DNA of 64,000 bases from assembly GCF_900182985.1 (NCBI RefSeq), contig NZ_FXUY01000002.1, forward strand, positions 436,501 through 500,500. Direction: 5' to 3'. Under the pieces are notes generated by a model. It was not told where the DNA came from, made no database searches, and saw only the letters and a program-made list of their open reading frames with translations. The translations under genes were made by a program, and so were the position numbers. Below, piece after piece: positions 1-64,000 of this stretch. How positions within the stretch are numbered: the first letter of the stretch is position 1; the number at the start of each line of letters is the position of its first letter. The DNA comes from Pseudomonas helmanticensis (GTDB lineage: Bacteria; Pseudomonadota; Gammaproteobacteria; Pseudomonadales; Pseudomonadaceae).

Positions 1-177
1 CACCGAATGACCGCGCCCAGCAAGCCACGCCAGATCCAGACTTTTCCCACACAAAGGTACGAGCACCCGCGCCGATGCAGGGACCGCCCAGTGCCGCTGC
101 AAATACGGGTTCACGTCAGGCAGATGAAAACCGATCTGGCCCGACGCCCATTTCTTGTGCCAAAACTCAGGCTGCAT
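1..177 (-). CDS. tpm: Thiopurine S-methyltransferase, N-terminal part (cut by left edge)
   Basis: The first 59 codons of a gene that runs off the left end of the window; the rest is not visible. The translation starts [20 protein letters not shown] and contains [20 protein letters not shown], the glycine-rich S-adenosylmethionine-binding start of bacterial thiopurine methyltransferases. The family methylates thiopurines and, in Pseudomonas, selenium and tellurium compounds in the cytosol. The gene diverges from the dioxygenase gene at 281, and the roughly 100 bp between them is AT-rich and should hold both promoters. The identification rests on the conserved N-terminus only, which is highly characteristic. 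Confidence 0.85.
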
Positions 178-280
178 GTATCACTCCCAAAAAATCGATC
201 AAAAAGCGCTAAAACTTATATTAGATTTAGATCAAACAACTGACTGAAGATGGCTCATCTTAACGCTCAGGATCCTTTCC

Positions 281-1048
281 ATGTTTCCCAGCCTGTATAT
301 CTCCCATGGCTCGCCCATGCTTGCGCTCGAACCCGGTGCCAGTGGCCCGGCACTGGCGCGACTGGCAGCCGAACTGCCCCGACCAAAAGCCATCGTGATC
401 GTCTCCGCACACTGGGAGAGCCACGAATTGCTGGTCAGCAGCCATCCGCAACCGGAAACCTGGCACGACTTCGGCGGCTTCCCCCGTGCACTGTTTGAAG
501 TGCAGTACCCGGCGCCCGGCGACCCACAACTGGCCGCCGAAGTCGCCGCGCTGCTGAACAGTCACAACCTGCCCGCGCGCCTTGATTCACAACGTCCGTT
601 TGATCACGGGGTGTGGGTACCGTTGTCGCTGATGTATCCGCAAGCCGATATTCCGGTAGTGCAGGTCTCGCTGCCAAGCCGCGCCGGCCCGGCGTTACAG
701 ACCCGCGTCGGCCGAGCGCTGGCCAGCCTGCGTAATCAAGGTATTTTGCTGATCGGCTCCGGCAGCATCACTCACAACCTGCGCGAACTGGACTGGCATG
801 CCGGCCCGGAAAGTGTCGAACCGTGGGCGCGGGATTTCCGTGACTGGATGATCGACAAGCTGGCGGCCGACGATGAGCCGGCGCTGCATGACTACCGTCA
901 GCAGGCGCCGAACGCCGTGCGCAACCACCCGAGTGATGAGCATTTGTTGCCGTTGTATTTTGCACGGGGTGCGGGTGGTGAGTTCAGCGTGGCGCACAAG
1001 GGCTTCACGATGGGTGCGCTGGGGATGGATATTTATCGTTTTGGTTGA
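281..1048 (+). CDS. LigB-family extradiol dioxygenase (YgiD / DODA-like)
   Basis: A 255-residue cytosolic protein of the class III extradiol ring-cleavage dioxygenase family, close in length to E. coli YgiD. Family members use a metal to open catechol rings, for example DOPA 4,5-cleavage. Visible conserved histidines are H9 (SHGSP), H44 (SAHWES), H109 (FDHGVWVP), H165 (GSITHN) and H221 in HPSDEHLLPL; the first, second and fourth blocks form the usual metal site. The start codon follows AGGAT by about seven bases. It stands alone, divergent from tpm and convergent with deaD, with a bidirectional terminator between. The natural substrate cannot be read from sequence. Confidence 0.85.
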   Translation: MFPSLYISHGSPMLALEPGASGPALARLAAELPRPKAIVIVSAHWESHELLVSSHPQPETWHDFGGFPRALFEVQYPAPGDPQLAAEVAALLNSHNLPARLDSQRPFDHGVWVPLSLMYPQADIPVVQVSLPSRAGPALQTRVGRALASLRNQGILLIGSGSITHNLRELDWHAGPESVEPWARDFRDWMIDKLAADDEPALHDYRQQAPNAVRNHPSDEHLLPLYFARGAGGEFSVAHKGFTMGALGMDIYRFG

Positions 1049-1049
1049 C

Positions 1050-1080
1050 GCCTTCGAGAGCAGGCTCGCTCCCACAAAGG
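1050..1080. repeat. Solitary REP half-site (GAGCAGGCTCGCTCCCAC family)
   Basis: A single arm of the Pseudomonas REP family with core GAGAGCAGGCTCGCTCCCAC lies directly after the dioxygenase stop codon. No partner arm follows within 100 bp. It resembles the arms of the palindrome at 6422-6507 and is unrelated to the adjacent terminator hairpin. Confidence 0.6.
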
Positions 1081-1094
1081 CAAAAAGCAGGCAA

Positions 1095-1124
1095 AAAAAT
1101 CCCCGAACCAGTCGGGGATTTTTT
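1095..1124. terminator. Bidirectional intrinsic terminator
   Basis: Inverted repeat AAAATCCCCGA/TCGGGGATTTT with a five-base loop (ACCAG) and A and T tracts on both sides. It lies between two convergent genes and can end transcription from both the dioxygenase gene and deaD. Confidence 0.85.
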
Positions 1125-1152
1125 ATCTGCGATCAATCAGCCCAGGGGCCGA

Positions 1153-2826
1153 TCAATCTTCGCGATAGCGACGCAGTTTCAGCTGCTTACCGGCAACGCG
1201 AGTGTCCTTCAGTTTGGTCAGGAGTTTGTCCAGACCATCTTCCGGCAGCTCGACGAGGCTGAAGCTGTCACGCACCTGGATGCGACCGATCGCTTCACGG
1301 GCCAGACCGCCTTCGTTGAGGATGGCGCCCAGCAGGTTTTTCGCAGCGATACCGTCACGCGCACCCAGCGCGGTACGGCAACGAGCACGGCCTTCGCCCA
1401 AAGGCATTGGCGCGCGACGCTCGCGGTCACCACGATCAGGACGATCACCGGTGCGCTCAGGACGGTCGCCACGCGGTGCATTGTTCGGCACCAGTGGACG
1501 TTCCTTCTCGATCGCTGCCAGGGTCAGCGCTTGGCCATTGGTAGCCTTGCGCAGCAGCGCAGCAGCCAGAGCACGCGGAGTGCAGCCGATGTCTGCAGTC
1601 AGACGATCGAGCAACTCACCGTGAGTCGATTCGGCATCAGCAACCAGCGGCGACAGGCTGTTGGTCAGTTTCTTGATGCGTGCATCGAGAACAGCTTGAG
1701 CGTCCGGCAGGCGTACTTCAGCCACTTTCTGACCGGTTACACGCTCGATCACTTGCAGCATGCGGCGCTCACGTGGAGTCACCAGCAGCAGTGCACGACC
1801 TTCGCGACCGGCACGGCCAGTACGGCCGATACGGTGAACGTAAGATTCCGGATCGTACGGCATGTCAACGTTGAATACGTGAGTGATGCGCGGAACGTCC
1901 AGACCACGAGCAGCAACGTCGGTCGCAACAACGATGTCCAGACGGCCATCTTTCAGCGAGTCGATGACGCGCTCACGCTGGTTCTGGGCGATGTCACCGT
2001 TCAGCGCCGCGGCTTTGTAGCCTTTGGCGTCGAGGGCGCTTGCCAGATCCAGGGTCGCTTGCTTGGTGCGTACGAACATGATCAGAGCGTCGAAATCTTC
2101 CACTTCCAGCAAGCTGAGAACGGCCGAAGTCTTCTGGTCAGCGTGAACCAACAGGTGAGCCTGTTCGATCGCGGTAACGGTCTGGGTCTTGGTCTGGATC
2201 TTCACGTGTTGCGGATCGCGCAAATGGCGTTCAGCAATGGCACGGATCGACTGCGGCAGGGTAGCCGAGAACAAAACGGTCTGACGGGTAGCTGGCAGAG
2301 CCTTGAAGATGACTTCCAGGTCATCCATGAAGCCCAGCTTCAACATTTCGTCAGCTTCGTCGAGAACCAGGTGGTTCACGGTCGACAGAACTTTTTCGTC
2401 ACGGCGCAGGTGGTCGCACAGACGGCCCGGAGTGGCGACAACGATCTGTGCGCCATTACGGATTGCTTTCAGTTGCGGGCCCATCGGCGCGCCGCCGTAA
2501 ACGGCCACAACAGTAACGCCCGGCATCTGCTTGGCGTAGGTTTCGAAAGCGGTTGCTACTTGCAGCGCCAACTCACGAGTTGGCGCCAGGATCAGGGCTT
2601 GCGGTTCGCGCTTGGCAGGATCGATGCGGTGCAGGATAGGCAGTGCGAACGCGGCGGTTTTACCGGTACCGGTTTGCGCCTGGCCAATCATGTCCTGGCC
2701 GGCCATGATGATCGGGATCGATTGCTGCTGAATCGCCGAAGGCTCTTCGTAGCCAGTCGCTGCGACGGCTGCAAGAATATTCGGGTTAAGATTAAAAGCG
2801 GCGAATCCGCCGGTTTCCTGGGTCAT
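1153..2826 (-). CDS. deaD: DEAD-box ATP-dependent RNA helicase DeaD/CsdA
   Basis: A 557-residue RNA helicase. Motifs in order are the F/Q motif around residues 7-40, Walker A AQTGTGKT at 50-57, PTREL at 82-86, DEAD at 156-159, SAT at 187-189 and HRIGRTGR at 331-338. An Arg/Asp/Gly-rich linker follows, then a DbpA-type RNA-binding domain ending KLRRYRED. CsdA proteins unwind structured RNA during ribosome assembly and mRNA decay in the cold. I chose the ATG at 2826 because AGAGGC precedes it and the Q motif follows directly; an in-frame extension to 2976 lacks helicase similarity and lies in the leader. A long untranslated leader precedes the gene, as is known for csdA genes. Confidence 0.92.
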   Translation of the reverse strand: MTQETGGFAAFNLNPNILAAVAATGYEEPSAIQQQSIPIIMAGQDMIGQAQTGTGKTAAFALPILHRIDPAKREPQALILAPTRELALQVATAFETYAKQMPGVTVVAVYGGAPMGPQLKAIRNGAQIVVATPGRLCDHLRRDEKVLSTVNHLVLDEADEMLKLGFMDDLEVIFKALPATRQTVLFSATLPQSIRAIAERHLRDPQHVKIQTKTQTVTAIEQAHLLVHADQKTSAVLSLLEVEDFDALIMFVRTKQATLDLASALDAKGYKAAALNGDIAQNQRERVIDSLKDGRLDIVVATDVAARGLDVPRITHVFNVDMPYDPESYVHRIGRTGRAGREGRALLLVTPRERRMLQVIERVTGQKVAEVRLPDAQAVLDARIKKLTNSLSPLVADAESTHGELLDRLTADIGCTPRALAAALLRKATNGQALTLAAIEKERPLVPNNAPRGDRPERTGDRPDRGDRERRAPMPLGEGRARCRTALGARDGIAAKNLLGAILNEGGLAREAIGRIQVRDSFSLVELPEDGLDKLLTKLKDTRVAGKQLKLRRYRED

Positions 2827-3049
2827 GGGTCTGCCTCTAAGTGCATCCGCAAAGACCCATGCTCCAAAGCTGCGCATGCCGTGTTGAGACTCAAGAGTCG
2901 CCCTGGCAGCTTTGTCGGCGGGGATTTGCGAAAACGAATGAATGAAAAAAAAGAATCGTCCGGGAAGAGCCCGCAATGCGGACGTGCAGCCGAAGCTGAC
3001 TTCGGGAAATTGCGCTACCTAAACGCGGCCCGGTTAAAGGCCGGCGCGC
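2827..3049 (-). promoter_or_regulatory. Long structured 5' leader of deaD
   Basis: About 220 bases lie between the likely transcription start near 3043 and the deaD ATG. The stretch contains an A/T-rich run (positions 2946-2953) and several GC hairpin candidates around 2960-3005. E. coli csdA has a long cold-shock leader of this kind. That this leader controls temperature-dependent translation is inference. Confidence 0.45.
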
Positions 3050-3055
3050 ACTATA
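3050..3055 (-). promoter_or_regulatory. Candidate -10 box of deaD promoter
   Basis: The minus strand reads GGTATAGTGCGCGCC, giving TATAGT as a good -10 hexamer followed by a GC-rich discriminator. No convincing -35 hexamer sits at 16-18 bp, so the promoter may need an activator or be weak at rest. Confidence 0.4.
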
Positions 3056-3250
3056 CCGGATTTTGCCCAAAAAGGGAGCTTTTTTTATCGGCAAAATACC
3101 TGTGTCACCGCTGTGTAACGGGGTTTTGCGGATAATCGCGCCAAGGTCTATTTTTCAAAGGCCCGGCCCTGCGGGCGATGACGCTTAAACGATTCATCGA
3201 CATGCGGCATTCCGTCGCTGCACCCGCCCTTCCCGCCCGAGGATCCTGCC

Positions 3251-4042
3251 ATGAATCAGCCCTGCCCCGGCCGCGTCAGCCGAGAACGCCGTGGTCACGT
3301 CCACCTGATCGGCCTCGATCGGGCGGCCAAACGCAATGCTTTCGACCTCGACCTGCTGAATGAGCTGAGCCTGGCCTATGGCGAGTTCGAGGCGGACAGC
3401 GAGGCACGAGTCGCGGTGGTGTTCGGCCATGGCGAACACTTTACCGCCGGTCTGGATCTGGTGAATACCAGTGGCGCACTCGCCGAAGGCTGGCAGGTTC
3501 CGACCGGCGGTTGCGATCCGTGGGGCGTTTTCGTCGGCCCACGGGTGAGCAAACCGGTGATCGTCGCCGCCCAAGGTTATTGCCTGACCATTGGCATCGA
3601 GTTGATGCTGGCCGCCGACATCAACCTGTGTGCGAGCAATACTCGCTTCGCGCAAATGGAAGTGCAGCGTGGGATCTTTCCTTTTGGTGGCGCGACTTTA
3701 CGTTTTCATCAAGTCGCCGGCTGGGGCAATGCGATGCGCTGGTTGCTGACCGGCGATGAGTTTGATGCGCACGATGCGTTGCACCTGGGGTTGGTGCAGG
3801 AAGTGATGGCCAGTGAAGACCTGCTGCCACGGGCGATTGAACTGGCTGAGCGAATTGCCCGGCAGGCGCCGCTGGGGGTGCAGGCGACGCTGATGTCGGC
3901 GCGACAGGCACGGTATGAAGGTGAGACGGCGGCGGCGCAAGGGTTGCCGGCGTTGGTGAAGAAGTTGCTGGCGAGTGAGGATGCCAAAGAGGGCGTGCGG
4001 TCTTTGGTTGAGCGCCGACCTGGCATCTTCAAAGGAATCTAA
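3251..4042 (+). CDS. Enoyl-CoA hydratase/isomerase (crotonase) family protein
   Basis: A 263-residue soluble enzyme of the crotonase fold. The N-terminal half carries the CoA-binding oxyanion-hole segments (FTAGLDL near residues 63-69 and IELMLAADINL near 117-127). Family members hydrate, isomerise or hydrolyse acyl-CoA esters; the usual catalytic glutamates of true hydratases are not obvious, so the exact reaction is open. The start follows GAGGATCCTGCC. It lies between deaD (divergent) and a convergent spermidine-synthase-like gene. From memory, the order helicase, crotonase, methyltransferase-like protein, class II DAHP synthase also occurs in P. aeruginosa, so the neighbourhood is ancestral. 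Confidence 0.85.
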   Translation: MNQPCPGRVSRERRGHVHLIGLDRAAKRNAFDLDLLNELSLAYGEFEADSEARVAVVFGHGEHFTAGLDLVNTSGALAEGWQVPTGGCDPWGVFVGPRVSKPVIVAAQGYCLTIGIELMLAADINLCASNTRFAQMEVQRGIFPFGGATLRFHQVAGWGNAMRWLLTGDEFDAHDALHLGLVQEVMASEDLLPRAIELAERIARQAPLGVQATLMSARQARYEGETAAAQGLPALVKKLLASEDAKEGVRSLVERRPGIFKGI

Positions 4043-4140
4043 CCCCCCTGTAGGAGCTGCCGCAGGCTGCGATCTTTTGATGTTGATCTTGTAAAAAACA
4101 GGATCAAAAAATCGCAGCCTGCGGCAGTTCCTACAGGGGG
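4043..4140. repeat. REP palindrome pair (TGTAGGAGCTGCCGCAGGCTG family)
   Basis: Two roughly 33-bp arms in inverted orientation (CCCCCTGTAGGAGCTGCCGC on the left) with one mismatch, enclosing a smaller inverted repeat TTGATC/GATCAA. The block fills the gap between two convergent genes. A nearly identical copy occurs at 34485-34573. Confidence 0.9.
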
Positions 4141-4146
4141 CGGTGA

Positions 4147-4902
4147 TCAGGTCGCCGGGCGAATGGCGTTGATCAACGACTGCAACGAATAGCCTAACCG
4201 TGGCGCCAACGCTGCGGCCCGCGCGGTCAACGCTTGCATGTCCAGCTCCTGATCGAGGTCCGCCGGCACCAGCAGAATCACATTGCCCTCCTTCACCGGC
4301 AGCTCCCAATAATGCCGGTGATAGAGCCCGCGCAACAGTGCCGCGCCCAGCGGCTGGCCATCATCGGTGGCCCACTGATTGATCACCAGCCAGCCACCCG
4401 GATTCAGACGCTTCTGGCAATCACCGAGAAAACCCCAGGCCAGATGCCCGACACCCGGGCCGACGTCAGTGTAGAGGTCGACGAAGATCAGATCCGCAGG
4501 CTCTGCGGTCGGCAACAACTCCAGCGCATCGCCGACACGGATGTACAGGCGAGGATCATCATCCAGCCCAAGGTATTCGATAGCCAGACGCGGCACATCC
4601 GGGCGCAGCTCGATCGCTTCAACGTCTTCCAGCGGCAGAAACTTGAGGCATGCCTGGGTCAACGTACCCGCACCAAGCCCTAGAAACAGCGCACTCTCCG
4701 GCAACTCATGGCACAACGCGCCAATCAGCATCGCGCGGGTATAGTCGTACTCCAGCCAGCTCGGATCAGCGGTGAACACACAGCTCTGCTCGATGGCATC
4801 GCCGAATTCGAGAAACCGGTAGTCAGCCACTTCCAGCACGCGAATCACGCCGAACTCATCCTGTACTTCGGCGAGCAGATGCTCGACGCGCTCCTCAGTC
4901 AT
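4147..4902 (-). CDS. Spermidine synthase-like protein (SAM-fold transferase)
   Basis: A 251-residue protein with the Rossmann fold shared by polyamine aminopropyltransferases and SAM methyltransferases. The nucleotide-binding glycine loop is LFLGLGAGTLTQ (residues 72-83), the acidic strand end is AIELRPD (96-102), and VDLYTDVGPG (141-150) lies where spermidine synthases carry the catalytic aspartate. It lacks the N-terminal beta-barrel of full-length spermidine synthase and no decarboxylase gene is adjacent, so a methyltransferase or another role is possible. It faces the crotonase gene across a REP pair and is divergent from the class II DAHP synthase gene. Confidence 0.7.
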   Translation of the reverse strand: MTEERVEHLLAEVQDEFGVIRVLEVADYRFLEFGDAIEQSCVFTADPSWLEYDYTRAMLIGALCHELPESALFLGLGAGTLTQACLKFLPLEDVEAIELRPDVPRLAIEYLGLDDDPRLYIRVGDALELLPTAEPADLIFVDLYTDVGPGVGHLAWGFLGDCQKRLNPGGWLVINQWATDDGQPLGAALLRGLYHRHYWELPVKEGNVILLVPADLDQELDMQALTARAAALAPRLGYSLQSLINAIRPAT

Positions 4903-5052
4903 TTCGTCTCCTGATGGTCACCGGGCGCGGTGACGCGATGGCACCGCTGTGGCGCCGTGGCAAAGCGGCGATTGTCGGCGATGGGGCGGGAGCAGGTCAC
5001 GCACTAATTGCTGCTAACATGGCCTTCCGTGCGTAGAACCTTAGAGACCGTG

Positions 5053-6399
5053 ATGAGCCAACCGTGGAGCCCTGATAGCTGGCGCGCCTTGCCGATCCAG
5101 CAACAACCCCAATACCCCGACGCCGCGCACCTGCGCCAGGTCGAGCAAACCCTGGCCAGTTATCCGCCACTGGTGTTTGCCGGTGAAGCGCGCGAACTGC
5201 GTCGGCAGTTTGCCGAAGTCACTCAGGGCCGGGCATTCCTGCTGCAGGGCGGCGATTGCGCGGAAAGCTTCGCCGAGTTCTCCGCCGCGAAGATTCGCGA
5301 CACCTTTAAAGTGTTGTTGCAAATGGCGATCGTCATGACCTTCGCGGCCGGTTGCCCGGTGGTCAAGGTCGGGCGCATGGCCGGTCAGTTCGCCAAGCCG
5401 CGTTCGGCCAACGACGAGACCATCGATGGCGTGACCCTGCCGGCTTATCGCGGCGACATCGTCAACGGCATCGGTTTCGATGAGAAGAGCCGCGTACCGG
5501 ATCCGGAACGTCTGCTGCAGTCCTATCACCAATCCACCGCGACGCTGAACCTGTTGCGCGCCTTCGCCCAGGGCGGCTTTGCCGATCTGCACCAGGTGCA
5601 CAAATGGAACCTCGATTTCATCGCCAACTCGGCGCTGGCCGAGAAGTACAGCCACCTCGCCGACCGCATCGATGAAACCCTGGCGTTCATGCGCGCCTGC
5701 GGCATGGACAGCTCGCCGCAACTGCGCGAAACCAGTTTCTTCACCGCCCACGAAGCGTTGCTGCTGAACTACGAAGAAGCCTTCGTGCGCCGCGACAGCC
5801 TGACCAACGATTACTACGATTGCTCGGCGCACATGCTGTGGATCGGCGACCGCACTCGTCAGCTCGACGGCGCGCATGTCGAATTCCTCCGTGGCGTGAA
5901 CAACCCGATCGGGGTGAAAGTCGGCCCGAGCATGAACCCGGACGATCTGATCCGCCTGATCGACGTGCTCAACCCGGACAACGATCCGGGGCGCCTGAAC
6001 ATGATTGCGCGGATGGGCGCGAACAAGGTCGGCGATCACCTGCCGGCGCTGATTCGCGCGGTGCAGCGTGAAGGCAAGCAAGTGCTGTGGAGTTCCGACC
6101 CGATGCACGGCAACACCATCAAGGCGAGCAGCGGCTACAAGACCCGCGACTTTGCGCAGATTCTTGGCGAGGTGAAGCAGTTCTTCCAGGTGCACGAAGC
6201 GGAAGGCAGCTACGCCGGCGGGATTCACATCGAGATGACCGGGCAGAACGTCACCGAGTGCATCGGTGGGGCGCGGCCGATTACTGAAGATGGCTTGTCG
6301 GATCGCTATCACACGCATTGTGATCCGCGGATGAATGCTGATCAGTCGCTGGAGTTGGCATTCCTGATTGCTGAAACCCTGAAGCAAGTCCGCCGCTAA
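5053..6399 (+). CDS. Class II 3-deoxy-7-phosphoheptulonate (DAHP) synthase
   Basis: A 448-residue enzyme that condenses phosphoenolpyruvate with erythrose 4-phosphate, the first step of the shikimate pathway. It is the plant/mycobacterial class II type: GGDCAESF at residues 66-73 supplies the metal-binding cysteine (C69), [14 protein letters not shown] (105-118) the phosphoenolpyruvate contacts, and DPMHGNT and the C-terminal HCDPRMN follow. I start at the ATG at 5053, preceded by AGAGACCGTG; a 15-codon upstream extension looks untranslated. A non-homologous class I enzyme is encoded at 19512. In pseudomonads the class II form is sometimes tied to secondary metabolism, but nothing here shows that. 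Confidence 0.93.
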
Positions 6400-6421
6400 G
6401 GTTCGACATCTCTATCGCTTT

Positions 6422-6507
6422 AACGGGCCCTTTCGCGAGCAAGCCCGCTCCCACATTTGGAATGCATTTCAAATGTGGGAGCGGGCTTGCTCGCGAAGAG
6501 GCCCGTT
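6422..6507. repeat. REP palindrome pair (CGAGCAAGCCCGCTCCCACA family)
   Basis: Near-perfect inverted repeat: the left arm reads AACGGGCC..TTTCGCGAGC and AAGCCCGCTCCCACATTT, and the right arm mirrors it. It fills the whole gap between two convergent genes and reaches the stop codon of the minus-strand gene. It can form a long hairpin that probably also limits read-through. Confidence 0.9.
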
Positions 6508-7733
6508 CAATCAACGCCTATCTTGGCCAATGCGACTCGCAACCGTGCGGCACTCTCGCGCTGACAATTAAGCTGCACCCGCGCAAGCCCGAGCCAATCC
6601 GCCATCCGCCGCAAATTCAGCGCCAGCGCCAACATCCCGTCCGCATCCAGCCCCGGCACCTCTTCGTGCAGCGCATGCACCGCCAACCGCCCCGCCGCTC
6701 GCTCGGCACGCACATCCACCCGCGCCGCAATCCGCTCATTGTGCAAGAACGGCAACACGTAATAGCCATAAACCCGCTTGTCCTGCGGCGTATAGATTTC
6801 CAGCCGATAGCGGAAGTCGAACAACCGCTCGGTGCGGCTGCGCTCCCAGATCAACGAGTCGAACGGCGACAACAACGCACTGGCAACCACCTTGCGCGGG
6901 ACTTTTGGCTCCGGCAGGCAATAAGCGATCTGCCGCCAACCGGCGACTTCGCACATCTGCAACTGCCCGGCCTCGACCAGCTCCGCCAAGCGTGGTCGCG
7001 CATCCGCCGGGTTCAGGCGAAAGTAATCACGCAGGTCTTTTTCCGTGCCGACGCCCAACGCCTGCGCCGCATGCAACAGCAACCCACGCTGCGCCTCGGC
7101 CTCATCGGGCAACGCTTGCTGCAGGATAGAAGAAGGAATCACCCGCTCCGGCAAATCGTACAACCGCTCAAACCCACGCCGCCCCGCTACCGTCACTTCA
7201 CCGGCGGCGAACAACCACTCCAGCGCATGCTTTTCTGCGCTCCAGTCCCACCAGGGCCCGGCCTTGTCTTCACGCGTCGACAGACTGCCGGCACCCAGCG
7301 CGCCCTGCTCTTCAACCGAGCTTAAAACCCGACGAACAACGTCCTGCTGCTCACGGCCGAACTTTGCCAGTTGCTGATAGATGTCCTCACCACGTTTGGC
7401 CCGCTGCATGCGCCAGCCCATCAATGGGAACATCGACAGCGGCAACAACGACGCCTCATGCCCCCAATATTCAAACAACGAACGACGACGCCCCGAACTC
7501 CAGGCAGCCTGGTCGAGCAAATCAGCGGAATAGGAACCGAGACGGGAAAACAGCGGCAGGTAGTGCGAGCGCACCACGGCGTTGACGGAGTCGATCTGCA
7601 ACAGCCCCAGCCGTTCGATCAGCCGGTTGAGGTGTGGCGCCTTGACGGTCGGCGGCTGGCGCCCGTTGAACCCTTGGGCAGCCAGCGCCAGACGTCGTGC
7701 CTGTTTGAGGGAAAAGGATACTGTTGCGGGCAT
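6507..7733 (-). CDS. YcaQ-type interstrand-crosslink DNA glycosylase (HTH_42 family)
   Basis: A 408-residue winged-helix protein of the AlkZ/YcaQ family, which removes alkylated bases and unhooks DNA interstrand crosslinks. LLQIDSVN at residues 44-51 contains the QxD catalytic motif (Q46, D48) that marks the YcaQ branch, as opposed to QxQ in AlkZ. Further family landmarks are FEYWGHEASLLP and LLSPFDSLIWERSRTERLF. The ATG at 7733 sits six bases after AAGGAG; an ATG inside that spacing is less likely. The gene stands alone, with a REP pair behind it. Confidence 0.85.
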   Translation of the reverse strand: MPATVSFSLKQARRLALAAQGFNGRQPPTVKAPHLNRLIERLGLLQIDSVNAVVRSHYLPLFSRLGSYSADLLDQAAWSSGRRRSLFEYWGHEASLLPLSMFPLMGWRMQRAKRGEDIYQQLAKFGREQQDVVRRVLSSVEEQGALGAGSLSTREDKAGPWWDWSAEKHALEWLFAAGEVTVAGRRGFERLYDLPERVIPSSILQQALPDEAEAQRGLLLHAAQALGVGTEKDLRDYFRLNPADARPRLAELVEAGQLQMCEVAGWRQIAYCLPEPKVPRKVVASALLSPFDSLIWERSRTERLFDFRYRLEIYTPQDKRVYGYYVLPFLHNERIAARVDVRAERAAGRLAVHALHEEVPGLDADGMLALALNLRRMADWLGLARVQLNCQRESAARLRVALAKIGVD

Positions 7734-7797
7734 GAGCATCTCCTTGTCTGCTCGCAACCTACCTCACCTGAAAGTGGTTTGTGTAGCACTGGCGCCA

Positions 7798-8019
7798 TCA
7801 TTTATGCATCGGGTCATCCCAGAACGGCCGCACGGCTTCGTGTTCAACGTCGGCACGACTGACCCCGATGTCCTTCAACGCTTCGTCACTCAGACTGGCG
7901 AGCAACTCGCGCTCACGGTGCAATTCATACCAGCGGCTAAACTTGTGCAGCAGATCGGAAACGATATGGCCGTGGCTGGAAAATTTGTCTTCGTCTACAT
8001 ACTCTCTTTGACCTTTCAT
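7798..8019 (-). CDS. DUF1127 (YjiS-like) small protein
   Basis: A 73-residue protein with the DUF1127 core ELHRERELLASLSDEALKDI followed by GVSRADV, the hallmark of this small helical family. Members are arginine-rich, soluble and abundant under some stresses; those studied bind RNA or influence phosphate and polyamine physiology, but the role of this one is unknown. A strong AGGAGG lies ten bases before the ATG. It is divergent from the LysR gene downstream. Confidence 0.85.
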   Translation of the reverse strand: MKGQREYVDEDKFSSHGHIVSDLLHKFSRWYELHRERELLASLSDEALKDIGVSRADVEHEAVRPFWDDPMHK

Positions 8020-8115
8020 CGTCTTGCCCTCCTTGTGGATGGCTCAAGTCTCGCCCTGGCGTTAAGATCAATCCAACGAATGTTTCTGATGGCATGCATC
8101 ACGGAGATTCATCAA

Positions 8116-8970
8116 TTGTCGGCCTACCCCAGTATCGATACCGATGTTCTGCGCACCTTCGTCGCGATTGCCGATCAGGGCGGTTTCACCCGCGCCGGCG
8201 AGATGGTCAACCGCACGCAGTCGGCGGTGAGCATGCAGATGAAACGTCTGGAAGAAGACGTGTTGCAGCGCCAGCTGTTCGAGCGTGACGGACGCCAGGT
8301 GCGCCTGACTGCCGAAGGCCAGGTGCTGCTCGGTTACGCGCGGCGCATCCTCAAGCTGCACAGCGAAGTGTTCAACACCCTGCGCGAGCCACACATGGTC
8401 GGCACGGTGCGCATCGGTACGCCGGACGATTACGTCATGCGCTTTCTGCCAGGGATCCTTTCGCGATTCGCGCAGTTCTACCCGCTGATCCAGATCGAAG
8501 TGCATTGCGAATCGACCAAACAACTGTTGCAGCGTACTGACCTGGATTTGTCGATCGTCACCCGTGAACCGGGCAACGAAATCGGTCAGTTGCTGCGCAA
8601 GGAGCGTTTTGTCTGGGCCGAGGCGCAGAATTTCAGCGCCCACGAACAGACGCCGCTGCCCTTGGCGATGTTCAACAGTGATTGTTTCTGCCGTTTGTGG
8701 GCGTGCAATGCGCTTGATGCCATGGGCCGCGATTACCGCATTGCCTACAACAGCACCAGTTTGTCGGCGCTGATGGCCGTGGTCAGCGCCGGTCTGGCGA
8801 TCACCGCGCAACTTGAAAGCCTGATCACCCCGGACATGCGCATCCTCGGTGCCGATGAAGACCTGCCGCTGTTGCCGGAAGCCAGCATCATGCTGATCCG
8901 CAACCTCAACAACCCTTCGCCGATCACCGAATGCCTGGCCGAGCATATTGTCGAAGGCTTCAAACTTTAA
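8116..8970 (+). CDS. LysR-type transcriptional regulator (LrhA/HexA-like)
   Basis: About 284 residues. The N-terminal winged helix-turn-helix reads DTDVLRTFVAIADQGGFTRA and continues with NRTQSAVSMQMKRLEE, followed by the usual effector-binding domain; the closest family resemblance is LrhA/HexA/PecT. I prefer the TTG at 8116, ten bases after GGAG, because it places the helix-turn-helix at the usual distance from the N-terminus; ATGs at 8080 and 8089 are alternatives with no clear ribosome site. Its 3' end overlaps the TauE-family gene by 11 bp tail to tail. The effector and targets are unknown. Confidence 0.85.
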   Translation: MSAYPSIDTDVLRTFVAIADQGGFTRAGEMVNRTQSAVSMQMKRLEEDVLQRQLFERDGRQVRLTAEGQVLLGYARRILKLHSEVFNTLREPHMVGTVRIGTPDDYVMRFLPGILSRFAQFYPLIQIEVHCESTKQLLQRTDLDLSIVTREPGNEIGQLLRKERFVWAEAQNFSAHEQTPLPLAMFNSDCFCRLWACNALDAMGRDYRIAYNSTSLSALMAVVSAGLAITAQLESLITPDMRILGADEDLPLLPEASIMLIRNLNNPSPITECLAEHIVEGFKL

Positions 8971-9706
8971 ACGCGAGCATCACCGCACACAGCACCAGAA
9001 AACCGCAGAACAGCCCACGCAGCAGCCGTTCCGGCATGGCGTGGGCGACCTTGACGCCCCAACTGATGCTGGCCAGACCACCGATGGCCAGCGGCAGACC
9101 GATCATCCAGTCAACTTCGTGATGCACGGCGTAGGTCACCAGGGTCACGCCGGTACTTGGCAGCGCCAGCGCCAGTGACAAGCCTTGCGCGACGACCTGC
9201 GTGGTGCCGAACAGGCTGGTCAGCACGGGCGTCGCCACCACCGCCCCGCCGACCCCGAACAAACCGCCCATGGTCCCGGACGCCGCACCGAGCACACCCA
9301 GCCACGGCCATGAATAACGCATCTCGGACGTCGCTGCCGGTTGGCGGCCGAACATCTTCAACAGGTTGTACGTCGACAACACCACAAGGAACGCGACGAA
9401 ACCGATGCGCATGGTTTGCGCATCGATGCCGACCGCCCAGATCGAGCCGATCCAGGCAAAGCAGAACCCCATCAGCGCCAGCGGCAGCGCGTGACACAAC
9501 TCGATGCGATTGCGCTGGTGATACCGCCACAGCGCCAGCATCACGTTAGGCACGACCATGACCAGCGCGGTGCCTTGGGCGATCTGCTGATCCAGGCCGA
9601 ACCACACGCCCAGCAACGGAATGGCGATCAAACCGCCGCCGATACCGAAGATGCCACCGAGTGTGCCGAGCGCAGCGCCGAACAACAGGTACAACAAAAA
9701 CTCCAT
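8960..9706 (-). CDS. TauE/SafE (TSUP) family membrane transporter
   Basis: A 248-residue polytopic inner-membrane protein with about eight helices and the internal duplication typical of the family: GGIFGIGGGLIAIPLL near the N-terminus and GGLFGVGGAVVATPVL around residues 147-162. Family members export or import sulfite, sulfoacetate or other organosulfur anions; the substrate here is unknown. AGAGGA precedes a GTG (9709) immediately followed by ATG (9706), so either may start the protein. It is divergent from the LysR gene at 9821, the common arrangement in which the regulator controls the transporter. Confidence 0.87.
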   Translation of the reverse strand: MEFLLYLLFGAALGTLGGIFGIGGGLIAIPLLGVWFGLDQQIAQGTALVMVVPNVMLALWRYHQRNRIELCHALPLALMGFCFAWIGSIWAVGIDAQTMRIGFVAFLVVLSTYNLLKMFGRQPAATSEMRYSWPWLGVLGAASGTMGGLFGVGGAVVATPVLTSLFGTTQVVAQGLSLALALPSTGVTLVTYAVHHEVDWMIGLPLAIGGLASISWGVKVAHAMPERLLRGLFCGFLVLCAVMLAFKV

Positions 9707-9788
9707 CACAGCCGAATTCCTCTCACGTCAGGCGATTCATCCTACGCAGTCATGGCTGGCGGGGAAACGCACAGCAACGCACAATGGC

Positions 9789-9813
9789 TATGCCAATTTC
9801 GCACAAGCGCATA
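9789..9813. promoter_or_regulatory. Candidate LysR operator between transporter and regulator
   Basis: TATGC and GCATA face each other across 15 bases just upstream of the LysR ATG, a dyad of the right scale for a LysR dimer. Short arms make this only suggestive. Confidence 0.3.
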
Positions 9814-9820
9814 ACTCAAC

Positions 9821-10777
9821 ATGAACCCTAATCAGTTGACCGATCAACTCGGGCTGTTTCTCGATGTATTGGAGAGTGGCAGCTTTTCCGCCGCTTCGCG
9901 CCGTCATCCGCTGACACCTTCGGCGGTCGCGCGACGTATCGATAGCCTGGAAAGCGCGGTCGGCAGCCAGTTGTTCATTCGCAGCACTCATGCCGTGCTC
10001 GCCACGCCGGCCGGTCTCGCGTTTGCCGAGCGGGCACGACGCATCGTTGCCGAACTGCAACTTGCCCGCGCTGAAGCGGTGTCGCTGAGTAGTGCGCCGG
10101 AGGGCCTGATTCGCATCGATGCTCCGGCAGCATTCGGGCGGCGACATCTGGCGCCGGTGATTGCCGATTTCCTCGTTCTGTATCCGGGGCTGGATGTGCA
10201 ATTGCACTTGATCGACAGCTTCGTCGATATGGCCGGTTCCAATCTTGGCAAAGTCGATCTGGTCCTGCGCGCAGGGCAAATGGCCGACACCCGGTTGGTC
10301 GCGACACCGCTGGCAAGCATGGTGCGGATCGCCTGCGCCAGCCCCGACTACCTCAAGCGCCGAGGCGTGCCGAGCGTTCCTGGGCAATTGAGTTCACACG
10401 ACGGGCTCGACTGGGACGGACTCGCCCCACCGTTCGCCTGGCGTTTTGAATTGAACGGGCAAATGCAACTGCATCGCCCGGCGCGGATCCGCATGAGCGC
10501 CAATAACGCCGAAGCACTGGTCTGCGGCGCCCTCGCCGGATTGGGCATTGCGCACCTGCCGACGTGGCTGGCCAGTGAATACCTGTTACGCGGCGAACTG
10601 CTGCCGCTGTTTTGCGAAAGCGGCCTGCCCAACCCTGAGTCCACCGGCATTTATGCATTGCGCATGGAACAGCAGAAGAATTCGCGCAGCCGCTTGTTGC
10701 TCGAGTATCTGAAAAGCCGTTTCAGCCCGGTGCCGCCGTGGGATCTGGCGCTACAGCGAGATTTGGGCCGGCACTGA
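9821..10777 (+). CDS. LysR-type transcriptional regulator
   Basis: A 318-residue regulator. The helix-turn-helix is FLDVLESGSFSAASRRHPLT with PSAVARRIDSLE, and the effector domain follows from about residue 93 (GLIRIDAPAAFGRRHLAPVI). It belongs to the large CrgA/AaeR-like branch in which a short motif near residue 100 and a C-terminal LGIAHLP segment are conserved. It is divergent from the TauE-family gene with 110 bp between, so it probably regulates that transporter. Downstream, ohrR follows after a gap and looks separately transcribed. Confidence 0.87.
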   Translation: MNPNQLTDQLGLFLDVLESGSFSAASRRHPLTPSAVARRIDSLESAVGSQLFIRSTHAVLATPAGLAFAERARRIVAELQLARAEAVSLSSAPEGLIRIDAPAAFGRRHLAPVIADFLVLYPGLDVQLHLIDSFVDMAGSNLGKVDLVLRAGQMADTRLVATPLASMVRIACASPDYLKRRGVPSVPGQLSSHDGLDWDGLAPPFAWRFELNGQMQLHRPARIRMSANNAEALVCGALAGLGIAHLPTWLASEYLLRGELLPLFCESGLPNPESTGIYALRMEQQKNSRSRLLLEYLKSRFSPVPPWDLALQRDLGRH

Positions 10778-10849
10778 CGCTGGAGAATTATCTGGCGCAT
10801 TAAACATTCGGGCGCTAGATTCATGACCATCACCGATCAAGGCTTTGCT

Positions 10850-11314
10850 ATGACCTCCGAGCGCAATACCCCCGACATTTGCGAAGAACTGCTGCTGGAC
10901 AACCAGGCCTGCTTCGCCCTGCATTCCACTTCGCTGATGATGACCAAAGTCTACAAGCCGCTGTTGCAGGCGCTGGGCCTGACGTATCCGCAGTACCTGG
11001 CGATGATGGTGCTGTGGGAAAAGGATGGTTTGACGGTCGGAGAGATCAGCGCAAAGCTGCTGACTGATCCGGGTTCGCTGACGCCGCTGCTGAAACGCCT
11101 GGAGGCTGAAGGTTTGCTCAGCCGCACGCGCAGTCGCGAGGATGAGCGGGTAGTCATCGTCGAATTGACCGAACAGGGCCGAGCGCTAAAAGACCAGGCG
11201 CGCACTGTTCCCCCTTGCATCCTCGGCGCCAGCGGCTTCACGCTGGAACGCCTGCAAAATCTGCAATCGGAGCTGCAGGCCCTGCGCAGCCACCTGCAAC
11301 AAAGCCTCGCCTGA
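10850..11314 (+). CDS. ohrR: MarR-family organic hydroperoxide regulator OhrR
   Basis: A 154-residue MarR repressor. The peroxide-sensing cysteine lies in NQACFALHST (C21), and a second cysteine at C123 (TVPPCILG) makes it a two-cysteine OhrR like that of Xanthomonas, in which peroxide drives an intersubunit disulfide and release of DNA. The winged helix carries LTDPGSLTPLLKRLEAEGLL and the wing RSREDERVV. I start at the ATG at 10850, eight bases after CAAGG, where MTSERNTPDI matches the usual short N-terminus. Its target ohr follows downstream beyond a REP pair, so the two are probably separate transcripts. Confidence 0.93.
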   Translation: MTSERNTPDICEELLLDNQACFALHSTSLMMTKVYKPLLQALGLTYPQYLAMMVLWEKDGLTVGEISAKLLTDPGSLTPLLKRLEAEGLLSRTRSREDERVVIVELTEQGRALKDQARTVPPCILGASGFTLERLQNLQSELQALRSHLQQSLA

Positions 11315-11329
11315 ATCCACTCTCCCCCC

Positions 11330-11410
11330 TGTAGGAGCTGCGGCACGCTGCGATCTTTTGATCTTAAAAAAGCCAAGGTCAAAAGATCGCAGCGTGCCGC
11401 AGCTCCTACA
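11330..11410. repeat. REP palindrome pair (TGTAGGAGCTGCGGCACGCTG family)
   Basis: Two inverted arms of about 34 bp, almost perfect, starting TGTAGGAGCTGCGGCACGCT, separated by ten bases. It sits between the ohrR stop and the ohr promoter. The core differs from other copies by GGCACG replacing CGCAGG; 46979-47067 has the same variant. Confidence 0.9.
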
Positions 11411-11472
11411 AATGTTTCAGCCACTCTCCATAGCGCTTCCTGCACTTATCGAATCATTTTTGAAAATTTATC

Positions 11473-11540
11473 TTGCGCGCCAAATATTAGCGCGATACAT
11501 TTGCCTCGTACTTACTTAGCGCGCAAACAATTAGCGCGAA
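11473..11540 (+). promoter_or_regulatory. Candidate OhrR operators in the ohr promoter
   Basis: Four GCGCG cores lie upstream of ohr at 11475, 11490, 11519 and 11534, each preceded by TT or TTA. They form two pairs with 15 bp between the cores of a pair and 29 bp between pairs. This regular spacing on one DNA face fits two OhrR dimers. The last site ends 27 bp before the ohr start codon. Confidence 0.5.
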
Positions 11541-11566
11541 ATATGACACTCAACGAGGCTCACACC

Positions 11567-11986
11567 ATGCAAACTCTCTACACCGCAATCGCAACCTCCA
11601 CCGGCGGCCGTGATGGTCGTGCGATCTCCAGCGACAACATTCTCGACGTCAAACTCGCCACTCCGAAAGAGCTCGGCGGTGCCGGTGGCGCAGCGACCAA
11701 CCCTGAGCAGCTGTTCGCAGCCGGCTATTCGGCCTGCTTTATCGGTGCGCTTAAATTCGTTGCCAGCCAGACCCAACGCAAAATCCCCGACGACGCGTCG
11801 ATCACCGCGCACGTCGGCATCGGCCAGATTCCTGGCGGCTTCGGTCTGGACATCGACCTGCACATCAGCCTGCCAGGCCTGGAACAAGCCGATGCGCAAA
11901 CGCTGGTCGACGCTGCCCACCAGGTCTGCCCGTACTCCAACGCCACCCGTGGCAATGTCGATGTACGCTTGCACGTCACCGTTTAA
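11567..11986 (+). CDS. ohr: Organic hydroperoxide resistance protein Ohr
   Basis: A 139-residue thiol peroxidase of the OsmC/Ohr fold that reduces fatty-acid and other organic hydroperoxides in the cytosol with lipoylated proteins as electron donors. The two redox cysteines are C57 (GYSACFIGAL) and C121 (HQVCPYSNATRGN), the classic Ohr pair. I chose the ATG at 11567 after GAGGCTCACACC, giving the standard MQTLYTAIAT start. It is preceded by ohrR, and tandem candidate operators lie directly upstream, so peroxide induction through OhrR is very likely. Confidence 0.95.
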   Translation: MQTLYTAIATSTGGRDGRAISSDNILDVKLATPKELGGAGGAATNPEQLFAAGYSACFIGALKFVASQTQRKIPDDASITAHVGIGQIPGGFGLDIDLHISLPGLEQADAQTLVDAAHQVCPYSNATRGNVDVRLHVTV

Positions 11987-12005
11987 AGTCACACCCATAT
12001 CCCAA

Positions 12006-12096
12006 TGTAGGAGTGAGCCTGCTCGCGATAGCGGTGGTTCAGTCGATGAAGATTGTTGACTGTGCTGACGCCATCGCGAGCAGGCTCACTCCTACA
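12006..12096. repeat. REP palindrome pair (GTAGGAGTGAGCCTGCTCGCG family)
   Basis: Inverted arms of about 28 bp (TGTAGGAGTGAGCCTGCTCG on the left) separated by about 35 bases. It lies between the convergent ohr and efp genes, just outside the efp terminator. Confidence 0.9.
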
Positions 12097-12130
12097 GGGG
12101 ATCTGCGGCGTGACACAAATCACAGGCACA

Positions 12131-12160
12131 AAAAAGCCCGACTCAATGGTCGGGCTTTTT
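12131..12160 (-). terminator. Intrinsic terminator of efp
   Basis: Stem AAAAGCCCGAC/GTCGGGCTTTT with a short loop and T-run, 20 bp after the efp stop codon on the minus strand. The A-tract on the other side may also stop ohr transcripts. Confidence 0.85.
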
Positions 12161-12180
12161 CTTTCCGCAAAAAGCAGTGC

Positions 12181-12750
12181 TTATTTGGCACGGCCTTTGT
12201 AGGAACCGCCTTCGCGGGTGTCGATTTCGATCTTGTCACCGATTTCGATGAAGTCGGCAACTTGCAGCTCAGTACCGTTGGCCAGCTTGGCTGGCTTCAT
12301 GACTTTGCCGGAAGTGTCGCCGCGAGCCGAACCTTCGGTGTAGTCAACTACGCGCACGATGGTGGTCGGCAGCTCTACGGAAACCAGACGCTCTTCGAAG
12401 AAGATCGCTTCGCAAACATCGGTCATGCCTTCTTCAACGAAAGGCAGAACGGCTTCGATGTCTTCAGCGTTCAGCTCGTACATGGTGTAGTCGGTGGTGT
12501 CCATGAACGTGTAGGTGTCGCCGCTGATGAAGGACAGGGTCGCTTCTTTGCGGTCGAGGATCACGTCGTCCAGTTTGTCGTCAGCGCTGTAAACGATCTC
12601 GGTCTTGTAACCGGTCAGCAGGTTTTTCAGCTTGGTCTTCATGATCGCGCTGTTACGGCCCGACTTGGTGAATTCAGCTTTCTGAACCAGCCAAGGATCG
12701 TTCTCGAGACGGATCACGGTACCGGGTTTCAGTTCTTTACCAGTTTTCAT
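12181..12750 (-). CDS. efp: Translation elongation factor P
   Basis: A 189-residue three-domain translation factor that rescues ribosomes stalled at polyproline stretches. The modification site lies in the loop [10 protein letters not shown] with arginine at position 32, the rhamnosylated form found in Pseudomonas and Neisseria, rather than the lysine of E. coli. This agrees with the upstream gene, which encodes the arginine rhamnosyltransferase EarP. The two genes are codirectional with 48 bp between them and likely share a transcript. A strong terminator follows. Confidence 0.97.
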
Positions 12751-12798
12751 TGCGAATATCCGAATTTGGATGGGATTTACAAAAATCTAGGCCGCGTA

Positions 12799-13941
12799 TC
12801 ATATCCAATTTAGGTAAAACTGTACCAGCGCTGCGGCAAGATCGGCCTGCAAGCCTTGTTCCAGACACCATGCTTCGGCATTTTTGTGCAGTTCTGGCCA
12901 ATGATTACGGGCGGCGAGCCATTGTTCAGCAATCGGCAGACCGGCATTCCATGCGCGCCACAAACCGTTCGTCGCCTCGGCAGCGGCCGGGGACAGGCCT
13001 TTTGTGTAGAGCGCGAGGAACGCGTCAAGCTTGTCCAGATGGATGTCTTCGTCCTGCTGATAGATGTGCCAGAGCATCGGCCGCCCTGCCCACTGCGCGC
13101 GGACAAACGAATCTTCGCCGCGCACCGCGTTGAAATCGCAGCACCAGAGCAAATGATCGTATTGATCCTGTCGGACGAACGGCAGCACTTGCACGGTCAA
13201 TGCCTGACGCACATGAAGCGCCCCGACGCTCAGGGTTTCCACCCCGAGCCAGCGCGCTACATCACCGAGGATCCGCCCTTCCGGCACCAGCAGGTGAGTC
13301 GGCATGGCGTCCGCCGCCAAGACATCCAGCCAACTGGCCAGCCCGGTATTCTCGTAGGCAAACAGCGAAATCAGCTGTGCATCGGCCGCGCGATCAATCC
13401 CCAGCCCTTGCAGGAATTGTCGCTGCGCTGCGCGATCGTGTTGAAACTGCCGACGCTGATCGAGCAATCCTCGCTCGCGCAGCAGGCCTCCGGTACCCGG
13501 CTGAAATCCCGGGAAGAAGAAAAACTTCTGCACCGATTTGTATTTGACCGACGGCAAACCGTGACAACCGATCACCCAGTCTTCGGCACTCAAGTAGTCA
13601 AGGTTCATCCACAGCGGCGGTTTTTCCCGCTCGGCCATGACGTCCATGTAATCACTCGGCAGTTGGCAGGCGAATGCAGCAATCACCACATCAGCAGCCT
13701 CGGTGTGCACCCAGTCACTTGGCCAATGGCGAACTTCAACGCCCTGTTGCCATTGTTGCGCGACATCGATGTCGATCTCGGGGCAGAGACGCTCGAATGC
13801 GCGCAGGTCATCGACCCACAAACGCACCTCCAGTGCGTGTTCGGCGACCAATTGCCGGGCCAGGCGCCAGGTCACACCGATGTCGCCGTAGTTGTCGACC
13901 ACCGTGCAGAAAATATCCCAGCGGGTTTTCGGTTGCAGCAT
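12799..13941 (-). CDS. earP: EF-P arginine rhamnosyltransferase EarP
   Basis: A 380-residue GT-B glycosyltransferase that transfers L-rhamnose from dTDP-rhamnose to arginine 32 of EF-P with inversion. The N-terminal FCTVVDNYGDIGVTWRLAR carries the conserved aspartates D16 and D20, and RGEDSFVRAQWAGRP (from residue 274) carries the Glu-Asp pair that binds the nucleotide sugar. It sits directly upstream of efp. It was formerly annotated as a hypothetical (DUF2331) family. Its donor needs the rml pathway, which is not in this window. Confidence 0.95.
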   Translation of the reverse strand: MLQPKTRWDIFCTVVDNYGDIGVTWRLARQLVAEHALEVRLWVDDLRAFERLCPEIDIDVAQQWQQGVEVRHWPSDWVHTEAADVVIAAFACQLPSDYMDVMAEREKPPLWMNLDYLSAEDWVIGCHGLPSVKYKSVQKFFFFPGFQPGTGGLLRERGLLDQRRQFQHDRAAQRQFLQGLGIDRAADAQLISLFAYENTGLASWLDVLAADAMPTHLLVPEGRILGDVARWLGVETLSVGALHVRQALTVQVLPFVRQDQYDHLLWCCDFNAVRGEDSFVRAQWAGRPMLWHIYQQDEDIHLDKLDAFLALYTKGLSPAAAEATNGLWRAWNAGLPIAEQWLAARNHWPELHKNAEAWCLEQGLQADLAAALVQFYLNWI

Positions 13942-14065
13942 TCAAGACTCCCGTTGGCAAAAGCACCGATTGTCCGCATAAATGACCTCGTGCAGAAGAG
14001 CCGACGAGGATTAATCTTCGTGCGACAATCGCCACTTGCCCGCAATCATCCGCCAGGAGGCAGCC

Positions 14066-14476
14066 ATGCCCTACCGTCCCAATCCGCGTCGCCCCTTGCC
14101 TGTTCAGCTTAGCGCGCTGCACCTGACCGGCAGCATTGCCTTGGGCATGTGGCTGGGTTTCCTCGCCATCGCGCTGACCTGCTGGCTGCTTTCCCGCTTT
14201 CTGTTCACTGAACAACTGGCGCCTGTCGCTCAGGCGGTGCAGCAACTGGCCAAGCCGCCGGCTGCCGTCCAGGTGCAACCGGATATTCCGCCGCAAAGTC
14301 CGCTGTTCGACCAGTACGAAGAAAACCTGCGCAAGAACGAACAGCAGGCTCGACTCGATCAGGCGCGCAGCAGCTCGCGCAATCAGTCGAACCCGAAATG
14401 CCAGTTCTGGCTGCAACAGGATCAGACGGCTCCGAGCGAAAAAAGCCGCGCCAACGTTTTACAATTCTGCGATTGA
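14066..14476 (+). CDS. Single-pass membrane protein of unknown function
   Basis: A 136-residue protein. It has a basic N-terminus, one hydrophobic helix around residues 22-50 (IALGMWLGFLAIALTCWLL), a proline-rich stretch and then a charged helix ending QFCD. No family is recognised. The start is well supported by CCAGGAGGCAGCC just upstream; an in-frame extension to 14036 is unlikely. The stop is two bases before the start of a Gre-like factor, so the two are probably cotranslated, which suggests but does not show a link. Confidence 0.75.
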   Translation: MPYRPNPRRPLPVQLSALHLTGSIALGMWLGFLAIALTCWLLSRFLFTEQLAPVAQAVQQLAKPPAAVQVQPDIPPQSPLFDQYEENLRKNEQQARLDQARSSSRNQSNPKCQFWLQQDQTAPSEKSRANVLQFCD

Positions 14477-14478
14477 TC

Positions 14479-14961
14479 ATGAACAAGCACAGCGTCCACC
14501 AACTGATTCTCGACAAACTGCGCGTTGACCTCGACATCGCCGAGCGTGCCGCGCAGACCGCTTACGAAACCGCGACTCACGAAGAGAACATTGCCGAAAA
14601 CAAATACGACACGCTGGGCCTGGAAGCGTCGTATCTGGCAGCGGGGCAAGCAAAACGGGTCGAGGAAATTCGGCAGTCACTGGCGCTGTGCCAGAACCTG
14701 ACGCTGCGTGCCTATGACGAAAACCGCGGAATCGAGATCGGCGCCCTGCTCGGCCTTGAAGACGAAAAGGGTCGCGAGCAATGGCTGTTTCTGGCGCCGG
14801 ATGCGGCAGGCCTGAAAGTCGATGTGGTGGGTCAGCCGATTACCGTCATCACCCCACGCTCGCCGCTGGGCAAAAGCCTGCTGGGCAAGTTCGAAGGCGA
14901 TGAGGTGGAGATTCTGGTGGCAGGCACCCGGCAACAGTTCGCTGTCACCGAGGTGCTCTGA
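14479..14961 (+). CDS. GreA/GreB-family transcription factor (short paralogue)
   Basis: A 160-residue protein. The C-terminal half matches the FKBP-like Gre domain (TPRSPLGKSLLGKFEGDEVE), and the N-terminal half is a predicted coiled coil with HEENIAENKYDTLGLEASYL at the position of the acidic tip of true Gre factors. Gre proteins enter the RNA polymerase secondary channel to trigger cleavage of backtracked RNA. A genuine greB is encoded at 27302, and this divergent form may have another role. It begins two bases after the preceding membrane protein gene and converges on cysB. Confidence 0.8.
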   Translation: MNKHSVHQLILDKLRVDLDIAERAAQTAYETATHEENIAENKYDTLGLEASYLAAGQAKRVEEIRQSLALCQNLTLRAYDENRGIEIGALLGLEDEKGREQWLFLAPDAAGLKVDVVGQPITVITPRSPLGKSLLGKFEGDEVEILVAGTRQQFAVTEVL

Positions 14962-14970
14962 AACAAGTGC

Positions 14971-15954
<984 letters not shown>

Positions 15955-16057
15955 TCAAAGCAGGTAGACGCCACGGGCATCAGCGACGGTATATAACTAT
16001 ATTAATGGTTTGAAGAATAAATCTAGAACTTTTTTGTCAAAGTGCCATTATTCTGCT

Positions 16058-16561
16058 TCAGCGATCCTCACTGCGCCGACGCTCAAACAGTGGCACTAGA
16101 TAAACCGGCACCTTCGATAACTGCAGAACCCGCGCCGCCGTACGCCCCAACGGCGTTTCCGCGCCCACCCCGTGGCTATGACTGCCAACGATCAGCAAGT
16201 CGACAGAGAGCTTCTGCACCTGGTCGAGAATCACCTGCGACGGATCGCCCTGCAGCACGCGCACCGCGCGAATGCGCTGCAAGTCTTGTTCGCCTTCATC
16301 ACCCAATTCTTCACGAAAGCTTTCCAGCACCCGCTGCTCAATATTGGCGATGACTGTTTTCAGACCCTGGCTATGAAATTCGTTCAATGCCTGCTCATCG
16401 AGATAGCTCTGCAACACCGATTCGGCGAACAGCCCCATCGGCTCCACCGCGTGCACCACGTACAGGTCAGCATTGAACGTTCGCGCCAACGCCAAGGCAT
16501 GCTGCATCACTAACGGTGCGTACAGACCGAGGTCAGTGGCATACAGCATCGAACGAATCAT
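16058..16561 (-). CDS. Universal stress protein (UspA family)
   Basis: A 167-residue cytosolic protein with the USP fold. It opens with MIRSMLYATDLGLYAPLV and ends with VGSHSHGVGAETPLGRTA, the ATP-binding loop of nucleotide-binding members. I start at the ATG at 16561, four bases after AGGAGG. It lies between the 5'-nucleotidase gene upstream and cysB downstream on the same strand. The role is probably stress survival; the target is unknown. Confidence 0.9.
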   Translation of the reverse strand: MIRSMLYATDLGLYAPLVMQHALALARTFNADLYVVHAVEPMGLFAESVLQSYLDEQALNEFHSQGLKTVIANIEQRVLESFREELGDEGEQDLQRIRAVRVLQGDPSQVILDQVQKLSVDLLIVGSHSHGVGAETPLGRTAARVLQLSKVPVYLVPLFERRRSEDR

Positions 16562-16658
16562 ATGACCTCCTCGCAAGCCAACATGGCGGAGATTTGATTC
16601 AGCTTAGCAGTGCCTTGGCGAGTACGACGTGCGGCGCAACGTCTTGAACCACAGGGCT

Positions 16659-17564
16659 TTAGACCGACGGTTCGTTGCTGATGCCGTGCGGTACATGACC
16701 CGTGGCGACCACTTCACGCGCCAGTTCGCAGTGGCCGGCCTGATCATCGAAGAACACGTCAGCGGCGAACGCTTCGAGAAACGCCGATTTGGTCAGGCCG
16801 CCGAGGAACAGTGACTCGTCGAGACGGATGTCCCACTCGCGCAAGGTGCGGATCACCCGCTCATGCGCCGGTGCCGAACGCGCGGTGACCAGCGCCGTGC
16901 GGATCGGGCAGTCATCGTCAGGGAATTCGCGCTGCAACAGATTGAGTGCTGCGAGAAAGCCTTTGAACGGCCCACCACGCAACGGCTCGCGCGCCGCTTC
17001 ACGCTCCTTGGCCTGGAACGCTTCGAGCCCGCCTGACTGATAGACACGCTCCGACTCGTCGGAAAAAATCACCGCGTCACCGTCGAAAGCGATACGCAAT
17101 TCGTCACTCGCGGCACGGCTGGCGCCACCGGAGAGAATGGTTGCCGCAGCGAAGCCGGCGTCCAGCGCCGCGCGCACATCTTCCGCATGGGTGGAAAGAA
17201 ACAGGTCGCAACCAAAGGCTTTCAAATAGGGATACGGACTGCGCCCGCCAACGAACGCCGCACGGGAAATCGCCAGGCCGTAATGGTGAATCGAGTTGAA
17301 CACGCGCAGCCCGGTGTCGGCGCTGTTGCGCGAGACCAGAATCACTTCGACCCGCGCGCGACCGAGGCGACTGTTAAGGTTCAGGAGTTTTTCCACCAGC
17401 GGGAAGGCATCGCCGGGTGCCAAAATCTCGTCTTCGTGTTCGATCTGATATTGCCGATAGGCTTCGACGCCGCTCGACAGGTAGACCTTGTGGCTCTCGC
17501 TCAGGTCGAACAAGGCGCGCGACGAAATCGCCAGCACCAGTTTGTCATCGATGTTCTTGGCCAT
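16659..17564 (-). CDS. Cytosolic 5'-nucleotidase (NT5C1-like)
   Basis: A 301-residue enzyme of the 5_nucleotid (PF06189) family, related to vertebrate cytosolic 5'-nucleotidase IA, which dephosphorylates AMP and other monophosphates. Family blocks seen are ILVSRNSADTGLRVF, FDGDAVIFSDESERVY with its aspartates, and ADVFFDDQAGHCE near the C-terminus. I start at the ATG at 17564 after GGGGAAAGC. It follows the ketopantoate reductase gene by 22 bp on the same strand, so they are probably one operon. Confidence 0.85.
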   Translation of the reverse strand: MAKNIDDKLVLAISSRALFDLSESHKVYLSSGVEAYRQYQIEHEDEILAPGDAFPLVEKLLNLNSRLGRARVEVILVSRNSADTGLRVFNSIHHYGLAISRAAFVGGRSPYPYLKAFGCDLFLSTHAEDVRAALDAGFAAATILSGGASRAASDELRIAFDGDAVIFSDESERVYQSGGLEAFQAKEREAAREPLRGGPFKGFLAALNLLQREFPDDDCPIRTALVTARSAPAHERVIRTLREWDIRLDESLFLGGLTKSAFLEAFAADVFFDDQAGHCELAREVVATGHVPHGISNEPSV

Positions 17565-17586
17565 GCTTTCCCCCAGAGCGACCGAC

Positions 17587-18543
17587 TCAAACGTTGCGTC
17601 GGTCGATAAAACACAAATTGCGGTACAACGCTTCAATACGCGGCAGCTCACAGCCTGCCGCTTTCGCCGCCGCCAGTGGCCGGGCGTAAATCGCCTCCAG
17701 CTCAAGCGGTCGTTTATGCAACAAATCGTGGTACATGCTCGGCCAGTAGTCGGGCATTTTTTCAGTCATCGTGAACAGAAATTCGGCATAGCCGGGCGGC
17801 ACTTCCAGACCACAGGCCTTGGCGCCCTGCACCACCTCGGCCATCAATGCCTGGATCGATGCGCGGCTGTCGGCATCGGCCATCAACGGTGTGGTGCTGG
17901 CACCGAGCAACACCGATAGACCGTTGTAGGGAATATTCCAGACCAGTTTTTGCCAGCGTGCCTGATGCAGATTGGGCATTGCCTGGGAGTCGAGACCGGC
18001 ACTGCGGAACAGCCCGGAACCTTGCTCGACAATCGCCATGCGCGCGGCGTCATCGGCGGCCGGGCCGCTGTGATAACCGACATTGACTGCACCGAGCGCC
18101 TGATGGGTGATCAGGCCCGGGCCATCACGATGCACGCAGATCAGGCACAGCCCGCCGAGCAAATGCAGGGAATCGGGCAACAGCGCGCGCAGACTGTCTT
18201 CGACATCCAGACCGTTCTGCAGTAACAGCACTTTCGCATCCGGCTTGGCTGCTTGAATGATTGCCGGCGCCAGATCAGCGTTGCTGGTGGTTTTTGCGCC
18301 GACCAGCAGCCAGTCACACTTGGGCATGTCCTCGGCTGCCGAATAGGCTTGCGCCGGATTCAGCGTCAGTTGGCCATGCACCGCGCTGTTGACCTGCAAT
18401 CCGCGCTCGGCGACTGCCGAGAACTCGCTGCGCAACAGAAAGTGCACATCGAAGCCGGCACGCGCCAGCATCACCCCGTAAAACCCGCCAATTGCCCCGG
18501 TACCAATAATCCCCACCACCGGTTTATGCACTGCCCCCATCAT
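17587..18543 (-). CDS. panE: 2-dehydropantoate 2-reductase family protein
   Basis: A 318-residue NADPH-dependent reductase. The Rossmann loop GIIGTGAIGGFYG lies at residues 11-23, and the catalytic KLVWNIPYN (K199, N203, N207) matches the KxxxNxxxN pattern of PanE. PanE reduces ketopantoate to pantoate for coenzyme A synthesis. Pseudomonads carry several paralogues, so this one might act on another 2-oxo acid. GAGGAG precedes the ATG at 18543, which overlaps the stop of the thioredoxin-like gene as ATGA, indicating translational coupling. Confidence 0.8.
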   Translation of the reverse strand: MMGAVHKPVVGIIGTGAIGGFYGVMLARAGFDVHFLLRSEFSAVAERGLQVNSAVHGQLTLNPAQAYSAAEDMPKCDWLLVGAKTTSNADLAPAIIQAAKPDAKVLLLQNGLDVEDSLRALLPDSLHLLGGLCLICVHRDGPGLITHQALGAVNVGYHSGPAADDAARMAIVEQGSGLFRSAGLDSQAMPNLHQARWQKLVWNIPYNGLSVLLGASTTPLMADADSRASIQALMAEVVQGAKACGLEVPPGYAEFLFTMTEKMPDYWPSMYHDLLHKRPLELEAIYARPLAAAKAAGCELPRIEALYRNLCFIDRRNV

Positions 18544-18926
18544 GGCAACTCCTCTGCAATTCGACCCAGTGCCTGCGCCAGCGCCGCGTTCAGCGCATCG
18601 GCCGTCAGGCGTGTGTGCAATGCCCCAAAGAACTCGCCGTCGCGCACCACAAACAGCGCCGGCAAATGAAAGACCTGATAACGCTCGACCAACCCGCCGT
18701 TGTCGCCGGCATCGATCCAGCACAGGCGATCGATGGCCAGTTCGAGCCCCGGCAACGCCTCGCGGGCATAACGACAACTGGCGCAGCCGACGCTGGTGAA
18801 AATCACCAGGGAAACGCCGCTCATCGCCAACAGCCGTTGGTCGGCGTCGAAATCGGTCAGTGCGGATTCGACCACTATACTGGGGGAAACAATGTCAAAT
18901 GGCCGACACAGGGAGTCTGTGCTCAT
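18540..18926 (-). CDS. Thioredoxin-like protein (CASC motif)
   Basis: About 128 residues with a thioredoxin fold: LVIFTSVGCASCRY carries the redox pair C48 and C51, and the cis-proline region is FHLPALFVVRDGEFFG. No signal peptide is seen, so it acts in the cytosol. Its stop overlaps the panE start (ATGA). The start is either the ATG at 18926 or one at 18938; with 18926 its start codon lies within the same CATG as that of the divergent PilZ gene. The substrate is unknown. Confidence 0.8.
   Translation of the reverse strand: MSTDSLCRPFDIVSPSIVVESALTDFDADQRLLAMSGVSLVIFTSVGCASCRYAREALPGLELAIDRLCWIDAGDNGGLVERYQVFHLPALFVVRDGEFFGALHTRLTADALNAALAQALGRIAEELP
18876..18881 (+). promoter_or_regulatory. 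Candidate -10 box for the PilZ gene
   Basis: TATACT lies 44 bp upstream of the PilZ gene ATG, inside the coding region of the divergent thioredoxin gene. No strong -35 hexamer is visible at the right distance. Confidence 0.35.
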
Positions 18927-19368
18927 GGGACGTTTCATTCCTCATCCGGACGAGGTGCCGGTTGAATTAACCTTGCTCAAGCCTGAGTGTATTTCCAGGC
19001 AACAGCTGCACACTATCAGCCTCGGCGGCATCGCTTGCAATTACCACCGTGCCTGGCGTCATGGCACGGCGCTGCAAGTGCGCATGCCGACGCTGAATGC
19101 CGACATCTGTTATCCGGGCTACGTGGCGTGGTGTCTGCGGCGTAAAAAAGGTTATCTGGTGGGCATCGCCTTCACCGATGAGCAGACGCTGTTCAGCGCG
19201 CGAATGGGTGAGCAGGTGTGTCAGATCGAGCGCTTCTGCCGCATGAATGACGCCCACGATGACCTGCACGATATTCAGGCGCTGGCCCTGCAATGGGTCG
19301 AGCAACACGCCGACGAGTTCTCCCATGACAGCGTGCGCAAGGCTTTCGCCCAGCCGGTGCTGGACTGA
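18925..19368 (+). CDS. PilZ-domain protein with degenerate c-di-GMP motif
   Basis: A 147-residue protein whose N-terminal region has the PilZ beta-barrel pattern with ISLGGIAC at residues 31-38, where PilZ domains read [DN]xSxxGG. The aspartate or asparagine is replaced by T30, and the usual RxxxR upstream is reduced to R25 with H29. Canonical PilZ proteins bind cyclic di-GMP through these residues, so this one may not bind it. The C-terminal part is helical and unassigned. The ATG at 18925 follows GGGAG. It is divergent from, and shares its start tetranucleotide with, the thioredoxin-like gene. Confidence 0.78.
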   Translation: MGRFIPHPDEVPVELTLLKPECISRQQLHTISLGGIACNYHRAWRHGTALQVRMPTLNADICYPGYVAWCLRRKKGYLVGIAFTDEQTLFSARMGEQVCQIERFCRMNDAHDDLHDIQALALQWVEQHADEFSHDSVRKAFAQPVLD

Positions 19369-19511
19369 CGCTGTTCTCTAAACAGTTACATGCCCATTGT
19401 CGAGCAGGCGCCTAACGCGCTAAGGTTCCGCTCCCCGACGCGCTTAAATCTGCTGTGCTCCGCCGCGCGGGGATCGCTGGCGGCCGGCACCCGTGACCTG
19501 ACGAGTAAACG

Positions 19512-20588
19512 ATGGCTGATTTACCGATCAACGACCTAAACGTCGCCTCTAACGAGACCCTGATCACTCCTGATCAGCTCAAGCGTGATATCCCTCTGAG
19601 CGACGCCGCCCTGCGCACCGTCACCAAGGGCCGCGAAGTCATTCGCAACATTCTTGATGGCACCGACCACCGTCTGTTCGTAGTGATCGGCCCGTGCTCG
19701 ATCCACGACATCAAGGCTGCCCACGAATACGCCGATCGCCTGAAGGTGCTGGCGGAGGAAGTCTCCGACACCCTGTATCTGGTCATGCGTGTGTATTTCG
19801 AGAAGCCGCGCACCACCGTCGGCTGGAAAGGCCTGATCAACGATCCGTATCTGGACGACTCGTTCAAGATCCAGGACGGCCTGCACATCGGTCGCCAGTT
19901 GCTGCTGGATCTGGCCGAAAAAGGCCTGCCGACCGCCACCGAAGCCCTCGACCCGATCTCCCCGCAGTATCTGCAGGACCTGATCAGCTGGTCGGCGATC
20001 GGCGCGCGTACCACTGAATCGCAGACGCACCGTGAAATGGCTTCCGGCCTGTCCTCGGCTGTCGGCTTCAAGAACGGCACCGATGGCGGCCTGACCGTGG
20101 CGATCAACGCCCTGCAGTCGGTGTCCAGCCCGCACCGTTTCCTCGGCATCAACCAGGAAGGTGGCGTGTCGATCGTCACCACCAAAGGCAACGCCTACGG
20201 TCACGTGGTGCTGCGCGGCGGTAACGGCAAGCCGAACTACGATTCGGTCAGCGTTGCCCTGTGCGAGCAGGCGCTGAACAAGGCCAAGATCAAGCCGAAC
20301 GTAATGGTCGATTGCAGCCACGCCAACTCCAACAAGGATCCGGCCCTGCAACCGCTGGTGATGGAAAACGTCGCCAACCAGATCCTCGAAGGCAATCAGT
20401 CGATCATCGGCCTGATGGTCGAGAGCCACTTGAACTGGGGCTGCCAGGCGATTCCAAAAGACCTCGCCGACCTGCAATACGGCGTGTCGATCACCGATGC
20501 CTGCATCGACTGGTCTGCTACCGAGACGACGCTGCGCAGCATGCACGCCAAGCTCAAGGATGTGCTGCCGAAACGTCAGCGCAGCTGA
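19512..20588 (+). CDS. Class I 3-deoxy-7-phosphoheptulonate (DAHP) synthase
   Basis: A 358-residue AroF/AroG/AroH-type enzyme for the first shikimate step. Markers are VVIGPCSIHD with the metal-binding cysteine (around residue 62), RVYFEKPRTTVGWKG for phosphoenolpyruvate binding and VDCSHANSNKD near residue 270. Which aromatic amino acid inhibits it cannot be told from the residues I can align by eye. It has its own 140-bp upstream region and ends in a strong terminator. It is the second, unrelated DAHP synthase of the window (the first is at 5053). Confidence 0.95.
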   Translation: MADLPINDLNVASNETLITPDQLKRDIPLSDAALRTVTKGREVIRNILDGTDHRLFVVIGPCSIHDIKAAHEYADRLKVLAEEVSDTLYLVMRVYFEKPRTTVGWKGLINDPYLDDSFKIQDGLHIGRQLLLDLAEKGLPTATEALDPISPQYLQDLISWSAIGARTTESQTHREMASGLSSAVGFKNGTDGGLTVAINALQSVSSPHRFLGINQEGGVSIVTTKGNAYGHVVLRGGNGKPNYDSVSVALCEQALNKAKIKPNVMVDCSHANSNKDPALQPLVMENVANQILEGNQSIIGLMVESHLNWGCQAIPKDLADLQYGVSITDACIDWSATETTLRSMHAKLKDVLPKRQRS

Positions 20589-20609
20589 TCGACGTTTCGC
20601 AGGCATAAA

Positions 20610-20636
20610 AAAACGCCGGGCATTGCCCGGCGTTTT
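20610..20636 (+). terminator. Intrinsic terminator of class I DAHP synthase gene
   Basis: GC-rich stem AACGCCGGGC/GCCCGGCGTT with a short loop, A-tract before and T-run after, 22 bp past the stop codon. The symmetric A-tract lets it also serve the convergent GNAT gene. Confidence 0.88.
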
Positions 20637-20648
20637 TGTGTGCGCGAT

Positions 20649-20930
20649 TCAGATCTTCGCGGCGCGGCGCTGATGGCGCTCCATGTAGCGCTCGACGTAG
20701 GAGCACGACGGGATCACCGTGTAGCCCATTTCTTCGGCGTATTGCAGCGCGCTTTCGGTCAGCGCGGCGGCAATGCCACGGCCACGCAGGGCGTTGGGCA
20801 CAAACGTGCGATAGATATCCAGGGTCTGTTTCCCCAGATCCATATAGGTCAGGTAGGCACGATGACCGTCCACATTGGTCTCGAACTGATGACCAGCCTG
20901 GTCATGGTGGATGGACAACGCCTCGCTCAT
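20649..20930 (-). CDS. Small GNAT-like N-acetyltransferase (YjdJ type)
   Basis: A 93-residue minimal GNAT fold. DIYRTFVPNALRGRGIAAAL contains the acetyl-CoA pyrophosphate loop RGRGIA, and PSCSYVERYM ends the domain. This compact group (Acetyltransf_CG) acetylates small molecules or unknown targets. The ATG at 20930 follows GAGGAG by six bases. It converges on the DAHP synthase gene and shares its terminator. Confidence 0.87.
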   Translation of the reverse strand: MSEALSIHHDQAGHQFETNVDGHRAYLTYMDLGKQTLDIYRTFVPNALRGRGIAAALTESALQYAEEMGYTVIPSCSYVERYMERHQRRAAKI

Positions 20931-20967
20931 CACTACTCCTCGCGGGTCTTGGATTCTGACCCCTACC

Positions 20968-21183
20968 TTACCGATGTTTTTCCGGCGAAGGAACATCTAC
21001 GCCACCCCGTGCCTGTTGGACACCGAGAAGAGCCACACCGATCTCGCGCAACCGAGCACCTGATAAATAGTAGGCACCATTGGCGAAAATGCTCAAGGTG
21101 CGCTCGTCATCAAGCGAGTTGACGGGGGGTTGCTCCGATGGACGCAGGGGTGGCGTGGGAGAAGATCTTCCCGGGCCGCTCAC
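20968..21183 (-). CDS. Possible small hypothetical protein
   Basis: A 71-codon frame starting with GTG, located 37 bp upstream of and codirectional with the GNAT gene. The first 20 residues are proline- and serine-rich and the rest is a plausible soluble sequence (LSIFANGAYYLSGARLREIG). No family is recognised, no good ribosome site precedes the GTG, and third-position GC is lower than in neighbouring genes. It may be a real lineage-specific gene or a chance frame. Confidence 0.3.
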   Translation of the reverse strand: MSGPGRSSPTPPLRPSEQPPVNSLDDERTLSIFANGAYYLSGARLREIGVALLGVQQARGGVDVPSPEKHR

Positions 21184-21568
21184 CTGAACATTGCCGGATG
21201 TTGAGACTTAAGACGTGCGACCTTTTTTAAAGTCACCTCAACATGGACAAAGATAAGCGAAGCAGCGCGCAAAATCGGAACAAAAGTATGGACGAATTCA
21301 TTTAGACAGACTTTAGCCAAGACGGCAAAAACAGCACGCCACAACGGGAACTTTTTCTCATTAACTCGCTCTGCGCGGGGCTTGCAGCTGGGTATTTTTT
21401 AAACAACCCAGTTAAAAGTTGCTCGAAAAAGAATCAGCAACTACAATTTTTTTTGCTTCTTGCGCTACGTCAGTTTACTTACTACAAGTAATGGGTAGTA
21501 TGTACGCCGGCTATTTCCTCAATCGGAGGAGACAGCCACTTAATTGAAAGTCCTTGAAGGGGAACACG
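21184..21568 (+). promoter_or_regulatory. AT-rich upstream region of oprI
   Basis: 385 bp without a gene and clearly richer in A and T than the surroundings, including long T and A runs around 21450-21460. High AT upstream of a very abundant lipoprotein fits a strong promoter with UP-like sequences. A candidate extracytoplasmic sigma site is listed separately. No RNA gene was recognised. Confidence 0.5.
21348..21374 (+). promoter_or_regulatory. Candidate AlgU (sigma-22/RpoE) promoter upstream of oprI
   Basis: GAACTT at 21348-21353 is followed after 16 bases by TCTGC at 21370-21374, close to the AlgU consensus GAACTT-N16/17-TCTGA. It lies about 190 bp before the oprI start codon, so the leader would be long; it could be one of several oprI promoters. 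Confidence 0.4.
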
Positions 21569-21820
21569 ATGAACAACGTTCTGAAATTCTCTGCTCTGGC
21601 TCTGGCCGCAGTTCTGGCTACCGGTTGCAGCAGCGCATCGAAAGAAACCGAAGCACGTCTGACCGCTACTGAAGACGCAGCTGCTCGCTCCCAGGCTCGT
21701 GCAGACGAAGCTTACCGTAAAGCTGATGAAGCTCTGGCTGCTGCTCAAAAAGCACAACAGACTGCTGACGAAGCTAACGAGCGTGCACTGCGCATGCTGG
21801 ACAAAGCTAGCCGCAAGTAA
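21569..21820 (+). CDS. oprI: Major outer membrane lipoprotein OprI (Lpp homologue)
   Basis: An 83-residue Braun-type lipoprotein. The signal peptide ends in the lipobox ATGC, so C19 becomes the lipidated N-terminus ([10 protein letters not shown]). The mature part is a heptad coiled coil ([20 protein letters not shown]) that trimerises in the periplasm, and the chain ends SRK with a C-terminal lysine as in Lpp. It anchors the outer membrane, possibly through that lysine to peptidoglycan. AAGGGGAACACG is a strong ribosome site. Its terminator follows at once, and an L,D-transpeptidase gene converges on it. Confidence 0.97.
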
Positions 21821-21842
21821 TAATCCCTCGGGATTGTTATCA

Positions 21843-21875
21843 AGCCGACCCGATTTTCGGGTCGGCTTTTTTATT
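21843..21875 (+). terminator. Intrinsic terminator of oprI
   Basis: Stem AGCCGACCCGA/TCGGGTCGGCT with a short loop and six Ts, about 20 bp after the oprI stop codon. Confidence 0.9.
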
Positions 21876-21899
21876 GCCCGCAGCTTTTGTTCAGGCAAT

Positions 21900-21934
21900 A
21901 AAAAACCCGCCGATGCCTGACGCATCGACGGGTT
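21900..21934 (-). terminator. Intrinsic terminator of the L,D-transpeptidase gene
   Basis: On the minus strand AACCCGTCGATGC pairs with GCATCGGCGGGTT around a short loop with one mismatch, followed by a T-run. It lies just past the transpeptidase stop codon, back to back with the oprI terminator. Confidence 0.85.
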
Positions 21935-21946
21935 CTGCACCGCGAC

Positions 21947-22918
21947 TTACTGCTGCAAGTCGACCGGCGTATTCGAAACCATCGGTGCCGAAGTATTCGG
22001 CGTGCCGATTTCAGTTGGCAGGCCATCTTCGGCCGCGACCACATCACGCACCACATCCCAGTTCACGCGCAGGTTGCTGGTGACGTCTTCACGCTTGAGC
22101 ATCGCATTGATCACCGCAGTGTGCTTGTCGACCACCGACGGGTTGCCCTTGTCGTCGATCGGCGTGTGCGCTTCCAGATAGACCTTGCCACCACTGCTGC
22201 CGAACTTGTACGCATCGTTGAGGATGCGCACCGAAGTCCCGACCGGAACCATGCTGGCCATTTCCAGCACGTTGTTGTTGAACATGCGGAAGCAACCGTG
22301 GCTGGTGCGCATGCCGATACCGAACTTCTTGTTCGAACCGTGGATCAGGTAGCCCGGCGTGCCAAGGGTGAACTTGAACGGCCCCAGCGGGTTGTCAGGG
22401 CCGGCCGGCACCACGTTTGGCAACGGATCACCGTCAGCGGCGTGCTCAGCCTTGATCGACGCAGGAGGCGTCCAGGTCGGGTTTGGCGTTTTGGCGGTGA
22501 TCGAGGTGTGCGCGATTGGCGAACCCCAACCCTCACGGCCGATACCCAGCGGGAAGGTGTACACCACGTTCCGGCCTTTCGGGTAGTAATAGAGGCGGTA
22601 TTCGGCAAGGTTGATAACGATGCCTTCACGCGGACCCGGCGGCAGAATGAAGCGGGTCGGCAGGACGATTTCGGTACCGGCGCCCGGCAACCAGGCATCG
22701 ACGCCCGGGTTGGCCGCGACCATTTCCGAATAGCCCAGATCGTAGGTCGTGCCGAGGTCGGCGAACGTGTCCTCGTACTTGGCCTTGATCACCTGCACCT
22801 GGCCGATGATGTCCTCACCGGGCGGTGGCAGGGGAAACTCCAATGCAGCAACGGGACCGGCCACACACAGGGCGGCAAGTGACAGGCAGCGGGTGACGGC
22901 AGGAAAGCGCGGCAACAT
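21947..22918 (-). CDS. L,D-transpeptidase (YkuD/ErfK family) with LysM-like domain
   Basis: A 323-residue periplasmic enzyme. A signal peptide ends near residue 25 (AALCVAGPVAA); a LysM-like peptidoglycan-binding segment spans about 37-92, and the YkuD catalytic domain about 98-240, with H193 in YLIHG and the active site SHGCFRM (H207, C209). Relatives either form 3-3 peptidoglycan crosslinks or attach Braun lipoprotein to peptidoglycan. Its position tail to tail with oprI favours the latter. I prefer the ATG at 22918, eight bases after AAGGA; one at 22936 is in frame but has a poor ribosome site. Confidence 0.92.
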   Translation of the reverse strand: MLPRFPAVTRCLSLAALCVAGPVAALEFPLPPPGEDIIGQVQVIKAKYEDTFADLGTTYDLGYSEMVAANPGVDAWLPGAGTEIVLPTRFILPPGPREGIVINLAEYRLYYYPKGRNVVYTFPLGIGREGWGSPIAHTSITAKTPNPTWTPPASIKAEHAADGDPLPNVVPAGPDNPLGPFKFTLGTPGYLIHGSNKKFGIGMRTSHGCFRMFNNNVLEMASMVPVGTSVRILNDAYKFGSSGGKVYLEAHTPIDDKGNPSVVDKHTAVINAMLKREDVTSNLRVNWDVVRDVVAAEDGLPTEIGTPNTSAPMVSNTPVDLQQ

Positions 22919-23018
22919 CCGGAAAATCCTTCGCATGATCAACAAGGGTATAAGAGCGCGATTGTACACCGCACTTTGAATATTCGGGGAGCCACGCCGA
23001 TGGACCGTGCTGAATGCG

Positions 23019-23109
23019 AAAAGATCGCAGCCTTCGGCAGCTCCTACAGGTGTACACCCTTCCTTGTAGGAGCTGCCGAAGGCTCGGGCCGCGATCGGAC
23101 GATCTTTTG
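23019..23109. repeat. REP palindrome pair with interrupted right arm
   Basis: Left arm AAAGATCGCAGCCTTCGGCA; right arm TGTAGGAGCTGCCGAAGGCT, then extra CGGGCC and a partial duplication before GATCTTTT. It separates the transpeptidase promoter region from the CxxC protein gene. Confidence 0.85.
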
Positions 23110-23112
23110 ACC

Positions 23113-23406
23113 TTAAAGCTCGAAACGCAGCTCCGGCCAGATCGGCGACGTGCCACGCTTCTGCGACTCCAGAATCGCCCGGCACAGCGAACACAGGCGC
23201 TGATCCTGGAACACCCGCCGATCCACACTCGACCAGCGTGGCTGCGCCGGCAGCAGGCTGCCACACAGGGTGCGATCCGCCGAACCACCGAGTTCCAGCT
23301 GACGCGTCACCAGATGCACCCGCACTTCCTGGCAGGCGAACAGATCCAGCTGCTCGTCAGGCTCGATCAGTTGGTAGGCAAACAGGGACCAGGCAGAACG
23401 CGACAT
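23113..23406 (-). CDS. Conserved hypothetical protein with CxxC motif
   Basis: A 97-residue soluble protein with no signal or membrane segment. QRLCSLCRAILESQ near the C-terminus holds a CxxC pair, and single cysteines occur at LFACQE and TLCGSL, so metal or redox binding is possible. I do not recognise a characterised family. The ATG at 23406 has GGAG eight bases upstream. It is codirectional with tesA (57 bp gap), and the same arrangement is, from memory, conserved in P. aeruginosa. Confidence 0.72.
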   Translation of the reverse strand: MSRSAWSLFAYQLIEPDEQLDLFACQEVRVHLVTRQLELGGSADRTLCGSLLPAQPRWSSVDRRVFQDQRLCSLCRAILESQKRGTSPIWPELRFEL

Positions 23407-23463
23407 CTGGGGCTCCAAATAAGGGGGCGCCACATTAGCCGAAAGCCTGCCCTTAGAAAAGCC

Positions 23464-24069
23464 TCATAACAGCGGTTTTAGCGTCGGCCAGACATTTTCC
23501 AGCAACTTGCCCTGCGCCCCGGCTGCCGGGTGCAGACCATCGGCCTGCATCAAGTCCGGATGCCCGCCCACGCCGTCGAGGAAAAACGGTACCAGCGGGA
23601 TCTTTTTAGCGTCGGCCAGTTTGCCGTAGACCTCGGCGAAAGCGTCGGTGTAACGCTTGCCGTAATTAGGTGGTAACTGCATGCCGAGCAACAACACCTT
23701 GGCGCCACTCTGGCGCGAACTGTCGATCATCGAGGCAAGATTTTGTTGCAATTGAATTGGCGGCATTCCGCGCAGGCCATCGTTACCCCCCAGCTCGAGG
23801 ATCACCAACTCAGGTTTATGCTCTGCAAGCAGCGCCGGCAGGCGCGCCTGGCCTCCGGCACTGGTGTCGCCGCTGATCGAGGCATTGACCACTTTATCGT
23901 CGAAACCCTCCTGTTTGAGCCGTTGCTCAAGCAACGACACCCACCCCAAGCGGGTATCCAGTCCGAAACCGGCGCTGATACTATCGCCAACGATCAGGAC
24001 AGTACCCGCCGCTGCGTTCTGGGCCATGCACATCAAGGCCAGGCCAGCACTCAAAAACCACACACGCAT
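23464..24069 (-). CDS. tesA: Multifunctional acyl-CoA thioesterase I / lysophospholipase TesA
   Basis: A 201-residue periplasmic SGNH hydrolase. A signal peptide ends near AQNAAA; block I is VGDSISAG with S30, block III is GGND with N96, and block V is DGLHP with D177 and H180. It hydrolyses acyl-CoA, lysophospholipids and some esters. The ATG at 24069 has GGAG seven bases upstream. The gene is divergent from an ABC transporter gene, with only 10 bp between the start codons, the same partnership as tesA-ybbAP in E. coli. Confidence 0.93.
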   Translation of the reverse strand: MRVWFLSAGLALMCMAQNAAAGTVLIVGDSISAGFGLDTRLGWVSLLEQRLKQEGFDDKVVNASISGDTSAGGQARLPALLAEHKPELVILELGGNDGLRGMPPIQLQQNLASMIDSSRQSGAKVLLLGMQLPPNYGKRYTDAFAEVYGKLADAKKIPLVPFFLDGVGGHPDLMQADGLHPAAGAQGKLLENVWPTLKPLL

Positions 24070-24079
24070 CGGATTCTCC

Positions 24080-24763
24080 ATGGGCGCAAGCATTCTCACC
24101 GCGAAGAACCTCAGCAAAGTGGTTCCCAGCGCGGAAGGTGAACTGACTATCCTGCACGAACTCAGCCTGGAACTGAACAAGGGCGACAGCCTGGCCATCG
24201 TCGGCGCGTCCGGTTCCGGCAAATCCACCCTCCTCGGCCTGCTCGCCGGTCTCGACTTGCCGAGCAACGGCGAAGTCATCCTCGCCGGCCAAAGCCTGAG
24301 CAATCTCGATGAAGACCAGCGCGCGCGCATCCGTGCCGAGCACGTCGGTTTTGTCTTTCAATCGTTTCAACTGCTCGACAGCCTCAACGCACTGGAAAAC
24401 GTCATGCTGCCGCTGGAGCTCGATGGCCGCAAAGATGCCCGCGAGCGCGCGACGGAGTTGCTGCAACGGGTCGGTCTCGGCCAGCGTCTGACCCACTCGC
24501 CGCGCCAGCTCTCCGGTGGCGAGCAGCAACGTGTGGCGATAGCCCGCGCGTTTGCCGCCGAACCTGACGTGCTGTTCGCCGACGAGCCGACCGGCAACCT
24601 CGACAGCCACACCGGCGAGCGCATCAGCGATTTGCTCTTCGAATTGAACAAGGAACGCGGCACCACCCTGGTGCTGGTGACCCACGACGAACGCCTGGCC
24701 CATCGCTGCCGGCGCCTGATCCGTCTTGAAGCCGGGCTGTTGGTCGCCCCTCTGGAGCCTTGA
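24080..24763 (+). CDS. ABC transporter ATP-binding protein (YbbA-like)
   Basis: A 227-residue ATPase of the LolD/MacB-type class. Walker A is GASGSGKST (42-50), the signature is LSGGEQQRVAIARA (from 144) and Walker B is VLFADEP (164-170). It should dimerise and drive the large permease encoded by the next gene, whose ATG overlaps its stop as TGATG. I start at 24080, where the minus-strand tesA start is 10 bp away. The likely role is lipid or lipoprotein-related extraction at the inner membrane; the substrate is unproven. Confidence 0.92.
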   Translation: MGASILTAKNLSKVVPSAEGELTILHELSLELNKGDSLAIVGASGSGKSTLLGLLAGLDLPSNGEVILAGQSLSNLDEDQRARIRAEHVGFVFQSFQLLDSLNALENVMLPLELDGRKDARERATELLQRVGLGQRLTHSPRQLSGGEQQRVAIARAFAAEPDVLFADEPTGNLDSHTGERISDLLFELNKERGTTLVLVTHDERLAHRCRRLIRLEAGLLVAPLEP

Positions 24764-27267
24764 TGGCACGTTTGCCGCTGTTGCGTCTGTTCAGTCTCGC
24801 CATCCGCCAGCTCATGCGCGATGCCCGCGCCGGAGAATTGCGCGTGTTGTTCTTCGCGCTGGTGGTCGCCGTGGCGGCGAGCACTGCCATCGGTTATTTC
24901 GGTGCTCGCCTCAACGGCGCCATGACCCTGCGCGCCACCGAGTTTCTTGGCGCCGACCTGGTCCTTGAAGGCAGCTCGCCGGCCCGCGAAGAACAGATCA
25001 AGAGCGGCACCGAGCTGCGTCTGGCTCACGCGCAAGTGGTGGAGTTCTCCAGCGTGATTGCCACCGACAACGGCATTCAGCTATCGAGCATCAAAGCCGT
25101 CGACCGCGCGTATCCATTGCGCGGCGAACTGAAAAGCGCGCCCGCACCTTTTGCCGCTGAAGACATAGGCGGCGAGCCGCAACCCGGTGAAGCCTGGGTC
25201 GAGGCACGCCTGCTGACGGCGCTGGATCTGAAGATCGGCGACAGCATCGACGTCGGCATGAAGACGTTGAAGCTGACCCGGATTCTGACCTACGAGCCGG
25301 ATCGCGCCGGTAACTTCTACAGCCTGACGCCACGGGTCATGATCAACCTCGACGACCTCGCCGCGACCGGCGTGGTGCAACCGGGCAGCCGGGTAAGTTA
25401 CCGCGAACTCTGGCGCGGCGAACCGCAGGCGCTGGAAACCTATCGACAACTGATCAAACCGGGGCTGGCGGCGAATCAACGGATTCAGGATGCCCGCGAT
25501 GGCAACCGGCAGATAGGCGGTGCGCTGGGCAAGGCCGAGCGTTACCTGAACATGGCCAGTCTGGTCGCCGTGCTGCTGGCCGGTGTGGCCGTGGCGTTGT
25601 CAGCGAATCGTTTTGCCAGTCGGCGCTTCGACTCCAGTGCCTTGTTGCGCTGCCTCGGCTTGTCGCGCCGGGAAACCATGCTGCTGTTCAGCATCCAGCT
25701 GACCGTACTCGGGCTGTTCGCCGCGCTCAGCGGTGCGTTGCTCGGCTGGTTGGCGCAGCTGGGTTTGTTCGCGCTGCTGCATGATCTGCTGCCAAGCGAT
25801 GTGCCTCCAGGCGGTCTGTTTCCGGCCATCGCCGGCATCGGCACCGGGCTGGTGGCATTGGCCGGATTTGCCTTGCCACCCCTCGCTGCGCTCGGTCGCG
25901 TACCACCGCTGCGTGTGCTGCGCCGCGACATGCTGCCAATTCCATCGAGTACCTGGATGGTTTACGGCGCGGCACTCGGCGCGCTTGGCCTGATCATGTG
26001 GCGCCTGAGCCTGGATCTGCTGCTGACGTTTGCCCTGCTCGGCGGTGGCGTGGTCGCTGCGTTGCTACTGGGTGGCTTGCTTTTGTTGTTGCTGCAAAGT
26101 CTGCGGCGGATGCTCGCCAAGGCATCGTTGCCGTGGCGCCTGGGTCTTGGGCAGTTGTTGCGTCATCCACTGGCGGCGGCCGGACAGTCGCTGGCATTCG
26201 GCCTGATTCTGTTGTCGATGGCATTGATCGCCCTGCTGCGCGGTGAGCTGCTCGACACCTGGCAAAACCAGTTGCCGAAAAACGCGCCCAACTATTTCGC
26301 CCTGAATATTCTGCCGGCCGACAAACAGGCCTTCAGCGATCACTTGATCAACGTGTCAGCACAAGCCGCGCCGCTCTACCCGGTTGTGCCGGGACGACTG
26401 ATCAGTATCAACGGCGATCCGGTGCAGCAAATCGTCAGCAAGGATTCAGCCGGAGATCGAGCGATTCAACGGGATCTGAGCCTGACCTGGGCGGCGGATT
26501 TACCGGCGGGCAACAAGCTCACTGCAGGTGAGTGGTGGAAGGATCAGCCAAGCGACGCAGTACCCGGTGTCTCGGTGGAAGGCAAAGTCGCCGAAAGCCT
26601 CAAGCTCAAACTCGGCGATCACATGGTGTTCAGTGTCGGCGGGGTCAACCGTGAGGCGAAGGTCACCAGCCTGCGCGAGATCAACTGGGACAACTTCCAG
26701 CCGAACTTCTTCATGATCTTCCAGCCTGGCACCCTCAAGGATTTGCCGGCGACCTACCTGACCAGCTTCTATCTGGCGCCCGGTCATGACCAGCAGATCG
26801 TTGAACTGTCGCGAGCCTTTCCCGCCGTGACCATCCTGCAGGTCGAAGCCTTGCTCGAACAGCTGCGCAGCATCCTCGCCCAGGTCACCTTGGCCGTCGA
26901 ATATGTGTTGTTGTTTGTCCTCGCGGCGGGGATGGCGGTGTTGTTCTCAGGCTTGCAGGCGACGCTGGATGAGCGCATTCGCCAAGGTGCGCTGTTGCGT
27001 GCCTTGGGGGCCGAACGCAAGTTGCTGATCAAGGCACGACGCATCGAGTTCGGCTTGCTGGGTGCGGTCAGCGGTCTGCTCGCGGCCATCGGTTCGGAAG
27101 TGGTGAGTCTGGTGTTGTATCGCTACGCCTTCGATCTGCCATGGCATCCGCACCCGTGGTTGCTGGTGCTGCCATTGATTGGCGCGGTGCTGATTGGCGG
27201 TGCCGGCGTGTTCGGCACACGGCGGGCACTGAATGCCAGCCCACTGACAGTGTTGCGCGAGGGTTGA
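24763..27267 (+). CDS. FtsX-like ABC permease (YbbP family)
   Basis: An 834-residue inner-membrane protein. One helix near residues 23-45 is followed by a large periplasmic domain (about 46-255), then a cluster of helices (about 260-480), a second periplasmic domain (about 500-690) and three C-terminal FtsX helices ending [17 protein letters not shown]. This is the ten-helix YbbP layout. GGAG precedes the ATG, which overlaps the ATPase stop codon. Together they form a MacB-like mechanotransmission complex next to tesA. Confidence 0.9.
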
Positions 27268-27301
27268 TAGACTCAGGCGCTCTCAACCACAAGAAGTTGC
27301 C

Positions 27302-27799
27302 ATGAGCCGTTATCGCCCTCCTCGCACCGCCGGCACCGCACTGATCACCCCTGAAGGTGAAGCGCGGATGCGCGCCGAATTCCATGAGCTGTGGCACGTG
27401 CGTCGCCCGCAGGTGACGCAATCGGTCAGCGAGGCGGCGGCTCAGGGCGATCGCTCGGAAAACGCCGAGTACACCTACGGTAAAAAGATGCTGCGCGAGA
27501 TCGACAGTCGCGTGCGCTTCCTCACCAAACGCCTGGAAGCACTCAAGGTGGTCAGCGAAAAGCCCAGCGATCCGAACAAGGTCTACTTCGGCGCTTGGGT
27601 GACCATCGAAGACGAAGACGGCAAGCAATCGCGCTACCGCATCGTCGGCCCGGATGAACTGGATCTGAAACTGGGCCTGATCAGCATCGACTCGCCTCTG
27701 GCCCGCGCTCTGATCGGCAAGGCGCTGGACGCCGAAGTGCGGGTGCAGACGCCGACCGGTGAGCAACTCGTCTACATCGTGGCGATCGATTACCCGTAA
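27302..27799 (+). CDS. greB: Transcription elongation factor GreB
   Basis: A 165-residue Gre factor. The coiled-coil tip carries [13 protein letters not shown] with the acidic residues that activate RNA cleavage by RNA polymerase, and the C-terminal FKBP-like domain reads [20 protein letters not shown]. The basic N-terminal patch and tip sequence place it with GreB rather than GreA. It is 34 bp downstream of the permease gene and may be read through from it; a convergent hypothetical gene follows. Confidence 0.93.
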
Positions 27800-27805
27800 A
27801 GCCTG

Positions 27806-28114
27806 TCAGCGGCGGGTGATCAACCCCTGCCGCGCGACGCGGACCAGTTGCTTGATCATTTCCGGGGCGTCTTCAGTGTTGGGTGCCTGAATCACCGCCA
27901 GATCGAAACTGTCACTGGCAAAACGCGCCAGCGATTCACCGTGTTCAACGAACTGGATCAGGAAGGCGGCAGGACCGCCGCTGCGACGTGGCCAGCCATC
28001 GAGATAACGCAACAGCGTCGGCTGGTGTTTGCCGCCAAGCAGGATTTTCGGGTTGCGCTGGGTGATATGTGCCGTGATCGGCGCGGGACGTGCTGGAGGG
28101 CGTAGTGCATTCAT
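27806..28114 (-). CDS. Conserved hypothetical protein
   Basis: A 102-residue protein with no signal peptide. The sequence has an alternating pattern (ILLGGKHQPTLLRYLDG, FDLAVIQAPNTEDAPEMIKQ) that could be a small Rossmann or receiver-like fold lacking catalytic residues, but no family is recognised. The ATG at 28114 is the only good start; its ribosome site is weak. It converges on greB with a 6-bp gap, and upstream lies a 250-bp stretch without genes that contains only the DoxX terminator. Confidence 0.65.
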   Translation of the reverse strand: MNALRPPARPAPITAHITQRNPKILLGGKHQPTLLRYLDGWPRRSGGPAAFLIQFVEHGESLARFASDSFDLAVIQAPNTEDAPEMIKQLVRVARQGLITRR

Positions 28115-28317
28115 CGTGTCGTGTCTCTGCCTCAAAAGTCTGCATGGCAGGTGAGAGGCAACACCGAACCAGCGCTTTAGCGGTATTTCGAAGCCCTGTT
28201 CCGGCTTCTGACGGCAACTGTTGAAGTCACCTGGCGCCCCGCAAGTAGCTGTTTAAATCGGCGCATGAGCAACATCCTAGAGAACGTGACCGATCAGTGT
28301 CAAGAATCAGCCGCAAC

Positions 28318-28346
28318 AAAAAAGGCCCGCACAATGCGGGCCTTTT
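28318..28346 (-). terminator. Intrinsic terminator of the DoxX gene
   Basis: Stem AAAGGCCCGC/GCGGGCCTTT with a short loop; read on the minus strand it is followed by a run of Ts, about 20 bp after the DoxX stop codon. Confidence 0.87.
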
Positions 28347-28362
28347 GCTTGAGCCAGAGCGC

Positions 28363-28797
28363 TTAACCGGCGATGGCGCGATCCACCGAAAGCTTGCCGG
28401 CACCTTCGATCAGCACCGCGAGGCTGCCACCGAGCAGGGCCAGAGCGAACTCGTAACCGTTGTTGGCCATGAACAGACCGTTGCCGATGTGCACGGTGAA
28501 GATTGCCACCAGCGACAGGAAGGTCAGGCCCAACGCCGCCGGGCGTACCAGCAGACCGATGATCAAGGCCAGACCGGCGAAGAACTCGGTACCGCCGGCC
28601 AAAGTGGCCATGACATAACCCGGGTGCAGACCGATGCTGTCCATGTATTGCGCGGTGCCCGCCAGACCGTACCCACCAAACAGACCGAAGAGTTTCTGCG
28701 AACCGTGAGCAGCGAAGATCACGCCGACGGCGATGCGCAGAATGGTCAGACCGTAACCGGCGCGGGTGAACAGTACCTTGTTGATCAGAGAGCTCAT
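28363..28797 (-). CDS. DoxX-family inner membrane protein
   Basis: A 144-residue four-helix membrane protein with the DoxX signature AAHGSQKLFGLFGGYGLAGT near residues 29-48 and GGTEFFAGLALIIG in the second half. DoxX proteins occur in redox- and thiosulfate-related settings, but this one stands alone with its own terminator and AT-rich upstream region. Function beyond family membership is not deducible. Confidence 0.88.
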   Translation of the reverse strand: MSSLINKVLFTRAGYGLTILRIAVGVIFAAHGSQKLFGLFGGYGLAGTAQYMDSIGLHPGYVMATLAGGTEFFAGLALIIGLLVRPAALGLTFLSLVAIFTVHIGNGLFMANNGYEFALALLGGSLAVLIEGAGKLSVDRAIAG

Positions 28798-28908
28798 GGT
28801 GCATTCCTTGTTTTGCGAGAAGTTATGTGTGTTAGTTGGCCGCTATATTAATCAGTAAACCAAATGTTAAAAGCGCAATTATTTCGCCATAACAATCAGT
28901 TTATTTGA

Positions 28909-30330
28909 TCATTTGCGCGAAGCCACCTTCTGGCCTCCGGGCTCCAACGACTCCCGCTCCCGGTCGAACGCCAGGAAATACTTGTTCACGCTATTAACAT
29001 AGCTGACGGGCCCCATTCCCACCTGCTCCATGGCAATACGCTCAACCTGGAAGAACCACTGGTTCGGATTCAGCCCACGCCGCCGGGCTTCAGCGCGCAT
29101 GCCCTGGACGCGTTCCGGGCCGATGTTGTAGGCGGCCAGCGTGAAGGCCATGCGCTCGCGCTCGTTGAGTTTGGGGCTGTTGAAAAACTTGCGGCGGATC
29201 ATCGCCAGGTACTTGGCCCCGGCCTGCACGTTCGCATCGAGATTCTGGATGTTATTGACGCCGACACGCTGCGCGGCGGACGGTGTGATTTGCATCAGCC
29301 CGGTCGGGCCGCTGCCGCTGCGGGCACTGGGTTGCAGCGCGGATTCCTTGAACGCCAGCGCCGCCAGGTTCAGCCAATCCATGTTCTGCGCAGCGGCATG
29401 TTTCTGCAGGGTCGGACGCAGTTTTTCCAGGCGCTGGCGGTCGGCCTTGGCCAATGGATAGTGGACTTGATAGAGACGGCGGTAGATGCGCAGAAACGCT
29501 ACATCCTCGTTCGAGGGCTTCTTGTAACCGCTGAGAAAGCGATCAATGCTCGCTCGCAGCATCGACGCATCACGACGCACGAACCAGTATTCCTCGCCCG
29601 GCTCGCTGATTATCATCTGCCGGTCGAAACGCAACTTCGGCAGGATCTTGCCCCATCGTTCGGCGATCGGTTGCTCGACAATCGTCAGATGAAAAATCCC
29701 GCCCTGGACCATCTCCAGCACGTCTTCAACGGCCAGTGTCGGATCGACCCATTCGATCTTGATCGGCGCCAGTTTGTGCAACGCCAGTTTCTGGTTGAGC
29801 TGACTGACCGCCTCCCCCGCCGCACTGCCGGTCGGCAACGCGAGGGTTTTACCGGAGAGTTGTTCGACCTTGGTGTAGCGTCGCTCGCCCTTGATGCCGA
29901 CCAGCACCAGCGGCACGTTGCTGGCAATCGGTTCGCTGCTGGCGACCGCATGGCCCGCCTGCAGTTCGAGCAACTCGCCCGGCGCCACCAGATCACCCTC
30001 GCCGCGCTGCAAGGCGCCGAGCAATTGATCCTTGGCTTTGGGAATGATCTTGAGGGTGATTTCCTGGCCATCGCGGGCATGGCCATTGAGGTATTGCTCG
30101 AAGGCGCGCAGGCGATGGTATTCGACGCCGATGGCCTGGCCCTGGACTTCGCCGGAGCTGTTGCGGCTCTGATTGACCAGCACGCGCAGCACGCGGCTGC
30201 TGCGAATCTCCGAGAGGTCGCGCACCTTGGCGGCCGGCACCGCTTGCAGTGGCCCGGGCAGGCGCGCAACCGCCGTCATCGGCAGTAGCAACGAGGCACA
30301 CAACAACAGCAAAATCGAGGGACGAATCAT
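28909..30330 (-). CDS. mltF: Membrane-bound lytic murein transglycosylase F (MltF)
   Basis: A 473-residue periplasmic enzyme. An N-terminal signal or anchor spans about 4-22; a substrate-binding-protein (SBP_bac_3) domain spans about 45-270 and the SLT catalytic domain about 305-455, with the catalytic glutamate E329 in ALAFKESAL followed by GPTGLMQIT. MltF cleaves glycan strands to 1,6-anhydro ends, and the SBP-like module regulates it by binding muropeptides. The ATG at 30330 follows GGAGAGTGG. It is divergent from the TatD gene across 236 bp. Confidence 0.93.
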   Translation of the reverse strand: MIRPSILLLLCASLLLPMTAVARLPGPLQAVPAAKVRDLSEIRSSRVLRVLVNQSRNSSGEVQGQAIGVEYHRLRAFEQYLNGHARDGQEITLKIIPKAKDQLLGALQRGEGDLVAPGELLELQAGHAVASSEPIASNVPLVLVGIKGERRYTKVEQLSGKTLALPTGSAAGEAVSQLNQKLALHKLAPIKIEWVDPTLAVEDVLEMVQGGIFHLTIVEQPIAERWGKILPKLRFDRQMIISEPGEEYWFVRRDASMLRASIDRFLSGYKKPSNEDVAFLRIYRRLYQVHYPLAKADRQRLEKLRPTLQKHAAAQNMDWLNLAALAFKESALQPSARSGSGPTGLMQITPSAAQRVGVNNIQNLDANVQAGAKYLAMIRRKFFNSPKLNERERMAFTLAAYNIGPERVQGMRAEARRRGLNPNQWFFQVERIAMEQVGMGPVSYVNSVNKYFLAFDRERESLEPGGQKVASRK

Positions 30331-30566
30331 CCACTCTCCGGAAAGAATACGGGGCAATTTCACCGCTGAACGGTCGAAATCACCGACGAAAACAGAGCGC
30401 CTGGAGCGCTGGCAACGTGCGAGAGACTGGCACAGTGATGGCATCGTTGCCAGACCGGCTTGCCTCGCGGCATCAAGAGACAGCTATAACTCGTTGTAGT
30501 TCTTGGCTTTTCTTCTGAATCTACAGCTCTGGTATGCTTTCCGGCCTTCGGCCCGAGGTAGCAACC

Positions 30567-31373
30567 ATGCAACTCATCGATATCGGCGTCAACCTGACCA
30601 ACCCAAGTTTCGCCGACAAACACCAGGCCGTACTCGACCGCGCCTACGCCGCCGGGGTCTGCCAACTGGTGCTGACCGGCACCAGCGTCGAGGGTAGCGA
30701 GCAGGCCCTGGAGCTGTGCCAGCGACTCGATGAGAGCGGCCAGCGCCTGTTCGCCACCGCCGGTATTCACCCGCATTCGGCCAGTGACTGGAACGCCGAC
30801 AGCGCCCGTCGCCTGCGCAGCCTGCTGAAGGAGTCCAGCGTCGTCGCCGTGGGTGAATGCGGGCTGGATTTCAATCGTGATTTCTCCCCGCGCCCGCAGC
30901 AGGAAAAAGTGCTCGAAGAGCATTTGGCGTTAGCCGTTGAACTGCAATTGCCGGTGTTTTTGCACGAGCGCGATGCCAGTCAGCGCCTGCTGGAAATCCT
31001 TAAGGACTACCGCGATCAACTGCCCGCTGCGGTGGTGCACTGCTTCACCGGCGAGCAAAAGGCCTTGTTCAGCTACCTCGATCTGGATCTGCACATCGGC
31101 ATTACCGGCTGGATCTGTGACGAGCGTCGCGGCACGCATTTGCATCCGCTGGTCAAGGAGATCAAGCGTGGACGGCTGATGCTGGAAAGCGACGCGCCCT
31201 ATCTGCTGCCGCGCACCTTGCGGCCGAAGCCGAAGAACGGGCGTAACGAGCCGGCGTATCTGACAGAAGTGCTGCGTGAGGTGGCGTTGCATCGTGGCGA
31301 AAGCGAAGACGATCTGGCAGCGCACACGACGGCTTGCGCTCGCGCATTTTTCAATCTGCCGACATTGGTGTAA
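30567..31373 (+). CDS. TatD-family metal-dependent nuclease
   Basis: A 268-residue TIM-barrel hydrolase. Metal ligands are visible in [10 protein letters not shown] (E97), FLHERDA (H133), VVHCFTG (H158) and LESDAPYL (D209), the set seen in E. coli TatD, and the N-terminus [13 protein letters not shown] is the TatD rather than YcfH/YjjV type. TatD proteins are 3'-5' exonucleases with roles in DNA repair. I start at 30567 after CGAGGTAGCAACC. TATGCT at 30534 is a plausible -10 box. Confidence 0.92.
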
Positions 31374-31377
31374 TTCG

Positions 31378-31456
31378 TAAAAGATCGCAGCCTTCGGCAG
31401 CTCCTACATTGGGATGGCGTACCCCTGTAGGAGCTGCCGCAGGCTGCGATCTTTTA
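31378..31456. repeat. REP palindrome pair (mixed GAAGG / GCAGG arms)
   Basis: Left arm AAAGATCGCAGCCTTCGGCA, right arm TGTAGGAGCTGCCGCAGGCT: the two arms belong to slightly different variants (CCTTCGG versus CGCAGG), so they pair with two mismatches. It lies between the TatD and chemoreceptor genes. Confidence 0.88.
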
Positions 31457-31547
31457 ATCTGTTGACCCACATCAAATCCCCCTTCCTGCATAGCGGCACA
31501 ATGCTGGCACCTTGCCGAAACTGTTTCCGCTATCAGAGAAGACCTCC

Positions 31548-33029
31548 ATGGGTGCCTGGCTTAGCAATATCTCGCTGAAGTACAAATTCTGGGCGGTCAA
31601 TGCCGTCGCCTTCGTCACTACCCTGCTGCTGGTGTTGTACGCCGTACAACTCGAGCAACAGGCACGCAGCCACGCTTCGCAGGCATCTGCGCAAGCGCAG
31701 GCGCAATTGCTCAAGGCCTGGCCAGGCAGTCAGGCCCTGCCCAAAACTGATCAGGTGTTGACCTTCAAACGCGGTGAAGCGCCGCGCCTCAACGATCAAC
31801 CGCTGCTGGAGATCACCGACAGCAACGGCTGGATCGAGATCAATCACATGCCGCTGTTTGGCGATAACCCATTGATGGGCGCCGAAGTGTTCAGCCGCGC
31901 CGATGGCCAACAGGTCGCCGTGATTGCTCATGGCCCGAGCCTGAGCCAGGTGTTCAGCGAGCGTTTCGCCAACTACGCGGTCGCGGTGTTTATTCTGATG
32001 CTGGCGATGCTCGGTGCTTCGCAACTGCTGATCCGTTTTCTGCTCAGTCAGCTCAACACCTTGAAGGACGTCATGCTCCACGTCGAGAAAAGCGGCGATC
32101 TTTCGGCCCGCGTGCCGTTGGCCGGTAGAGACGAAGTCGGGCAGATGGCCAATGCGTTCAACGCGATGCAGGCTGGTTATCAGCGCGTGGTCAGCACCGT
32201 GGCCAACACCGCCCGGCAATTGGATGTCGGCGCGGCGCGGCTGGCGTCGAGCATGAACGAGGTGCGCCACGGCATGCTCGGCCAGCAAAGCGAAACCGAT
32301 CAGGCCGCCACCGCGATCAATGAAATGACCGCCACCGTCTACCACATCGCCCAACACGCCGGCGCCACCCGCGATCTGTCGCAGACTGCCGACGGCCTCG
32401 CCGGCAGCGGTCAGCAAGTGGTCGCCCGCGTGCAGCAGTCGATTGCTGGCCTGTCCAGCGGTGTGCAGCAGACAGCCGAGATGATTCAGCGCCTGGCCGA
32501 GGACAGCCAGAAGATCAACGGTGTGGTCAGCGTCATTCACAGCATTGCCGAGCAGACCAATCTGCTGGCCTTGAACGCTGCCATCGAAGCTGCCCGCGCC
32601 GGTGAGATGGGTCGGGGTTTTGCGGTGGTCGCCGATGAAGTGCGCAACCTCGCCAAACGAGTGCAGGCCTCGACCGACGAGATCACCACCATGGTTTCGG
32701 CGTTACAGGCCGGCACCCGCGACGCGGTGGATTTCATGCAGGAAAGTTCGTACAAGGCTGACGATTGCGTGCAGCAAGCGCAGGAGGCCGGCGCAGCGCT
32801 GGCGGAAATCACCGGAGCGGTGGCGCAGATGCGCGAGAGCAATACGCAGATTGCCGTGGCGGCGGAACAGCAAAGTCAGGTTGCGGAAGAGATGAACCGG
32901 GCGGTGGTGAGCATTCGCGATGTCACCGAGAACACGGTGCAGCAAACGGTGGATTCGGCGACGACGAGTAATGAGTTGGCGACGTTGGCTGGAGAATTGA
33001 GCAAGGCGATTGGGCAGTTGAAGCTTTGA
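31548..33029 (+). CDS. Methyl-accepting chemotaxis protein
   Basis: A 493-residue chemoreceptor. It has TM1 at about 13-34, a small periplasmic domain to about 140, TM2 at about 144-167, a HAMP linker ([19 protein letters not shown]) and a long signalling coiled coil whose tip is [20 protein letters not shown]. The periplasmic domain of about 105 residues is smaller than a full 4-helix or Cache domain, so the ligand is unknown. It is flanked on both sides by REP pairs and looks monocistronic. From memory, a transducer follows tatD/mltF at the same place in P. aeruginosa. Confidence 0.93.
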
Positions 33030-33033
33030 ATAT

Positions 33034-33112
33034 CAAAAGATCGCAGCCTTCGGCAGCTCCTACTGGTGTACGCATTTCAATGTAGGAGCTGCCGAAGGCT
33101 GCGATCTTTTTT
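33034..33112. repeat. REP palindrome pair (GCAGCCTTCGGCAGCTCCTAC family)
   Basis: Inverted arms of about 30 bp, ATCGCAGCCTTCGGCAGCTC and its mirror, separated by about 20 bases. It starts five bases after the chemoreceptor stop codon. Confidence 0.9.
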
Positions 33113-33216
33113 GTCCATCATTACTATGATGCCAATAGCCAAGCTTGATTCGCCGCGCTCCGCGCCCCGGCCTATTCTTCAACCATGTGTTCAACATGGA
33201 TCGAGGAGTAGTCAAC

Positions 33217-33582
33217 ATGGGCAAACGTCACCCCAACCTTCCCGCGTGGCAATGGCGCGCGTACCCGAACAACCATCAGCACCCGACCAATCTGGTATTG
33301 CACCTGCTTGCCGTGCCGCTGTTCATCGTGGCGTTTTTGCTGATCGTTTCCGGAGTGTTCAGCCTGAGCCTGGCCAGCGTCGCCATCGGTGTGATCGGCA
33401 TCATCGCCGCGTTGGGTTTGCAGCGTCACGGTCACAGCCTGGAGGCGCAGGCCTCCGAGCCGTTCAGTGATCGCAAAGATGCCGTGTCACGTTTGCTGGT
33501 CGAGCAGTTCCTGACCTTTCCAAGGTTTTTTCTCAGTGGCGGCTGGTGGCGCGCCTGGCGTGAGCGCCACCGTCGGCATTGA
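33217..33582 (+). CDS. Small membrane protein, Mpo1-like (DUF962-related)
   Basis: A 121-residue protein with two adjacent membrane helices (about 27-65). NNHQHPTNLVLHLLAVPLFI and the following LQRHGHSLEAQASEPFSD resemble the two histidine blocks of the DUF962/Mpo1 family, which includes the yeast 2-hydroxy fatty acid dioxygenase. The resemblance is by eye and the domain is shorter than usual. The ATG at 33217 has GAGGAG nine bases upstream. It converges on the thioesterase gene with one base between stop codons. Confidence 0.68.
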   Translation: MGKRHPNLPAWQWRAYPNNHQHPTNLVLHLLAVPLFIVAFLLIVSGVFSLSLASVAIGVIGIIAALGLQRHGHSLEAQASEPFSDRKDAVSRLLVEQFLTFPRFFLSGGWWRAWRERHRRH

Positions 33583-33583
33583 T

Positions 33584-34378
33584 TCAGGCAAAGATCGTGA
33601 CAGTCTGACGGGTCATGGCGATCAGCTCACCTTCCGCGCTCCACAGCTTGGCGGCGGCATGCCCGTAGCCGTCGGCGGCGTATTCGGTTTCCACGCGATA
33701 TTTGCACCAGTCCAGCGTACTCAATGGCCGTAACGGCTGAACGAATTCGATGGTCCAGGTCAGCGTGCTGCCCATGGCCGGTTTCTTCAGGTGCGGCAAC
33801 AGCGACGGCGGCCAGGCGTCGACCAGCGCGAGAATATGCGCCTCGCTCACCGGTTCTTCCTTGACGTCGCCGCGCAGGCGCACCCAACCGCCCATCTCCC
33901 GCGAATCATTGCCGCTGAATGGCAGGCCACCGATGCTCCAGCGCATCGCCAGATGACGCATGAACTCCGGCAGAACACCTTTGATAAACGGCAGTTCCTG
34001 GCATTCGTCCCAGTGTTTCATCTGCGGGGCCGGCAGCGCTGCGACCGCCACCTCCGAGGCGCGCGAGGCACCGAAACTGCCTTGCACCAACGTCACGACC
34101 TGACCGTTCTGCACCGCCCGCCCCAGCACCTGGCTGACCGCTTTGCCTTCGCGCAGCACCTCGACTTCAAAGCGCACCGGTACGTCTGGCTCGACCGGGC
34201 CGACAAAGGTGATCGCCAGCGAACGCACGAGGCGATCGGCGGGCACCTTGGCGCGCATGGCTTCATATTGCAGCGCGGCGACCAGGCCACCGAAACTGGC
34301 GCGACCTTGAGCCCATTCGGCAGGAATGGTCAGTTCGGGATCGCGGCGGACGGCATCGAGCAGATCGCAAAAGCGCAT
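33584..34378 (-). CDS. Acyl-CoA thioesterase-like double-hotdog protein
   Basis: A 264-residue soluble protein built of two hotdog domains (4HBT_3/TesB-like). The N-terminal domain contains WAQGRASFGGLVAALQYEAM, where the GG loop contacts acyl-CoA, and the C-terminal domain contains MGSTLTWTIEFVQPLR. Members hydrolyse medium- or long-chain acyl-CoAs. The ATG is at the start of MRFCDLLDAV. It is monocistronic; its stop is one base from the stop of the converging membrane protein gene. Confidence 0.85.
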   Translation of the reverse strand: MRFCDLLDAVRRDPELTIPAEWAQGRASFGGLVAALQYEAMRAKVPADRLVRSLAITFVGPVEPDVPVRFEVEVLREGKAVSQVLGRAVQNGQVVTLVQGSFGASRASEVAVAALPAPQMKHWDECQELPFIKGVLPEFMRHLAMRWSIGGLPFSGNDSREMGGWVRLRGDVKEEPVSEAHILALVDAWPPSLLPHLKKPAMGSTLTWTIEFVQPLRPLSTLDWCKYRVETEYAADGYGHAAAKLWSAEGELIAMTRQTVTIFA

Positions 34379-34484
34379 GGCAACCTCAGAAAACGAAAAG
34401 TGGATGCAGGGATCTTAACCAGCTCAAGACGGGGCCGCAGCGTCTATTCCGGTCAAAGAGACTGACAGATCAGACACCACGTCC

Positions 34485-34573
34485 TTGTAGGAGCTGCCGC
34501 AGGCTGCGATCTTTTGATGTTGATCTGTTTAAAAACAGGATCAACAGATCGCAGCCTGCGGCAGCTCCTACAG
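34485..34573. repeat. REP palindrome pair (near copy of 4043-4140)
   Basis: Arms TGTAGGAGCTGCCGCAGGCT and the mirror, enclosing the same internal hairpin with TTGATCTGTTT and AAACAGGATCAA as the block at 4043-4140. It lies between two minus-strand genes. Confidence 0.9.
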
Positions 34574-34587
34574 GGGATGTGTGGTTT

Positions 34588-35355
34588 TCAGGATTTGAAG
34601 CAGGTTGAGCTGAGTTTTTCGAGTACGCGATCAGCCTTGATTTCGGCTTTGATCATGGTCGCCTGCCACGTCGCCACGCAGGGTTGCAGATCCGCTTCGA
34701 GCTCGGCTTTCGCCAGCCACTGCCAGCAATCATGCCAGTCGCCCAGCGCGCCTTGCGCAGACTTCAAACGCGCCAGTGCCGCTTGCGGCAGGCGATCCAG
34801 TTCGGGATAGGCTTCGATGCCATAGCGCACCCGTTTGATCAGCAGACGCAGACGATGGCGGTCGTGCGCCGGATCACGCAGCGCTGCATCGAGATTGTGC
34901 CATTGTTTGCCCAGGCGCTTTTCGATGCGCCGGTCCAGGCCCTTGAGCAGGCCTTGACGCTGAGAGGCACGCAGAAAGCGCGGGAAGGCGTCGAGAATCA
35001 TCAGCAACGAGGCCACTTCCGCACTCGCCGCCAGTGCCGGATAAGCTTCGGCCATCTGCGCCATGCGCCGTTGCGCAGCTTCCGGTTGCTGATGGTTCAG
35101 CAGATAGTCCGCAAGCACTTCGCGATCGCGCCACGGTGTGGTCAATTGGCCGACAGCGGACGCTGCGTCTTCGAGTTGCTCGACCCCCGGCAAACCGCGC
35201 AATGGCCGCAACAGGCTACGCAAGCGGCGTACCGTGGTGCGCAGATCGTGCAGCGCCTCGGGATCGGTGCGCGCGGTCAACCGCGCCTGACAGGCCAGCA
35301 AGCGCACCTCAAGGCTCAGGACATGAGCCACCAAGCGGTCAACTAACGCAGACAT
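34588..35355 (-). CDS. CHAD-domain protein
   Basis: A 255-residue all-helical protein of the CHAD family. The conserved histidines lie in LHDLRTTVRRLRSLLRPLRG and in the second repeat HRLRLLIKRVRYGIEAYP. CHAD domains bind inorganic polyphosphate and often accompany CYTH triphosphatases; no CYTH gene is next to it. It is predicted to be cytosolic or granule-associated. The ATG at 35355 follows GGGAGCAAGAG. A small lipoprotein gene precedes it on the same strand, and a REP pair follows. Confidence 0.9.
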   Translation of the reverse strand: MSALVDRLVAHVLSLEVRLLACQARLTARTDPEALHDLRTTVRRLRSLLRPLRGLPGVEQLEDAASAVGQLTTPWRDREVLADYLLNHQQPEAAQRRMAQMAEAYPALAASAEVASLLMILDAFPRFLRASQRQGLLKGLDRRIEKRLGKQWHNLDAALRDPAHDRHRLRLLIKRVRYGIEAYPELDRLPQAALARLKSAQGALGDWHDCWQWLAKAELEADLQPCVATWQATMIKAEIKADRVLEKLSSTCFKS

Positions 35356-35434
35356 CTCTTGCTCCCGTATCAAATGGCCTGGGGGATGAGTCTGGCGCTT
35401 TGCCAAGCCTGCATCCTTGCTTCAGGTCAGCAGC

Positions 35435-35713
35435 TTAGCGCCCGGCGCGGGATTCGCGAATGTAGAAGCGCGCCTTCTCGGCTTTGCTGCTGCAGCCTTC
35501 GAACCCTTCAAATTGCTGTTGGGTTTTGGCTGCGGTCAACAGCGACAGCGCTTTGGAATAACTGACGGTGCCGGCAAAACCTTCGGCCTTGGCCAGATCC
35601 AGTTCATGCCAGGCGGCGTCGAGCTGGCTGCCGCAACTGTCGCGGTAAGCGGTTTTACCGGCGCAACCGGCCAATGCCAGGGCAATCAACGGCACACAGA
35701 TCCAGGCTTTCAT
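35435..35713 (-). CDS. Small lipoprotein of unknown function
   Basis: A 92-residue precursor with a type II signal peptide: KAWICVPLIALALAGC has the lipobox LAGC, so the cysteine is lipidated. The mature part holds two further cysteines (DSCGSQ, FEGCSS) that could form a disulfide, and a helical body (LDLAKAEGFAGTVSYSKALS). ATG at 35713 has GAGGTG seven bases upstream. No family with a known role is recognised; it is codirectional with the CHAD gene 79 bp downstream. Confidence 0.82.
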   Translation of the reverse strand: MKAWICVPLIALALAGCAGKTAYRDSCGSQLDAAWHELDLAKAEGFAGTVSYSKALSLLTAAKTQQQFEGFEGCSSKAEKARFYIRESRAGR

Positions 35714-35930
35714 CACTCACACCTCAAAGATTGGTCAACAGTCGTGCAGGTAAGACGGTCAGGCCGGGGAAAAGTGCCTTGCCGGCGGGTAAATCTGCGC
35801 TGGCGAAAAGGATAGCGCCGAAGGGTCACTGAGTATCGAAAAAACGACGTCAGCGGCGCACCCGACGACTTCGACGATTGAGCCGCCTGCCCGATGGGTG
35901 CATTGTGCAACCTTGTCGGGAGGAAGTTTG

Positions 35931-36971
35931 ATGAAAAAGCGTGTCGCACTGGTGCTGGGCTCCGGTGGCGCCCGGGGCTACGCCCATATCGGGGTCATTG
36001 AAGAGATTGAACGACGCGGTTATGACATCGCCTGCATTGCCGGATGTTCGATGGGTGCGGTGGTCGGCGGGATCTATGCGGCTGGCAAGCTCGATGACTA
36101 TCGCCGCTGGATCGAAAGCCTCGACTACCTCGATGTGTTGCGTCTGGTCGATGTCAGTTTTCGCCTCGGCGCGATTCGCGGCGAGAAGGTCTTCGGGCAG
36201 ATTCGCAAGATCGTCGGCGAGATCAATATCGAAGACCTGCGCATCCCCTACACCGCCGTCGCTGCCGACCTCACCAATCAACAGGAAATCTGGTTCCAGG
36301 AAGGTTGCCTGCATCAGGCGATGCGCGCCTCGGCAGCGATTCCGAGCCTGTTCACACCGGTGATGCAAGGCAATCGCATGCTGGTCGATGGCGGCATTCT
36401 CAATCCGTTGCCGATCGTGCCGGTGGTCTCCAGCCACTGCGATCTGATCATTGCGGTCAATCTCAACTCGACCAACCAGCGCCATTACAAATTGCCGGTG
36501 ATCGAACGTCCGCCGGCATTCCGTTCGCGCTTCGACAGCCTGATCAACTCGCTGGGTTCGAAGATGCCGTTCCGCCGCAAACAGGCCGAGCAGTTACTGA
36601 AACTGGAGCAGGAAGCCTTGCGTGCCGAGGCCGCTGAGATCAATCCGTGGCTCGAAGGTGCAGAGCCGGAGAACCAGCAACCGGCGGCAGCTCCGGAGCG
36701 TGAAGGCGCGCCGAAATCCGCGACCGGTTCGTTCATCATCGATAACGTCGGGCCGGCGTCGCTGCTGGACTTGATCAACCAGAGTTTCGAGGTGATGCAG
36801 ACCTCGCTGGCGCAGTACAAGATTGCCGGGTATCCGCCGGATATTCTGATCAACGTGCCGAAGCGGGTTTGCCGGTTTTTCGAGTTTTACAAGGCGCCGG
36901 AGTTGATCGCGCTGGGCCGCGAGATTGCGCGCGATACGCTGGATCGGTATGAGAGTGAGCAGCAGCAATAA
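35931..36971 (+). CDS. Patatin-like phospholipase (RssA-like)
   Basis: A 346-residue Ser-Asp dyad hydrolase. The N-terminus LVLGSGGARGYAHIGVI holds the oxyanion loop, GCSMG holds nucleophile S40 and MLVDGGILNPLPI holds D153. There is no signal peptide, so it acts in the cytosol or at the membrane face, deacylating phospholipids. The C-terminal 120 residues are specific to this subgroup. GGGAGGAAGTTTG is a strong ribosome site. A solitary REP follows the stop and reaches into the end of the convergent kdpE. Confidence 0.9.
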   Translation: MKKRVALVLGSGGARGYAHIGVIEEIERRGYDIACIAGCSMGAVVGGIYAAGKLDDYRRWIESLDYLDVLRLVDVSFRLGAIRGEKVFGQIRKIVGEINIEDLRIPYTAVAADLTNQQEIWFQEGCLHQAMRASAAIPSLFTPVMQGNRMLVDGGILNPLPIVPVVSSHCDLIIAVNLNSTNQRHYKLPVIERPPAFRSRFDSLINSLGSKMPFRRKQAEQLLKLEQEALRAEAAEINPWLEGAEPENQQPAAAPEREGAPKSATGSFIIDNVGPASLLDLINQSFEVMQTSLAQYKIAGYPPDILINVPKRVCRFFEFYKAPELIALGREIARDTLDRYESEQQQ

Positions 36972-36975
36972 GATC

Positions 36976-37005
36976 AAAAGATCGCAGCCTTCGGCAGCTC
37001 CTACA
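36976..37005. repeat. Solitary REP half-site overlapping the end of kdpE
   Basis: Single REP arm AAAGATCGCAGCCTTCGGCA and following GCTCCTACA. On the minus strand its TGTAG provides the TAG stop (37003-37001) of kdpE and part of the preceding ATG codon. No partner arm is present. Confidence 0.85.
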
Positions 37006-37699
37006 TTGGAGAAGATTCCAACAACCGATAACCAACACCTGCCTCGGTCACGATAAACCGTGGCCGGGTCGGATCGTCCGCCAGTTTCTGGCGTAAATGC
37101 CCCACCACAATCCGCAGATAATGACTGTCCTCGGTGTGGGTCGGCCCCCAGATATCCTTGAGCAGTTGCTGCTGGGTGATCACTCGCCCCGGATGCCGCG
37201 CCAGTTGCGCCAGCACCGCATATTCCTTGCGGGTCAGCGCTACTTCGACGCCGTCGAGCAACACCCGCCGATACGCCAGATCAACCGTCAGCGGGCCGAA
37301 ATTCAGTGCCGCTTGCTGCGCCTCTCCTGCTGGCGCCTGGCGCAACAGTGCCCGCACCCGCGCCAGAAATTCCTGAATCCCGAACGGCTTGGTCACGTAG
37401 TCGTTGGCGCCGCCATCCAGTGCCTCGACTTTCTGCCCTTCGCTGGCACGCACCGACAGCACCAGCACTGGCGCCGTGGCCCATTCGCGAAACTCACGGA
37501 GCACTTGCTGGCCGTCCATGTCCGGCAGGCCGAGGTCGAGCACCAACAAGTCCGGTTTATTCAGCGCCGCTTGCGCGAGGCCTTCGGCACCGGTGCCGGC
37601 CTCAAGCACTTTGTAGCCTTGCGAAGCGAGGCTGATGCGCAGGAACTTGCGGATTTGCGGTTCGTCGTCGATGACCAAAATGGTCGCGGTCTGGCTCAT
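37001..37699 (-). CDS. kdpE: Two-component response regulator KdpE
   Basis: A 232-residue OmpR-type regulator. The receiver domain has DD at 11-12, phospho-acceptor D55 in LVLDLGLPDMDG and lysine in TKPFG; the C-terminal winged helix reads LTRKEYAVLAQLARHPGRVI. It activates kdpFABC when potassium is scarce. The final codons and the TAG stop come from a REP half-site, so the last residues (SSPM) differ from a typical KdpE end. It lies 48 bp after kdpD on the same strand. Confidence 0.96.
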   Translation of the reverse strand: MSQTATILVIDDEPQIRKFLRISLASQGYKVLEAGTGAEGLAQAALNKPDLLVLDLGLPDMDGQQVLREFREWATAPVLVLSVRASEGQKVEALDGGANDYVTKPFGIQEFLARVRALLRQAPAGEAQQAALNFGPLTVDLAYRRVLLDGVEVALTRKEYAVLAQLARHPGRVITQQQLLKDIWGPTHTEDSHYLRIVVGHLRQKLADDPTRPRFIVTEAGVGYRLLESSPM

Positions 37700-37747
37700 G
37701 GATTCACATCAACAGAAAAGATTGGCAAGAGAGTAGCGCAGGCGAAT

Positions 37748-40399
37748 TCAGGCTTCATCATCCATCCCCGGTTGCGCCTGCAAGGGCAAGTGCAAGGTGA
37801 TGCAGGTGCCGCGCCCTTCGATGCCATCGGCAACGCTGATCCGCCCACCGTGCGCGCCGACCATACCCTGACAGATCGCCAACCCGAGACCGGTGCCCTG
37901 GCCGCCGCGATCACCGCGTGCAGCGGTGTAGAACATGTCGAAAATCTTCGCCCGCTCGTCTTCGGGAATCCCCGGCCCTTCGTCGCTGACCGAGAAGAAA
38001 ATCTCTTGGTCATCGGCGCCAGCGCGCAATTCCAGACGACCGTGAGGCGGTGAGAACCGTGCGGCGTTTTCCATGACATTGACCAGCGCCTGTTCGATCA
38101 GCGCGGCATGCACGAACAGCAGCGGCAACTCGGCCGGCACCTCGGTACTGACCTGCAACGGCGCGAGCACCGCGCGCAGGCGATTGAGCGAACTGCCGAC
38201 AATGTCGGCGGGTGATACCCAGTCCCGCGCCAGTTTCAGAGCACCGTGGCCGAGACGAGTCATGTCGAGCAGATTCTGAATGTAGCGATCAAGACGTTCG
38301 GCTTCATCGCGGGTGCCTTCGAGCAGCTCGCGGCGATCCTCCAGCGGGATCGCTTCGCCAAGTGCGAGCAAGCTGTCGATGCTGCCGCGCATGGCCGTCA
38401 GTGGCGTGCGCAAATCATGCGACACCGAGGCCAGCAAGGCGCTACGCAATTGCTCGGTTTCGCCATGCAGGCGTGCAGCTTCCAGATCATCCGCCAGTTG
38501 CGCACGGGCCAGCGCTTGCGCCAGCGGTTGACTCAGCGCGGTGAGCAAACGCCGACGCTGACCGCTCAAGGTCTGGCCCTCTTTGGCGCAGACACCGAGC
38601 AATGCCAGCGGCCCGTCCTCAACCGACAGCGGCCACCACCACCAACGCCCGAGCGGCAACGTGCCGGTGCCCATGCCCGCCGGTTGATCGTGTTGCCAGG
38701 CCCAGTCGGCGGCGGCGCGTTCGGACTCGGTAAATTGCAGCGGGCCACCGGTCTCGACTTTCCAGCCGTTCTGGCCATCGCGATTGAGCAGGCACAGCTG
38801 CAGATCGCTCCAGCCATTGAGGTGTTGCGCGGCGGCGCTGACCACAGCCTGACGGTCGGTGGCGGCCGTCAATTTTCGCGACAGGTCGAGCAACTCGGTG
38901 GTCTCTTCCTGAGTGTCGCGCAACGCCTGCAATTGCCGGCGCTGGCGCGCTGCAAGGTTACCGGTGAGCGCCGCCATCAGCAGGAAAAACAGCAAGGTCA
39001 GCACGTCTTCTTCGCGCTGGATGCTGAAGGAAAAATTCGGCGGAATGAACAGAAAATCGTAGGTCAGAAACGACAGCGCCGCACAGGCCAGCGCCGGGCC
39101 TAGGCTGCTGCGCACCGCCACCAGCAACACCGCCGCGAGGAACACCAGCGAGATGTTCGGCAACGGCAGCACACTCGACACTGCCCACGCCAAGGCACTG
39201 GCCAGCACCGTCGCGACCAGCGCCAGGGCATAGTCAAACCACACCAGTGTCAGCGGGCTTCGCGGACGCGATTGCGGGTGTTGATGATCGTTGTCGAGGA
39301 CGTTGATTTCCAGGCCATGGGCCTGACGCAACAGACGCGCGGCCAAGCCACCGCCAAACAGGCGACGGCGCAAACTCGGCCGGGACTGGCCGACCAGCAC
39401 CAGGCTCGCACGACGCTCGGCGGCATGCTGGATCAGGGTTTTCGCCACTTCACCGGCGCGCAGTAAAACCACTTCGCCACCGAGGCGTTCGGCCAATTGT
39501 TGCGCGTTTTGCAGACGCAAACGCGATTGCTCGTCACGCACGCTGCCGTTGTCGACATGCACCAGACTCCACGGCAGATGCCGACGTTGCGCTACACGAC
39601 TGGCATGCCGCACCAGACGTTCGGCCTGAGCATCGCCGTCGACGCCGACCAGCAGCCTCCCGCGCACTGCCGGCGCGGCCTGACCGAGCTGGCGATAACC
39701 TTGCGCAAGATCGTTATCGACCTGCGCAGCGGCGGTTTGCATCGCCAGTTCGCGCAATGCCGTGAGGTTGGTCTGGGTGAAAAACGCATCGATGGCCGCC
39801 CGCGCCTGCTCCGGCACATAGACCTTGCCCTCGCGCAGACGCTCGAGCAACTCGCGTGGCGGCAGGTCGATCAGCAACAGTTCATAGGCCTCTTGCAAGA
39901 CCCAGTCCGGCAGGGTTTCGCGCACTTGCACACCGGTAATGCCGCGCACCTGATCGTTGAGACTTTCGAGGTGCTGGACGTTGACCGTGGTGAACACGTC
40001 GATGCCGGCGGCGAGCAATTCCTGAATGTCTTGCCAGCGCTTGGTGTGTCGACTGCCGGGGGCGTTGCTGTGCGCCAGTTCATCCACCAGCACCAGCTTC
40101 GGTCTGGCTGCGAGGATGCCGTCGAGGTCCATTTCTTCGAGCATCACGCCACGGTATTCCGAACGCACCAGCGGTTGCTGCGGCAAGCCGCCAAGCAACG
40201 CTTCGGTTTCGGCGCGGCCATGGGTTTCAACCACGCCGGCAATGACTTTGACGCCCTGACGCAGTTGCGTGTGGGCGGCCTGGAGCATCGCGTAAGTCTT
40301 GCCGACACCGGGGGCGGCGCCGAGGAATACCTTGAGCCGGCCACGGCCGTCGCGGGGCAGGTCTGCTAACAGCGCGTCGGCGCGGCCGGAGTCGCTCAT
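37748..40399 (-). CDS. kdpD: Potassium-sensing histidine kinase KdpD
   Basis: An 883-residue sensor kinase. The N-terminal cytoplasmic KdpD domain has Walker A GAAPGVGKT (27-35) and Walker B-like LVLVDELAH; a UspA-like domain covers about 248-370, four membrane helices lie at about 390-480, a GAF-like region follows, and the kinase core has H661 in SVSHDLRTPL and an ATPase domain with GPGIPEDE and GTGLGLAI. It controls KdpE phosphorylation in response to potassium and turgor. The ATG at 40399 begins MSDSGRADALLA. A compound REP block separates it from kdpC. Confidence 0.96.
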   Translation of the reverse strand: MSDSGRADALLADLPRDGRGRLKVFLGAAPGVGKTYAMLQAAHTQLRQGVKVIAGVVETHGRAETEALLGGLPQQPLVRSEYRGVMLEEMDLDGILAARPKLVLVDELAHSNAPGSRHTKRWQDIQELLAAGIDVFTTVNVQHLESLNDQVRGITGVQVRETLPDWVLQEAYELLLIDLPPRELLERLREGKVYVPEQARAAIDAFFTQTNLTALRELAMQTAAAQVDNDLAQGYRQLGQAAPAVRGRLLVGVDGDAQAERLVRHASRVAQRRHLPWSLVHVDNGSVRDEQSRLRLQNAQQLAERLGGEVVLLRAGEVAKTLIQHAAERRASLVLVGQSRPSLRRRLFGGGLAARLLRQAHGLEINVLDNDHQHPQSRPRSPLTLVWFDYALALVATVLASALAWAVSSVLPLPNISLVFLAAVLLVAVRSSLGPALACAALSFLTYDFLFIPPNFSFSIQREEDVLTLLFFLLMAALTGNLAARQRRQLQALRDTQEETTELLDLSRKLTAATDRQAVVSAAAQHLNGWSDLQLCLLNRDGQNGWKVETGGPLQFTESERAAADWAWQHDQPAGMGTGTLPLGRWWWWPLSVEDGPLALLGVCAKEGQTLSGQRRRLLTALSQPLAQALARAQLADDLEAARLHGETEQLRSALLASVSHDLRTPLTAMRGSIDSLLALGEAIPLEDRRELLEGTRDEAERLDRYIQNLLDMTRLGHGALKLARDWVSPADIVGSSLNRLRAVLAPLQVSTEVPAELPLLFVHAALIEQALVNVMENAARFSPPHGRLELRAGADDQEIFFSVSDEGPGIPEDERAKIFDMFYTAARGDRGGQGTGLGLAICQGMVGAHGGRISVADGIEGRGTCITLHLPLQAQPGMDDEA

Positions 40400-40425
40400 C
40401 TGGGATTGCCTTGTGCGGTTTTGAA

Positions 40426-40536
40426 TGATCGTTCCCACGCTCTGCGTGGGAATGCAGCCCGGGACGCTCTGCGTCCCACCAAAGCGGACGCGGAACGTCC
40501 ATTGATACATTCCCACGCAGAGCGTGGGAATGATCA
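40426..40536. repeat. Compound REP block between kdpC and kdpD
   Basis: Outer arms at 40426-40454 and 40508-40536 are inverted copies of 29 bp with one mismatch. Each arm is itself a hairpin (TTCCCACGC-TCT-GCGTGGGAA), and two smaller palindromes (GGGACGC-TCT-GCGTCCC and GGACG/CGTCC) lie inside. The result is a cloverleaf-like element within the operon. Confidence 0.9.
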
Positions 40537-40540
40537 TCTT

Positions 40541-41086
40541 CTACAGCTTTTCCAGTGCCATGTTCAGCTCCAGCACATTGACCACCGGCGGCCCCACCAA
40601 CGGCTGTTCGATGTGCGCATCAAGCAGTTGCTGCAAAGTCGCCACCGGCAGGTTTCGCGCCGTCGCGACTCGCGCCAGTTGATAGGCAATTGCCGCCGGT
40701 GGCAAGTGCGGATCGAGGCCGCTGCCGGAGGTGGTCAACAGTGCCAATGGCACCGGGCCCTGGCCAGGCACCTGGAGCTTGTTGGCGTCATCGATCACTC
40801 GCGTGGCAAGGGCCGGATTACTCGGCGCCAGGTTACTTGCGCTACTGGAAACGGTGGCAAACGCACCGGCGGATGGACGCGGATGGAACCACGCATCGCC
40901 GACAAAATCCTGGGCGATCAGCGACGAGCCACGGACCTTGCCGTCGGCGTCATGGACCAGACTGCCATTGGCCTGTGCGGGAAACGCGACTTGCGCAACA
41001 CCGGTCACCACCAGTGGGTAGGCAACGCCAGTGATCAAGGTCATCAGCACCAGCAGGCTCAGGGCCGGACGTATCATTGTGGACAT
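40541..41086 (-). CDS. kdpC: Potassium-transporting ATPase subunit KdpC
   Basis: A 181-residue single-span membrane protein (helix about 8-31, [20 protein letters not shown]) with a periplasmic domain containing GSSLIAQDF and HPRPSA, the KdpC hallmarks. It stabilises ATP binding in the KdpFABC pump. The ATG at 41086 follows GAGG by eight bases. Unusually, repeat blocks lie on both sides (227 bp from kdpB, 141 bp from kdpD). Confidence 0.95.
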
Positions 41087-41142
41087 TTCATAATCCTCGA
41101 ATTCGTTGGGCAAACTTTTGTGGGGTGTCAGGGGGATCGTTT

Positions 41143-41305
41143 CCCCCTCACCCCAGCCCTCTCCCACAAGGGGGCGAGGGGAAAGGGAGCCGATCTTTGT
41201 GCTTTTGGAGACCTGAGTTCGACTCGATAGCTCAGGTCGACGTACCTCTGATAAACCACTCGGTCAGTCCCCTCTCCCTCCGGGAGAGGGCTAGGGTGAG
41301 GGGCT
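41143..41305. repeat. Long inverted repeat between kdpB and kdpC
   Basis: CCCTCACCCCAGCCCTCTCC at the left is matched by GGAGAGGGCTAGGGTGAGGG at the right with one mismatch, about 118 bases apart. Each side also has its own local complement (AAGGGGGCGAGGGG, CCCTCTCCCTCC). This is a second repeat family unrelated to the TAGGAGCTGC REPs. Confidence 0.85.
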
Positions 41306-41313
41306 CTTAAAAC

Positions 41314-43374
41314 TCAAACCAAATGCAAAGCCGTGAGCAACATGTCGATCGCCTTGATCCCCACGAACGGCACCAGAATCCCGCCCAGCCCATAGATCAA
41401 CAAATTGCGCCGCAATAACGCAGCCGCACTCGCCGCCTGCACGCGCACACCGCGCAGCGCCAGCGGAATCAGCACGACGATGATCAAGGCGTTGAAGACG
41501 ATCGCCGAGAGGATCGCGCTCTGCGGACTGCTCAGGTGCATGATGTTCAGCACGCCCAGTTGCGGATAGATCGAGGCGAACAACGCCGGCAGGATCGCGA
41601 AGTATTTGGCGATGTCGTTGGCGATGGAGAACGTCGTCAAGGCACCGCGAGTGACCAGCAATTCCTTGCCGATCTGCACCACGTCGAGCAGCTTGGTCGG
41701 ATCGCTGTCGAGGTCGACCATGTTCGCCGCTTCGCGCGCCGCTTGTGTGCCGTCGTTCATCGCCATGCCGACGTCAGCCTGGGCCAGCGCCGGAGCATCG
41801 TTGGCACCGTCGCCGCACATTGCGACCAGTCGACCGTCGTTCTGCTCGTGGCGAATGCGCGCGAGTTTTTTCTCCGGCGTGGCTTCGGCGAGCACATCGT
41901 CAACCCCCGCTTCGGCAGCAATCGCCGCAGCGGTCAGCGGGTTGTCGCCGGTGACCATTACCGTACGAATCCCCAGTTTGCGCAGCTCGGCAAAGCGCTC
42001 GCGAATACCTGGCTTGACCACGTCCTTGAGGTGGATCGCACCGAGCAATTTGCCGTCGGCACAGACCAGCAACGGCGTGCCGCCACTCTGCGCGATCTTG
42101 TCGATTTCCCGCGCCAGCGCTGGGGCCAGATCGGCACGTTTCTGACCAAGGAAGGCCAGCAGCGAATCCACCGCGCCCTTGCGATAAACCCGGCCCTGAT
42201 AGTCGACGCCGGACAAACGGGTTTCAGCGCTGAACGGCACGGCGGTGAGGGTTTCCAGCGCCGGTTCCGCTTGCGGATGCAGACCGCGCAGGTACTCGAC
42301 GACGGACTTGCCTTCAGCGGTGTCGTCGGCCAGCGAAGCAAACAGCGCACCTTCGGCCAAATCGCGACCACTCACACCGGGCGCGGCATACACGGCGCTG
42401 CAACGACGGTTACCGAAGGTGATGGTGCCAGTCTTGTCGAGCAGCAGCACATGCACATCGCCCGCCGCTTCCACGGCGCGACCGGATTTGGCGATCACGT
42501 TGAGGCGTACCAGACGGTCCATGCCGGCAATGCCGATGGCCGACAGCAGACCGCCGATGGTGGTCGGAATCAGCGTGACCAGCAGCGCCACCAGAAACAC
42601 CAGCGGCAGGCTGCCGTTGGCAAAATGGGCAAACGGTTGCAAGGTCACCACGACCAACAGGAAGATCAACGTCAGGCCGATCAGCAGAATATCCAGCGCG
42701 ACTTCGTTCGGGGTTTTCTGGCGTTTGGCGCCTTCGACCAGGGCGATCATGCGATCCAGCGTCGACTCACCGGGATTGACGGTGATTTTTACCAGCAACC
42801 AGTCGGACACCAGTCGCGTGTTGCCGGTGACCGCCGAACGGTCGCCGCCGGACTCGCGAATCACTGGCGCCGATTCACCGGTAATTGCCGCTTCGTTGAC
42901 TGCGGCGATGCCTTCGATGACTTCGCCGTCACCGGGGATCATCTCCCCCGCTTCGACACGCACCACATCACCTTTGCGCAGGCTCGCCGCTGGCACGACT
43001 TGAAAGCTGCCATTGGTCAGTTTGCGCCGCGCACTGAGGCCTTCGCTGCCAGCTTTGAGGCTATCGGCGCGAGCCTTGCCGCGACCTTCAGCCAAGGCTT
43101 CGGCGAAGTTGGCGAACAGCACGGTGAACCACAGCCACAGTGCGATTTGTGCAGCAACAAAGGTCGGCACATCGGCGTCGGGAATGAAGCACAGCACGGT
43201 GGTGAAAATCGCCGTCAATTCGACCACCAGCATCACCGGCGAACGTTTCAACTGCCGAGGGTCGAGCTTGACGAAGGCTTGCACCAGCGCCGGACGCCAG
43301 AGGGCCGAAATCGCGGTTTTCGCTTGTTCCGGCGCTTTGACGGCGGCCGGTTTGATTGCGGGCATATTCATCAT
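41314..43374 (-). CDS. kdpB: Potassium-transporting P-type ATPase subunit KdpB
   Basis: A 686-residue P-type ATPase. TGES lies at 165-168, the phosphorylation motif DKTGT at 313-317 (D313), and [16 protein letters not shown] in the P-domain hinge. KdpB hydrolyses ATP to drive potassium import through KdpA at micromolar potassium. Start is the first or second of adjacent ATGs (43374 or 43371) behind AGGAGC; the second has better spacing. It is 21 bp after kdpA. Confidence 0.97.
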
Positions 43375-43395
43375 TCAGCTCCTAAAATGAAAGGC

Positions 43396-45090
43396 TTAGA
43401 AGCCCATACTCAGATGCTCTGCGATTGGCCCCAATGCGAGGGTCGGCAGAAAGGTCAGGCCGCCGACCAGCAAAATGGTCACGGTCAACAGGGTCACGAA
43501 CAGCGGGCCATGAGTCGGGAAGCTGTTCTGGCCGATCGGTGCGGTTTTCTTCATTGCCAGGCTACCGGCCAGGGCCAGCACCGGGAGGATGTAGCCGAAG
43601 CGACCGATCAACATGCCCAGCCCGAGCATCAGGTTGTGGAACGGCGTGTTCGCGCTCAGGCCACCGAACGCCGAACCGTTGTTGGCACTCGCCGAGGTAT
43701 AGGCGTAAAGCAACTGGCTGAAACCGTGTGGGCCGGGGTTGCTGATAGTGGCTGCCGCACTGGGAACCGTGGCAGCAATCGCACCGAGCACCAGCACGCC
43801 GACCGGCATCACCAGCAAGGTCACCACCAACAATTGCACTTCGCGCGCCTGGAGTTTCTTGCCGAGGTATTCCGGGGTACGGCCGATCATCAAGCCGGCG
43901 AGAAACACCGCGATCAGCACGTTGAGCAACATGCCGTAGAGCCCGGCACCGACGCCGCCGAAGATCACTTCGCCGACCATCATGTTGACCAGCGCGACCA
44001 TGCCACTGAGCGGGTTGAGGCTGTCGTGCATGCCGTTGACCGAACCGTTCGACGCGGCCGTGGTGGTCACCGACCAAAGCACGGTGGCGGTGGTGCCGAA
44101 GCGCGCTTCCTTGCCTTCCAGCGGCGCGGTCTGTTCGACGGCGGCGTTGTTCAGGGTCGGGTTCGGTTGGTACTCGGCCCACAGCGACGTCGCGCCACCG
44201 ATCAGGAACAGCGCCAGCATGCAGGCGATGATCGCGCGGCTCTGACGCAGGTCTTTGACGTAATGGCCGAAGGTGAACACCAGCGCCACCGGGATCAGGA
44301 TGATCGAAGCGACTTCGAACAGGTTGCTCCACGCCGTCGGGTTCTCGAACGGGTGCGCCGAGTTGACGCCGAAGAAGCCGCCACCGTTGGTGCCCAGTTG
44401 CTTGATCGCAATCTGACTCGCGGCCGGGCCCAGCGGAATCACTTGATCAACGCCCTGCATCGTCACCGCATTCACATACTGCGCGAAGGTTTGCGGCACG
44501 CCCTGCCAGACTAGATACAGCGCCAGCAGCAGGCACAGCGGAAGCAAGCCGTAGAGGGTGGCGCGGGTCATGTCGACCCAGAAGTTGCCCAGCGTCTTGG
44601 TCGATTTGCGACCGATACCGCGACACAACGCAACCAGCACGGCGAGGCCGGTGGCGGCGCTGACGAAGTTCTGCACGGTGAGGCCGACCATTTGGCTCAG
44701 ATAGCTGAGGGTCGCTTCGCCGCTGTAGGACTGCCAGTTGGTGTTGGTCATGAAACTGACCGCGGTATTGAACGCCTGGGTCCATTCCTGGCCCGGCAGA
44801 TTCTGCGGATTCAGTGGCAAGTGATCCTGGAACAGCAGGATCGCGAACAGCAGCAGGAACCCGGCGAGGTTGAACGCCAGCAGTGCCAGCGTGTACTTCT
44901 GCCAGCTCTGTTCAGCCTGCGGATCGACCCCGGCAACGCGGTAACAACCGCGCTCGACCGGGCCGAGAATCGGTGTCAGCCAGGTGCGCTGACCTTCCAT
45001 CACTTTGTAGTAGAAGCGCCCGAGCAGCGGCGCCGGCAGCAGGACCACCGCGAAAAACGCGAGGATCAGCCAATAGTCATAACTGTGCAT
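43396..45090 (-). CDS. kdpA: Potassium-transporting ATPase channel subunit KdpA
   Basis: A 564-residue polytopic protein of the SKT/KtrB channel fold with about ten helices. Selectivity loops are visible, including TNTNWQSYSGE and QLGTNGGGFFGVNSAHPFEN with its glycine-rich filter. It provides the high-affinity potassium path of KdpFABC. The ATG at 45090 (MHSYDYWLIL) follows AGGAGCGGCT. KdpF is encoded eight bases upstream. Confidence 0.97.
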   Translation of the reverse strand: MHSYDYWLILAFFAVVLLPAPLLGRFYYKVMEGQRTWLTPILGPVERGCYRVAGVDPQAEQSWQKYTLALLAFNLAGFLLLFAILLFQDHLPLNPQNLPGQEWTQAFNTAVSFMTNTNWQSYSGEATLSYLSQMVGLTVQNFVSAATGLAVLVALCRGIGRKSTKTLGNFWVDMTRATLYGLLPLCLLLALYLVWQGVPQTFAQYVNAVTMQGVDQVIPLGPAASQIAIKQLGTNGGGFFGVNSAHPFENPTAWSNLFEVASIILIPVALVFTFGHYVKDLRQSRAIIACMLALFLIGGATSLWAEYQPNPTLNNAAVEQTAPLEGKEARFGTTATVLWSVTTTAASNGSVNGMHDSLNPLSGMVALVNMMVGEVIFGGVGAGLYGMLLNVLIAVFLAGLMIGRTPEYLGKKLQAREVQLLVVTLLVMPVGVLVLGAIAATVPSAAATISNPGPHGFSQLLYAYTSASANNGSAFGGLSANTPFHNLMLGLGMLIGRFGYILPVLALAGSLAMKKTAPIGQNSFPTHGPLFVTLLTVTILLVGGLTFLPTLALGPIAEHLSMGF

Positions 45091-45098
45091 AGCCGCTC

Positions 45099-45188
45099 CT
45101 AGTTCCGATCCGCGCGCAACAGCGCAACCAACAGATAAATGAACAGCCCCACTGCCAGCAGCAGTGACACCCCGTCCAGAACGCTCAT
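45099..45188 (-). CDS. kdpF: Potassium-transporting ATPase small subunit KdpF
   Basis: A 29-residue peptide consisting of one membrane helix (MSVLDGVSLLLAVGLF then IYLLVALLRADRN), the size and pattern of KdpF, which stabilises the KdpFABC complex. It is the first gene of kdpFABCDE, 8 bp before kdpA, with GAGATCTTCC upstream of the ATG. A candidate KdpE-binding site lies about 87 bp upstream. Confidence 0.93.
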   Translation of the reverse strand: MSVLDGVSLLLAVGLFIYLLVALLRADRN

Positions 45189-45274
45189 GGAAGATCTCCG
45201 TGTTACGGCGTATTGCCGCGTGTGGGGTGATTGTCGGAAAGGAGGCTGTAAAGGAACGAGACCGAGGGGTGCGG

Positions 45275-45298
45275 CGGGGCATAAAGAAAGCGTAAAGA
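45275..45298 (-). promoter_or_regulatory. Candidate KdpE-binding site of kdpFABCDE
   Basis: On the minus strand TCTTTACGCTTTCTTTATGC is followed by CCCGCC, similar to the T-rich 23-bp KdpE site upstream of E. coli kdpF as I remember it, including the CCCGCC tail. It is about 87 bp before the kdpF start codon, a normal activator distance. Confidence 0.55.
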
Positions 45299-45345
45299 GT
45301 GGGTTTATACGGGCGTTACACCAAGGTTTTGCAGCGTCAGACAGG

Positions 45346-45444
45346 GCCTCATCGCGGGTAAGCCCGGCTCCCACAGGTTCCGTGCTGGAATCAGACTCTG
45401 CGGATGACGCCAAAACCTGTGGGAGCGGGCTTGCCCGCGAAGGC
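45346..45444. repeat. REP palindrome pair (GCGGGTAAGCCCGGCTCCCACAG family)
   Basis: Left arm GCGGGTAAGCCCGGCTCCCA and right arm TGGGAGCGGGCTTGCCCGCG in inverted orientation about 35 bases apart. It separates the divergent kdp and permease promoters. Confidence 0.88.
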
Positions 45445-45552
45445 GGCATAACAGACTCCGCTGCTCCCAACTGGCGCACAAAAAACGCTCACCCAGCCGC
45501 GAACATCCCCGATACGACAGCTTTCAACTCATTACGACTTGTTTCACCGCGA

Positions 45553-45568
45553 TGGCACGCCCACTGCA
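45553..45568 (+). promoter_or_regulatory. Candidate sigma-54 promoter of the permease gene
   Basis: TGGCACGCCCACTGCA matches the -24/-12 consensus TGGCAC-N5-TTGCA at all but one position, with GG (45554-45555) and GC (45566-45567) the required 12 bp apart. Transcription would start near 45579, 34 bp before the ATG, giving a normal short leader. Confidence 0.65.
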
Positions 45569-45612
45569 CGCGCCCTCCCCCGAGCTTTCCAAACCGTTCA
45601 GGGAGCAAGCGC

Positions 45613-46977
45613 ATGAACACAAAACTCAAACCCACGCTGGGCACTTTGCACCTGTGGGGCATTGCCGTGGGGCTGGTGATTTCCGGGGAGTATTTCGGCT
45701 GGAGTTACGGCTGGGGCGTGGCCGGTACATTAGGTTTTCTGGTGACTTCGTTCATGGTCGCGACCATGTACACCTGCTTCATTTTCAGCTTTACCGAACT
45801 CACTACCGCGATTCCCCATGCGGGCGGACCGTTTGCCTACAGCCGCCGTGCGTTCGGCGAGAAAGGTGGATTGATCGCCGGGCTAGCGACGCTGATCGAG
45901 TTCGTCTTCGCGCCACCGGCAATTGCGCTGGCGATTGGCGCTTACCTGAATGTGCAGTTTCCGGCGCTCGATCCGAAACACGCAGCGGTCGGTGCGTACA
46001 TCGTGTTCATGGGGTTGAATATTCTTGGCGTGAAGCTGGCGGCGACCTTCGAGCTGATCGTCTGCGTGCTAGCCGTTGCCGAGTTGCTGGTGTTCATGGG
46101 CGTGGTCGCCCCGGCCTTCAGCTTCAGCAACTTCGCCCTCAATGGCTGGGCTGGCTCGGATGTTTTCGGTGCGCCGGCAATTGCCGGGATGTTCGCCGCG
46201 ATCCCGTTCGCGATCTGGTTCTTTCTCGCCATCGAAGGCGCCGCGATGGCCGCCGAAGAAGCCAAGGATCCGAAACGCACGATTCCCAAGGCTTACATCA
46301 GTGGCATCCTGACGTTGGTGTTACTGGCGATGGGCGTGATGTTCTTTGCTGGCGGCGTCGGCGACTGGCGCACCCTGGCCAACATCAACGACCCACTGCC
46401 GCAGGCAATGAAAACCGTGGTCGGCGACAACTCCGGCTGGCTGCACATGCTGGTCTGGATCGGCTTGTTCGGCCTGGTCGCCAGTTTCCACGGGATCATC
46501 CTCGGCTACTCGCGGCAGTTCTTCGCCCTGGCCCGCGCCGGTTACCTGCCTACCTCACTGGCGAAACTCTCGCGCTTCCAGACCCCGCACCGCGCGATCA
46601 TCGCCGGCGGCATCATCGGCATCGCGGCGATCTACAGCGACGGCCTGATCAACCTCGGCGGCATGACCCTCACCGCCGCGATGATCACCATGGCGGTGTT
46701 CGGCGCGATCGTGATGTACATCATGAGCATGCTCAGCCTGTTCAAACTGCGTAAGTCGGAACCGAACCTGGAACGTACTTTCCGCGCGCCGTGCTATCCG
46801 TTGATCCCGCTGATCGCGCTGGTGCTGGCAGTGGTGTGCCTGATCGCCATGGCGTGGTTCAACGCGCTGATCGGCTTGATCTTCCTCGGATTCATGGCCG
46901 TCGGTTTTACCTACTTCCTGCTTACCGGCCAGTTGCGCGCCAATGCCCCGGCCGACGCCATGCTCACGGGCCAGTGA
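45613..46977 (+). CDS. eat: Ethanolamine-type amino acid permease
   Basis: A 454-residue APC-superfamily transporter with about twelve helices. GTLHLWGIAVGLVISGEYFG at residues 10-29 and SYGWGVAGTLGFLV are characteristic of the ethanolamine permease (Eat) group, with the APC unwound helix 1 and the helix 6 segment FLAIEGAAMAAEEAKDPKR. It probably imports ethanolamine as a carbon or nitrogen source. Ethanolamine lyase genes are not adjacent. The ATG at 45613 follows GGGAGCAAGCGC, and a sigma-54 type promoter lies upstream, which fits nitrogen or activator control. Confidence 0.85.
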   Translation: MNTKLKPTLGTLHLWGIAVGLVISGEYFGWSYGWGVAGTLGFLVTSFMVATMYTCFIFSFTELTTAIPHAGGPFAYSRRAFGEKGGLIAGLATLIEFVFAPPAIALAIGAYLNVQFPALDPKHAAVGAYIVFMGLNILGVKLAATFELIVCVLAVAELLVFMGVVAPAFSFSNFALNGWAGSDVFGAPAIAGMFAAIPFAIWFFLAIEGAAMAAEEAKDPKRTIPKAYISGILTLVLLAMGVMFFAGGVGDWRTLANINDPLPQAMKTVVGDNSGWLHMLVWIGLFGLVASFHGIILGYSRQFFALARAGYLPTSLAKLSRFQTPHRAIIAGGIIGIAAIYSDGLINLGGMTLTAAMITMAVFGAIVMYIMSMLSLFKLRKSEPNLERTFRAPCYPLIPLIALVLAVVCLIAMAWFNALIGLIFLGFMAVGFTYFLLTGQLRANAPADAMLTGQ

Positions 46978-46978
46978 T

Positions 46979-47067
46979 CCCCTGTAGGGGCTGCGGCACG
47001 CTGCGATCTTTCGACTTTACTTTGCCAAAAGATCAAAAGATCGCAGCGTGCCGCGGCTCCTACAGGG
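46979..47067. repeat. REP palindrome pair (TGCGGCACGCTGCGATC family)
   Basis: Arms CTGTAGGGGCTGCGGCACGC and the mirror GCGTGCCGCGGCTCCTACAG with one mismatch, about 35 bases apart. Same GGCACG variant as 11330-11410. It starts right behind the permease stop codon. Confidence 0.9.
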
Positions 47068-47193
47068 ATTTCGGGTGCAGCAGGGATAACCGGCCTAGAA
47101 TGGAACCACTGCGAAGTCACTTCGCTCAAAAGTGGTAAGCAGCGTTGCACGGCGAAATCCTCGTCCGTCACGCTGACATTAAGGAGAGCCGTT

Positions 47194-47361
47194 ATGCCCT
47201 GGTATGCCTGGTTGATTCTGGTCGTTGCAATCGGCTCGATCGTCGGCGGTTTGATGATGTTGCGTGACACCGCCAATAAGGTCGAACTGACCGATGAAGA
47301 ACGTAAACGCGTCGCCGCCCGCAATGCCGAAGCGGACGCCAAAGAAGCGCAAGACCGCTGA
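47194..47361 (+). CDS. DUF2897 small membrane protein
   Basis: A 55-residue protein, PWYAWLILVVAIGSIVGGLM then MLRDTANKVELTDEERKR and a charged helical tail ending KEAQDR. One N-terminal membrane helix (about 4-23) and the LRDTANK segment match the DUF2897 family. TAAGGAGAGCCGTT is a good ribosome site and a terminator follows at once, so it is a genuine small gene. Its function is unknown. Confidence 0.85.
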   Translation: MPWYAWLILVVAIGSIVGGLMMLRDTANKVELTDEERKRVAARNAEADAKEAQDR

Positions 47362-47362
47362 C

Positions 47363-47393
47363 AAAAACCCCGCCTGATTGGCGGGGTTTTTCG
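47363..47393 (+). terminator. Intrinsic terminator of the DUF2897 gene
   Basis: Stem AAAAACCCCGCC/GGCGGGGTTTTT with a four-base loop, directly after the stop codon. Confidence 0.9.
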
Positions 47394-47498
47394 TTCGGGT
47401 TCCTTTCGGACTTATCTGCATGCTTTTTAGAAGTAGAAGTACAGTCACCATTTAATTTTCCTTGGTTAAGATGGTGGCATTGTTGCGGAGAGTTCCAC

Positions 47499-48056
47499 AT
47501 GCGTTACTCGCAGGACCATAAAGCCCAGACCCATCAGCGCATCATCAAGGAAGCCTCGGCACGATTCCGCAAGGACGGCATCGGCGCGACTGGCTTGCAG
47601 CCGTTGATGAAAGCACTGGGGTTGACCCATGGCGGCTTCTATTCGCACTTCAAGTCCAAGGACGAGTTGGTCGAGAAGGCTTTGCAGGAGGCAGGCGATC
47701 AGGTCGATGGTCTATGCGCTGAACTGTTTTCTCAGGAACACCCTCGCGAAGCATTCATCGAAACCTACCTGTCTGAATGGCACCTGACGTCGCCCCATGA
47801 GGGATGCCCGCTGTTGACCATTTCCTCTGAACTTGGCTTGCGTGGTCAGGCAAGTCCCACCAGCGACAAAATTCTCAATGCGCGGCTGGAGCAGATAGAG
47901 GAAACCCTGAGCGGCGAAAACAGCGCTGACCGTGCCATTGTCATCATGTCGACACTGGTTGGCGCGCTGCTGCTGTCACGCAGTGTCGCGGATGCCGATT
48001 TTGCGCAACGCATTCTCGATGTCGCCCGCGAACACCTCAAACAGTCCGAAGGTTAA
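47499..48056 (+). CDS. TetR-family transcriptional repressor
   Basis: A 185-residue regulator. The helix-turn-helix is FRKDGIGATGLQPLMKALGL followed by THGGFYSHFKSKDEL, and the C-terminal ligand domain contains HEGCPLLTISSELGLRG, the pattern of the TetR subgroup (AcuR/NemR-like) with a conserved Cys near residue 103 that sometimes senses electrophiles. Its stop overlaps the end of the convergent ketoacyl synthase gene by 4 bp, so it may control the KAS/SDR pair transcribed towards it. Ligand unknown. Confidence 0.88.
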   Translation: MRYSQDHKAQTHQRIIKEASARFRKDGIGATGLQPLMKALGLTHGGFYSHFKSKDELVEKALQEAGDQVDGLCAELFSQEHPREAFIETYLSEWHLTSPHEGCPLLTISSELGLRGQASPTSDKILNARLEQIEETLSGENSADRAIVIMSTLVGALLLSRSVADADFAQRILDVAREHLKQSEG

Positions 48057-49327
48057 GCCTGCCAGCGCTTGAACAGCACGCTGGCATTCACCCCGCCAAA
48101 ACCGAAGCCGTTGGACAATGCATATTCGATCGGCATCGACCGCGCTTGCCCATGGACGATGTCTACGCCTTCGCTCGCCGGATCAGGGTTCTCGAAGTTG
48201 AGTGTTGGTGGAACCACCTGATCGCGAATCGCCAATAACGTGAAGATCGCCTCGAGCCCACCCGCCGCGCCCAGCAAGTGCCCCGTGGACGATTTGGTCG
48301 AGGTCACGGCAACTTTCTTCTCGGTGCCAAAGAGCGACTTGATCGCCGCCAATTCGCCAAGATCGCCGACCGGGGTGGAAGTGGCATGAGCATTAAGATG
48401 CTGGACCTGATCCGGGGTTACTCCGGCCTGCGCCAACGCCAAAGTCATTGCCCTGCGCGCGCCGCTACCGTCTTCCGGCCCGGCGGTCAGGTGATAAGCG
48501 TCGGCACTGGTGCCATAACCGACCAGCTCGGCCAAAGGCTGAGCGCCACGAGCCAAGGCATGTTCCAGAGATTCGATCACCAGCAGGCCGGCGCCCTCGC
48601 CCATTACGAAGCCATCGCGACCGCTGTCAAAGGGACGTGATGCGCGCTCGGGAGTGTCGTTGTAGCCACTGGACAATGCACGGGCAGCAGCAAACCCGGC
48701 AAGGCTGACCCGATCAATCGCCGCTTCCGCCCCTCCGCACACGGCAATATCCGCCTCACCGGCGCGAATCAGGCGTGCCGCATCACCAATCGCCTGAACC
48801 CCGGCAGCACAAGCCGTCACCGGCGCGCCCAAGGGACCTTTCAAGCCGTGCTGGATCGACACGTGGCCGGCCGCCAGATTGACCAGAAACGACGGAATGG
48901 TGAATGGCGACAAACGTCGCGGGCCACGGCTATCGGTGGTGCGCACGGCGTCGGCAATGGCGCCGAAGCCGCCGACACCGGAGCCGATGATGGTCGCGGT
49001 GCGTTCCTGATCGACGCTCTCGGTCGGATGCCACCCCGCCTGCTCCAGTGCCTGGCGGGCGGCCTCCATGGCGAACTGAATGAAGCGGTCCATTTTCTTC
49101 TGTTCTTTTGGTGGCGTGGCGCGGTCCGGATCGAATCCCGCCTCGGCATCCTCCTCAAGGGTCAAAACTCTGCCGCCAACGCGGGTCGGCAAGTCGGCGA
49201 CCACTGCATCGGGCAAATTACGCAGACCCGAGCGTCCGGCCAGCAATCGCTGCCAGACGATTTCGACATCACTGCCCAACGGCGAAACCAGGCCCATCCC
49301 TGTGACGACAACTCGACGCTGATCCAT
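48053..49327 (-). CDS. 3-oxoacyl-ACP synthase II-type (FabF family)
   Basis: A 424-residue condensing enzyme of the FabF group. The catalytic triad is C173 in VTACAAG, H314 in NAHATSTPVGD and H350 in TKSSTGHLLGAAGG. It elongates acyl-ACP with malonyl-ACP. Pseudomonads have a separate housekeeping FabF in the fab cluster, and no acyl carrier protein gene is next to this one, so it is a paralogue for a special chain or product. I start at the ATG at 49327 (MDQRRVVVTG). It follows an SDR gene by 31 bp on the same strand. Confidence 0.9.
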   Translation of the reverse strand: MDQRRVVVTGMGLVSPLGSDVEIVWQRLLAGRSGLRNLPDAVVADLPTRVGGRVLTLEEDAEAGFDPDRATPPKEQKKMDRFIQFAMEAARQALEQAGWHPTESVDQERTATIIGSGVGGFGAIADAVRTTDSRGPRRLSPFTIPSFLVNLAAGHVSIQHGLKGPLGAPVTACAAGVQAIGDAARLIRAGEADIAVCGGAEAAIDRVSLAGFAAARALSSGYNDTPERASRPFDSGRDGFVMGEGAGLLVIESLEHALARGAQPLAELVGYGTSADAYHLTAGPEDGSGARRAMTLALAQAGVTPDQVQHLNAHATSTPVGDLGELAAIKSLFGTEKKVAVTSTKSSTGHLLGAAGGLEAIFTLLAIRDQVVPPTLNFENPDPASEGVDIVHGQARSMPIEYALSNGFGFGGVNASVLFKRWQA

Positions 49328-49358
49328 ACCGTGGTTACCCCTGATCAATTGAATGGCC

Positions 49359-50153
49359 TTACTTGTAGCGTTGGGCTGCCGAACTGTGCGAAAGGTTCGG
49401 CGCAAGGACATGACGCGCAGCAACGAACGCCTGCCAATCACCGGCATCGGGCAACGACGGGATGGTAATCAACTCACCCTGATCCAGACCGGCCAGTGCC
49501 GCGTCGACCATCTCGCCAGCTTCCATGACCATCGCGGCCGGAATGCCACTGGCATCGATCCCGGAACGCTCCCAGATTTCAGTGCGAGTTACGCCGGGCA
49601 ATACCGCCTGGACTTGAACGCCGGTGCCTTCAAGTTCGGCATTCAGCGATTGGCTCAGGCTCAGCACATAGGCCTTGCTGGCGCTATAGGTTGCATTGAA
49701 GCGCTCGGGAAACAGCGCCACCACCGAAGCGATATTGATGATCGCGCCACGTCCAGCCTTGGTGAAACTCGCGGCGGCCGCCGATGCCAGGCGCGTGACA
49801 GCGGTGATGTTCAACTGGATCAAGCGCTCCAACTGATCGAGGTCTGCATTGGCCAGCAGACCGTCAGCGGCAACCCCGGCATTGTTCACCAGCAGACTGA
49901 TGCCCGAATCGCTGCGCAAGCGTTGTTCAAGTTTCAGCACGTCGTCCTTTTGCGTGAGATCCGCTTTGAGCACCTCAACCTGAATGCCATGCGCATCGCG
50001 TAATTTGGTCGCGGCGATCTCCAGACGTTCCTGATCTCGGGCAACCAACAGCAAATCGAAACCGCGTGCTGCCAGCCGCTCGGCGTAAATCGCACCGATG
50101 CCGGATGAAGCGCCAGTGACGAGAGCTACGCCTTGGTGTTTTGCGGAATTCAT
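49359..50153 (-). CDS. Short-chain dehydrogenase/reductase
   Basis: A 264-residue SDR oxidoreductase. The NAD(P) loop TGASSGIG is near residue 14, NNAG near 93 and the catalytic pair YSASK near 158, with serine in IINIASV. The arrangement is classical. It sits just upstream of the ketoacyl synthase gene, so together they could supply a condensation and a keto-reduction step. The substrate is unproven. The ATG at 50153 has AGGAG eight bases upstream. Confidence 0.88.
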   Translation of the reverse strand: MNSAKHQGVALVTGASSGIGAIYAERLAARGFDLLLVARDQERLEIAATKLRDAHGIQVEVLKADLTQKDDVLKLEQRLRSDSGISLLVNNAGVAADGLLANADLDQLERLIQLNITAVTRLASAAAASFTKAGRGAIINIASVVALFPERFNATYSASKAYVLSLSQSLNAELEGTGVQVQAVLPGVTRTEIWERSGIDASGIPAAMVMEAGEMVDAALAGLDQGELITIPSLPDAGDWQAFVAARHVLAPNLSHSSAAQRYK

Positions 50154-50321
50154 GCCAGTACTCCTGAAAATGCTCGAAATGAAAAGGCCCACTGAGGCAA
50201 CACGCGATCAGAGGCGGCGATTTATTATAGGCATAATCTTAACAGGATATGATAGCCGTAATTTTTTATCACCCGACGAACGTGTTCATAACCTTGTGGC
50301 CCGTCCGTGTACTGATGAAAC

Positions 50322-50347
50322 AAAAAAGGCCGGTCAATGACCGGCCT
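50322..50347 (-). terminator. Intrinsic terminator of the comEA-like gene
   Basis: Stem AGGCCGGTC/GACCGGCCT with a short loop; on the minus strand it ends in six Ts, about 20 bp past the comEA-like stop codon. Confidence 0.88.
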
Positions 50348-50367
50348 CACGGCTTGGAAAACCCAGC

Positions 50368-50703
50368 TTAGTTCACTTCCAGCTTTTCACGATTGCGATC
50401 CAGAATCGCTTTGCCAATACCCTTTACTTCCAGCAACTCATCCACTGACGCGAACGGCCCGTTTGTTTCTCGATATGCAACAATCGCCTTGGCCTTGGCC
50501 TCACCTACGCCGGACAGCTCCTTCTGCAAGGTCGGCGCGTCTGCGTCGTTGAGATCGATTTTTTCCTTCGCGGACGCGGCTGACACCTCCATCACCAGAG
50601 GCGCCTTTGGCAGCTCCGGCGTAGCAACTGGCGCCGCAATCGCCGTAATAGAGGCGCTGGTGAGCAGGGTAAAAATCAGCGAGTAGAAGTAACCGGTACG
50701 CAT
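50368..50703 (-). CDS. ComEA-family helix-hairpin-helix protein
   Basis: A 111-residue exported protein: signal peptide to about residue 24 (ASITAIAA), a short linker and a helix-hairpin-helix domain (KIDLNDADAPTLQKELSGVG, VDELLEVKGIGKAILD). ComEA binds incoming DNA in the periplasm of transformable bacteria; in non-competent pseudomonads the role of this short form is not known. From memory it lies next to wbpM in P. aeruginosa too, which marks the border of the O-antigen locus. ATG at 50703 after GGAG. Confidence 0.9.
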   Translation of the reverse strand: MRTGYFYSLIFTLLTSASITAIAAPVATPELPKAPLVMEVSAASAKEKIDLNDADAPTLQKELSGVGEAKAKAIVAYRETNGPFASVDELLEVKGIGKAILDRNREKLEVN

Positions 50704-50814
50704 AAAGTGACGCTCCATCATCATTTGAGAAAGCAGCTTTTCCGAAGCTGCTCCCCAAACTTAGGTCACGATGGGCATAAGTCAAAAATGCGTACGTTAC
50801 AGGATGTGAAACAA

Positions 50815-52809
50815 TCAGGGCTCGAGACGGCGCTGCTGGTAGATCCAGTCAACGATCTCGCCGTCGGGGGTGTAGCCGCTGACGGTTTCACGCAGGAGTT
50901 GGCGGACGCGGGAGTAATCATCCTTTTCGACCGCAACCAGCAATTCGCTCAGCCTGGCCTTCAGCACATCCCAAGGCAGGTGATCTTCGTTAGCGGTCAT
51001 GATCATCGGGTGCGGTGTCGCTGCAACGTTGTCGCCGATCAGCAGCTCCTCGTAGAGTTTTTCGCCAGGGCGCAGCCCCGTGAACTCAATGGCAAGATCA
51101 CCCTGTGGATTGCGATCCGAACGAATGCTCAAACCGGAGAGATGAATCATTTTCTCCGCCAGTTCGACGATTTTGACCGGCTCGCCCATATCCAGAACAA
51201 AGACATCACCTCCCTGCCCCATCGAACCGGCCTGGATCACCAGTTGCGCAGCTTCAGGGATGGTCATGAAGTAGCGGGTGATCTTGGGGTGAGTGACTGT
51301 CAGCGGGCCGCCTGATTTGATCTGACTGTGAAACAGCGGAATCACCGAACCGGACGAACCCAGTACGTTACCGAAACGCACCATGGTGAATCGCGTCTTG
51401 TTGACTCGGGAGACGTTGGAACTGTCGCCAAACAATACCGGGGCAATCTCACGGCTCAACGCCTGAAGGGTCAACTCGGCCAGACGCTTGGTACTGCCCA
51501 TGACGTTGGTCGGGCGCACGGCCTTGTCGGTTGAAATCAACACGAAGTTTGACACGCCAGACTGCAATGCCGCCTGGGCAGTATTGAGCGTGCCAATGAC
51601 GTTATTGAGTACACCTTCAGCGATATTGTGCTCGACCATCGGCACATGTTTATAAGCGGCGGCATGGTAGACCGTATCGACCTTCCACGTTTTCATCACG
51701 TCGAGCAGTTTGTCCGGATGACGGATCGAACCGAGGATCGGCAGCAGCTTGACGGGGACCGATTCACGACAGCTACGCTGTTCCAGCTCCGAAAGGATAC
51801 TGTAAAGGTTGAACTCGCTGTGCTCGAACAACAACAGCGTGGTCGGCTCCAGGGAAAAGATCTGCCGGCACAGTTCGGAACCGATCGACCCGCCGGCACC
51901 GGTGACCATGACAATCTTGCCTTTGATGCAGCGCTCCAGCAGATCAGGCTGGGCCGGCACCGCGTCACGCCCAAGCAGGTCGGCAATATCGACTTCCTGG
52001 ATGTCTTCGACCTTCACGCGGCCGCTGGCCAGGTCAGTGAAATTGGGAACACTGCGCACGTGCAGTGGAAAACCTTCAAGCAGATTGAGGATTTCCCGGC
52101 GTCGCGCACGCGTCGAGGACGGTAGCGCGAGGAGAATCTCCTGCGCGCCGGTCATGTCGATCATCTGCTGAATGTGTTTGGGTTTGTAGACCTGAAGCCC
52201 GGAAATCGAGCGATCCGAGATGCCCGGGTCATCATCGATAAAGGCTACCGGGCGCATGACCCGGCCCATACGAAGCGCTGCCACCAACTGATTACCTGCG
52301 ACACCCGCGCCATAAACAGCAACTTTGGTCAGGCCGTCGTCACGATTGGTGAACGGTACATGCTGGGCTGCGGTGAACCAGTCGCCCATGAAGTAATGGC
52401 GCATGCACAGGCGCAGGCCGCCGATGATCACCAGGCTCAGCCACCAGTAATTGAAAATGATCGAGCGCGGTACGACCGCTTCGTGATTGCTGTACCAGTA
52501 CACGACCAGCGCCAGGATCAACGAAGACAAGCTGACCGCCTTGATGATCACCACCAGTGCGTCGTTGCCGAAATAGCGCATGACTGCCCGGTACATGCCA
52601 AACCGGATGAACAGCGGGATGGCAACGATGGGAGCGCAGACGAACAGCCACAGGTGCACTTTGAACGGATTGACCATCTCGTCGATGCCCAGCCGGACGA
52701 TGAACGCCAGCCACAGCGCCAGCCAGACGAGGCCGACATCGGTCAAAACCTGAATCAATCGTTTCTGGCGACGTGGCAATCCCAGCAAGAATTCGCGCAT
52801 TCTGTTCAT
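50815..52809 (-). CDS. wbpM: WbpM-type UDP-GlcNAc C4,C6-dehydratase (membrane bound)
   Basis: A 664-residue protein with four N-terminal membrane helices (about 18-125), a first Rossmann domain (VAVYGAGVAGNQLV) and a second, catalytic SDR domain starting MVTGAGGSIGSELC. The active site reads ISTDKAVRPTNVMGSTKR, with methionine in place of the usual SDR tyrosine, the known WbpM feature. It makes UDP-4-keto-6-deoxy-GlcNAc, the precursor of FucNAc or QuiNAc sugars in O-antigen. The ATG at 52809 (MNRMREFLLGLPRR) aligns with known WbpM starts; 52800 is an alternative. Confidence 0.95.
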   Translation of the reverse strand: MNRMREFLLGLPRRQKRLIQVLTDVGLVWLALWLAFIVRLGIDEMVNPFKVHLWLFVCAPIVAIPLFIRFGMYRAVMRYFGNDALVVIIKAVSLSSLILALVVYWYSNHEAVVPRSIIFNYWWLSLVIIGGLRLCMRHYFMGDWFTAAQHVPFTNRDDGLTKVAVYGAGVAGNQLVAALRMGRVMRPVAFIDDDPGISDRSISGLQVYKPKHIQQMIDMTGAQEILLALPSSTRARRREILNLLEGFPLHVRSVPNFTDLASGRVKVEDIQEVDIADLLGRDAVPAQPDLLERCIKGKIVMVTGAGGSIGSELCRQIFSLEPTTLLLFEHSEFNLYSILSELEQRSCRESVPVKLLPILGSIRHPDKLLDVMKTWKVDTVYHAAAYKHVPMVEHNIAEGVLNNVIGTLNTAQAALQSGVSNFVLISTDKAVRPTNVMGSTKRLAELTLQALSREIAPVLFGDSSNVSRVNKTRFTMVRFGNVLGSSGSVIPLFHSQIKSGGPLTVTHPKITRYFMTIPEAAQLVIQAGSMGQGGDVFVLDMGEPVKIVELAEKMIHLSGLSIRSDRNPQGDLAIEFTGLRPGEKLYEELLIGDNVAATPHPMIMTANEDHLPWDVLKARLSELLVAVEKDDYSRVRQLLRETVSGYTPDGEIVDWIYQQRRLEP

Positions 52810-53165
52810 ACTCCCCTGTACCAATCTGGCCTACTCCCTTGGGTTGAATCGGCGGTTGACATTGTACGGAGGTGAGGGCTTTCGTTACAGAAAAAAGAAC
52901 TGGCCAAGCGCAGCAACTGTCGAAGCATGTAATTTGCGTCAATTACTCAGACCCTAGCAGCGACTTTTCCGTTCAGCCGGGAAAATTTTATCCACTGCCC
53001 GCCACGTGTTACTGCGACTGGTCAGGTGAGCGAGTATACTCTCGGGCGCGTTTGCGACCGGCTCCTGGCCTGTGCGAGCCGTTGGGTAGCTCTGCAAACT
53101 GAGTTCCCCGTCTTACGCGCCAAAGAAATCAACAATCAGAAAGTATAGGGAAGTGAGCACACGTT
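52810..53165. other. Divergent promoter region between wbpM and the gtr-like cassette
   Basis: 356 bp without a gene. TATACT at 53035-53040 on the plus strand is a good -10 hexamer with no clear -35. GGGTAGCTCTGCAAACTGAG from 53085 loosely resembles the start of the JUMPStart element found upstream of polysaccharide operons. The stretch from 52900 to 53000 is AT-rich. No RNA gene seen. Confidence 0.45.
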
Positions 53166-55310
53166 ATGCACACCGGGTTCAGGATAAAGGTAAAGACACT
53201 TACAAAATGGACAGCCCTGGTCGTCATCCTGACACTGGCTCTAACGTGGTTACTACTCAAAAGTCCAATATTAACGCCGACGCTGAAAATCGAAACTCTT
53301 GAATTCCCTGCTGAAAAATCACAGTTATTCTACAAAAGACTTTCACCTTATACCGAGCAAAACTCCTCCTATACAAAACTCGACTCTTCCCGAACAGCGT
53401 TTCAGTTCAGTCTGCCAGTCTATGACGATGACCTGCGATGGGACCCACTCGAAAAAGCAGGGGATTTCTACCTGACATCGGTGAGTATTAACTTGCTGGT
53501 CTACCACTCCGTGGTGTCGATGGAAAATGTAAATCCATCGTTTCAACTTCAAAAGGGCATTCGCAACAACCGTACTTTCTTTATTGCACCAGCTGGTTCA
53601 ACGGACCCCCAGATCTCCATTCACATAGACAGTGCGCATCTCGACAAAGTAAGAGTTGGCATGGCTATTACCTTGGCGGCATTGATTGCACTGGCGATCG
53701 TCATATGGATCAACTGGCACGCGGCCATTCTTGACTATACCCAACGGGAAAGCGGCTGGATCGCACGATTGAAAGGCGCGCTAAAAAAAGACGGTTTCTC
53801 GCCAACCGAGTTTTCAGCGCTGCTGGGCGCGGGGATTTTTCTGAATCTTATTCCCATGAGCCAGTTCTTCCTGTCAGTGGATGACGAGGTGGGTGCCTTT
53901 CGCACAGATCCTTCAGTCTGGATTTCGGACGGACGATGGACTGCGTTCCTGGTAGAAAAGTTTATTTTCCCATTGCCGGTCTTGCCATTTGCTCCGAACC
54001 TGTTTTTTTATATCTGCCTCGCCTTGTCATACATGGTGATATTACGTGCACATAACCTAAAGTTCAGCTGGATCACAACGTTCGCCTACTGTGCATTTGT
54101 CGCACACCCAATCTGGTGGTTCATTGGCGAGTTCTATTCAAACTTGCCATCAACCGGCCTTGGGGTATTGTGCTTATCCATCGCCGTATACATCACATCT
54201 CGTATAAATATTTCCGCTCGATTGTATCGAGGCCAGATACTCCAGTTCGCCAGCGCCAGCTTCTTTCTCTCACTGGCTATTGGCGCCTATCAGTCGCTGG
54301 CAATGTTTTATCTGGTGGTCGCAATCGGTAGCGTCATATTTGCGGCCCGAGACAAGATTAACGAACCACCTACTGCTTTGCTGGTGCTTGTTAAAAGGAT
54401 TGCTGCGCTGGTAACTGTTTTCCTGAGCGGTTTGATTTTATATGCGTTCTTCAACAAGGTCGCGAAGCACTTTTACCCGGTGAATTACGGTTATCTGGAC
54501 AGTTTCCTGAAAATTGATGAGCTACTCGCAAATCCTTTGCAGATCACAAAGCTGACCGTTAATGAGATGTTCAAGATCTATACGGGATCGGTGCAGAGCT
54601 TCGGCGTCAGTTTCTTCATTTCCACGGTGGTCCTTGGCATCGCCACACTGCTTCTGATTACGCAAAAAACGCTGATATCCTCCGCTCGCATGATGCTGTT
54701 TATAGGCGCCCTGCTACTCTCGCCTTTCCTGCTGCATTTTGTCACCGGGGGTTCGTTTCTTCCGATGCGCTCCATGCTGGCAGTGTCTTTCATCACGTGG
54801 CTCAGCGTCATGGTCATTCTTGAAAAACGAGGTGCTCTCCAGGCCTTGGGCCTCATTCTGGTTTCAGTGCTGATCTTCCAGATGGTAACCATCAACAGTC
54901 AGTATGCTGCCAGCACCATTCTGGCGACCACCCACGACCGCCTTACGGCAGAAGCCATCTATGCTCGGATAGCAGAGGTCGACCCTCATTTCGATCGAGA
55001 AGCTCGGGCACCGGTTGATATATATGGCAAGTTTTCCTTCAGTAGCCGATATCCATCTCCCGACTCTTCAACGATGAGCGCTTCGTTCTTCGACTGGGAT
55101 GAAGGCAACGCCAACCGAATGCTCAAATATATGCAGCTGGTCGGTTTCAGCAACGTGTTCACACTCCACCCGACAATTCGTATAGGGCTCACGCCGAAGT
55201 TCAAGGATATGCCGGTCTGGCCCGCGCCTGGTTCTGTTCGCCTGGATAACGGTGTCTACCTGATCAAGCTTTCAGAGAAACCCGATCCGACCCACGCGCA
55301 ATATCAATAG
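53166..55310 (+). CDS. GtrII-like polytopic glycosyltransferase (GT-C type)
   Basis: A 714-residue membrane protein. TM1 spans about 15-32, a roughly 130-residue periplasmic domain follows, TM2 spans about 165-184, and from about 215 there is a run of about nine more helices to 570 and a periplasmic C-terminal tail. SVDDEVGAFRTDPSVWISDG at 237-256 gives the acidic first-loop motif expected of GT-C enzymes, and the layout matches the glucosyltransferase II (GtrII/Glucos_trans_II) family that modifies O-antigen in the periplasm. Base composition is clearly richer in A and T than its neighbours. Specificity is unknown. The cassette of sugar-nucleotide, GtrB and GtrA genes follows. Confidence 0.72.
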   Translation: MHTGFRIKVKTLTKWTALVVILTLALTWLLLKSPILTPTLKIETLEFPAEKSQLFYKRLSPYTEQNSSYTKLDSSRTAFQFSLPVYDDDLRWDPLEKAGDFYLTSVSINLLVYHSVVSMENVNPSFQLQKGIRNNRTFFIAPAGSTDPQISIHIDSAHLDKVRVGMAITLAALIALAIVIWINWHAAILDYTQRESGWIARLKGALKKDGFSPTEFSALLGAGIFLNLIPMSQFFLSVDDEVGAFRTDPSVWISDGRWTAFLVEKFIFPLPVLPFAPNLFFYICLALSYMVILRAHNLKFSWITTFAYCAFVAHPIWWFIGEFYSNLPSTGLGVLCLSIAVYITSRINISARLYRGQILQFASASFFLSLAIGAYQSLAMFYLVVAIGSVIFAARDKINEPPTALLVLVKRIAALVTVFLSGLILYAFFNKVAKHFYPVNYGYLDSFLKIDELLANPLQITKLTVNEMFKIYTGSVQSFGVSFFISTVVLGIATLLLITQKTLISSARMMLFIGALLLSPFLLHFVTGGSFLPMRSMLAVSFITWLSVMVILEKRGALQALGLILVSVLIFQMVTINSQYAASTILATTHDRLTAEAIYARIAEVDPHFDREARAPVDIYGKFSFSSRYPSPDSSTMSASFFDWDEGNANRMLKYMQLVGFSNVFTLHPTIRIGLTPKFKDMPVWPAPGSVRLDNGVYLIKLSEKPDPTHAQYQ

Positions 55311-55367
55311 GCGATCAACGTCCTTCGCGAGCGGAGCTCCCTGGAGCTCCATTCCGGGCAACAGAAT

Positions 55368-55463
55368 ATGCACCTCATTACGTTGAACAACAGGCACTTT
55401 GAGTCATTGCGCGCTACCTACGAACGACGTGGATTGGCCCGACATGCGCGGCAACATCTGTAG
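55368..55463 (+). pseudogene. Possible 31-codon gene remnant
   Basis: A short frame (HLITLNNRHFESLRATYERR and on) lies in the 203-bp gap between the GtrII-like gene and the aminotransferase gene. It looks like a protein N-terminus that ends early, and could be what remains of a gene lost when the cassette was assembled. No ribosome site is evident; it may be chance. Confidence 0.2.
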
Positions 55464-55513
55464 TAACATTTCGCCCATCATCAAGTGCTCCGCCATATAT
55501 TTCTGGATAAATC

Positions 55514-56623
55514 ATGGAAGTGAATCAAACCGTTCCGTTGTTTTCTGCAGCCGCGGCGAACGCAGGCATCGACTTCTCCGAACCCCTGATGCGGGTAGTC
55601 AATCGACACTGGTACATCATGGGCGAGGAGGTCAAAGCCTTTGAGCGCGAATTTTCCGACTATGTAGGCGTTGAGCATTGCATCTCCGTCGCGAATGGCT
55701 CCGAAGCATTGGAGATCGCTTTACTTGCGCTTGGCGTAGGCCCGGGTGATCGTGTCATTACCGTGGCCAATGCCGGTTTCTACAGCAGCACGGCCATTCG
55801 CGCCGTGGGCGCCGAGCCGGTGTATGTCGATGTAAACGAACATTCGCTGACCATGTGCCCCGCTTCTCTGGAAAAAGCGCTGTCCCGGCCGGCCAAAGTC
55901 GTGATCGTCACTCACCTTTATGGTCAACTGGCTGAAATCGAAACGCTTGCCCAAATGGCGAAGGTGGCAGGTGCGGCGGTGCTGGAAGATTGCGCTCAAT
56001 CTCACGGCGCAAGATCATCCGGCGGCCAATGTGGCTCCTTCGGCGATCTGGCCTGCTTCAGCTTTTATCCGACAAAAAATCTCGGGGCTTTGGGCGATGG
56101 CGGGGCAATCGTCACGTCCTCCGTCGAAATTGCCGAACGCTTACGTACGCTGCGCCAGTACGGCTGGTCGACCAAGTATCACGTCACCACAGCCCTTGGC
56201 CGCAACAGCCGTCTCGATGAAATGCAGGCTGCGATTCTTCGCGTCAAGTTGCCTCTGCTGGACCAATGGAATGAACAACGCCGGCATATCGCTCGCCGTT
56301 ATACCCAGGGGCTCAAAGGCCTGCCGGTAACACTTCCGGTCAGCCTGGAAAACGATTTTGTTGCGCACTTGTTCGTCTTGCGTGTAGCGGACAGAGAGGC
56401 CTTTACCCAGTACCTGAAAGAGCACGGCGTCAGCACCGATGTTCATTACCCGGTACCCGATCATTGGCAGACGGCCTACACGTTGACCGAGCAATTCGAC
56501 CTGCCGGTTACCGAGTCGGCGTGCTCTCGCCTCGTGTCCCTGCCTTGCTTCCCAGGGCTGACAGAATCTCAGGTAAACCGCGTCATTGAAGTGGTCAACA
56601 GCTACTTCAAACAGAGGACTTAA
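55514..56623 (+). CDS. DegT/DnrJ/EryC1 sugar aminotransferase (FdtB/QdtB-like)
   Basis: A 369-residue PLP enzyme of the sugar-nucleotide aminotransferase family. The PLP lysine is K188 in FSFYPTKNLGALGDGGAI, the phosphate loop is NGSEAL (61-66) and EDCAQSHGA at 158-166 holds the pyridine-binding aspartate. Such enzymes convert a keto-sugar to an amino-sugar. Next to an FdtA-type isomerase the likely substrate is dTDP-3-keto-6-deoxyhexose, giving a 3-amino-3,6-dideoxyhexose. The next gene starts one base after its stop. Confidence 0.9.
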   Translation: MEVNQTVPLFSAAAANAGIDFSEPLMRVVNRHWYIMGEEVKAFEREFSDYVGVEHCISVANGSEALEIALLALGVGPGDRVITVANAGFYSSTAIRAVGAEPVYVDVNEHSLTMCPASLEKALSRPAKVVIVTHLYGQLAEIETLAQMAKVAGAAVLEDCAQSHGARSSGGQCGSFGDLACFSFYPTKNLGALGDGGAIVTSSVEIAERLRTLRQYGWSTKYHVTTALGRNSRLDEMQAAILRVKLPLLDQWNEQRRHIARRYTQGLKGLPVTLPVSLENDFVAHLFVLRVADREAFTQYLKEHGVSTDVHYPVPDHWQTAYTLTEQFDLPVTESACSRLVSLPCFPGLTESQVNRVIEVVNSYFKQRT

Positions 56624-56624
56624 C

Positions 56625-57560
56625 GTGCTGTCGCTCGTCATTCCGGTCTATCGCAACGAAGAATCACTCCCTTCACTGTTGAAGGCTGTCGACAACTTGA
56701 ATGTCGAGCTTCACGGAGCACTGGAAGTGGTGTTCGTTGTAGATGGCAGCCCGGATCGCTCGTATGAGATTCTGCGCGACAGCCTGCCACTGCAAAATTT
56801 CGCGTCGCAGCTGATTCTATTGTCGAAGAACTTCGGCTCTTTCATGGCGATCAGAACCGGCCTGCAGCACGGTAAAGGCACGACGTTCGCTGTCATGGCT
56901 GCCGACCTGCAGGAACCACCTAGCCTGGTTCTGACCATGAATCGAGTGCTGAATACCGAACCAGTGGATGTTGTCGTAGGCGTGCGAGAAAGCCGTCAGG
57001 ATCCGTTCCTGTCAAAGCTCGCTTCGAAAACATTCTGGGGACTTTATAAGCGCTACGTGATTCCGGAAATGCCGGCCGGCGGCGTCGATATGTTCGGCTG
57101 CAATCTGGAGTTTCGCGACAATCTGTTGAAGCTTGAAGAGCGGCATAGTTCGCTGATCGCCCAGATTTTCTGGCTCGGCTTCCGCCGTCAGATCGTCCAC
57201 TATTCCCGGGTGGCCAGAGAGCACGGGAAATCGGCCTGGACGCTGCGCAAGAAGGTCAATTACCTGATGGATAGCGTCTTCTCGTTTACCGACCTGCCGA
57301 TCCGGTTATTGATCCGGATCGGGGCCGTGGGGTCGGCGCTTTCTGCACTCTATGGATTCAGTGTCGTGCTGGCCAAGCTGGGTGGCCTTATTGACGTGCC
57401 CGGATACGCGATGACCTTGTTCACCATCACGCTGCTGGGCAGCCTGAATCTGCTGGGACTGGGCGTGATCGGTTCGTATGCCTGGCGCACCTATGAAAAT
57501 ACCAAAGGGCGCCCACTGGCGATCCCTATGAAAGTTTCTGAGTTTGGAGCCAATAAATGA
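56625..57560 (+). CDS. GtrB-type polyprenyl-phosphate glycosyltransferase (GT2)
   Basis: A 311-residue enzyme with an N-terminal GT2 domain and two C-terminal membrane helices (about 228-250 and 260-285). [13 protein letters not shown] opens the domain, [10 protein letters not shown] stands at the DxD/DPM1 position, and [20 protein letters not shown] is typical of GtrB/DPM1 enzymes. They transfer a sugar from a nucleotide donor to undecaprenyl phosphate on the cytosolic face. The start is a GTG at 56625 after AGAGGA, one base past the aminotransferase stop. Its stop overlaps the next start as ATGA. Confidence 0.9.
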
Positions 57561-58513
57561 GTGATTCGCGGGATTTTTTCGTTCACGACCGTGCGATTTG
57601 TGAATCGTCCACTATTGGCGCCGGCTCGAGGGTCTGGGCGTTTGCCCATGTGCTGCCGAACGCTCGGATCGGCGCCGAATGCAATATCTGCGACAACGTG
57701 TTCGTCGAGAACGACGTCATCATCGGTGACCGCGTGACACTGAAATGCGGCGTGCAGGTCTGGGACGGCATCACCATTGAGGACGATGTTTTCGTTGGAC
57801 CGAATGTCACATTCACCAACGACAAGTTCCCGCGCAGCAAGGTCTATCCAGAAGCATTCTCCCGAACCATTATTCGTAAAGGTGCCTCTCTGGGCGCCAA
57901 CTCAACGATTCTGCCGGGCATCATCGTTGGCACTTCGGCAATGATCGGCGCAGGCGCAGTGGTCACCAAATCGGTTCCACCCAATGCCATCGTGGTCGGC
58001 AACCCGGCAAAAATCATCGGCTACGTCGATGCCAAGCCTACCGATGGTGCATTGGTGGAAAATCCGGTCAAGGTCGGCAAATCGGATGTCTACCCTTGCG
58101 GCGTCACGCTGCACCGCATGATGGAAGCCGTCGATATGCGCGGCAGCCTGAGTGTCGGCGAATGCGGTAAAGATGTGCCGTTCGAAGTGAAACGTTACTT
58201 TCTGGTAACCAACGTTCCAACGGCAGAAACCCGTGGCGAGCACGCTCACCGCGAATGCCACCAGTTTCTGGTAGCGGTTAAAGGCACAGTACATGTCGTT
58301 GCCGACAACGGTAAGCATCGCCAGGAGTTCGTTCTGGACAACCACACGCTGGGCCTGTTCCTGCCAGCGATGACCTGGGGCATTCAGTACAAGTATTCGG
58401 CGGACGCCGTCCTGCTGGTGTTCGCCTCGGAACACTACATGGCCGACGACTATATCCGTGACTACGATCAGTTCCTGATCGAGAAGAAGCAGCAGGCAGT
58501 TTCGCCAGAATGA
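57557..58513 (+). CDS. Bifunctional acetyltransferase / 3,4-ketoisomerase (WxcM/FdtD-like fusion)
   Basis: A 318-residue fusion. Residues 1-158 form a left-handed beta-helix of hexapeptide repeats with [15 protein letters not shown] (81-95), the pattern of sugar N-acetyltransferases (WbpD/FdtC-like). Residues about 180-312 form a cupin with [16 protein letters not shown] (226-241), the active-site block with H229 and H231 of FdtA/QdtA 3,4-ketoisomerases. Similar fusions are known (Xanthomonas WxcM, Shewanella FdtD). Together with the aminotransferase it should give dTDP-3-acetamido-3,6-dideoxyhexose. ATGA overlaps at both ends imply tight coupling with gtrB-like and gtrA-like genes. Confidence 0.9.
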
Positions 58514-58905
58514 ATCTGAAAAAACTGCTGGAGATCAAGTTTGTCCGGTTTCTTCTGACCGGAGGACTCAACACTGCACTGACCTACGTTCTGTACCTGA
58601 TTTTATTGAGTTTCCTGCCTTATATCTGGAGTTACTCAATCAGCTACGTCTGCGGAATCTTTCTGGCGTTCATGCTCAGCCGTTTCTTCGTATTCAAAGA
58701 ACACCAAGGGATGAAGTCAGCCCTGTTGTTCCCTTTTGTCTATTTGGCGCAGTACGTCCTGGGCGTTATTATTGTCTGGCTGTGGGTCAAGAAGCTGTCA
58801 CTTCCCGAATATCTGGCGCCACTCGCAGCCATTGCACTGACGCTGCCGCTGACCTTTGTGCTGAGCAAGTTGGTGTTTGTGAAGGGTAAAACGCCAGCGC
58901 ATTGA
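58510..58905 (+). CDS. GtrA-family lipid-linked sugar flippase
   Basis: A 131-residue protein with four membrane helices and the GtrA landmarks [20 protein letters not shown] at the N-terminus and [10 protein letters not shown] in the middle. GtrA proteins are thought to move undecaprenyl-phosphate sugars to the periplasm for a Gtr transferase. The ATG overlaps the stop of the fusion gene (ATGA). It ends the cassette before a large palindromic terminator. Confidence 0.92.
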
Positions 58906-58944
58906 ACAGCCCCGTAGACATCCAGCCTGAACAGTTTTTTTGAC

Positions 58945-58998
58945 GACCTGCAGGCATAAAAAAACCCGGCAAGCCGGGTTTTTTTATGCCTGCAGGTC
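58945..58998. terminator. Perfect 26-bp palindrome acting as bidirectional terminator
   Basis: Arms at 58945-58970 and 58973-58998 are perfect inverted copies with a two-base loop. The inner part AAAAAAACCCGGC/GCCGGGTTTTTTT is a symmetrical intrinsic terminator; the outer part GACCTGCAGGCAT extends the stem. It separates the plus-strand cassette from the minus-strand acyltransferase gene and overlaps the latter's stop codon. Confidence 0.9.
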
Positions 58999-60091
58999 AG
59001 GCTGTTTTTTCAAGCACCACCGGTGCCGAGAACTTCTTTTTGAACTGCATCGCCGGCTTTTCAATGTACCGCCACGAGAACCACGCCAAGCCCATGGAAA
59101 GCACACTGGCGGCAATCGCCAACCACCAGCCGTTGATCGACTTGTGGGAGATCGACACCAGCGCTTGCTGGATCGGGAAGGCGAAGAGATAGGTGCCATA
59201 AGATAGGTCGCCGAGCTTGCGCATGCCGTCTACGCAGACAGGACGACGATAAGCCAGGTACATCAGCAAGTACGGCAGCGCAATGAACAGCGCCAGGTTG
59301 GTATAACCAAATCGCGAGCCGATCAACAGTACAACCAGACACATTGCTGCGATGCTGCCTTTGAATGGCACGATGTCCTTGTACTTCCAGAGGAAGGTAC
59401 CGACCAGGAACATCAGACCGAAACGCAGAACCGGCAATACTTCAGTCGTACCGAAAAACGTGATTGGTGCGATGGGGCCGTGGAAAAACAACCAGACAAA
59501 GAACGCCGAAATCAACGCCATTACCGGTACAACCAGTGAAAAGGTTCTACGTCCGACGAAGAAAATCGCGGCCAGCGCTACATAGCAAAACGCTTCGATC
59601 GGGATCGTCCACAACGAACCGTTCACCGTCTGCGGATAGGTAACATCCATGAAGACGCCAGGCAGTACGAACGCTGTCTGATACGGAATCGAATTGGTCA
59701 GATAACGATAGGTGCCGGAGTTCTGGAAATACTCACCAAGCGGCAGCGCGGTGAAAACAGGGCCCAATATCAATGCAGAAACGAACGAAGTGACCGCCAG
59801 TGCCGGGATAATGCGCAAGGCGCGTGCCTGCCAATATTCCGTGAACGTACGGCGCTCCAATGAACCCGCAATCAGAAAACCACTGATCGCAAAAAAAGCG
59901 CTGACCGCCAGGCTTCCCGGTTCATACCCCATAAACAGGGAATACCAGGTTGCCGGCGATTTTCCCGTGAGCGCAAAGCTATGGGTAATCAAGACGACCA
60001 AGGCCGCGCACAATCTGAGCAAGTCAAAATTGTTGGCGCGAAGCTTTACCATGTCGCCAAGTGTTGTTGTTGGCTTTTTAATATCGATCAT
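58997..60091 (-). CDS. Acyltransferase 3 family protein (OafA-like O-acyltransferase)
   Basis: A 364-residue membrane protein with about ten helices. The N-terminus NNFDLLRLCAALVVLITHSF is the classic acyltransferase-3 motif with the catalytic histidine, and FFAISGFLIAGSLERRTFTE follows. It acetylates sugars of O-antigen or exopolysaccharide with a periplasmic acceptor. An alternative start (MVKLRANNFD) lies 13 codons in. It belongs to the minus-strand O-antigen block, upstream of the cassette boundary. Confidence 0.9.
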   Translation of the reverse strand: MIDIKKPTTTLGDMVKLRANNFDLLRLCAALVVLITHSFALTGKSPATWYSLFMGYEPGSLAVSAFFAISGFLIAGSLERRTFTEYWQARALRIIPALAVTSFVSALILGPVFTALPLGEYFQNSGTYRYLTNSIPYQTAFVLPGVFMDVTYPQTVNGSLWTIPIEAFCYVALAAIFFVGRRTFSLVVPVMALISAFFVWLFFHGPIAPITFFGTTEVLPVLRFGLMFLVGTFLWKYKDIVPFKGSIAAMCLVVLLIGSRFGYTNLALFIALPYLLMYLAYRRPVCVDGMRKLGDLSYGTYLFAFPIQQALVSISHKSINGWWLAIAASVLSMGLAWFSWRYIEKPAMQFKKKFSAPVVLEKTA

Positions 60092-60197
60092 TACGCGAAC
60101 TCGTTTTGTTACCTTTTATTCGGCGCGCGCATGTTATCACGTAAGTGCAGCAGGATTATGCTGCCATTACGAATGCAACCGGGTGCTCCGATCAGCT

Positions 60198-61208
60198 CTA
60201 CTCCGCCTTTCCTGCCTGGTACTTGAAGGCAAGAAACACCAAAGGAGCATAAGCAAGGATGAGCCCCGCCACCCCGTCCAGCCATAATCGGCTGACGCAT
60301 ACGGCAATCGGCAGCAACCACAGCAAATTGATCAACCCCACTGTAACCGTGACGGGCCAATGCTGGGCATATCGACGCGAAGCAAACTGATAGGCATGAC
60401 TGCGGTGAGCCTCATAAACCTTCTCGCCGCGAAGCAGCCGGCGCAGGAGCGTAAACGTTGCGTCGACGATGAAAACACCCAGCAGGATCAGCCATCCCCA
60501 AAACAGCTCGAATGACACCCAGCTGGCCGCAAGCGCGAGAATGCCCAGAATAAGACCAAGAAACCCGCTGCCGGCATCGCCCATGAAGATCCGCGCCTTC
60601 GGGAAATTCCAGACCAGGAATCCGCCCACAGCGGCAGCGAGCAATAGAGTCGACCCAATCAACGGGGCATCGGCGCCTAACGCGTACAGCAGGCATGCAC
60701 CCAGGCAAACCGTGACCGCCTCGACACCGGCGATCCCGTCGATACCATCCATGAAGTTATAGAGGTTGAGCATCCATACGAGATAAAAAGCCGCCAATGC
60801 CGACCCGACCCAGCCCAGATTGACCACTTGGCCAAATGCATGAATCGGCGGCAAGCCTCCCAACCAATAGAGTGCCCATGCAGCCGCGGCGAAATGCCCC
60901 AAGAGCCGCCAACGTGCAGCGATGTGGCCATGATCATCCATGAAGCCAATAATTGCGACCAAAGCGCCGGCTCCCATCGCCGAGACAAACAGTCCTGTGG
61001 GGATCAACTCCCCTACAAACAACAGACAAAGCGCGGCCAGAAAAGTGACCACGATCGCCACGCCTCCGCCCCTCGGGGTCGGAATAGTGTGAGAACTCCG
61101 GTCGTTGGGAATATCGATAAGGCTTTTGGACAAGGCATAGCGGCGCAAGAGCGCCGTTAAAATGAAGGCACTGGCGAAAACCACTGGCACAAGCCAAACG
61201 CTACTCAT
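60198..61208 (-). CDS. wbpL: WbpL/WecA-type undecaprenyl-phosphate sugar-1-phosphate transferase
   Basis: A 336-residue polytopic protein of the MraY/WecA (GT4 PNPT) family with about eleven helices. DIPNDRSSHTIPTPRGGGVA at 32-51, IGFMDDHGHI with the DD pair, LYNFMDGIDGIAG and NFPKARIFMGDAGSGFLG are the active-site loops. It starts O-antigen synthesis by transferring a HexNAc-1-phosphate, probably FucNAc or QuiNAc made from the WbpM product, to undecaprenyl phosphate. It is 106 bp upstream of the acyltransferase gene on the same strand. Confidence 0.93.
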   Translation of the reverse strand: MSSVWLVPVVFASAFILTALLRRYALSKSLIDIPNDRSSHTIPTPRGGGVAIVVTFLAALCLLFVGELIPTGLFVSAMGAGALVAIIGFMDDHGHIAARWRLLGHFAAAAWALYWLGGLPPIHAFGQVVNLGWVGSALAAFYLVWMLNLYNFMDGIDGIAGVEAVTVCLGACLLYALGADAPLIGSTLLLAAAVGGFLVWNFPKARIFMGDAGSGFLGLILGILALAASWVSFELFWGWLILLGVFIVDATFTLLRRLLRGEKVYEAHRSHAYQFASRRYAQHWPVTVTVGLINLLWLLPIAVCVSRLWLDGVAGLILAYAPLVFLAFKYQAGKAE

Positions 61209-61305
61209 AAGCCCAGTGGCTCCTTTGCAAAACTCGAATTCGACATTGCGTCAAAATACTCAGCCCCTTACCGCTGAAATTCAGCGGTAAGGGGGCATAA
61301 CCGGC

Positions 61306-64000
61306 TCAGTTTTTGTGCAGGTCGACAATTTCGTGCAGTGGACGCTTGCTCAGCTTTCTCTTGATTTTCTGACGCAGGCCATACGGAACCGCACGGCTGA
61401 GTCGCTGCATGCCAGGCTTGCGGTACAACGTCCAGAGAGCGAGCAGCGCGATCTCCCGGGTGGTCAGCGGCACTTCGTACTCGGCTGCCGAAGCACTCGC
61501 TGCAGGAAGTTCGAGGAAACCGAGGTGTTCCTGGCGCGGCACATCGCTATTCACTAATTGCAAATAATCGACATCGTAGAAATCAGCATTCAACAGGCTT
61601 TGGCCATGTGATGGCGCCCGGACGGAGTCTCCGGCAACCGACGACTTCACAAATGCACCCATCGCCCCCAGAAGCTCTGCCGGCTCGATGCCAAAACGGT
61701 ATACGAGCGTATGTTCACGGCTGGCCAGACGCTCGGGGAATGCACCGATATCCGGCGCAATGATCGGCAAACCCGACTGCAGCGCATAACTGAGCGTGTA
61801 GCTGTAGGTTTCCGGCCACTGCGCAGGAAACAGGATCAAGTCGAGATCATGTTCCGCCATCAAACGCGCAAGGTCAGCGGCATCGTATTGACCGGTGGTG
61901 AAAACGCCTTTCAACTCCCGATAGGCAAACCCAAGCAGCTTGAAGTCGAAGGGCGCACTTGCAGCCTTCGCCTTCGCAGCCAGTTGCTCGAGATAATCAG
62001 CACCTTTTTCTTTGCCCAGCGCACCCAGCACACCCACGTTGTACCGCGGCTTGGCACTGATCGCCGCCACCGCAGAACTGACAGGTCGTTTCTCTTCAAC
62101 GTGCAGCGCCACGATCGGACGCTGCAGAGCATAGTGCTGCTGGTAAAGCGACAGCGTGTAATCGGACGGGAAAACAACCGTTTTCGCGTTTTCGATGAAG
62201 CCTCTCAATTGATCTCGCCACGCGGCTGCCGAAACACCATCGGGCAGAGGGAAAGCAGGATTGAGCAAATCATCGGAATATTGGCCAGGAAAAACACCCG
62301 CGTCGTTGGTCAACGTCGGGTTGCCACCGATCCAGTAGAAGTCGTGGGCCGTCAATGCATACTCAGTCCCCAACTGCGCCGGAAGGTCGAACAGTGCCGG
62401 GTTCAATCCAAGAGAGTGATGGAAATGGACGAATCCGACACCGCAGCCTTTAAGCAAGTCCACCAGCATCGGGAGTTCTTCCGGAAGACGGAATACCAGT
62501 TCGTCTGCCCCAGGGAATGTGCCCATGTACAGCGAGACGGCGCCGGTACCCTTGCGCGGCGTGAGAATCAGGTTGTAGGCATTCGCCTGAAGCGCTTCGC
62601 TCAGTTCCTCGACATGCTGCTTGACCCCGCCCCCGGCCTCATGGGAAACCTGCAGGATCTTGGGACGATCCAGTGTCGACAGCAACTGAACCAGACGATT
62701 GACGCGTACCAGCTTGACCGGATCTTCAGCAATGAACGTCTGAATATCCAGGTGATAGTCCGGGTGCAGTTCGACAATGGCCTTGAAGGCATTTTCGATC
62801 AAAGCCTGCTTGGTCGAGGAAAAACTGACACCGCCTTCATGGAACGCGTACAGGTTTGGAGTTATGACGTTGAACCAGCCAGCCTTGAGGGCACGCTGGC
62901 ACAAATCGTTTTCTTCGCCATAGCCACGGCCGAATTTTTCCTCGTTCAACAGCCCGACGACGTCCAGGCAATCGCGGCGCACGTACATGCAGAAGCCGAC
63001 ACCGGTCGGTGCCTTCACATTCGGCAGTCGAGCACCGGCAAAGACTTTGTCGATCTGATGAACGTCCAGCCCGAACGCCTGTTCGTTTTCGTACAGGAAG
63101 GCCGGGAAACTGCAGATGGTCGCGTTATTCGAGAACGGCGTCACCGTACCGATATTCGGTGCACTGTAGGCTTCTGCGGTGAGTCGTTCCAGCCAGTTTT
63201 GCGGAACGATCACATCGCTGTTCAGGAACACGATGTCATCTTCGCCAGCTTGGCGCATGCCACGGTTAACGGTTTTGACGAACCCCAGGTTATTCGGGTT
63301 GTCCAGAACCGTCAGCACGCCTGGCCATTGCGTTTCGAGCTCGAGCAACATGTCCAGCATACCGGCATCGGGGCTGCAGTCGTTGATCGCAATGATCTTT
63401 GAACCCGGCATCGAAAGAATGCCTGGCATGGCAGCTTCGATGCAGCGTTTGGTCATCTCGATGCCTTTATAGACAGGCAAGATCACGGTCACGGACCGGG
63501 CACGGGCGATTGGCGCCTCGACGATGTAACTCTTGTCTGCAGATACCGGAGCCTTGACCTCCTGGTCACGCAGATAAACGGTGGCTGCGCGCTTGCAGCT
63601 TTCCACGTTGCTGCGTAAAGCCTTTTTGCCATTACGCAATGAACGAACGACAAACCGGATCGGCTTGGTGATAAACCAGGAGTTCGAATGGATCACATCA
63701 TTGTAGGCCACCTGACTTTCAGCCAGCCGCACAGACAAACGGTAGCGTTCCGACTGAGCACTTTCGAGTTCGCTTTGCAGCTGTCGAGACTCGGCCGCAA
63801 CTCTTTCAATTTCTCGTCCGGCAGCGTCCAGCGCTTGTGTTTCTGTAGCCAAGGCGGCCTGAGACTTGTTGAAAGCCATCAACAAGTTGTCGATGACAAC
63901 CCGACGATCCTCTTCCCACGTTAGAAACTCGCTTGGCTCGCGACCATTGACGGCACTTTGTACAGAGGCTTCCAGCGATAGGAATTGGTGAACATCTGCC
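61306..64000 (-). CDS. Large two-domain glycosyltransferase (GT2 plus GT4), cut by right edge
   Basis: At least 898 codons remain open to the right edge, so the true start lies outside. Reading from the N-terminal side, a coiled coil (around 63730-63900) is followed by a GT2 domain beginning SVTVILPVYKGIEMTKRCIE with INDCSP and FLNSDVIVPQNWLERL, then a linker and a GT4-like domain from ILQVSHEAGGGVKQHVEEL to PETYSYTLSYALQSGLPIIA. Such fusions add two different sugars during O-antigen or capsule assembly. It is followed by wbpL with a 97-bp gap. The specificity is unknown. Confidence 0.87.
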   Translation of the reverse strand, partial: ADVHQFLSLEASVQSAVNGREPSEFLTWEEDRRVVIDNLLMAFNKSQAALATETQALDAAGREIERVAAESRQLQSELESAQSERYRLSVRLAESQVAYNDVIHSNSWFITKPIRFVVRSLRNGKKALRSNVESCKRAATVYLRDQEVKAPVSADKSYIVEAPIARARSVTVILPVYKGIEMTKRCIEAAMPGILSMPGSKIIAINDCSPDAGMLDMLLELETQWPGVLTVLDNPNNLGFVKTVNRGMRQAGEDDIVFLNSDVIVPQNWLERLTAEAYSAPNIGTVTPFSNNATICSFPAFLYENEQAFGLDVHQIDKVFAGARLPNVKAPTGVGFCMYVRRDCLDVVGLLNEEKFGRGYGEENDLCQRALKAGWFNVITPNLYAFHEGGVSFSSTKQALIENAFKAIVELHPDYHLDIQTFIAEDPVKLVRVNRLVQLLSTLDRPKILQVSHEAGGGVKQHVEELSEALQANAYNLILTPRKGTGAVSLYMGTFPGADELVFRLPEELPMLVDLLKGCGVGFVHFHHSLGLNPALFDLPAQLGTEYALTAHDFYWIGGNPTLTNDAGVFPGQYSDDLLNPAFPLPDGVSAAAWRDQLRGFIENAKTVVFPSDYTLSLYQQHYALQRPIVALHVEEKRPVSSAVAAISAKPRYNVGVLGALGKEKGADYLEQLAAKAKAASAPFDFKLLGFAYRELKGVFTTGQYDAADLARLMAEHDLDLILFPAQWPETYSYTLSYALQSGLPIIAPDIGAFPERLASREHTLVYRFGIEPAELLGAMGAFVKSSVAGDSVRAPSHGQSLLNADFYDVDYLQLVNSDVPRQEHLGFLELPAASASAAEYEVPLTTREIALLALWTLYRKPGMQRLSRAVPYGLRQKIKRKLSKRPLHEIVDLHKN

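Follow-up and report, generated by a model that had tools for sequence, protein, structure and literature searches.

The five genes between wbpM and wbpL in this stretch of Pseudomonas helmanticensis DNA (hereafter the window, 64,000 nucleotides analysed as a whole) probably form, at roughly three chances in four, a self-contained three-component glycosylation system of the gtr type that acts in the periplasm and brings its own donor-sugar pathway. Undecaprenyl phosphate-linked Fuc3NAc (Und-P-Fuc3NAc) would be made, flipped and added to the ABC-exported O-antigen. The initial annotation had described five plus-strand genes of these families, the tight joining of the last four, and their placement between a minus-strand wbpM and the acyltransferase and wbpL genes; all of this was confirmed by the open reading frames and by Pfam profile matches (Table 1).

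Table 1. Features of the cassette and of its insertion spot, in window positions.
Feature	Position	Strand	Details
GtrII-like GT-C membrane transferase	53166..55310	+	714 aa; PF14264 124 bits (cut-off 30)
DegT/FdtB-type sugar aminotransferase	55514..56623	+	369 aa; PF01041 349 bits; QdtB 3frk 288 bits
GtrB-type polyprenyl-phosphate glycosyltransferase	56625..57560	+	311 aa; GTG start; PF00535; GtrB-like in PHROGs (phrog_841)
FdtD/WxcM-like fusion	57557..58513	+	318 aa; PF00132 + PF05523 (FdtA, 166 bits)
GtrA flippase	58510..58905	+	131 aa; PF04138 78 bits
Likely two-way terminator	58947..58996	.	24-bp perfect inverted repeat, 58947-58970 / 58973-58996
wbpM-like dehydratase, left edge of insertion spot	50815..52824	-	PF02719 409 bits
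Acyltransferase, right edge	58997..60091	-	PF01757
wbpL-like gene, right edge	60198..61208	-	PF00953

Gene content and order were observed directly: a GtrII-like GT-C protein is followed by a DegT aminotransferase, a GtrB-type GT2, an FdtD-like fusion and GtrA. The aminotransferase gene stops with TAA at 56621-56623 and, after a gap of 1 bp, gtrB starts with GTG at 56625; ATGA overlaps at 57557 (GtrB/fusion) and 58510 (fusion/gtrA) complete the four-gene block, which lies 203 bp from the GT-C gene. Between the convergent gtrA and acyltransferase genes, an inverted repeat with A7...T7 runs is likely, judged by its sequence, to serve both genes as a two-way terminator. This repeat was found by eye, and a terminator scan requiring a loop of 3-8 bases did not return its stem.

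In the pathway that we propose, RmlA and RmlB would provide dTDP-4-keto-6-deoxyglucose, which the C-terminal domain of the fusion would turn into a 3-keto sugar. The DegT protein would aminate this sugar and the N-terminal domain of the fusion would acetylate it to dTDP-Fuc3NAc. GtrB, as a member of a donor-specific group, would then load Fuc3NAc onto undecaprenyl phosphate, GtrA would flip the product, and the GtrII-like protein would attach Fuc3NAc on the periplasmic side, as a branch of an O-polysaccharide, probably a rhamnose polymer, that leaves through the Wzm/Wzt ABC transporter encoded nearby. We infer each enzymatic step, and likewise which sugar is made, which acceptor receives it and through which linkage. 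The O-antigen locus holds rmlB, rmlD, rmlA, Wzt with Wzt_C, and Wzm; rmlA and rmlB belong to this same locus, about 7-10 kb outside the window, and rmlC is found elsewhere. For the last step, the GtrII-like protein is modelled as a transmembrane helix, a beta domain (residues ~39-153) that would be periplasmic, a second transmembrane helix and a GT-C core (~207-714). D239 and D240 are invariant and E241 is nearly so. The core, whose predicted fold is among the things shown here, aligns with OST, PMT, AftD, ALG12 and ArnT and fits a lipid-linked-sugar transferase.

The fusion contains both domains in one chain, an N-terminal hexapeptide acetyltransferase and a C-terminal FdtA 3,4-ketoisomerase, and its nearest solved relative is an FdtD-type protein from Shewanella (4mzu; 395 bits, residues 9-307 of 318). 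For this Shewanella protein C-4 inversion is reportedly the outcome, and on the strength of that match Fuc3NAc is the more likely product, which narrows the earlier claim of Fuc3NAc or Qui3NAc. It is nevertheless conceivable, if rather improbable, that Qui3NAc or another N-acyl-3-amino-3,6-dideoxyhexose is made and the mechanism is otherwise unchanged: FdtA and QdtA belong to one family, QdtB (3frk) is among the best-scoring solved relatives of the aminotransferase, and after an aligned W the window's fusion carries G, against H in the solved FdtA 2pa7, which the C domain also matches. However, 4mzu shares this G and its match is far stronger, both over the two domains together and for the C domain alone (165.8 bits, against ~77-83 for QdtA), and the Xanthomonas relatives make FucNAc branches.

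The genes on either side of the cassette are O-antigen genes. A wbpM DNA match is found in 196/199 genomes of the genus. The spot occupied by the cassette is variable, since in one relative (G047, locus L185) a distance of about 240 bp separates the wbpM match from the wbpL match, and the cassette is not matched between them. Another surface glycan or a glycoprotein might be decorated instead of the O-antigen, as could be suspected from a GtrB-GtrA-membrane protein set with non-glycan neighbours (genome G007, locus L170). We consider this unlikely, because the cassettes of the window and of two further loci (L177 and L178) adjoin wbpM and wbpL, and because the O-antigen is the acceptor in the Xanthomonas precedent.

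The GtrB protein matches the solved GtrBSyn (5ekp) with 150 bits, yet at the metal-binding DxD site it reads A92-A-D94-L-Q, and the first Asp is absent. This first position is A or S in 61/61 distinct FdtD-linked GtrB rows of at least 350 bits, and the residues D94, R121, D155 and R198, equivalent to D96, R122, D157 and R200 of GtrBSyn, are kept in 63/63 FdtD-linked rows, which include two repeats of the window's gene. Further changes are nearly fixed at positions such as 11, 97, 152-154, 157 and 287. In the tree, 56 FdtD-linked GtrBs form a single group (100/100) that is joined by four further linked rows and two S-type rows at 100/98, while the phage GtrBs fall apart from them. The FdtD-linked group spans multiple phyla. 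Its co-occurrence with FdtA was likewise observed directly: the ketoisomerase is present in 29/29 genus members that carry this GtrB type, compared to 69/296 overall, and in a class sample in all six genomes with an A/S-type GtrB versus none of the 23 with a D-type GtrB. Three of the 29 lack the fusion at the threshold used. In two of these (G069 and G033), fdtA, a stretch resembling an acetyltransferase and an aminotransferase gene lie ~9-15 kb from GtrB, and G007 has separate fdtA and aminotransferase genes on a contig other than that of its GtrB.

These findings weigh heavily against ordinary gtr glucosylation, in which UDP-glucose would be the donor for GtrB, while an unrelated cytosolic pathway would employ the aminotransferase and the fusion. 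In phage gtr cassettes the donor is UDP-glucose, and the window does hold the same trio of families, namely GtrA (PF04138), GtrB (PF00535/phrog_841) and a GtrII-type protein (PF14264, GT-C fold), as the gtrA-gtrB-gtr(type) cassettes of Shigella SfII and SfV and of Salmonella epsilon34; the specific transferase of SfII is even related to the window's GtrII-like protein. However, the phage GtrBs form a separate group and have D at the first DxD position, so that, given the changed donor-site motif and the distribution of FdtA, glucosylation appears very improbable. The phage cassettes are furthermore phage-borne, contiguous and without a sugar pathway, in contrast to the window's cassette with its O-antigen neighbours on both sides and its order of GT-C, aminotransferase, GtrB, FdtD and GtrA. 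With the fusion gene as the sole query, none of 50,697 phage records covered it to 80%, and 38 gave partial matches.

The order aminotransferase-GtrB-FdtD-GtrA recurs in 36/80 FdtD loci across phyla, a further 22 have another layout with a GtrB match of more than 300 bits nearby, and among 298 genomes of the genus this GtrB type occurs in 29, an FdtD-like protein in 30 and both in 26. Thus the cassette is more than a chance assembly. The initial annotation had suggested a search for conserved co-occurrence of the five families in the window's order; such conservation holds for the four-gene block, whereas the GT-C partner beside it changes both its position and its family. That a cytosolic enzyme builds the amino sugar into the backbone, and that the gtr trio attaches this sugar, or something different, by positional coincidence, is hardly credible, for although 16/80 FdtD loci are without GtrB, the coupling of GtrB and GtrA to FdtD is conserved across phyla and the GtrB and FdtD-like matches lie at most ~60 bp apart in 25 of the 26 genus genomes with both. 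The earlier proposal of a gtr trio combined with a dTDP-3-acetamido-3,6-dideoxyhexose pathway is supported by the GtrB group, the FdtA co-occurrence, the 4mzu match and the GT-C core.

The initial annotation took this combination to be undescribed. Here it has to be corrected, as the gene set is already known from Xanthomonas wxc region 3 (LPS3), where wxcK-L-M-N-O, described together with the LPS of mutants, make up the same set (PMC4878081, PMC12573098). According to the published gene list, these genes encode an aminotransferase, a glycosyltransferase, a bifunctional acetyltransferase/isomerase and two membrane proteins (PMC12573098), of which WxcN is small (PMC4878081) and WxcO has 750 aa (PMC2238763). 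Compared with that list, the window has the aminotransferase, glycosyltransferase, fusion and small membrane protein in the same order, and in both a large membrane protein gene adjoins the block; however, it lies 3' in X. hortorum, while in the window it lies 5' and belongs to the GtrII family. Stenotrophomonas loci L050 and L054, taken as proxies for Xanthomonas, carry the four-gene block and compare with the window at 51-52% (aminotransferase), 55-57% (GtrB), 66-67% (FdtD) and 48-54% (GtrA). Mutants in wxcK and wxcN lose the FucNAc branches and keep the rhamnan (PMC4878081), and a 2025 study proposes that a phage uses these branches as its primary receptor (PMC12573098). A 2019 review indicates the mechanism behind them as 'distinct' without naming it, and the parts of the literature consulted here do not assign the wxc products to a GtrA/GtrB/GT-C mechanism.

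Other systems resemble the cassette as well. In the arn operon (ArnB, ArnC, ArnT and a flippase), an aminotransferase donor pathway, an ArnC-type GT2, a flippase and a GT-C protein stand together, as their counterparts do in the window, while the donor is UDP-L-Ara4FN and the target lipid A. In locus L001 of this genome, a GT2 encoded next to a DegT gene, a putative ArnC by its position, differs in keeping the D in DxD. The Citrobacter youngae three-component system likewise decorates an exported O-polysaccharide by means of a lipid-linked donor, a flippase and a GT-C protein and carries extra donor-making genes, but it transfers pentofuranoses, from a donor that an unrelated enzyme makes out of PRPP (PMC11127046). 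GtrA, GtrB and GtrII also affect the O-antigen in Pseudomonas donghuensis; in contrast to our case they are read as glucosylation, and the word aminotransferase is absent from that paper's text (PMC8509367).

New in this study are the conserved four-gene block with a changing GT-C partner, the GtrB group that lacks the first Asp, the GtrB-FdtA co-occurrence and the model in which the GT-C core is accompanied by an additional beta domain. From the sequence comparisons, we lean toward seeing in the FdtD-linked GtrBs a separate family of undecaprenyl-phosphate Fuc3NAc synthases, spread over multiple phyla, which would accept a dTDP-sugar in place of a UDP-sugar by way of a rebuilt donor site (A/S-x-D for DxD, with the further nearly fixed changes). 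Together with the aminotransferase, FdtD and GtrA they would constitute a portable Und-P-Fuc3NAc supply module for interchangeable GT-C transferases, and Xanthomonas wxc region 3 would function likewise. If this is true, one donor module could give rise to many surface serotypes. The mechanism of the Xanthomonas FucNAc branches gains a testable form, with an Und-P-linked donor, a flip by GtrA and transfer by a GT-C protein. The A/S-x-D mark may moreover allow GtrB-like enzymes that load a 3-amino-dideoxy sugar to be told by prediction from those that load glucose, and such a mark would aid the reading of surface-glycan loci and of phage host ranges.

The cassette between wbpM and the acyltransferase/wbpL genes is real and complete, and it is not unique. 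Open reading frames, domains and sequence agree with the gene families and joins first assigned to its five members: a GtrII-like GT-C protein, a DegT aminotransferase, a GtrB-type GT2 protein, an FdtD-like fusion of acetyltransferase and FdtA ketoisomerase, and GtrA. The first gene is separated from the rest by 203 bp, and the last four are coupled through one 1-bp gap and two ATGA overlaps. With a G+C content of 0.492 and 0.485, respectively, the first gene and gtrA fall below the aminotransferase, GtrB and fusion genes (0.552–0.567) and the window (0.590). The GT-C protein comprises a beta domain which seems to be missing in shorter relatives (518–559 aa).

Features of the cassette region in the window (G000:C2:436501-500500; genome of 6.53 Mb)
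Feature	Position	Remark	Basis
Five cassette genes	53166-58905	plus strand	
Beta domain of the GT-C protein	53280-53625	residues about 39-153; weak fold matches only	
24-bp perfect inverted repeat	58947-58996	between cassette and convergent acyltransferase, closing the cassette	read from sequence

The initial annotation proposed that a 3-acetamido-3,6-dideoxyhexose would be loaded on undecaprenyl phosphate, flipped and added to the O-antigen in the periplasm. Judged by sequence comparison, this mechanism is well supported for the cassette. The accompanying view that no such combination had been described does not stand, because the same gene set is already known from Xanthomonas. In Xcc B100, wxcK and wxcN mutants were reported to be without FucNAc branches, with traces left in the wxcN mutant (Steffens et al., 2016; PMC4878081), while rhamnose was raised in both and the authors allow for polar effects. 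In X. hortorum, wxcK, wxcL, wxcM, wxcN and wxcO are consecutive and encode, in this order, a transaminase, a glycosyltransferase, a bifunctional acetyltransferase/isomerase, a 'sugar transferase' and a 'sugar translocase'; Fuc3NAc branches were proposed as phage receptor in the same study (PMC12573098). The wxcO product is a 750-aa integral membrane protein, and a different gene takes its place in two other Xcc strains (PMC2238763). Region 3 is said to indicate a 'distinct biosynthetic mechanism' (PMC8042644), and other three-component systems have been described (PMC11127046). Within the available open-access text, we found neither an assignment of the wxc genes to a GtrA/GtrB/GT-C mechanism nor a mention of the changed DxD motif of these GtrBs.

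Past the window, the O-antigen locus encodes Wzt (with Wzt_C), Wzm, two GT2 proteins, an epimerase-family protein, RmlA, RmlD and RmlB, and ends at an acyltransferase gene and rpsA. Encoded elsewhere in the genome are rmlC and a second rmlA/rmlB pair (G000:C1:3487434-3489443). The locus content fits an ABC-exported, rhamnose-containing O-polysaccharide, a backbone that we infer, and would provide dTDP-4-keto-6-deoxyglucose for backbone and branch alike. What lies between wbpM and wbpL seems to vary among relatives. The related genomes G519 (one 13.7-kb match, 90% identity) and G036 (about 84% identity) carry the cassette there; G047 has none at this spot, its wbpM and wbpL matches lying about 240 bp apart, and G019 has a different 581-aa gene (L183 3010-4755). 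In G036, a near relative, the FdtD match of the otherwise full cassette contains one in-frame TAG (G036:C1:4621496-4622449; L178).

There is good evidence from sequence that cassette-type GtrBs use an FdtA-derived sugar, because of the co-occurrence of both. With E-value limits of 1e-50 for the cassette-type GtrB and 1e-60 for the FdtD-like protein, the former is present in 29 of 298 Pseudomonas genomes, the latter in 30 and both in 26, figures that are uncorrected for relatedness. By listed coordinates, the two genes lie within about 60 bp of each other in 25 of these 26 genomes, the exception being G622, and four genomes (G037, G537, G575, G618) possess FdtD without a cassette-type GtrB. The motif AADLQ is present in all 28 of the 29 GtrBs that were read; the remaining gene (G637) is in two pieces. 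FdtA (PF05523) was detected in 86/296 genomes and exceeded 100 bits in 69, among them all 29 GtrB genomes. In three of the 29, no fusion passes the FdtD threshold. G069 has fdtA, an acetyltransferase gene (60% identity to the fusion's N-terminal domain) and an aminotransferase gene in a row, about 9–11 kb from GtrB; G033 has an FdtA gene (330-aa open frame), a stretch resembling an acetyltransferase (31% identity) and an aminotransferase gene, about 11–15 kb from GtrB; G007 has fdtA and an aminotransferase gene on another contig than GtrB, with no acetyltransferase in the short stretch inspected. In G069, the usual place of the fusion between GtrB and GtrA (L171 6122-6916) holds, by eye, a putative transposase remnant with what we take to be an IS30-like motif, about 10 kb from the separate fdt genes. 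At class level, a GtrB match was obtained in 132 of 369 genomes, and the 29 with the best matches, leaving aside the window's own, were checked for FdtA. It was found in 6/6 genomes whose best GtrB was of the cassette type (G276, G316, G208 and G277, the latter assigned from 57% identity, its motif not being visible) or had serine at the first DxD position (G250, G465), and in 0/23 with aspartate there, figures likewise uncorrected for relatedness.

In the solved GtrBSyn, 94-DxD-96 and UDP are bridged by a divalent cation, and mutating key donor- and acceptor-site residues abolished activity (PMC4728340). The first DxD position is alanine (57) or serine (4) in all 61 distinct FdtD-linked rows that score 350 bits or more, window included. 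Among 33 rows of 240–350 bits it is aspartate in 31, including second GtrB-like genes in the FdtD loci L047 and L043, and serine in two (L119, L124); among the 23 rows that score less than 240 bits, largely other GT2 proteins with a doubtful alignment at this position, it is aspartate in 22 and alanine in one. Equivalents of D96, R122, D157 and R200 are retained in 63/63 linked rows (two being repeats of the window's own gene), and 23 positions separate linked from other GtrB rows, including N11, A92, E97, G152-G153-V154, F157 and W287. In P. crudilactis, the Fuc3NAc-type cassette is followed by a second gtr-type module, which encodes an aspartate-type GtrB, GtrA and a large membrane protein (L047 12045-16200). 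A maximum-likelihood tree of 92 GtrB rows placed 56 FdtD-linked GtrBs from Pseudomonadota, Acidobacteriota, Actinomycetota and Myxococcota in one group (100/100). Four further linked GtrBs (Chloroflexota, Geobacter) joined the rows L119 and L124 at 98/85, and all 62 were united at 100/98, leaving outside the phage GtrBs of SfII, SfV and epsilon34 and generic GtrBs of the class sample. Since L119 and L124 are unlinked, the FdtD-linked label requires two changes on the tree. This FdtA-associated GtrB group with a changed metal-site motif is new.

Conserved co-occurrence of the five families in order held for four of them. Among the best 80 of 193 FdtD loci, 36 show the order aminotransferase-GtrB-FdtD-GtrA, 22 contain a GtrB match >300 bits close by but arranged differently, 16 combine FdtD with an aminotransferase and lack GtrB, and six have other layouts. 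In several of the 16, the next gene encodes 10–12 predicted transmembrane helices and may be a wzx. Gene spacing within the block is near-constant in most loci; L022, with GtrB in two pieces, and L042 deviate. The GtrII-family gene, however, is found within 6 kb of only 13 of the 36 blocks, and its position varies. Counting any other large protein with at least eight hydrophobic segments, 31/36 have such a neighbor, which lies upstream or downstream of the block depending on the locus. Among ten hand-picked large membrane proteins, PMT_2, DUF2142, YfhO and DUF6056 occurred once each and six had no family match. In P. siliginis (L021) and G628 (L179), a tandem pair of GtrII-family genes precedes the four-gene block, the second scoring much lower. 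The cassette looks broken in P. baetica (L023) and G526 (L188), because the aminotransferase match is split in two pieces and the adjoining GtrII-like match is weak (145 bits) and on the opposite strand. We read block and partners as one donor module with exchangeable putative transferases, a pattern that is new.
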